24,260 nucleotides of DNA from IMG/VR virus record IMGVR_UViG_3300036393_000027, positions 1 to 24,260 of that record, one strand, 5' to 3'. The stretch comes from a virus. Made by a program: the position numbers and the translations under genes. Shown piece after piece: positions 1 to 24,260 of the stretch. Each line of letters starts with the position of its first letter. Position 1 is the first letter of the stretch. The notes beneath the pieces were generated by a model. It saw only the letters and a program-made list of their open reading frames with translations. It had not been told where the DNA came from and ran no database searches.

Positions 1-192
1 TCATGAGGAGGGTGGGGTGCCGCGGCGGGTCAGCTCCGCGTGGCGGGTTCTGTCGGCATCGTTCCATCTCTCCTTCATGGTCAGGACGGCCAATTCTCTC
101 TCGGCCGGGCTGGCCTCTGCCCAGGCCCTGGCATAGGCCTCTATATACAGGGCATTGCGGCGTCGGCGGGCTTCGGCTTCGTTGAATATCAT
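1..192 (-). CDS. small hypothetical early-region protein (63 aa)
   Basis: I do not recognise a named family. The protein is small, charged and rich in Arg, Ala and Glu, with a predicted helical stretch (EAEARRRRNALYIEAYARAW) and a second charged stretch at residues 30-55. There is no membrane segment or cysteine motif. The reading frame stays open upstream, but I chose the ATG at 192 because a GGGAGA ribosome-binding site lies just upstream on the minus strand and the more upstream residues look like translated regulatory DNA. A promoter with TTGACA at 251-246 and TACAAA at 228-223 (minus strand) lies directly upstream and overlaps a dyad shared with the repressor control region. It is therefore probably the first gene of a leftward, repressor-controlled transcript that continues out of the window. 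Function unknown. Confidence 0.6.
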   Translation of the reverse strand: MIFNEAEARRRRNALYIEAYARAWAEASPAERELAVLTMKERWNDADRTRHAELTRRGTPPSS

Positions 193-222
193 CACGCATC
201 TCCCTTTATATCGTTGCATTTG

Positions 223-251
223 TTTGTACGTTAAAACAGTATGTATGTCAA
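223..251 (-). promoter_or_regulatory. leftward promoter overlapping operator-like dyad A
   Basis: On the minus strand TTGACA (251-246) and TACAAA (228-223) are separated by 17 bases. The spacer is almost entirely a partial dyad at 225-247, TGTACGTT-N7-TATGTATG, which closely matches the better dyad at 1362-1384 beside the repressor gene. Three more GCGTAT-like half-sites (258-263, 275-280, 286-291) follow. I infer a CI-repressed early promoter for the leftward gene ending at position 1. Confidence 0.55.
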
Positions 252-377
252 TGTAAAACGTATGAATATGGCTTGCGTATAACTTGCGTATGTTGCAGAG
301 GCGAAGTTTGTTCTTGATATGTTCATATAATTGCGGCATGTTTGGTGAAGGCAGCCAAAGCCAGGGAGGCACCAAAA

Positions 378-629
378 ATGACCATGCAAACCTATTTCAT
401 CGTTCAGCCCTATCTTGAAACAAAACGGGGCGGGCTGGTCGCCTTGCCGGCGATCCAGGCCAAGGACGCCGATCATGCGCGCAGGTTGGTGTCGCGCCAG
501 GCCGGTTCGGCGGTTGGAGCGGTTGCCTTTTCCCGGCGCGTGGATCCGGAGGCGGGCGAGTATGAGCAGGCCGTCGTGCTGGCGAGCTGGGGGCGGGTGC
601 CGGATGAAGAGGAGCAGGCTGCAGCCTGA
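378..629 (+). CDS. small conserved hypothetical protein (83 aa)
   Basis: A small soluble protein with an opening beta strand (TYFIVQPYLETKRGGLVALP), a DADHARRLVSRQAG helix and a QAVVLASWGRVPDE ending. This pattern matches a family of about 75-85 residues that I recall from many rhizobial genomes and prophages, always of unknown function. I chose the ATG at 378, with a GGGAGG ribosome-binding site 8 bases upstream, over the earlier TTG at 342, which has no site. A TATAAT-like hexamer sits at 326-331 without a convincing -35 box. The gene is convergent with the repressor gene, and the two stop codons are adjacent. It lies between the two operator regions, so it is probably an early gene. No catalytic residues are evident. 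Confidence 0.65.
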   Translation: MTMQTYFIVQPYLETKRGGLVALPAIQAKDADHARRLVSRQAGSAVGAVAFSRRVDPEAGEYEQAVVLASWGRVPDEEEQAAA

Positions 630-1316
630 TCAGCGCACGTTTTTCTTTCCCACGATCCGATGGCAGATCGGCCAATCCACGATGGATTCGGTGAAGTCGA
701 TAGGAGGCTGATATTGCCGCAGCTTCCACTCCTGCGGCGACCAGCTGACCAATGTCTTGATGATCGCCTCGGCTTCGCCAAGCGGCGGCAAGTGATAAAG
801 AACTACGTCGGTATCGCGCTCCGGCAGTTTATGGGGATTGACCCAGGCAATGTCACCGGGCCTGTAGGCGGGGACCATCGATTCGCCGACAATCAGTATT
901 CCGTAAGGATCTCTGACATGAAGTAGCTCCTCTGGCGGAGGAAGCCGATCGATCGGCGTATGGTCGATGATGAGGTGCCCCTCGCCGCCTTGTGCGGCGG
1001 AATAGATCGGCACGAGCCTGCCGGATGCTGACCGATTGATGGGGATGATGCGCGGAGCCTCTCCTTTTGTCCGCTGGCCGCCAAGATTCAAGACCTCTTC
1101 TTCGGTTATGAGAGGCTCGCCGCGGCCGACGAGCAGGGGGATGAGCTTCTCGATAATTTCATGCGCCAGATAATGGCGGCCGAATTTCTTCGGATCCTCG
1201 TAATGCTGGTAGCCGGATGCGGTTTTATAACCGAGCGCTTGAGCCGCTTCGGCCATGGTTGCGCCCGCGCGATTGCGCAGCGCCTTTAAACGTTCCGTGA
1301 CCGGAATATCCGACAT
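630..1316 (-). CDS. CI-like phage repressor with S24 (LexA-type) autopeptidase domain
   Basis: This is the likely lysogeny repressor. Residues 1-60 form an XRE-type helix-turn-helix DNA-binding domain (TMAEAAQALGYKTASGYQHYE). Residues 100-225 are an S24/LexA-type peptidase domain: GESMVP supplies the nucleophile Ser146, AIIKTL supplies the general-base Lys187, and SAAQGGEG near residue 106 is the expected self-cleavage neighbourhood. In this family, RecA on single-stranded DNA triggers cleavage between the domains and induces the prophage. The length (228 aa) is normal for phage CI proteins. The ATG at 1316 has no Shine-Dalgarno sequence. A minus-strand promoter, TTGATT-17-TATACG, would start transcription at or next to this ATG, so the mRNA is probably leaderless, as for lambda cI from PRM. 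GCGTAT repeats over that promoter suggest autoregulation. Confidence 0.9.
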   Translation of the reverse strand: MSDIPVTERLKALRNRAGATMAEAAQALGYKTASGYQHYEDPKKFGRHYLAHEIIEKLIPLLVGRGEPLITEEEVLNLGGQRTKGEAPRIIPINRSASGRLVPIYSAAQGGEGHLIIDHTPIDRLPPPEELLHVRDPYGILIVGESMVPAYRPGDIAWVNPHKLPERDTDVVLYHLPPLGEAEAIIKTLVSWSPQEWKLRQYQPPIDFTESIVDWPICHRIVGKKNVR

Positions 1317-1321
1317 GAAAC

Positions 1322-1351
1322 GCGTATAGCGTATAAAGCGTATGAAATCAA
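1322..1351 (-). promoter_or_regulatory. repressor promoter with three GCGTAT half-sites
   Basis: The minus strand shows TTGATT (1351-1346) and TATACG (1328-1323) with 17-base spacing, pointing at a start site around 1316, the A of the repressor ATG. The plus strand carries GCGTAT at 1322-1327, 1329-1334 and 1338-1343, the same word found in dyad B and near the leftward promoter. Inference: repressor binding sites for self-control. Confidence 0.5.
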
Positions 1352-1352
1352 G

Positions 1353-1384
1353 TTGACTGTTTGTACGTAAAAAGCGTATGTACA
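1353..1384 (+). promoter_or_regulatory. rightward promoter overlapping operator dyad B
   Basis: TTGACT (1353-1358) and TATGTA (1377-1382) form an 18-base-spaced promoter. A 23-base dyad, TGTACGTA-N7-TATGTACA (1362-1384), covers the spacer and -10 box, with seven of eight arm positions complementary. It shares 20 of 25 leading bases with the segment at 221-245. The start site predicted about 7 bases after the -10 box coincides with the ATG at 1389. Repressor bound here would block rightward transcription. Confidence 0.6.
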
Positions 1385-1388
1385 AGTC

Positions 1389-1811
1389 ATGAACAACACC
1401 TCAGTCGACGTTCCCCCGGATCTGCGACCCGCCGCTCGAGAGACGCTCGCGGCGGCAGGGCCGGTCGAGCCGTTACCCTCCCCAGAGCTGGCTCCCGGCC
1501 CATCCCCTTCCTTGCCTGCCCGGAAGTCCCGAGCCGATTACTTTCATCTGCGGCGAACCCCGGCTTTGGTGAATCAGGCCCGTTCGCTTTATCGGCGGGG
1601 CGAGCGTTACGCGACGATCGCCCGGGCTCTGGCGGTCAATCCCGACACGGTGCGCCGCTGGCTCGACCCTGATTACGATCGTATGCGCCGCAGCCGCGTC
1701 GTTCACCGAAGTGAGAGTGAAGAACTCGCCTTGGAAGAAGCGCTCCTGCCGACGCTTCCCTATGTTCCCGGGATCAGCATTTCCGGCCGTTACCGCATGA
1801 AGCGGCCTTAG
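1389..1811 (+). CDS. helix-turn-helix protein divergent from the repressor (140 aa)
   Basis: Residues 58-94 (starting PALVNQARSLYRRGERYATI and ending NPDTVRRWLDP) form a homeodomain-like helix-turn-helix of the resolvase/transposase/terminase-small-subunit type. Residues 20-47 are a Pro/Ala-rich linker, and the C-terminal 40 residues are acidic then basic. By position it could be a Cro-like or delayed-early regulator, or a DNA-binding partner of packaging. The sequence does not decide between these. The ATG at 1389 lacks a ribosome-binding site and falls where the promoter's transcription start is expected, so translation from a leaderless mRNA is likely. It is the first gene of the rightward run, and the next gene follows after 41 bases. 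Confidence 0.65.
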   Translation: MNNTSVDVPPDLRPAARETLAAAGPVEPLPSPELAPGPSPSLPARKSRADYFHLRRTPALVNQARSLYRRGERYATIARALAVNPDTVRRWLDPDYDRMRRSRVVHRSESEELALEEALLPTLPYVPGISISGRYRMKRP

Positions 1812-1852
1812 GCACTGTTAGTCGGCCAAGCATCGACCTGAAAGGAAAGCCC

Positions 1853-2398
1853 ATGAAAACCGGACGCAAACGCAAGCCGGGGCGCCGCTACGCCTCCGGT
1901 GACAGGGTGAAGAACGTGCGCCAGGAAGAAACACGCCGCACGGCGCTCGAGGCCCGTATGCGCATATTTGGCGTTAGCCTCGAAATGGCCGGCCGCGATG
2001 TGATGGGTTCACCTCTGGGCCGTCTGCTAAACTGGAATATCATCACCCCCGCCCAGGCCGACGCCGGCTACGACTTTGCGCTGACCATGCGGGACTATCT
2101 GGCGGCAAGTGGTGGTCAGCGGCCGAGTCAGGGAAAGGCCGGCTTCCTTCCGGCGCTTGGAGGCTCGGGCAACAGCGACATGCCGATCGGAATACAGGAA
2201 CGGGCACGCACTTACATGGAAGCGCTGCGTGAAGTGGACTGTCTTGATCCGGCTTCGCCTTCGGCCACGAGCATCGTGTGGGACGTCTGCATCTCCGAGA
2301 ATGATCGGATGCGCGACAAGGAGCTAGGTCTCCTGCGCTCGGGTCTCAATGCGATCAGCCGGGTGCATCATCGCGGCATCGTTTCGCGAACCGGATAG
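1853..2398 (+). CDS. conserved hypothetical protein upstream of terminase (181 aa)
   Basis: The N-terminus is strongly basic (KTGRKRKPGRRYASGDRVK). A central segment at about residues 52-80 (SPLGRLLNWNIITPAQADAG) matches the pattern of a protein I recall next to terminase genes in many rhizobial prophages: a basic GRKRK start, then LGRL..G.I...Q..AG. The function of that family is not known. The basic tail and location are compatible with a DNA-binding or packaging-related role, but this is a guess. An AAAGGAAAG ribosome-binding site precedes the ATG. After its stop comes the 265-base non-coding segment with the two repeat-terminator modules. Confidence 0.7.
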   Translation: MKTGRKRKPGRRYASGDRVKNVRQEETRRTALEARMRIFGVSLEMAGRDVMGSPLGRLLNWNIITPAQADAGYDFALTMRDYLAASGGQRPSQGKAGFLPALGGSGNSDMPIGIQERARTYMEALREVDCLDPASPSATSIVWDVCISENDRMRDKELGLLRSGLNAISRVHHRGIVSRTG

Positions 2399-2411
2399 CG
2401 GCGCGCACGCC

Positions 2412-2459
2412 TTGACTCCTCGGGCCTAAGCATGAGAGTTGGGAAATAACACGATCGAA
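2412..2459 (+). promoter_or_regulatory. 48-base conserved module, copy 1 (candidate late promoter/leader)
   Basis: Begins with TTGACT and contains CGGGCC and then the 16-base block GCATGAGAGTTGGGAA, followed by ATAACACGATCGAA. It aligns without gaps to copy 2, 136 bases downstream. TTGACT resembles a -35 box, but no good -10 hexamer stands at 16-18 bases (best GAGAGT). A hairpin with a T-run follows within six bases. It could be an activator-dependent late promoter with an early terminator, an antitermination site, or a terminase recognition site. Confidence 0.5.
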
Positions 2460-2464
2460 TAATC

Positions 2465-2497
2465 AGCCCGGAGCGAACGCTGCTGCCGGGCTTTTTC
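2465..2497 (+). terminator. intrinsic terminator 1 in the late leader
   Basis: AGCCCGG (2465-2471) pairs with CCGGGCT (2486-2492), with an inner AGCG-AA-CGCT stem, and is followed by TTTTCT. It lies directly after conserved module copy 1, so a transcript started there would be stopped before any gene unless antiterminated. Confidence 0.7.
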
Positions 2498-2547
2498 TAT
2501 GCGGCCAGCAGTCGAATTTTCCGTCGTGCTCCGAACCGCTTTGTCTG

Positions 2548-2595
2548 TTGACTTCCCGGGCCAGCGCATGAGAGTTGGGAATTATCAAGATCAGA
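2548..2595 (+). promoter_or_regulatory. 48-base conserved module, copy 2
   Basis: Same order as copy 1: TTGACT, then CGGGCC, then the identical GCATGAGAGTTGGGAA block, then TTATCAAGATCAGA. Most differences fall between the conserved blocks, which suggests selection on the blocks rather than recent duplication. It lies 69-116 bases upstream of the small terminase start and is followed by its own hairpin. Confidence 0.5.
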
Positions 2596-2603
2596 TTTAT
2601 CGC

Positions 2604-2633
2604 GCCCGGCCCCCAAAGTGCCGGGTGTTTTCG
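2604..2633 (+). terminator. intrinsic terminator-like hairpin 2 before the terminase genes
   Basis: CCCGGC (2605-2610) pairs with GCCGGG (2620-2625), with a loop of nine bases, followed by TGTTTTCGTTT. The stem is shorter than in terminator 1. Its place after module copy 2 repeats the module-then-hairpin order of the first unit. Confidence 0.55.
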
Positions 2634-2663
2634 TTTCGAACTCCAAAAAATGGCAGGCCTCCC

Positions 2664-2933
2664 ATGTCGAAGAAGCGTGACCGCGCCGATCCGTTCCATC
2701 GTGAGCGCCGAAAGATCCGCGAGAGTGGCGTCCTCAATGCGTTGATCGATTATGTCGAAGGAAAACGGGATCTGTCATCGAGCCAGGTATCTGCCGCTCT
2801 CGGGCTGCTCGGGAAGTCCATATCGGACCCCTCGGCTCTTGCGCCTCGTGGGGCGGTCGAGGTCGGGAAAAATAACACACTCACGGCCGATACGGGCCCG
2901 ATAGAAATTCGCATTGTCGACGCTCAACGTTGA
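2664..2933 (+). CDS. terminase small subunit candidate (89 aa)
   Basis: A short protein with a basic N-terminal half (residues 1-22) and a helical pair at 24-55. The motif SSSQVSAALGLLGKSISD at 38-55 matches the pattern of phage small terminase-type proteins, in which a 'T/S-x-x-Q-x-x-A-A-x-x-L-L-x-K-x-x-x-D' helix precedes a short acidic tail. It sits immediately upstream of the large terminase, and its end overlaps the next reading frame. Small terminases form rings that select viral DNA for packaging. At 89 residues it is shorter than most, and it lacks an obvious helix-turn-helix, so a separate DNA-recognition protein (for example the 1389-1811 product) may contribute. I chose the ATG with a weak GGCAGG-type site, since the open frame upstream runs through the second repeat module. 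Confidence 0.6.
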   Translation: MSKKRDRADPFHRERRKIRESGVLNALIDYVEGKRDLSSSQVSAALGLLGKSISDPSALAPRGAVEVGKNNTLTADTGPIEIRIVDAQR

Positions 2934-4287
2934 TGTGCCGCGCGCCTTCCAGCCGCTCTTGGTGCCCCGGCGCTATAAGGGCGCCTATGGCGGGAGGGGT
3001 GGCGCGAAATCACATTTCTTCGCCGAACAGCTGGTGCTCCGTTGTTATGGGCGTCAGACACGGGCGGTGTGCATTCGCGAGGTACAGAACTCCATAAAGG
3101 AATCGGTCCGGCAGCTCATCATCGACAAGATTGCCAAATTCGGCGTCGGCAAGTGTTTCCACGTTCTTGAGACCGAAATTCGCGGCGCCAACGGATCGTT
3201 GATCATTTTTCGCGGCATGCAGTCCTATAATGCCGAGAATATCAAGTCGCTGGAGGATTATGACATTGCGTGGGTCGAGGAGGCGCAAAGTCTCTCGGCG
3301 AAGTCACTGCGTTTGCTGCGGCCGACGATCCGCAAGGAGGACTCGGAGATCTGGTTCAGCTGGAATCCGAGATACGAGACTGATGCGGTCGACGCCTTCT
3401 TCAGGAGCGGCAGGCCACGTGCGGACGCTATTGTCGCTTCGGTGAACGGGCGCGACAATCCTTGGTTCCCCGAGGTCTTGCGGCGCGAGAGGGACAGCGA
3501 CTACATCTCGGATCCCGAGATGGCGGCGCATGTCTGGGGCGGCGCCTACGAAATGACGTCCGAGGCTGCGTATTATGCCGGCCTTATCGCGCAGGCGGAA
3601 AGCGACGGCCGGATCGGAGATTTCGGTTATCGTGTGGACCTTCCTGTCAGGACTGCCTGGGACATCGGCGTCGACGACTATACCGCGATCTGGTTTGTCC
3701 AGGATGACGGAACTGGCGCTACGGTCATCGATTATCACGAATTCTCCGGCCTCGGCGCTGAGGACATCGTACGAACTGCGTTGCCGGAGTTGATACCTGA
3801 TCCTCCGGAGAGTTTCCTGGCGCGGCGTCGTATCGAGCGTGTCGACGCCTTTCGCTATGGCGAGCATTTTCTGCCGCACGATGTGAAGGTGCGCGAATGG
3901 GGGGCGGGCGGCAGAACCAGGGCCCTGACCCTCATGGCGCTTGGAGTGAAGCCGATCCATGTGGGTGCTCAGCAAGGGCCGGTCGAGCGGATCAATGCCG
4001 CGCGAAGGTTGCTGCCCCTCACTCGGTTCAATCGGACCAAGCGAGTGATGTTGGGCGTGTCGAGGTTGCGGCGCTATTGCCGGCGAATGAGTGACAGTCT
4101 CGGCGCTTATACCGGTCCGCTGCATGACCAGAACAGTCACGGTGCGGATGCTTTCGGCGAATACGCCATCAACTGCGAGCTTGTGATACCGAAACCACCG
4201 CTCATTCAGAAGCCGGACCGCTCCCGCGGGACAGTTTGCCTTCCCGGTCCCCCCGTTGATCGACCAAGCAAGAGAACGCGTACATGA
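2914..4287 (+). CDS. terL: terminase large subunit (packaging ATPase-nuclease)
   Basis: This is the motor that pumps DNA into the prohead and cuts concatemers. The ATPase domain has a Walker A loop GGRGGAKS (residues 26-33), a Walker B strand DYDIAWVEEA (115-124) with the catalytic Glu, and a motif III-like WFSWNP (147-152). The C-terminal RNase H-like nuclease has candidate metal-binding aspartates in TAWDIGVDD (Asp250), LPHD (Asp323) and HGADAF (Asp412). Length (457 aa) and motifs fit the PBSX/Terminase_3-type family. The frame opens with TTG at 2914, overlapping the small subunit gene by 20 bases; a GTG at 2935 is an alternative, and neither has a clear ribosome-binding site, so translational coupling is likely. 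The stop overlaps the portal start as ATGA. Confidence 0.93.
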   Translation: MSTLNVDVPRAFQPLLVPRRYKGAYGGRGGAKSHFFAEQLVLRCYGRQTRAVCIREVQNSIKESVRQLIIDKIAKFGVGKCFHVLETEIRGANGSLIIFRGMQSYNAENIKSLEDYDIAWVEEAQSLSAKSLRLLRPTIRKEDSEIWFSWNPRYETDAVDAFFRSGRPRADAIVASVNGRDNPWFPEVLRRERDSDYISDPEMAAHVWGGAYEMTSEAAYYAGLIAQAESDGRIGDFGYRVDLPVRTAWDIGVDDYTAIWFVQDDGTGATVIDYHEFSGLGAEDIVRTALPELIPDPPESFLARRRIERVDAFRYGEHFLPHDVKVREWGAGGRTRALTLMALGVKPIHVGAQQGPVERINAARRLLPLTRFNRTKRVMLGVSRLRRYCRRMSDSLGAYTGPLHDQNSHGADAFGEYAINCELVIPKPPLIQKPDRSRGTVCLPGPPVDRPSKRTRT

Positions 4288-6452
4288 ATGACTATGAGAC
4301 CGCCGATGCCGAAGCGACGATCCGCAATGCGCGACCCTGGCTGGAGTGCATTGGTGACGCGAAGAAATACTTCCAGCTTTGGCTGGATAAGTGCGACAGC
4401 ATCGATAAGCTCTATGCCGATCTGAGACGTCTTGCGGATGTCAGTGGCGACCGCGAGTTTCAGATGTTTTGGGCAAATCTGGAGGTGCTGCGGCCTTCGA
4501 TCTATTCGAGATCGCCACAGCCCGCCGTTGCGACCCGATTCAAGGACATGTCGCCCTTGCCGCGCGCCGCTTCAGCGATGCTGGAGCGTGCCCTCATTGT
4601 CAATCTCGAGACCGAGGACATCAACGCCGTCATGCTGGCGGTCAGGGACGACATGTTGATCAATGGCCGGGGTGTCGCGTGGGTGCGTTATGAAGACGAC
4701 AGCGATCCGACCGAGGAGATCGGGCCGGCGCATGAACCGCGGAACCAGCGTGTGCCCTATGAGCATGTGGATCGCACGGACTTTCTTCACGAGCCGGCGC
4801 GCAAATGGCCGGAGGTTGGCTGGGTCGCGAAACGCGCCTGGCTGACGCGGGATCAAGGCATTGCCCGTTTCGGAGATATCTTCGCCAGACTAGATCTCAA
4901 GGAGCGCCAGGAGCCATCCGACGGTGACGCTGGCTACAAAAGCGAGAAGAAGGGCGAAGTATGGGAGATCTGGTCCAAGACCAGGAACTGCGTTGTCTGG
5001 ATCGCCGACGGGATCGATGAAGTCCTGGACATCCGCGCGCCCTTCCTGAAGCTCGATGGGTTCTTTCCGTGCCCGAAACCCGCCTATTCGACACTGGAGC
5101 GGCGCCGACTCATACCTGTGCCCGATTACTACTTCTGCCGTGATCAGTTTGATGAGATCAACGAGCTGACCGCGCGCATATCGGCATTGGCCGAAGGTTT
5201 GCGGATGAAGGGCTTCTATGCTGCGGGCGCCGGTGATCTGGCGGAAGCGGTCGAGGCCGCCCTGCGCCAGCAGGACAATAACGCGATCCTCGTGCCTGTC
5301 GCAAACTTCGCGGCGCTGGGCGGCGCCATTCTCAGGGACAGTATCATATGGCTGCCGATCACCGAAGTTGCTGCAACCATCAGAGAACTACTGCTGTTGC
5401 GGCGGCAGATCATCGATGACGTATATCAGATCACCGGGCTGAGCGACATCATGCGCGGCGCCACCGAGCCGCAGGAGACAGCGACCGCGCAGGAATTGAA
5501 GAGTCAGTACGGTTCGGTGCGCATCCGGGAGCGGCAAATCGAGCTCGTGAGATTTGCCCGCGACCTGGTCCGGATCGCCGGCGAGATCATGGCTGAGAAT
5601 TTCACGCCGGAGACTTTCACCACGATAACCCAGCTGAGCTTGCCGACGGCAGCAGCGATTCAGGAGCAGGCTCAGCTGCTCACGAAGAATGTGACGAAAC
5701 TCCTTCAGGAAGCCGATAGCCAGAGCATGGCGCAATCGCCTGACCAATTTCAGGAGACGCAAGAGCGGCTGAACGAGCTTGCCGAGACTGTCACTATCGA
5801 TCAGGTGGTTGCTCTTCTCAGGGATCAGCATATCCGGCCGTTTGTGCTTGAGATCGAGACCGACAGCACGATCCAGGCCGATGAAAACATGGAGAAGCAG
5901 CGGCGAACGGAGTTCTTGTCTTCGCTCGCGGGGGTCATTCAGCAGTTGACGCCGCTTATCCAAGCGCAACCGGCAGCCGGTCCCTTTGCGGCGGAGATGA
6001 TTAAGTTTTCGGTGGCGCCGTTCCGAGCCGGGCGCGCCATGACGGCGGTGATCGAGGATTTCACCGAGACGATCCGCGAACAGGCACAGCAGGCCGCAGC
6101 CAGTCCACGGCCCGATCCTGCGCAGCTCACTGCCCAGTCGGATGGGCAAAGATTTGAGTTTGAGAAGCAGAAGCACGCCGACGAAATAGCGCTCAGGAAC
6201 AAGAAACTCGACCAGGTGAACGAGCGCGAGATCAGAAAAGCGCGAGTTGAAGGAGACCTCGCGGGGAACGCCGCAGGACAGCCCGCCGCTTACTCGATGT
6301 CGGAAGTCATCGCCCAACTGGCCGGCCAGAACGTCCAGATTCTTCAGGCACTTGCCGTGATCGGTCAGGTACTTGCGGCGCCGAAGTCCGTTACGACACC
6401 GGAAGGGCGCATCTACACAACCCAGCCCAGCCTATCACCAGGGATGAATTGA
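4284..6452 (+). CDS. portal protein, P22-like
   Basis: The portal is the dodecameric vertex ring through which DNA enters and leaves the capsid. The length (722 aa) and features match the P22 gp1-type portal of podoviruses: an N-terminal helical region with WANLEVLRPSIYSRSPQPAV (about residues 64-83), a wing domain with repeated acidic and aromatic stretches, a central crown/stem region around LPITEVAATIRELLLLRRQI (about 357-376), GLSDIMRGATEPQETATAQE (about 387-406), and a long, Gln-rich coiled C-terminus. The GATEPQETATAQ.. motif is typical of the family. The start codon overlaps the terminase stop (ATGA), implying coupled expression. A roughly 150-residue C-terminal tail rich in Gln, Ala and Arg probably forms the helical barrel. 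Confidence 0.9.
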   Translation: MNDYETADAEATIRNARPWLECIGDAKKYFQLWLDKCDSIDKLYADLRRLADVSGDREFQMFWANLEVLRPSIYSRSPQPAVATRFKDMSPLPRAASAMLERALIVNLETEDINAVMLAVRDDMLINGRGVAWVRYEDDSDPTEEIGPAHEPRNQRVPYEHVDRTDFLHEPARKWPEVGWVAKRAWLTRDQGIARFGDIFARLDLKERQEPSDGDAGYKSEKKGEVWEIWSKTRNCVVWIADGIDEVLDIRAPFLKLDGFFPCPKPAYSTLERRRLIPVPDYYFCRDQFDEINELTARISALAEGLRMKGFYAAGAGDLAEAVEAALRQQDNNAILVPVANFAALGGAILRDSIIWLPITEVAATIRELLLLRRQIIDDVYQITGLSDIMRGATEPQETATAQELKSQYGSVRIRERQIELVRFARDLVRIAGEIMAENFTPETFTTITQLSLPTAAAIQEQAQLLTKNVTKLLQEADSQSMAQSPDQFQETQERLNELAETVTIDQVVALLRDQHIRPFVLEIETDSTIQADENMEKQRRTEFLSSLAGVIQQLTPLIQAQPAAGPFAAEMIKFSVAPFRAGRAMTAVIEDFTETIREQAQQAAASPRPDPAQLTAQSDGQRFEFEKQKHADEIALRNKKLDQVNEREIRKARVEGDLAGNAAGQPAAYSMSEVIAQLAGQNVQILQALAVIGQVLAAPKSVTTPEGRIYTTQPSLSPGMN

Positions 6453-6454
6453 CC

Positions 6455-6862
6455 ATGACGATGCAATATTCGGTCGGGGTACGAAATGCGCGCCTCGATG
6501 TCGTAGAGACCACGATCGGGACGACACCAATCCTGCAGATCAGATCCGGCGCGCCGCCGGTCAACTGCGCTGCGTCGGACAGCGGAGCCGTAATGGCAAC
6601 CGTCAATCTGCCGTCCGACTGGATGTCGGCGGCGTCGGGCGGCACGAAGTCGAAGTCAGGCACCTGGCAGGATCTCTCGGCCGATGCTACCGGTGTCGCG
6701 GGGCATTTCCGCATCAAGGATAGTACGGGGACGACGACGCATATGCAGGGCACCTGTACCATCACGGGCGGCGGCGGCGACATGATCCTCGACAACACGA
6801 ACTTCGCCATCGGCCAAGTTTTCACGGTGGTAAACTTCACCCTGACGGCGGGCAATCCGTGA
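6455..6862 (+). CDS. putative virion protein, small beta-rich (135 aa)
   Basis: Not assigned to a named family. The sequence alternates short hydrophobic strands with Gly/Ser/Thr turns, contains no charged coil, and ends in GQVFTVVNFTLTAGNP, as in small head decoration or fibre-like beta-sandwich proteins often found next to portal genes. A GTTPILQIRSGAPPVNCAAS stretch near residue 25 and HFRIKDSTGTTTHMQGTCTI near 85 are distinctive. The ATG at 6455 is preferred, with AGGGA about ten bases upstream; a TTG at 6449 overlaps the portal stop and is an alternative. The stop is fused to the next start as TGATG, so the two proteins are probably made in fixed ratio. Confidence 0.65.
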   Translation: MTMQYSVGVRNARLDVVETTIGTTPILQIRSGAPPVNCAASDSGAVMATVNLPSDWMSAASGGTKSKSGTWQDLSADATGVAGHFRIKDSTGTTTHMQGTCTITGGGGDMILDNTNFAIGQVFTVVNFTLTAGNP

Positions 6863-7527
6863 TGGCGGACAATGTCACAATACCCGCCACAGGCGGCGGC
6901 ACCGCGACGCCGGTCATCGCGACCGATGATGTCGGGGGCGTTCATTATCAGGAAGTCAAGATCGATCTCGGCGGCGATGGCGTGTCGTCACCACTCTTGC
7001 GCGGTCAACAGATCGCTGCCAATGGCATTCCAATTGCACCTCCGAGCGATGACACGACCACGATCTCGGTGGACATCACTAGGCCGGCTGATACTACGGC
7101 ATATGCTGTCAATGACGCGTTCGCCAACTCGACCAGCGCGCCGACAGCTGGCGGGTTCGAACTTAGTGGTGTAGCGCGTGGCACCGGTAAGACCGCACTG
7201 CTTACTGATGTCACGCTGATCTATAGTGTCGGAACCCCGGACTTCGTCGGCGAGCTCTGGATATTCGACAGCGCAGTCACTGCTGTAAATGATAATGCTA
7301 CCTTCAGTCTCAGCGATGCTGATGCCAAGAAACTCGTTGCTGTGGTACCCTTCGTCATCAACAAGAGTGCCTCAAACAATAAGGTTGGGCATGTTGGCAA
7401 TCTCAACTATCTCTGCACCTGTGTCGGTACGGATGATTTGAAATTCTTGGTCAAGGTGATCCAGGCGTTCACACCAGCCTCTGGCGATATCCTGACTGTG
7501 CGCGCAAAATTCGCCAGGATGGATTAA
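6862..7527 (+). CDS. putative virion structural protein (221 aa)
   Basis: The N-terminal segment (VTIPATGGGTATPVIATDDV, then GGVHYQEVKIDLGGDG) is a recurring start of phage head or fibre proteins that I recognise by pattern rather than by a named family. The rest is a beta-rich, Thr/Asp-rich sequence with TVRAKFARMD at the end, like capsid decoration or head-fibre proteins. The start ATG overlaps the upstream stop (TGATG) and the stop overlaps the next start (TAATG), forming a tightly coupled trio with its neighbours. Third-position base use is somewhat more AT-rich than in the terminase and capsid genes, so the cluster may have a different history. The assignment as virion protein is inference from context and composition. 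Confidence 0.65.
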   Translation: MADNVTIPATGGGTATPVIATDDVGGVHYQEVKIDLGGDGVSSPLLRGQQIAANGIPIAPPSDDTTTISVDITRPADTTAYAVNDAFANSTSAPTAGGFELSGVARGTGKTALLTDVTLIYSVGTPDFVGELWIFDSAVTAVNDNATFSLSDADAKKLVAVVPFVINKSASNNKVGHVGNLNYLCTCVGTDDLKFLVKVIQAFTPASGDILTVRAKFARMD

Positions 7528-8162
7528 TGTGGACGCCCAAGAAGAAACTGCTGACCTTCAGGAGCAGGGCGGCACTGTCTCTTGAGTTTCTTGGGGGCCA
7601 GCTAGGTTCAGGGGTGACCTCGTTCTCACTTAGCAGCTTTCTTGTCGACGCGGATCCAGGGCAAGTCTTCTTGGTCGCGTGCGGTGGGAATACGAGTCCG
7701 GCCGTGTCTTTTCTGACATGCTCGATAACGGGAGTTCCCGCGACACTGCTCGCCACGACGGGGGCGGCGCTGGTGCCTGGTGCCATCTTTGGCGTCGCCG
7801 CGCCACACCTCGACGGCGCCAACGTTGTGGTCAATGCTTCTGGCAATGTTGTGGGAGGGTTGGCCGTGGGCGTATGGCGTGCTGTCTGGTATCAGGACAT
7901 TGCAACCGCTAATGTTGCCGTCAATGTGACGGCCGCTCAATCGCTTACCATGGTGGCAGGAGGCGCTGCGATAGGCATAGCCGGCGCGGAAAGTGCTGTA
8001 AGCTTTACCAGTGGGCTGACGAACCGAACTACACTGACGGATGGCTACAACTATTCTTGGCGCTTTGGGGATGCGATGAGCACATTGCCGGGAGCAACTA
8101 GCGTTGATGCGACTGGGGCGAGTTATCCAATGCTAGTAGCTGCATCATTCGGCCAGAGGTAA
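7527..8162 (+). CDS. putative virion protein ending in SYPMLVAASFGQR (211 aa)
   Basis: The N-terminus is basic (MWTPKKKLLTFRSR). After it comes a low-charge, Ala/Val/Gly/Thr-rich body of predicted beta strands, including WRAVWYQDIATANVAVNVTA around residues 116-135. The C-terminal peptide SYPMLVAASFGQR is echoed by a free 16-codon reading frame just downstream. I do not know a named family; a virion surface or fibre-head protein is the best guess, given the neighbours and the low charge. The ATG overlaps the previous TAA by one base. Confidence 0.6.
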   Translation: MWTPKKKLLTFRSRAALSLEFLGGQLGSGVTSFSLSSFLVDADPGQVFLVACGGNTSPAVSFLTCSITGVPATLLATTGAALVPGAIFGVAAPHLDGANVVVNASGNVVGGLAVGVWRAVWYQDIATANVAVNVTAAQSLTMVAGGAAIGIAGAESAVSFTSGLTNRTTLTDGYNYSWRFGDAMSTLPGATSVDATGASYPMLVAASFGQR

Positions 8163-8168
8163 CACGGA

Positions 8169-8219
8169 ATGTCGAGCTATCCGCTGCTCACGGCAGCCTC
8201 ATTTGCGCAGGTGAGATAG
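8169..8219 (+). other. 16-codon reading frame echoing the upstream C-terminus
   Basis: An ATG with an ACACGGA leader opens 6 bases after the preceding stop and encodes MSSYPLLTAASFAQVR. The preceding 211-aa protein ends SYPMLVAASFGQR, so SYP-L/M-L-x-AASF-x-Q is shared. Codons differ at many positions, so this is not a recent copy. It may be the tail of a lost paralogue, or a real micro-peptide. The next gene starts four bases after its stop. Confidence 0.4.
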
Positions 8220-8222
8220 GGA

Positions 8223-8933
8223 ATGTCTCTGCTTCTCCTGTTCGCCGGTGGACCGATTGGCCCGATCGAGGGTGATCTGACGATCATCGAGTTCAATGAT
8301 GGTCTGACCGCGTCCTGTTCTTTGCCCGTCTCCGGCTCGACGGGTTCGATCGAAGTGGACGATGTCGCCACCTCTGCGGGTGCGCTCGTCATCACCGCCC
8401 AAGTCTTTGTCGGCGAGGCCGATGATGCCGGCAACACCAATGCCACGCTGTCGCTTGCCGGCTCGGCCCTTGTCACTGAAGACAACGACGTGTCTTCGGC
8501 GCAGGGAACGGTCGCCGTCGTTGGATCCGCCGACTTTGTAGAGGAGAGTGATTCCCTCTCCGCGGAAGGTTCGGTCGGCATCGGCGCCATACTCGCGGCG
8601 GTCGAAGAGCACGATGAATTGTCCGCATCGGCGCTTATGCCGATCTGGTACGAGCGCCGCGGTGGTGACGACGAAAGGGCGCGTTATGAGCGCCAACAGA
8701 TCGAGTGGCAGGAGCAGCTTCGTCAGATCATCGATCGGTCCTGGCGGATTGCCCATGGTGAGATCGACCCCTTCACGTACTTGCCGATCCCGCCGCCGGA
8801 TTACAGCATCGTGATCGATGAACTGATGCGCCAGTCGCAAGCGACCGACCAGGCGCGCGTCGAGGCGTTTATCGCAGAACAGGAACGGCAGCAGGAGGAA
8901 GAGGCCATATCCCTCCTGCTGCTCGCCGCTTAG
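8223..8933 (+). CDS. 21-residue-repeat virion protein (236 aa)
   Basis: Residues 18-136 are six tandem repeats of exactly 21 residues. In each, Glu and Asp three positions apart recur at 23/26, 44/47, 65/68, 86/89, 107/110 and 128/131, followed by a small-residue turn and a beta strand ending in Gly or Ala. This regularity suggests a beta-solenoid or stacked-hairpin rod with an acidic face, perhaps calcium-binding. Residues 145-228 are charged and helical (RYERQQIEWQEQLRQ), with a Pro-rich break at 188-193. The N-terminus MSLLLLFAGG and C-terminus ISLLLLAA resemble each other. Similar ExxD-repeat proteins occur among phage structural genes, but I cannot name this one. The stop overlaps the stop of the opposite-strand gene that follows. 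Confidence 0.65.
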   Translation: MSLLLLFAGGPIGPIEGDLTIIEFNDGLTASCSLPVSGSTGSIEVDDVATSAGALVITAQVFVGEADDAGNTNATLSLAGSALVTEDNDVSSAQGTVAVVGSADFVEESDSLSAEGSVGIGAILAAVEEHDELSASALMPIWYERRGGDDERARYERQQIEWQEQLRQIIDRSWRIAHGEIDPFTYLPIPPPDYSIVIDELMRQSQATDQARVEAFIAEQERQQEEEAISLLLLAA

Positions 8934-9175
8934 GCTGATAACCGACGACTAATCGTCGATACAACATCACCCGCACCCGGCGGACGATCATAGGGAACAT
9001 TGAGAAGGCGAGCGCCCTCCGTATGGGTTGCCTGCTCGAATGGCCAGTACCAGAAGCCGCCAGTGTGGTCGGAAATTCGCCTCAACGCCCCGTTCTTAGA
9101 CGCAGCGAATAGCTGAGCTATTTGGGCTTGATCAGGATTGAGCACAGCGGTGAAGGGCATAGATGCTCGTACCAC
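8930..9175 (-). CDS. opposite-strand moron candidate, unknown function (81 aa)
   Basis: This frame fills the only sizeable gap between rightward genes in the structural module, and no rightward frame of note occupies it. The protein looks genuine: an N-terminal helix (NPDQAQIAQLFAASKNGAL), then RRISDHTGGFWYWPFEQATH, rich in aromatics, then EGARLLNVPYDRPP. Codon choice is like that of neighbouring genes. I do not recognise the family. An AAAGGAGGG ribosome-binding site stands four to five bases before the GTG at 9175; an ATG at 9160 is an alternative start. Being against the flow of late transcription, it would be expressed in the lysogen or by its own promoter, the hallmark of a moron. Superinfection exclusion, anti-defence or host modification are possible roles, none shown by the sequence. 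Confidence 0.55.
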   Translation of the reverse strand: MVRASMPFTAVLNPDQAQIAQLFAASKNGALRRISDHTGGFWYWPFEQATHTEGARLLNVPYDRPPGAGDVVSTISRRLSA

Positions 9176-9234
9176 AAACCCTCCTTTAAGCAATTCGCGG
9201 ACTTGTGCCTGACAACTCGGAAGGACGTCATTTG

Positions 9235-9543
9235 ATGGCCGTCATATGTCGCATCTCGCATGCCCCTGAGCCCGCTTTCAACAAGCGGTCGATTCTCGGT
9301 GCGCCGATACTCATTGGTGATGAGATGCCCCCGGCCAAGAGCATGGTCGATGGTAAGATATATACCTCCAAGGCGGCGATGAGGGCGACCTACAAGCCCT
9401 CCGGCAATGCCGAGGGTCACAGTTTCGTTGAAGTCGGCAATGATTCCGCGATGTTTTGCCGACGCTCGAAGCCCAAACCCGACCGTGCCGCCATCAAGGC
9501 GACCGTGGGACGGGCATTCTCCCGCGCCGGGTTCGGCGCCTAG
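9235..9543 (+). CDS. conserved phage hypothetical protein (102 aa)
   Basis: A basic protein with a middle segment SMVDGKIYTSKAAMRATYKP followed by EGHSFVEVGND. I recognise this pattern (myDGk.YtSKsamra.Y..) from small proteins lying between portal and scaffold/capsid genes of many podoviruses; its role there is not known. The second half (RRSKPKPDRAAIKATVGRAF) is basic and helical. The ATG at 9235 has GGAAGGA nine to ten bases upstream and is preferred over a GTG at 9205. The gene is separated from the scaffold-like gene by 27 bases and probably shares its transcript. Confidence 0.7.
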   Translation: MAVICRISHAPEPAFNKRSILGAPILIGDEMPPAKSMVDGKIYTSKAAMRATYKPSGNAEGHSFVEVGNDSAMFCRRSKPKPDRAAIKATVGRAFSRAGFGA

Positions 9544-9570
9544 CACTCTCTCAGACAGAGGAACGAGAAC

Positions 9571-10593
9571 ATGATCGATGATACTGGAGCGGCAAGCGCC
9601 GCAACCGAATCCAATGCGCAATATCGGGCCCAGAACAATGCAGAGGGCGGTGTAGACCAATTCGACTCTAACGTGGACCACACACAGGAGACGGCGCGGA
9701 GCTCTCTCGATCGCGCCTTTGCTGCTCTCGACGTGGACACGTCGAACGGCACGGAGCAGGCACGCGACGAGTATGGACAGATCAAGGACGCGGCAGGCAC
9801 ATCCCAAGGTCACAAGCCGTCGGTGGCGTCGATGGAGGCGCCGGCGCGTTTTTCAGCCGACGCGAAGGCCGCCTGGAGTGGTGTGCCGGATAGTGTGAAG
9901 GGTGAAGTTGGTCGCGCCTTTCGCGAGCTCGAAAGCGGTATGGCGCGCTATCAAGAGGCTTTCGAGCCGCTCAGGTCCTATTTTCACATGGCCAGCCAAT
10001 CGAACACCACAGTGCATGATGCGCTCGAGCGCTATACCGCACTCGACGGCGCGCTCATTTCAGAAGAGCCCGGCACGCGGCTGCAGGCCATCGAGAGCAT
10101 TCTCGATTATGCCGGCATAACGCCGCGCCAATACGCGTCTTTCGTCTTGGGCCAGAGGCCGGATGAGACGCAGGCTCGAAATGACGAGACTGTTCGAGAC
10201 CTTCGTCAGCAGGTCAACAGCCTGCATCACCATCTCGGTGGGATCACGAAGTCGATTCAGGATCGTTATGAAGACGAGACGTTGCGACAGGTCGAGGCGT
10301 TCGCCGAAGCCAATCCCCGCCTGAACGAGCCAGAACTTCAGATGACTGTCTTGCGTCTGCTGCAGACGCAGATGGCCTCCGACCTGCAGGGCGCCTACGA
10401 AATGGCGGAGAGGCTCACTCCCGCGCCGAACAGGGTCGCTCTAAATCCAAAGCTGAACGCGGCTCAAACCCGCAACGGCAATCTGACTGTGACGGGTGCT
10501 CCAGGTGCCGGCTCAAACCCGGCAAGACGCAAGGCCCCGTCAACCGCCCGGGAGAGCGTCGATGGCGCTTTTGCCTCCTTAGGCCTCGGGTGA
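9571..10593 (+). CDS. scaffolding-like head assembly protein (340 aa)
   Basis: The position directly before the major capsid gene, high content of Glu, Gln, Ala and Arg, low hydrophobicity and long predicted helices (about residues 100-160 and 210-300) fit a capsid scaffolding protein, which guides coat assembly and then leaves or is degraded. There is no protease motif. The N-terminal motif TARSSLDRAFAALDVD (41-56) is echoed at the C-terminus by TARESVDGAFASLGLG (325-340), sharing nine of sixteen positions; such short helices at scaffold ends often bind the coat protein. A GAGGAACGAG ribosome-binding site precedes the ATG. Identification is by context and composition, since scaffold sequences are poorly conserved. 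Confidence 0.65.
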   Translation: MIDDTGAASAATESNAQYRAQNNAEGGVDQFDSNVDHTQETARSSLDRAFAALDVDTSNGTEQARDEYGQIKDAAGTSQGHKPSVASMEAPARFSADAKAAWSGVPDSVKGEVGRAFRELESGMARYQEAFEPLRSYFHMASQSNTTVHDALERYTALDGALISEEPGTRLQAIESILDYAGITPRQYASFVLGQRPDETQARNDETVRDLRQQVNSLHHHLGGITKSIQDRYEDETLRQVEAFAEANPRLNEPELQMTVLRLLQTQMASDLQGAYEMAERLTPAPNRVALNPKLNAAQTRNGNLTVTGAPGAGSNPARRKAPSTARESVDGAFASLGLG

Positions 10594-10624
10594 TTCCAAC
10601 CAGCGCCATTAGGGAGAAATCGAA

Positions 10625-11623
10625 ATGGCTTTGAACACCAATGAGCGCCTGCAAGAGGCGTTCTCGCTGGCGTTGGAGGATCGGTCTCAAGGTTATGCCG
10701 ACCTTGTGTCGAACTCCAATGCGCTGCTCTTCGTGATGAAGAAGCGCAACCAGTTCAAGACCTTCTCGGGTCCGACGATCCGCGAGCGTCTGCTCTACAA
10801 CGAAAGCGGCACCTATACCCGCTATTCCGGCTACGAGTTCCTCAACCCGCAGCCGGCCGAGCTCTTCAACGATGCCGAGTTCACGCCGAAGCTGGCCGCG
10901 GTCAGCGTCACGCTGTCGAATGAGGACATCCTGAAGAACTCGGGCACCAACCAGCTCAAGGACATCATGGAGGAGCACATTACGGCGGCTGAGACGGAAC
11001 TCACCGATCGCTTCGTGGAAGATCTCCATAGCAACGGCACTGCCGCCAATCAGATCGGCGGCCTGCAGCTGGCGATCCCCACAGTGGTGAACTCCGGCAC
11101 CTATGGCGGCATCGCCCGATCGAATGCCATCTGGCAGACATCGGCCTTTGACGCCAATTCGGCCTTTGCCGGCATCACGCAGGTCGACAAGACCACGGTG
11201 CGAGACATTTTCGATCGCATCCTGATCCAGCGCAGCCGGGGCCCGAAGGGGCCGAATCTGATCCTGTCCTCACAGGAGCATTATTCGGCCTATGCAAGCG
11301 CCCTCGTCGCGATCCAGCAGATCACCAATGAGAGCGAGCTCGGCGCCATGGGCTTCACCTCCCTGCGCCTGCACAGCGCGAACAAGAAGGTGGACGTGGT
11401 GCTGGAGGGCGGCATCGGCTCCGCCATGCCGGCCAACACCAGCTACTTCATCGACACGACGGCCTTGCGCTTCCGATATCACCCGGATCGCAACTTCGTC
11501 CGTTTCGGTGGAAAGCAGATGCCCATCAACCAGGACGCCATTGTCCAACATATCGGCTTCTTCGGCGAGCTGACCATGAACAATCCGTTGCACATGGCCA
11601 AGCTCTACGACTCGGCGCCGTAA
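10625..11623 (+). CDS. major capsid protein
   Basis: This protein forms the icosahedral shell. The length (332 aa) and sequence match a family of podovirus coat proteins with an HK97-type fold: N-terminal arm and helix (NTNERLQEAFSLALEDRSQG), an E-loop region around FKTFSGPTIRERLLYN with GTYTRYSGYEFLNPQPAELF, a spine helix region (about residues 95-140, ending TAAETELTDRFVEDLHSNG), and a C-terminal region with TSYFIDTTALRFRYHPDRNF. The codon use is the most strongly biased in the window (C/G in third positions), as expected for the most abundant virion protein. GGGAGAAATCGAA gives a good ribosome-binding site. Whether it has the rearranged topology known from phage BPP-1 cannot be told from sequence reading. 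Confidence 0.88.
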   Translation: MALNTNERLQEAFSLALEDRSQGYADLVSNSNALLFVMKKRNQFKTFSGPTIRERLLYNESGTYTRYSGYEFLNPQPAELFNDAEFTPKLAAVSVTLSNEDILKNSGTNQLKDIMEEHITAAETELTDRFVEDLHSNGTAANQIGGLQLAIPTVVNSGTYGGIARSNAIWQTSAFDANSAFAGITQVDKTTVRDIFDRILIQRSRGPKGPNLILSSQEHYSAYASALVAIQQITNESELGAMGFTSLRLHSANKKVDVVLEGGIGSAMPANTSYFIDTTALRFRYHPDRNFVRFGGKQMPINQDAIVQHIGFFGELTMNNPLHMAKLYDSAP

Positions 11624-11638
11624 GAGAGGAGAGCAGAG

Positions 11639-11926
11639 ATGTCGAATCCCTCCAAGCACATCAGCCCGACGCTGGGCGTCAATCTGGGCGCGGTCTATCC
11701 GTCGACTGACCCGTTTTACAACGAGATGCCCCTTGGCACCGTTGTGCGGGCCAAGAACGGCCGGATGTATATCTTCGCCCAGGCCTCGGCCGGCATCGCC
11801 GATAACACGGCGGTGATCCTGACCGAGCCGGCGATGACCGTCGCTGCCGGCGCCGGCGCCTGGACCACCCGCTCCGGCGCGTTGAGCACAGGCGACCGGG
11901 CCTGGGTCGAAAGCAACGCGATCTGA
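11639..11926 (+). CDS. capsid decoration/cement protein candidate (95 aa)
   Basis: A small beta-rich protein right behind the capsid gene. SPTLGVNLGAVYPSTDPFYN is followed by PLGTVVRAKNGRMYIFAQAS and a hydrophobic, Ala/Val-rich tail with ITAVILTEP-like strands. Phage cement proteins are typically of this size, in this place, and of this beta-barrel composition. The codon bias resembles that of the capsid gene, suggesting high expression. The AGAGGAGAGCAGAG leader gives strong ribosome binding 15 bases after the capsid stop. A GC-rich hairpin follows its stop. No enzyme motif is visible. Confidence 0.65.
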   Translation: MSNPSKHISPTLGVNLGAVYPSTDPFYNEMPLGTVVRAKNGRMYIFAQASAGIADNTAVILTEPAMTVAAGAGAWTTRSGALSTGDRAWVESNAI

Positions 11927-11933
11927 GGAAGCA

Positions 11934-11955
11934 GGGCGGGACCTCGGTCCCGTCC
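11934..11955 (+). other. intercistronic GC hairpin after the capsid-cement pair
   Basis: GGGCGGGAC and GTCCCGTCC pair around a CTCG tetraloop, with one mismatched pair. No T-run follows, so it is more likely an mRNA-stabilising or processing hairpin behind the two most highly expressed genes than a terminator. Confidence 0.55.
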
Positions 11956-11988
11956 TCCCACCGCACCCTCTCAGAAAGGACAATCCCC

Positions 11989-12714
11989 ATGGATGCCTCG
12001 AGCACCAAGCATCTGCATATCGAATTCAAGAATGTCGCGGTCGAGAACCGCGCCAAGTCCCTCAAGGAAGGTCGCCCGATCTTCGACCAGCAGGAGCAGG
12101 TCCACATCAAGTTCGTCGGCGACACCCGCAAAGAGCTGGTGGCGCCCGCGCACGAAAAGTGCATCCGCGATCCCGCGACGAACCAGTGGGTGAGCTATGC
12201 CCAGCTCTATCATCGCCATTATGATGCCTTCAAATCGGGCGAGGCGGCGATCGGCGACGGCACGCCCATCTCGGAACTGCCGTTCCTGACCGAGGCGCGC
12301 CGTGCCGAGCTGCGCGCGCTGCATGTCCACACGGCGGAAGCCTTGGCGCAGCTCGAAGGCCCGAATCTCTCACGCCTCGGCATGTACGGCCGGCAGCTGA
12401 AGGACCAGGCGCAGACCTACATCCAGAAGGCCAAGGACAGCGCCTTGGAGACGCGCCTTTCGGCCGAGAATGCATCACTCAGGGCGCAGCTCGAGGCGCT
12501 CGGCGCTCAGGTTGCTGCCATGCAGCCGCACGCCGTGCCGCCGCAGCCGGCGCCCGAGGATGAGATGGAAGCCGCTTCCATCTTCGAGAACTGGGACGAT
12601 CCGGCTCTGAAAGCCTTCATCAAAGACCGTACCGGCATCGCACCCAGGGGGCAGCCTGGTCACGCGACGCTCGTCCGCCTGGCTGAAGATGCCAACGCCA
12701 AAGAGGCCGCTTAA
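11989..12714 (+). CDS. phage protein with coiled coil and C-terminal SAP/LEM-like helical motif (241 aa)
   Basis: The N-terminal 90 residues include a conserved-looking block, RKELVAPAHEKCIRDPATNQ, then WVSYAQLYHRHYDAFKSG, which I recall from podovirus proteins placed between the capsid and the tail adaptor; its role is not known. Residues 150-180 (ETRLSAENASLRAQLEALGA) form a coiled coil, and residues 183-195 are Pro-rich. The end (DDPALKAFIKDRTGIAPRGQ, then PGHATLVRLAEDA) is a two-helix module resembling SAP/HeH/LEM DNA- or protein-binding motifs of phage proteins. A role in head completion or DNA contact is possible. AGAAAGGACA supplies the ribosome-binding site. Confidence 0.6.
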   Translation: MDASSTKHLHIEFKNVAVENRAKSLKEGRPIFDQQEQVHIKFVGDTRKELVAPAHEKCIRDPATNQWVSYAQLYHRHYDAFKSGEAAIGDGTPISELPFLTEARRAELRALHVHTAEALAQLEGPNLSRLGMYGRQLKDQAQTYIQKAKDSALETRLSAENASLRAQLEALGAQVAAMQPHAVPPQPAPEDEMEAASIFENWDDPALKAFIKDRTGIAPRGQPGHATLVRLAEDANAKEAA

Positions 12715-12716
12715 CT

Positions 12717-13412
12717 ATGACCGTACTCTCTGCAATTCAGAATGTCTCGGCCTCGATCGCCCTGGATCGGCCGGAAGCCGTTTTCAGCTCGGCCGAGCGC
12801 GAGCATTCTGAATTGCGGGTGCTGGCGAATACGGCTGGCCTCCACATCGCCAAGGATTATGAATGGCAAGCCCTCAAGGTGGTCGCCACGCTCACCGGCG
12901 ACGGCACGAAGACCGCTTTCGATCTTCCGGCCGGTTATGACCGCATGCTGAAAGAGGCGGAGCTTCGTTCGAGCCGCTATATCACCTCGCTCACGCACAT
13001 CACCAGCAGTGACCAGTGGCTGGACATGGAGATCCGCGAGTTCAACCAGGTCGCCGGCATGTGGACGCTTTACGGCGGGCAGATGCAAATCCGCCCAGCA
13101 CCGGCGGCGGCGGAGGAGGTCAAATTCTTCTATATGACCAACCTGTGGGCCAAGGACGATCAGAGCACGCTGAAGGACGGCTTCACCAAGGACACCGACA
13201 CGTTCCGTCTCTCCGAGACGCTTCTGCAGCTTTGCATGATTTGGAAGTGGCGGGCGCAGAAGGGGCTTCCTTATGCACAGGACCAGGACAATTACGAGGA
13301 CGCCAAGGAGAAGCTGATCACCACAGACAAGGGTTCGCGTATCATCACAGTCGGCCGGTCGCGGCGCCTGCGCGGCGTCACGCCCGCATATCCCGTTTCG
13401 ATCGTGCCCTGA
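12717..13412 (+). CDS. head-tail adaptor protein (podovirus tail connector)
   Basis: The protein joins the portal ring to the tail. The pattern VLSAIQNVSASIALDRPEAV, then ELRVLANTAGLHIAKDYEWQ, then GDGTKTAFDLPAGYDRM is the characteristic start of phage adaptor proteins of this type, with about 200-240 residues expected and 231 seen. A middle beta segment (TLYGGQMQIRPAPAAAEEVK) and a helical end (EDAKEKLITTDKGSR) complete it. A perfect 13-base inverted repeat lies within the first 100 bases of the gene. The stop and the next start overlap as TGATG, consistent with coupled translation with the tail hub protein. Confidence 0.78.
   Translation: MTVLSAIQNVSASIALDRPEAVFSSAEREHSELRVLANTAGLHIAKDYEWQALKVVATLTGDGTKTAFDLPAGYDRMLKEAELRSSRYITSLTHITSSDQWLDMEIREFNQVAGMWTLYGGQMQIRPAPAAAEEVKFFYMTNLWAKDDQSTLKDGFTKDTDTFRLSETLLQLCMIWKWRAQKGLPYAQDQDNYEDAKEKLITTDKGSRIITVGRSRRLRGVTPAYPVSIVP
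12732..12816. repeat. perfect 13-base inverted repeat inside the adaptor gene start
   Basis: GCAATTCAGAATG (12732-12744) is exactly complementary to CATTCTGAATTGC (12804-12816), leaving a 59-base loop. In mRNA it could fold near the start codon and affect translation. It lies wholly in coding sequence and may be chance. Confidence 0.5.
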
Positions 13413-14989
13413 TGCCCAGTTTCCGTCGCCGGCAGGTGCCGGCTCCCGCTCAGGCCCATGCCGCCCCGAAGGTCTTCCCGGCCCCGATCCGCGGTTGGAT
13501 CGACTCGGAGAGCCTCGCCACGGATATACAAGGCGGTGCGTCGATCCTCGAGAACTTCTTCCCGACGACGCGTGGTATCCGGCCTCGCGGCGGGTCGCTG
13601 CGGCATGCCACCATCACCGCGGGCGTCAAAAGCCTCATGGTCTGGCGCAGCGGCGCATCGGAGCGGCTTTTCGGGACGGACGCCACCAAAATCTATGACA
13701 TCACCAGCCCGGCGAGTCCGACGGTTGAGCCTCCTGCGGCGGTCAGCGGCCTTGCCAGCGGCATTTTCTCGTCGGTCATGTTTGCCGGCACTGGCGGTGA
13801 TTTTCTCGTCGCTGTCAACGGGACTGATGACCGGCGGCTGTTCGACGGCGCGGCCTGGACAACCTCGCCGGCCATCACCGGCGTATCCTCATCCTCACTC
13901 TCACATGTCTGGGTCTTCAAGAACCGTCTTTTCTTTGTCCAGAAGAACACCATGAACGCCTGGAGTCTTGCTGTCGATGCAATTGGCGGCGCCGCCTCCA
14001 AGGTCTCGTTATCGGGCGTCTTCAAGAAAGGCGGCTCGCTGCTCTTTGGCGATACATGGTCGGTCGATGCCGGTGACGGCCTCGACGATATCTGCGTCTT
14101 CATCAGCACGCTGGGGGAGGTCGTGGCCTTCTCGGGGAGTGATCCCGCCGACCCGCTGAACTGGAGCATGGAGGGACGATACGATATCGGCCGGCCGCTG
14201 GGCCCGAATGCCTGTTTTCGCGCCGGCGGCGATCTCGTGATCGCGACGATGGACGGCATGATCCCGCTGTCGGCGGCGATGAACAAGGACCCGGCATCGC
14301 TGTCGCTCGCGGCGGTCACCCGCGCGATCGAGCAGGAGTGGAAGCGCCAGGCCGTGGTGCGCGAAACCAGCATGAACTGGTCGGCGCTCAAATGGGGCTC
14401 CCGCAGCATGGGCATCATCGGCCTGCCGACCGTCGGCGCCAGCGAGAAATGCGCATTCGTCGTGAATTTGCTCACCGGCGCCTGGGCGAAATATACGGGC
14501 TGGGATATCTCCTGCCAGGCTGAAATGGGCAGTCGAGCGTTCTTCGGCAGTCCGGGCGGTGGCGTGATGATCGCCGAGGCCAGCGGCACCGATGATGGGG
14601 CGCCGTATCAGTGCACATTCGTCGGGCTGTATGACCATCTGAGGTCGCCGGTCGCCATGAAGACGGCGAAGATGGCGCGCACCTCATGGCTCTATCGTCA
14701 GCCCTTCTCGCCTAAAGTCTCAATATCGAGCGATTACATCGCCAAGCTGCCTGCCTATCCGCCGGCGGCACAGCATCCGAGTCTCGATGTCTGGGATGTC
14801 GGCAAGTGGGATGTCGCGCTCTGGGACGCCGGCACGGCACAGCAGCTGGTGACACGCTGGGTGTCGGTCGCGGGGCAGGGCTTTGCCTTGGCGCCGAACA
14901 TTCAGATCACGTGCTCCCATGCCGGGCCGCCCGAAGCCGAGCTCGTCTCCGTTGATTTGCTCTATGAACAGGGAGGAGTAGCGGTATGA
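13412..14989 (+). CDS. tail hub/DNA-stabilisation protein, beta-propeller-like (525 aa)
   Basis: The protein is made of repeated strand-rich blades with recurring patterns such as GGDFLVAVNGTDDRRLFDGA, SHVWVFKNRLFFVQ and GGDLVIATMDGMIPLS, as in packaged-DNA stabilisation/tail hub proteins (P22 gp10 type) that follow the adaptor in podovirus genomes. The N-terminus PSFRRRQVPA is followed by PAPIRGWIDSESLATDIQGG and a LENFFPTTRGIRPRGG signature typical for the family. The frame remains open far upstream, within the adaptor gene, but the ATG at 13412 overlapping the adaptor stop is the sensible start. The stop overlaps the next start as ATGA. The hub role is inferred from position and blade-like repeats. 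Confidence 0.68.
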   Translation: MPSFRRRQVPAPAQAHAAPKVFPAPIRGWIDSESLATDIQGGASILENFFPTTRGIRPRGGSLRHATITAGVKSLMVWRSGASERLFGTDATKIYDITSPASPTVEPPAAVSGLASGIFSSVMFAGTGGDFLVAVNGTDDRRLFDGAAWTTSPAITGVSSSSLSHVWVFKNRLFFVQKNTMNAWSLAVDAIGGAASKVSLSGVFKKGGSLLFGDTWSVDAGDGLDDICVFISTLGEVVAFSGSDPADPLNWSMEGRYDIGRPLGPNACFRAGGDLVIATMDGMIPLSAAMNKDPASLSLAAVTRAIEQEWKRQAVVRETSMNWSALKWGSRSMGIIGLPTVGASEKCAFVVNLLTGAWAKYTGWDISCQAEMGSRAFFGSPGGGVMIAEASGTDDGAPYQCTFVGLYDHLRSPVAMKTAKMARTSWLYRQPFSPKVSISSDYIAKLPAYPPAAQHPSLDVWDVGKWDVALWDAGTAQQLVTRWVSVAGQGFALAPNIQITCSHAGPPEAELVSVDLLYEQGGVAV

Positions 14990-15429
14990 AGCCAGTCTTC
15001 GGACAGGACGAGGCCGTGGCCAAGCTGGTGGCGAGCCTGATCCCAGCCGCGGCGCGCGGCTTCGGCAGCAATTTTACCGCGATGGGAGTTGATCATGACG
15101 GCACGCTCATCGGCGGTTTCGTCTTTACCAACTGGTCGCCAGAGGCCGGTACGATCGAGATCAGCTATGCCGGCGTCGATCGGCGCTGGCTGACACGACC
15201 GGTGCTCCATGCGGCTTTCACCTATGTTTTCGATGGCATCGGCTGCCAGATGGCCGTTGCGCAGACGCCAGCACGACTGCGGCATGCCGTTCGGATCGCG
15301 CGCGCCTATGGCTTCAAACAAGTGGCTATCCCGCGGCTCTATGGCCGCGACCAGGACGGCATCATTTCCACGCTCACCGCCGAGGACTGGCGGTTGAACG
15401 GCTTTCACAAGGAGCATCGACATGGGTAA
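14986..15429 (+). CDS. GNAT-fold protein in the tail module (147 aa)
   Basis: The order GVDHDGTLIGGFVFTNWSPE, EISYAGVDRRWLTRPVLHAA, GCQMAVAQTPARLRHAVRIA and YGFKQV follows the GNAT acetyltransferase fold: strand 4-5 hairpin, then the acetyl-CoA loop helix, then an R-x-x-x-x-x-GF ending. In this phage subgroup, proteins of the kind lie between tail hub and ejection genes. The canonical Q/R-x-x-G-x-G/A loop is not clear here (RRWLTRP stands in its place), so acetyl-CoA binding is uncertain and a purely structural use of the fold is possible. The start overlaps the hub protein's stop, and the stop overlaps the next start by eight bases. Confidence 0.7.
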   Translation: MKPVFGQDEAVAKLVASLIPAAARGFGSNFTAMGVDHDGTLIGGFVFTNWSPEAGTIEISYAGVDRRWLTRPVLHAAFTYVFDGIGCQMAVAQTPARLRHAVRIARAYGFKQVAIPRLYGRDQDGIISTLTAEDWRLNGFHKEHRHG

Positions 15430-16399
15430 GGGCAAGGCGCCGAAGCCGCCGAATATGAGCAAGCTTGTCGATCAGCAGACCTCATCCAACATCGGAACCT
15501 CGATTGTCGAGCGAATGATGAACATGGGGGGCGGCATCGAGACACCTGATGGATCGGTGAGCTACTCACAGAGCGGCACCTATGATTACGTTGATCCGGT
15601 GTCGGGAAAGAAATACTCGATCCCCCTGATGAAGTCGACGTCCTCGCTCTCGCCCCAACAGCAGGCCATCAAGGATAAGAGCGACGCCGCGAAGCTCATT
15701 GCAGCCGATACCGCCGGAATGCTTGCAAAGCAGTTCCAGGACGCCGGCAACTTTGAGGACGATATCGAGAATAAGATCTACGGCTACCAGATGAAACGCG
15801 TCCAGCCGCAGGTGGACATGATGCGGACGCGCGCCATCACCGACGCGACCAATCGCGGCATTCGGCCCGGCACTGCCGCCTATGACGCCCTCATGCGCAC
15901 AACCGGTGAGCAGGAAAACGACGCCTATAATCAAATGGCCCTCACCAGCCGCAGCATGGCTCTGGGCGAGCGCGCTCAGCGTGCTGGCGAAATCGGAACT
16001 TTCATGGGCATGGGCCAGCCGGGCACCGCGCCCGCTCCGGAGCAGTTTCAGAGCACCTTGCCGTCGATCGATCGCGTCCGTGCCGGGACGGAGGATTACC
16101 AGAACAAGATGGCGGCTTATCAGCAGAAGAGCCAGACCATCAATCAGGCGCTGGGCGGCATGTTCGGCATTGCCGGCAACTTTATCAAATATTCGGATCG
16201 CAGGCTGAAGACCGACATCAAGCGTGTCGGCAAGACCGACGACGGGCAGGGCATCTATCAATATCGCTACAAAGCCGGAGGCGGCATGCATCTCGGTCTG
16301 ATGGCGCAGGAGGTCGAGAAGAAGCATCCCGACGCCGTGAGCAAGGATGCCTTCGGCTTCCGCCGTGTCGACTATTCCAAGGCATTGGAGGGCACATGA
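15422..16399 (+). CDS. virion protein with C-terminal S74 intramolecular chaperone domain (325 aa)
   Basis: Residues 257-325 carry the S74 autoprotease/chaperone signature: SDRRLK with nucleophile Ser258 and Lys263, then QYRYK and HLGLMAQEVEKKHPDAV. Such domains trimerise fibre or spike proteins and then cut themselves off. The first 250 residues are unlike a fibre: basic Pro-rich start (GKGKAPKPP), SLSPQQQAIKDKSDAAKL, and the ejection-protein-like NRGIRPGTAAYDALM with QENDAYNQMALTSRSMALGE. In podoviruses this N-terminal type is common for a protein before the ejection genes, often labelled tail-fibre-domain protein. An AAGGAGCATCGAC leader gives strong ribosome binding. Released chaperone would be about 7.5 kDa. 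Confidence 0.8.
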   Translation: MGKGKAPKPPNMSKLVDQQTSSNIGTSIVERMMNMGGGIETPDGSVSYSQSGTYDYVDPVSGKKYSIPLMKSTSSLSPQQQAIKDKSDAAKLIAADTAGMLAKQFQDAGNFEDDIENKIYGYQMKRVQPQVDMMRTRAITDATNRGIRPGTAAYDALMRTTGEQENDAYNQMALTSRSMALGERAQRAGEIGTFMGMGQPGTAPAPEQFQSTLPSIDRVRAGTEDYQNKMAAYQQKSQTINQALGGMFGIAGNFIKYSDRRLKTDIKRVGKTDDGQGIYQYRYKAGGGMHLGLMAQEVEKKHPDAVSKDAFGFRRVDYSKALEGT

Positions 16400-16471
16400 G
16401 GGAACTCCCCGTGGCGCAAGAAAATCGCGAGCGCGGCGCGTCATGTTCGAAAATCATCACAGGAGACTCGA

Positions 16472-17041
16472 ATGTTATCTTTCATATTTGGGAAGGGGAC
16501 AGGGGTCTCGACGCCGCAGGAGCTATCGCGGCGCCGGGAAATTGCTCGCACCCTGATGGAGCGCAATGCCGGTCGAGTGCCCCAGACAGCATGGGAAGGT
16601 CTGAATGCCGTCGTGGAAGCCATTGGTGCGCGCATCGAGAACAACCGCTTGGATGCGGCGGAGGCTGCTGGGCGTGAGGGAGCGACTGCCAAGTTCAACG
16701 CTTTGATCAATGACCAAGCAAATCATGCGACTGTCCCTCCGCGTGGTGATCGGTCGACGCCTCGTCCGGTGGGTAACGTGACACCAGCTCTGGCGGACGC
16801 ATACAGTGACCCATGGCTGAGCGACGAGCAGAGGACGATCACACACTCGATCTGGGATAACTCAGCGGGTGTGCCGGTGACCGATGTGGGAGGGCAAGTC
16901 TCGCCTCAACCTTCGAAAGGGAAGCCAGTTATCAAGCCGCGTTTGCCCGCCGTGAATCCGTGGGGCCGCGGGATAGAGGTGGATCCCCGTGGTCTGGGTG
17001 TGACAGTCGACGAATATGGAAACATCGTCAGACGGCCGTGA
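16472..17041 (+). CDS. ejection-type internal virion protein (189 aa)
   Basis: Residues 1-82 (MLSFIFGKGTGVSTPQELSR, then REIARTLMER, then GLNAVVEAIGARIENNRLDA) match an N-terminal domain that I recall from podovirus DNA-ejection proteins, starting with a hydrophobic FFFG-like segment, a TPxE(L)..RR.IA helix and an Ala-rich helix. The second half is Pro/Gly-rich and probably unstructured, ending DPRGLGVTVDEYGNIVRRP. Ejection proteins leave the capsid with the DNA and build a path through the envelope. A CAGGAGACTCGA ribosome-binding site precedes the ATG. The gene is short for this class, so it may act together with the next, larger protein. Confidence 0.62.
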   Translation: MLSFIFGKGTGVSTPQELSRRREIARTLMERNAGRVPQTAWEGLNAVVEAIGARIENNRLDAAEAAGREGATAKFNALINDQANHATVPPRGDRSTPRPVGNVTPALADAYSDPWLSDEQRTITHSIWDNSAGVPVTDVGGQVSPQPSKGKPVIKPRLPAVNPWGRGIEVDPRGLGVTVDEYGNIVRRP

Positions 17042-17129
17042 TCTGAGACTTCATCAATCCAGTGATCCGTCAGTTGCATAGGCAGGCGGTCTTCGCCGGA
17101 AATAGCAATTATTTGAAAGGGACAGTGTG

Positions 17130-18419
17130 ATGGTCACGACTCTCGATCGCCGAAAGGCATATGAGATGGCGCAGGCAAAAGAGCGCGCCATGCGCGAGAA
17201 GGGAGAGATTTCCGGCCTCGAGGATGTTGGCCGCAGCGGTCTGACCGGCCTTGGCGAAGGTGCGGCCGGCGTGATCGGACTCCCCATGGACATGGTCAAT
17301 TTGGTGGCGCGGGGCGGCGATTGGGTGGGTCGCAACACCGGCCTGATTGAAGACACGCCGGAGCATAGGGCGTGGCTCGAGAAATCATTGCAATCGGTGG
17401 ATGATTGGCTTCCGACGAGTGACGAGGCCCTCACGGCGATGAACGAGTATACGAAGGGTTACGGGCTGGGCTCTCAAGGCCTCTTCGAACATCAGCCACG
17501 CACGACGATGGGAAAGTTCGCGCGTACCGCGGGCGAACTCGCGCCGAGCCTGTTGACAGGCCCGGCTGGAGCGGGACGCAAGGCCGTCATGTGGCTTGGC
17601 AGCTCGCTCGCTTCTGAGGGGGCGGGGCAACTGGCGGAGGGAACTGGTTATGAAGATTGGGCTCGTCTCGGCGGAGCCGTGATCGGTGGTGGAGTGCCCA
17701 AGGTCAAGCTGCGCGGTAAGCCGCTCTCAACCGCTGAGAAGAAAGCGGCTGCCGATCAGGCGGGGCTAATGGTCGAGGAAGCTGGTGAGAGAAATCTGCC
17801 TGAATATGTCGACAGCCTCCGGGCGGCAGACAGCACCAGGAACGCCTATGACAAGGCGGTTCTGCTGGACGAGATGAAGGCCTCCGGAAGGTCGGCGCGG
17901 GATGCCTATGCGGATCTGGCGCAGGACAAGGGCAGGATGAAGTTGTTTTCTCCAGGGGAACAGGAGGCCATTCGGCGCGCCGGAGGCAGCGATAGAAGCG
18001 AAAGGGCAGCACGCTGGGTCAAGACGCATATGCTCCCGCCGCTACCGGTTCGGAAAGAGATCAAGGAGCTGATCAGGAACGTCGGGGCCGGAAACATGGC
18101 AGGTAGGGAGGCTGGCCAAGCAATAGACGGCCTCACCGGTGGATTGGTTGGAAATCTCACGGAAAAGTATCTTCAAAATAGAATCTCGGCGGAGGAACTG
18201 GGAGTCCTTGCCGGCTCCTGGATTGGTACAGGTCCAACCCTATCAAGAATCACGAACCGAGTTGCGGGCAAAACCGCAGAGGCAGTTTCTGATCGAAATA
18301 CTCGAAATGCCGAGAAATACATTCTCAGTGGGGTCAAGCCCGGCGCAAATCGCAACGAGATTTCCCGCATGATTGCGCGTGCCGTCCTGCAGAATCAAGG
18401 CATCGCGGTCGGCCAGTAG
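17130..18419 (+). CDS. ejection-type internal virion protein, membrane-active Gly-rich helices (429 aa)
   Basis: Residues 30-60 (GRSGLTGLGEGAAGVIGLPM) and about 127-190 (GKFARTAGELAPSLLTGPAG, then WLGSSLASEGAGQLAEGTGY and ARLGGAVIGGG) are Gly/Ala-rich amphipathic helices of the type found in phage internal virion proteins that insert into the cell envelope. The remainder is charged and helical, up to a C-terminal RNEISRMIARAVLQNQGIAV. No lytic transglycosylase motif is seen. Ejection proteins of related phages are often over 1000 residues, so this is a compact version. GAAAGGGA precedes the ATG by about seven bases; a GTG one codon earlier is equivalent. Confidence 0.68.
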   Translation: MVTTLDRRKAYEMAQAKERAMREKGEISGLEDVGRSGLTGLGEGAAGVIGLPMDMVNLVARGGDWVGRNTGLIEDTPEHRAWLEKSLQSVDDWLPTSDEALTAMNEYTKGYGLGSQGLFEHQPRTTMGKFARTAGELAPSLLTGPAGAGRKAVMWLGSSLASEGAGQLAEGTGYEDWARLGGAVIGGGVPKVKLRGKPLSTAEKKAAADQAGLMVEEAGERNLPEYVDSLRAADSTRNAYDKAVLLDEMKASGRSARDAYADLAQDKGRMKLFSPGEQEAIRRAGGSDRSERAARWVKTHMLPPLPVRKEIKELIRNVGAGNMAGREAGQAIDGLTGGLVGNLTEKYLQNRISAEELGVLAGSWIGTGPTLSRITNRVAGKTAEAVSDRNTRNAEKYILSGVKPGANRNEISRMIARAVLQNQGIAVGQ

Positions 18420-18444
18420 CTCTGAGGCGGGAGTCGCCGGAGCT
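18418..18444 (+). other. intercistronic hairpin after the ejection gene
   Basis: AGCTC...GAGCT encloses GGCG...CGCC, folding across the stop codon of the preceding gene. There is no T-run, so it is probably a processing or stabilising element, or chance. Confidence 0.35.
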
Positions 18445-18502
18445 GTCTGCTATTACCCGTCCTATCCACCTCCATCCAAATCCCGTCCCTAAGAGGTCAC
18501 CC

Positions 18503-19741
18503 ATGCCCAGGAATGGATCCGGCATCTATGGCCCGCCCGCCGGTACCGCCGCCGTGCCCAACACCACGATAGAGAGCGCCGACTACAATGCTGTCGTCGC
18601 AGATATGTCTCAGGCGCTGACCGACAGCGTCAATGTCCACGCAACTGCGCCATTTCAGGCCAATCAGCCCATGGGCGGCAACAAGCTTACTGGCTTGGGC
18701 GCCGGCGCCGCGGCTGCCGACAGTGCCAATCTCGGCCAGGTCCAGTCGGAAATCGTAGCCCATGCGACCGCAGTTGGCGGAACCGCCGACGCCGTGACGG
18801 CGACATTCTCGCCGGCGTTCGCGGCCTATGCTGCCAAGATGCGTTTTCGCTTCACGGCCGGGGCCGCTAACACAACGGCGGCTCCTACTATCAACATCGA
18901 CGGACTGGGCACCAAGATCATCAAGAAGTTGAATGGCGCGGCCCTCGCGCTCGGCGACATCGCCGGCTCGGGTCATGTCTGTGATTGCGTCTACAACGGC
19001 ACGGATATCATCCTTCTGAATTTTGCTCCAGTCGCGGTCGACCGAGAGCAGACCTTTACCGCTAAGCAGACCTTCGCGAAGCCGCTCATCACCACGATGA
19101 CGACGCTCACAGACGCGGCGACGATCGCTTGGGATATGAATGCGGCATCGAACGACGTTCGGATCGTGCTGACCGCGTCGCGAAATCTCGGCCTACCCAC
19201 AAATATGAATACGGGGCAAAAGGGCCTACTCGTTGTTCAGCAAGATGGAACTGGCGGCTGGGGTCTGAATCTGAATGCGATTTTTAAAGTGCCAGGCGCC
19301 TTTATCATCGAAAAAGCGGCAAATGCCGGCACTATATTTTCATATCAAGTCATCGAAAATCACGCTGCGGTTAGGATGATAGTGCTCTCTCGTCTCTGGT
19401 CAGAAGGCAAGTCCTCAATAGGCTTTTGGAAGGAGTTCGATCTGGGAACTTTCAATGACAACTTTGAGGTGACTCGAGCACATGGCCTTAGTCATCATCC
19501 AGCCCTGGTAGTTGCAGCAATCGAAAACATCTCTGCCGACTTGGGATTCACACCTGGTCAAAGAATCTGGAACCTGCCACCGAGAACTGAAGGCAATTCC
19601 GGCGGTATTGAGGTGTGGTCAGATTCGGTAAATGTCGGAGTAGCCATGGGAACCACGCTTATCGTCATAGATCGTAGCAATTTCCAGGGGCTAACCGCAA
19701 CCGAGGCAAGCTGGAAGGTGGTCGTGAGGATTTATGAATGA
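18503..19741 (+). CDS. tail fibre protein
   Basis: The N-terminal 90 residues (MPRNGSGIYGPPAGTAAVPN, SADYNAVVADMSQALTDSV, QPMGGNKLTGLGAGAAAADS) are the classic virion-attachment domain of rhizobial and related phage tail fibres. Middle residues 95-180 are Ala/Thr-rich strands, and the C-terminal third (HGLSHHPALVVAAIENISAD and SDSVNVGVAMGTTLIVIDRS) is a small receptor-binding head domain pattern seen at the ends of many fibres. The sequence becomes visibly more AT-rich after about 19200, a usual sign of receptor-binding domains swapped between phages. AAGAGGTCACCC is the ribosome-binding region. It determines host range. No chaperone gene follows; a methyltransferase gene does. Confidence 0.82.
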   Translation: MPRNGSGIYGPPAGTAAVPNTTIESADYNAVVADMSQALTDSVNVHATAPFQANQPMGGNKLTGLGAGAAAADSANLGQVQSEIVAHATAVGGTADAVTATFSPAFAAYAAKMRFRFTAGAANTTAAPTINIDGLGTKIIKKLNGAALALGDIAGSGHVCDCVYNGTDIILLNFAPVAVDREQTFTAKQTFAKPLITTMTTLTDAATIAWDMNAASNDVRIVLTASRNLGLPTNMNTGQKGLLVVQQDGTGGWGLNLNAIFKVPGAFIIEKAANAGTIFSYQVIENHAAVRMIVLSRLWSEGKSSIGFWKEFDLGTFNDNFEVTRAHGLSHHPALVVAAIENISADLGFTPGQRIWNLPPRTEGNSGGIEVWSDSVNVGVAMGTTLIVIDRSNFQGLTATEASWKVVVRIYE

Positions 19742-19868
19742 CCTGTATCATAGTGCTTGGTGCTATCATTGGACGATAAGAGTGGTATGTGTCACTATTG
19801 ATATAAGTGTTACTTACGGGAAACAGAATGCCGGTTCTCGAGGAAAAAATGAGCAAGTCGAGCATTTC

Positions 19869-20780
19869 ATGAACGAAACAGCCGTACCTCTTCAGCTTAT
19901 AGACAATCTAGACTTGGATATCAGCGGCGACGGCATCTTTGGAGCCTTGCGTCCATTTGTATCGAAAATGGACCAGGTGCGCTTTGCGGACGGAATTAGG
20001 AGACAGCAGAAAAAGGTCGGGAAGCGCTTGTGGCGGCGGCTCCGTGGCACACAAGACGAGCAACGCCACATTGGAGAGCTATGGCGCATAGGGCATGCAC
20101 GATACGATATTGCTGGTGCACCTAGAAAAGCCGCTCCTTGGGTCTGGAGAAATCAGAATTTGCTTGTCGATGAGAGCGGATTGGCCCGTATGCGCTTGGC
20201 TATTATCGGTGCAGTAGTCAGAGAGTTTAAGCCGCGACGTGTTCTCGATGTCGGCTGCGGAGATGGCATCTATTTACTGCTGCTAGCTGGCGCCTTTCCG
20301 AAGACCTCTTTCGTAGGACTCGAGCTGACAGACACCGGCCATCAGGAGGCGGTGGGAATGCAGTCGATGCCTGCCCTGCCGGGCCACTTGATCTCTTACG
20401 CGCCATTCGACCAACAGGATCTGCAGGCCTTCAAGCGCGTTAAGTTTGTCCAGGGCGATGCTTGCGCGATGCCCTTTGAGTCCGGCGAATTTGATCTTGT
20501 AATGACTATTGTCTCAATTGCGCAAATGAAGAAAGTAAAGGAAGCGGCTCTAAAGGAGATCAGTCGCGTAACTGGAGGACACCTTCTGAGTTTGGAAACA
20601 TTTGGAGACGTCAATCAGAGCTTCTGGCGCCGATTGACTCTTGCCAGCAGAGGTTTTTTTGATGGGAGCATCAATGAATTACGAGCTTATCAACTCAACC
20701 CAGTGTGGGCTACTCAGGATTTTCCTCAGGAAGCACTTCTAGGATTGGCGCTCGTTCTCAGCCAAAAAGTTGGCCGCTGA
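19869..20780 (+). CDS. SAM-dependent methyltransferase, moron candidate (303 aa)
   Basis: A class I methyltransferase: motif I VLDVGCGDGIYLLLLA (residues 125-140 from the chosen start), acidic post-I VGLEL, the motif II/III region VQGDACAMPFESGEFDLVMT, and a helix EAALKEISRVTGGHLLSLET typical of Methyltransf_11-type enzymes. The substrate is not evident. Lack of a DPPY-type motif argues against DNA base methylation; a lipid, sugar or small molecule is more likely. The reading frame is open from an ATG at 19734 overlapping the fibre stop, but those 45 residues (rich in Cys, Trp, His, Tyr) look non-coding, so I chose the internal ATG, though it has no clear ribosome-binding site. The composition is AT-richer than the rest, suggesting acquisition and perhaps lysogenic alteration of the host surface. 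Confidence 0.75.
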   Translation: MNETAVPLQLIDNLDLDISGDGIFGALRPFVSKMDQVRFADGIRRQQKKVGKRLWRRLRGTQDEQRHIGELWRIGHARYDIAGAPRKAAPWVWRNQNLLVDESGLARMRLAIIGAVVREFKPRRVLDVGCGDGIYLLLLAGAFPKTSFVGLELTDTGHQEAVGMQSMPALPGHLISYAPFDQQDLQAFKRVKFVQGDACAMPFESGEFDLVMTIVSIAQMKKVKEAALKEISRVTGGHLLSLETFGDVNQSFWRRLTLASRGFFDGSINELRAYQLNPVWATQDFPQEALLGLALVLSQKVGR

Positions 20781-20813
20781 TGTACAGAGGATCGTTGTTA
20801 GAAGTCTGATAGG

Positions 20814-20876
20814 AGAACGAGAGTCGTCGGCAGCTCATTGCGGTCGGATCGGTAGGGTATCTCGTTCTGATCCGAC
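20814..20876 (+). promoter_or_regulatory. two interlocked inverted repeats upstream of the lysis genes
   Basis: AGAACGAGA (20814-20822) is complementary to TCTCGTTCT (20860-20868), and GTCGGATC (20843-20850) to GATCCGAC (20869-20876). The second arms abut, and each pair crosses the other, so the RNA could switch between two folds or form a pseudoknot. The surrounding 212 bases (20781-20992) between the methyltransferase and holin-like genes hold no convincing gene. Confidence 0.4.
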
Positions 20877-20992
20877 ACGTCAGCTCGCATAGGAGCGAAT
20901 ACTGCCCCGGGTGTTTATGGGTCTGGTCGGCATTCGGCTTTTCCGGACAAAGATGTTGAGGTTTGACCTTGCTCCAATTGGGAAACGACCTT

Positions 20993-21160
20993 ATGGCCAC
21001 CGCTAAGTTCAATTTTGTCATTGCTACCGCCGCGATCTTCAGCCCGGCCTGGCTGGACCTCCTTAAAGAGAGTTCTCAAATCGCTGCCGCGCTCATGCCG
21101 TTTTTCGGCCTCGCACTGGTAATTCTGCAAATCGTCAAGCTCGGTCGAGACGGAAAATAG
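20993..21160 (+). CDS. holin-like small membrane protein (55 aa)
   Basis: Two hydrophobic segments (about residues 7-24, FNFVIATAAIFSPAWLDLL, and 30-50, IAAALMPFFGLALVILQIVK) are joined by a short polar turn (KESSQ). A charged GRDGK tail would lie in the cytoplasm. This size and topology match small two-helix holins, which time lysis by opening the inner membrane, and the gene stands first in the lysis cassette. Its SPAWL turn motif recalls small phage membrane proteins of rhizobia. I chose the ATG at 20993 (GGGAAACGACC upstream) over a TTG at 20963. The 129 bases following it, before the protease gene, show no feature. Confidence 0.65.
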   Translation: MATAKFNFVIATAAIFSPAWLDLLKESSQIAAALMPFFGLALVILQIVKLGRDGK

Positions 21161-21289
21161 GTCGACCAGTATAGCCGTTTCGGCGGCGTCGAGCCACCTC
21201 CCATAGTGACCGGCCTGCGCCTGCTGCGCATCAGGGGCGATGCCTCTCCGCGTCTCATATCCCATAATCTCACAACAAAGGATCTCGCC

Positions 21290-22117
21290 ATGAAGACCTG
21301 TCATTGGCTTGCCGCAGCCGGTTGTCTGCTCGGTATCCTGAGCCTCGCCGGCTGCGTCCGTGCGTCCCCGGCGCAAGAAACCTGGGATCTGAAGAAGATG
21401 GCACAGCAGATAGACCAGACCAATGTCGTGGTCGGAGTGGGCGGTGATGGATTCTGCTCCGGCACGATCATCTCAAAAAAGCACCGCCTGGTGCTTACTG
21501 CCAGTCACTGTGTCACGGATCGGATCACCCGTGAGCAGCAGGAATTTGTTGATCCAGTGACCGGCGAGGTGACGAAGAAGACCATCGAGAAGAAACTGGA
21601 TCTCGAGATTTGGCAGAACATCACCCGAGACTATCAGGTGATATCGTCTCGTCACTATGTGGCAAAGATCATCGGCAATGACGCCGGCAACGACGTGGCG
21701 CTGCTCCAGATTCTCGATGTCGACTTCAGAGCACCGATGGAGGCTCCACTGGCTCCGGACAGTCATGTGCTGATGCGGGGACAGACTATCTATGTCGTCG
21801 GCAACCCAGGAGTGATCCTCGACAATTCGGTCACAAAGGGCATTGTTTCCTCGGCTGAACGCACGCTTGCCATCGGAGGAAAGTCGCTCAAGGTGTTTCA
21901 GATCGACGCCGCCAGCATCGGTGGCAATTCCGGTGGGTCGGTTCTGAATGAGCGCGGCGAGCTCGTGGGGACGCTTGATGCGGGATTGCGCGGATCGGGC
22001 ATCAACTTCGCCGTGCCGATCTCCGCAACCAGAGCGCTTCTGCGCCGTAGCGGACTCGGTGATGTCGTGGGCGATAATGCAAAGAAGCAGGATCGTCTGC
22101 CGCAGGAGGCGCGCTGA
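21290..22117 (+). CDS. trypsin-like serine protease, predicted lipoprotein, in the lysis cassette
   Basis: An S1-type (chymotrypsin/DegP-like) protease. The catalytic triad is visible as LTASHC (His73), GNDVALL (Asp135) and GGNSGGSV (Ser214), with a CSGTIIS strand before it. No PDZ domain follows. The N-terminus is a lipoprotein signal (hydrophobic LAAAGCLLGILSLAGC) with lipobox Leu-Ala-Gly-Cys at 19-22; residues after Cys22 (Val, Arg) do not show the Asp that retains lipoproteins at the inner membrane, so outer-membrane anchoring is expected. Positioned between holin-like and endolysin genes, it could help break envelope proteins during lysis, or act in the lysogen. AAGGATCTCGCC supplies the ribosome-binding site, and the stop overlaps the amidase start (TGATG). 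Confidence 0.85.
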   Translation: MKTCHWLAAAGCLLGILSLAGCVRASPAQETWDLKKMAQQIDQTNVVVGVGGDGFCSGTIISKKHRLVLTASHCVTDRITREQQEFVDPVTGEVTKKTIEKKLDLEIWQNITRDYQVISSRHYVAKIIGNDAGNDVALLQILDVDFRAPMEAPLAPDSHVLMRGQTIYVVGNPGVILDNSVTKGIVSSAERTLAIGGKSLKVFQIDAASIGGNSGGSVLNERGELVGTLDAGLRGSGINFAVPISATRALLRRSGLGDVVGDNAKKQDRLPQEAR

Positions 22118-22836
22118 TGCGCCGGCGGTCCACTGACCATCTTGTCCTTCACTGCTCGGCGACACCGCCGACAGCCGATATCGGCGCTGCCGAGATCCGT
22201 CAATGGCATAAGGCCAAGGGATGGAACGACATCGGCTATCATCTTGTCATTCGGCGCAATGGTGAGGTGGAGGAAGGCCGATCTCTCGAAGAGATCGGCA
22301 GTCATGTGAGAAACCACAACGCCAGTTCTGTCGGCATCTGCCTTGTTGGCGGGGTTGACGCGCGGCAGCGACCGAGGAACAATTTCACCACCGCACAGTG
22401 GAACTCGCTCAAAGATCGTCTGGCCGGTCTGCAGTCGCGGTTTCCGGCCAGCCGCGTCATCGGCCATCGCGACTTTCCCGGCGTCGCCAAGGCATGCCCG
22501 TGCTTTGATGCCATCGACTGGGCCGAAGCCAATGGTTTTCGTGTCGCGGCACGACTCCAGCCGGTTACGTCATCCATGCTGCGTGCCGTCCGGCGGGAGA
22601 TGGAGGATGGCGATGAGGTCGACGATGTTGCGTCAGTTCCGATAACTGGACCGGGAAAATGGCTGGCCGCGATCTTGGGATCCGGTGGTGCGGGTTCACT
22701 GGCCGGCTTCGGCTACGGGATGGATTGGGTGAGCCTCCTCGTCCTCATTCTGGGATTGGCCTCCATGACCTGCGGCGTTCTTCTGGCTATCGGGCGTGAG
22801 CGCCGGGAGCGGCTCTGGGACAGGTTGTTCGGATGA
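22117..22836 (+). CDS. endolysin: T7-lysozyme-type amidase with C-terminal membrane anchor
   Basis: Residues 6-150 form an N-acetylmuramoyl-L-alanine amidase (Amidase_2) that cuts the bond between muramic acid and the peptide stem of peptidoglycan. Candidate zinc ligands and catalytic residues are His12 (VLHCSAT), Tyr41 (IGYHLV), His117 (IGHRDF), Lys125 and Cys127 (AKACPCFD). Residues 178-232 add two predicted transmembrane helices, roughly WLAAILGSGGAGSLAGFGYG and VSLLVLILGLASMTCGVLLA, ending in a basic RERRERLWDRLFG. Plain T7 lysozyme lacks this tail. A membrane-tethered endolysin, possibly with pinholin-like or self-timing action, is inferred. The start overlaps the protease stop, and the stop overlaps the Rz start. 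Confidence 0.88.
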   Translation: MRRRSTDHLVLHCSATPPTADIGAAEIRQWHKAKGWNDIGYHLVIRRNGEVEEGRSLEEIGSHVRNHNASSVGICLVGGVDARQRPRNNFTTAQWNSLKDRLAGLQSRFPASRVIGHRDFPGVAKACPCFDAIDWAEANGFRVAARLQPVTSSMLRAVRREMEDGDEVDDVASVPITGPGKWLAAILGSGGAGSLAGFGYGMDWVSLLVLILGLASMTCGVLLAIGRERRERLWDRLFG

Positions 22837-23183
22837 TGGCAATCCTCGCCCGTATCGGGCTCGGCGGGGTCGGTCTCAAGGGGACCGCCACGCTCATCTT
22901 GACCCTGCTGGCCTTCATCCTCGCGGCCGGGCTCGCGACCAAGCTCTACCTAGCCGGTATCCAAGCTGAACGGGTCAGGACGCTTGAAGCGACTATTGCG
23001 CAGATCAAAGCGGCACTCCTCGCCAATGAAGTCGTCATTCGTCAAGCCGAAGCCGACGCCCGTAACGCCGAGGAGGAAGAACGCAAACTCAAGGAGCTCA
23101 TCGATGCGCTTCAGAACGAAAAGTCCTGTCCTCTTACTCGTGAGCATGTTGACGGCGTGCGTCGGATCGACGAGAGCCCCTGA
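22833..23183 (+). CDS. Rz-like inner-membrane spanin (i-spanin)
   Basis: Residues 18-42 (TATLILTLLAFILAAGLATK) form one N-terminal transmembrane helix, followed by a periplasmic coiled coil at 43-95 (RTLEATIAQIKAALLANEVV) and a Cys at 99 in a CPLTREHVDGVR ending that resembles the Rz C-terminus. The i-spanin pairs with the outer-membrane lipoprotein encoded in the overlapping frame to fuse the two membranes in the last lysis step. The length (116 aa) is normal. The start overlaps the amidase stop (ATGATG), and the last 80 bases overlap the o-spanin gene. Confidence 0.8.
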   Translation: MMAILARIGLGGVGLKGTATLILTLLAFILAAGLATKLYLAGIQAERVRTLEATIAQIKAALLANEVVIRQAEADARNAEEEERKLKELIDALQNEKSCPLTREHVDGVRRIDESP

Positions 23184-23364
23184 TGTGAGGGTGCCGTTGC
23201 CTGATCCTCCGGCTAGACTTCAAATACGTTGTGAGCTCCCAAAGGTGTCGATCGGGCAGGACGCCGTTCAGGCTCTCTATCAGAACCGCGCGGCGCTGAA
23301 GACCTGCGAGGGCAAGCGTCGTGATTGGCAACGCTTTTACCGCTTCCTGCGTGAGAGGAGGTAA
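23104..23364 (+). CDS. Rz1-like outer-membrane spanin lipoprotein (o-spanin)
   Basis: Embedded in the +1 frame of the Rz-like gene. The N-terminus MRFRTKSPVLLLVSMLTAC is a lipoprotein signal with lipobox Leu-Thr-Ala-Cys (Cys19). A Pro-rich segment (APDVRVPLPDPPARL) follows, typical of Rz1, then a longer tail with two further cysteines (Cys43 and Cys68) and a basic end. AAGGAGCTCATCG gives good ribosome binding. Its overlap with the i-spanin gene by 80 bases, and extension beyond it by 181 bases, is one of the known spanin arrangements. An earlier in-frame start would give a highly basic N-terminus without a signal peptide, so it was not chosen. Confidence 0.8.
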   Translation: MRFRTKSPVLLLVSMLTACVGSTRAPDVRVPLPDPPARLQIRCELPKVSIGQDAVQALYQNRAALKTCEGKRRDWQRFYRFLRERR

Positions 23365-23367
23365 GTC

Positions 23368-23613
23368 ATGCCAAGAAAGCTCATCCTCACCGAGCGCAAG
23401 CTCGGCCGCGAACGAGCGGCGGGGCAAGCCTTTCCCGAAGATGGCTTGATCGAGATCGACCCTCGGCTCGAGCCTCGACAGTGGCTTTCAACCTTGGTTC
23501 ACGAGGCGCTTCACATCGCCTTTCCGGAAGCCGATGAGCGATCGGTTGCCCGTGCCGAACGCATCATCACCCGTATATTATGGCGTGCCGGAACTCGTAG
23601 AATTTATCAGTGA
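23368..23613 (+). CDS. minimal HExxH metallopeptidase-like protein (81 aa)
   Basis: The motif TLVHEALHIAFPEADE contains HEALH (residues 45-49), the zinc-binding HExxH of metallopeptidases, preceded by an edge-strand LIEIDPRLEPRQWLSTL. A third ligand could be one of Glu54, Glu57 or Glu64. SprT-like and phage-encoded small proteins share this arrangement, often without known activity. The N-terminal part (PRKLILTERKLGRERAAGQA) is basic. A near-perfect AGGAGGTAAGTC ribosome-binding site precedes the ATG, four bases after the o-spanin stop. It is the last gene of the rightward run. A role in lysis or in cleaving a host or virion protein is open. Confidence 0.75.
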   Translation: MPRKLILTERKLGRERAAGQAFPEDGLIEIDPRLEPRQWLSTLVHEALHIAFPEADERSVARAERIITRILWRAGTRRIYQ

Positions 23614-23656
23614 ACACCCGTCTGGGGCATTCCTGTGCCGCTGAAGCGATCAGCTG

Positions 23657-23694
23657 TCGTATCGGCTCAGAGCCCGAGCCAGTTCACGATACGA
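23657..23694. other. inverted repeat between convergent genes
   Basis: TCGTATCG (23657-23664) pairs with CGATACGA (23687-23694), and GGCTC (23664-23668) with GAGCC (23676-23680). It overlaps the stop codon of the leftward gene and follows the last lysis gene, which suits a bidirectional transcription stop, although the T-run is only three bases. Confidence 0.4.
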
Positions 23695-24260
23695 TTTCCG
23701 AGAGGCACATCCTTCCGAGTCCAGACGATGGTGCTGTCATTGGGCTCTTCGGAGGCAATCTTGGCCTTTGTCGTCTTTTTGACAGGCTTCGTTTTCGCCG
23801 TCAGCGCTTTCGTCGTTTTCGTCTTGGCTGGTTTCAGTTTTACAAGCTTCTTGCGAGCCGGCTTTTTCTGCGCGACGGGTTTCTTGTCCGGCTTGTTATC
23901 AACAATTTCCTTGATCTTTGACGGCTGAGCTTGTGGCAATGACTCAGACGGCTCAGCGGGCTGAGCTTGCGGCGATGGCGCGGCTGTTTCCGCCGTGTTG
24001 CCCGCAGGCTTGGGCGCAAACCAGGGAACACTGGCCGGGCCGCGTTCAACCACAGTCGTCTTATGGGGACTGGTAATTGGGTCTTGTCGCGTGGTCGTGC
24101 CCTGCTGCTCGAGGCAACGATATACGGTCGTGGCTGAATCACCGGAAGCAGATGAGGGGCTCAGGCATTCACTTTGAGCCGTGTGTGCGGCGCCAAGAAA
24201 GCCACATATTGTGGCCATGAGGAGCAACCACGATTGTCTTGTGTGTCCGTGCAACTTCAC
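23667..24260 (-). CDS. secreted Lys/Pro/Ala-rich protein, convergent with the lysis genes (start at window edge)
   Basis: The frame opens with GTG at the last base triplet of the window, so the start may lie further out. Residues 9-29 (QSWLLLMATICGFLGAAHTA) form a signal peptide. Two cysteines follow (SECLSP, VYRCLE), probably forming a disulfide, then a Pro/Ala/Gln-rich region and a very basic stretch with repeated Lys-Pro-x-Lys and Lys-Thr units (about residues 118-168). The end, SIVWTRKDVPLGNRIVNWLG, looks conserved. I do not recognise the family. It may be a host periplasmic or wall-binding protein next to the prophage, or a lysogenic conversion gene; the sequence here does not decide. 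Confidence 0.6.
   Translation of the reverse strand: MKLHGHTRQSWLLLMATICGFLGAAHTAQSECLSPSSASGDSATTVYRCLEQQGTTTRQDPITSPHKTTVVERGPASVPWFAPKPAGNTAETAAPSPQAQPAEPSESLPQAQPSKIKEIVDNKPDKKPVAQKKPARKKLVKLKPAKTKTTKALTAKTKPVKKTTKAKIASEEPNDSTIVWTRKDVPLGNRIVNWLGL

Follow-up and report, generated by a model that had tools for sequence, protein, structure and literature searches.

A doubled promoter-terminator module ahead of the terminase genes of an alphaproteobacterial temperate phage, a probable site of late antitermination

The DNA that we analysed (the window) is a 24,260-base IMG/VR virus record of an alphaproteobacterial temperate phage. It comprises, in this order, an S24 repressor gene, a helix-turn-helix gene, ORF 1853-2398 (ORF1853), two short modules, and genes for terminase, portal, major head protein and amidase. 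The stop codon of ORF1853, a gene on which the earlier note was silent, lies 13 bases before the start of the first module. The features considered here are listed below.

630-1316, minus strand: S24-type (self-cleaving) repressor gene, divergent from both regulator genes.
1389-1811, plus strand: helix-turn-helix protein, 140 aa; possible second regulator, in what may be a GafY-like position.
1853-2398, plus strand: ORF1853, candidate late antiterminator gene, 181 aa; phrog_15385 (unknown function), profile similarity to DUF6456.
2412-2417, plus strand: copy 1, -35-like hexamer TTGACT; TTGAC is invariant in 10 aligned phage or prophage modules.
2418-2434, plus strand: copy 1, 17-bp spacer with conserved CGGGCC and GCATG; candidate regulator-binding element.
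2435-2440, plus strand: copy 1, hexamer AGAGTT at the -10 position; poor match to TATAAT.
2441-2456, plus strand: copy 1, conserved initial region GGGAAATAACACGATC; putative start and candidate pause region.
2465-2497, plus strand: copy 1, intrinsic-terminator-like hairpin and T tract.
2548-2553, plus strand: copy 2, -35-like hexamer TTGACT.
2554-2570, plus strand: copy 2, 17-bp spacer; candidate regulator-binding element.
2571-2576, plus strand: copy 2, hexamer AGAGTT at the -10 position.
2577-2592, plus strand: copy 2, conserved initial region GGGAATTATCAAGATC.
2602-2636, plus strand: copy 2, intrinsic-terminator-like hairpin and T-rich tail.
2664-2933, plus strand: candidate terminase small subunit, by position; no family match.
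2914-4287, plus strand: terminase large subunit, start of the late operon (Pfam Terminase_3, 2.1e-34).

GCGTAT and TACGT motifs, which are candidate repressor operators, are repeated at 220-300 and 1322-1380, flanking the repressor gene and the divergent regulator promoter. Elsewhere in the window, a trypsin-like protease gene (21206-22117; PHROG protease, 2.9e-16) lies beside the amidase gene and is possibly a cargo gene.

The two modules (2412-2456 and 2548-2592, 136 bases from start to start) align without a gap and are identical at 37 of 45 bases, compared with at most 30 of 45 for the best pair in 300 dinucleotide shuffles of 1800-3200. Exact matches between them include TTGACT, CGGGCC and GCATGAGAGTTGGGAA. 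Each unit is laid out as TTGACT, 17 bp, AGAGTT and GGGAAATATCAAGATC, with a hairpin 53-56 bases from the -35; in both copies AGAGTT is followed by GGGAA[AT]TA..CA.GATC, about 9 bases, a G+C-rich hairpin and a T-rich tail. The hairpins, which start 9-10 bases past each core, had free energies of -19.2 kcal/mol (z -2.2) for copy 1 (stem 2465-2471/2486-2492, then TTTTCT) and -17.3 kcal/mol (z -3.2) for copy 2 (stem 2602-2610/2620-2628, then TTTCGTTT). A simple terminator scan, which allows loops of up to 8 bases, listed neither of them on the plus strand; the loops here measure 14 and 9 bases. With respect to sigma-70 promoter elements, TTGACT at a 17-bp spacing is clear and AGAGTT is poor as a -10; this position is occupied by AGATTT in many chromosomal copies and by TAAAAG in a second system described below. 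The earlier note had reported two gapless copies, a hairpin within about ten bases of each, the lack of a clear -10 box and the terminase genes directly behind, and our analysis confirmed this description.

Other readings of the core were discarded. A leader peptide (ATG AGA GTT GGG AAA) was rejected because the reading frame is not kept: in one genome (G062), the T run ahead of GGGAAA differs by one base between copies. An RNA hairpin formed by TTGACTC and GAGAGTT, proposed by RNAalifold, showed no compensatory change and overlaps the -35. CcrM sites (GANTC) were also rejected, as they are not conserved, copy 2 having GACTT.

We then compared the modules with those of relatives. An exact 16-mer search of viral contigs yielded one real relative (L003), three of the first four hits (L001, L002 and L004) being chance matches within unrelated sequence. 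A degenerate pattern combined with ORF1853 loci added L087, L088/L093 and L008, the latter with one copy, and a scan of genomes for the ORF1853 family added L100 (Aestuariivirga sp. YIM B02566), L101 (Rhizobiales bacterium Y(2018)), L102 (Taklimakanibacter lacteus) and L103 (MAG AP_21); more distant ORF1853 homologs were found in Sinorhizobium, Rhizobium and a Rhodobacteraceae MAG. The tandem pair upstream of terminase is kept in related phages and prophages of Aestuariivirgaceae. It directly follows ORF1853 in L003, L087, L100, L101 and the diverged L093, and in these five it leads into the terminase region wherever downstream sequence was read. The core thus survived the check that the earlier note had set in advance, which was its conservation upstream of related terminases. 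Across phages, each copy resembles its counterpart at the same position in the pair, indicating that the doubling predates these phages and was kept. In T. lacteus, about 4 kb containing other genes separate the pair from ORF1853, and a third core precedes a virion-structural-protein gene (L148_5370; PHROG 25516). No further module was found before the scaffold-position gene of the window, even with filters off; L148 has one there. In the L008 prophage (2402-3373), which appears to lack its portal gene at that place, an L,D-transpeptidase (YkuD) gene separates the terminase from the single module.

The position directly upstream of the terminase genes is what would be expected of a pair of terminase recognition (cos/pac) sites, as the earlier note had also suggested. 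This reading is very improbable and not supported, since cores also stand before the virion-structural-protein gene, beside the L,D-transpeptidase gene of L008 and at many chromosomal sites far from any packaging genes, and since the -35-like start and the T-tailed hairpin give the element a direction on the strand.

The core has a constant length over 37 copies and is most strongly conserved at TTGAC, in parts of the spacer and at TGAGA[GT]TTGGGAAATATCA. A terminator-like hairpin was present at 22 of these copies, compared with 2.0 expected from shuffles, the 22 including all eight phage copies; the other 15 have no recognisable terminator. The hairpin-bearing copies of T. lacteus include three that precede terminase genes (L148_14997, L149 and L150_4205) and one with no terminase identified (L151_10850). 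The sequence of the stems differs while their pairing is kept, as in GCCCGG/CCGGGC, GCCCGCGG/CCGCGGGC, TGTGCCCGG/CCGGGCACA and ATGCGCCCCG/CGGGGCGCAT. The evidence for compensatory changes, which the earlier note had proposed to look for, is based on this wider set of copies; in the ten-sequence alignment A2, formal covariation was nil because the stems there hardly vary.

To describe the distribution of the core, we searched 69 genomes of the family with a sequence-only model of it (R2). It matched strongly in exactly the five genomes that encode a close ORF1853 homolog (77-96% identity). The other 64 yielded nothing beyond two marginal, partial matches (E 0.02-0.04), and the core was absent from 336 further genomes of the class. 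The chance of such an overlap is 9e-8 if genomes are taken as independent, which they are not entirely, kinship being ignored in this figure, and the coupling partly reflects linkage inside one prophage type. Two strong cores were counted in G001 and G002; in G003 (T. lacteus), G004 (MAG AP_21) and G062, the copy number was roughly 20-30.

The abundance of cores in these three genomes, the four near-identical tandem copies at one locus of G004 (L166) and the many similar copies of G062 would fit a dispersed, MITE-like repeat without function for the phage. We hold this to be very improbable: the pair is kept at orthologous positions in phages down to the diverged L093, the core is conserved while flanks and stems diverge, and a second system, unrelated in sequence, retains the same geometry (see below).

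ORF1853 matched no Pfam or NCBIfam model, including those of the Q families, and remained below the cut-off of PF20057 (DUF6456). Comparison of its family profile with that of DUF6456 by HHalign gave a probability of 94.6% over 125 columns (E 7e-8, for one comparison), while reversed and column-shuffled control profiles gave at most 0.4%. DUF6456 itself was found in 53 of the 69 family genomes, and no PF20057 match occurred in the five that carry modules. An AlphaFold2 model of ORF1853 was of moderate quality (pLDDT 70.6, pTM 0.62), and Foldseek retrieved nothing significant with it. In a VIA-align comparison of the model with 523 chains, the top two were both Q21 (6p1a, Z 5.3, rmsd 3.7, 96 aligned residues; 6p1c, Z 5.2), with V-ATPase and designed helical proteins close behind; values of Z below 8 are weak for helical proteins, and the match counts as support only because the Q hypothesis preceded the search. 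In published annotation, homologs of GafA appear under DUF6456 or as helix-turn-helix proteins (PMC9638019). GafZ of Caulobacter resembles the C-terminal part of GafA and is an antiterminator with a site between the -35 and the -10 (PMC11150451). From these two reports we infer that DUF6456 corresponds specifically to the GafZ part; the DUF6456 match of Caulobacter appeared in our searches as a control hit only. As ORF1853 neither matches the Q families by sequence nor reaches the DUF6456 cut-off, we assign it to neither group.

Further evidence was provided by remote homologs of ORF1853 (30-37% identity) in G019, G020, G043 and the Rhodobacteraceae MAG L116. These genes are followed on their own strand, at a distance of 85 nt to 4 kb, by a TTGAC[AG]-N17-TAAAAG module with a terminator. 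Its consensus is TTGAC[AG]-N17-TAAAAGTTCCG[AT]TATTG, followed by the terminator hairpin, and the gene behind it has weak similarity to minor tail protein Z. Apart from the -35, this core is unlike that of the window in sequence; counted from the -35, its stem begins at +53 to +55, as compared with +53 to +56 in the window type. The pattern was present in four of the 69 genomes, all with ORF1853 homologs. We consider this second system the strongest single argument that ORF1853 homologs and promoter-terminator units belong together.

No such unit was found within 450 nt of the homologs from Rhizobium phages RHph_* and Sinorhizobium. In the Rhizobium phages, the homolog follows rusA-type genes and precedes the terminase, at the early-late boundary, like lambda Q. 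Among these phages (L094-L099, e.g. L095:5690-5760), five have after the homolog a near-identical structured element, GAGGCGAATGCC[AG]GAGAGACTACATCGGCTTATGGATGTCTCTCCATTCCTCGTCGCCTC, of which L099 has a diverged form, and Rhizobium phages also carry tRNA-like GGGAAGG...CCTTCCCGACCA units, which ARAGORN does not call. As for DUF6456 genes, that of phage L256 was rejected as a third instance, since the hairpin that follows its TTGACA is too near to leave room for an RNA start in between, and that of G054 had no module.

We consider it probable, from the layout and its conservation, that each copy is an antitermination-controlled late promoter comparable to lambda pR'-tR', doubled and loaded by the product of ORF1853. 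In each, promoter and intrinsic terminator would form a single unit. RNA polymerase would start at about 2447 and 2583, some seven bases past the -10 position, and, if unaided, would halt at the hairpin, whose stem would begin near +18, with release near +45 to +50, yielding an RNA of roughly 50 nt. An antiterminator of the phage, most probably the ORF1853 product, would recognise a promoter-embedded core made up of the 17-bp spacer and the -10/initial region, the candidate letters being CGGGCC and GCATG in the spacer and GGGAAATATCA. Loaded onto the early complex, it would carry transcription past the hairpins and on into the genes for terminase and virion. In the lysogen, the regulators would be silenced by the S24 repressor (630-1316). 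TATCAA/GATATT, near +1 to +6 and conserved in both systems, may be a sigma-dependent pause element, as in lambda, and the doubling could raise output or offer a second chance of loading. The regulator, which the earlier note had sought outside the window, is thus probably inside it, directly upstream of the modules.

Because of the poor -10 hexamer, an activator may be needed instead of, or besides, the antiterminator. The cores could then be promoters turned on by a DNA-binding activator, either ORF1853 or the helix-turn-helix protein (1389-1811), the hairpins insulating them from upstream transcription or acting as weak attenuators. That the core extends through the spacer, that several chromosomal copies have no terminator and that GafY-type activators exist in GTA systems (PMC11150451) agree with this possibility, as does the presence of the helix-turn-helix gene, which adjoins ORF1853 in the window, L087, L093, L102 and L103 (its AlphaFold model, pLDDT 66, was too poor for a fold search). 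We nevertheless think it unlikely, because terminators placed inside each unit at a constant distance, in two systems of unrelated sequence, would be odd for pure activation, because the -10 of the second system is better (TAAAAG) and because the ORF1853 family relates to DUF6456.

The preferred reading, late promoters loaded with an antiterminator, can be set against known systems. As with lambdoid Q proteins and their pR'-tR' sites (lambda, 21, 82), a candidate regulator gene directly precedes the late promoter, a terminator-like hairpin, as judged by sequence and folding, stands at once behind it, and a strongly conserved element is embedded in it. Among the chains compared, the predicted fold of ORF1853 ranks Q21 first, with a weak score. 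Unlike Q, ORF1853 has no sequence match to the Q families, and the unit is doubled, with further cores at chromosomal sites. The stem here would begin about 18 nt after the proposed start; in lambda, the distance to tR' is about 200 nt. The earlier note's comparison with lambda pR'-tR' has thus gained support of a comparative kind (geometry, coupling to ORF1853, the second system and DUF6456).

Caulobacter GafZ/GafY and Rhodobacter GafA are, like the proteins considered here, alphaproteobacterial phage-type regulators, and ORF1853 shares with them a remote profile similarity through DUF6456. The scattering of further sites in the chromosome is another common point, GafY having about 18 further promoters elsewhere in that of Caulobacter (PMC11150451). 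In contrast, the Caulobacter-type ZBE palindrome of GafZ, GCGCCCG-CTGGCGC, is absent from the spacers of the window, ORF1853 is not recognised by the DUF6456 model, and the terminators directly follow each promoter, while the Caulobacter terminator lies behind the first gene. AlpA of Pseudomonas aeruginosa is an antiterminator of lysis-related genes with a promoter-embedded site between the -35 and the -10 and no reported sequence relation to known antiterminators; its terminator starts 26 bp past the PA0807 start site (PMC7969949), showing that such compact units exist. AlpA therefore resembles the present case in its promoter-embedded site and in terminators close behind the promoter, but its units are single and belong to a chromosomal programme. 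We regard the unit as most likely a variant form of promoter-loaded late antitermination.

We also looked at the 20-30 cores scattered in the chromosomes of T. lacteus, MAG AP_21 and G062. Some stand ahead of peptidase/endolysin-like genes, and behind many others there is no gene in the same direction. Many of the G062 copies lead into a repeated gene, the start of which, MALGLRIIREIVQALLR..., is homologous to ORFs behind two T. lacteus copies, L152 and L154; the product of L154 contains a region resembling peptidases and endolysins, with PHROG matches to peptidase (1.9e-9) and endolysin (1.9e-4) and a Pfam Peptidase_M15_2 match that stayed below cut-off. Many members of this G062 family (L218-L236) look truncated. 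In G004, most copies lie behind one gene and face a convergent one, according to heuristic gene calls. The four tandem cores of L166 (G004:C548, 258-787) are 124-193 bases apart and mostly without clear terminators.

Self-contained promoter-terminator units, many of them intergenic in the chromosome and often convergent to the next gene, might also be genes for a very short, terminated, trans-acting RNA, the late operon having another promoter. This is improbable, since conservation peaks in the promoter and initial region and not in the body of the RNA, loops and stems diverge freely, and no Rfam family reached its threshold (best RF02278, 16.6 bits against a gathering score of 50; none at the modules).

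Given the genes of L154 and G062, the cores of G003 and G062 may form a regulon, while the convergent layout in G004 makes it likely that copies there are decayed or repeat-like. In G003 and G004, the ORF1853 cassette includes the S24 repressor and the helix-turn-helix protein. It is conceivable, though we would regard it as doubtful, that in G003, G004 and G062 a cellular regulon has arisen from a phage antitermination system, with one such cassette controlling 20-30 scattered units, among them several terminase loci and a gene family of which some members encode peptidase/endolysin-like domains, and that DUF6456-related regulators form a Q-like class of antiterminators.

Our literature searches yielded no earlier report on this system, and the sole antiterminator that they yielded for Alphaproteobacteria was GafZ of the Caulobacter GTA. 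How late genes are switched on in alphaproteobacterial temperate phages is largely unknown. A phage regulator remotely akin to the GafA/GafZ domain, placed beside a promoter-terminator unit, would link the regulators of gene transfer agents to late control in phages. As arrangements, the doubling of modules and their presence in chromosomes would both be new. The small size of the cassette, one gene and about 95 bp, would let antitermination be tested directly. If the wider proposal is true, DUF6456-related, Q-like antiterminators would be common to alphaproteobacterial phages and gene transfer agents.
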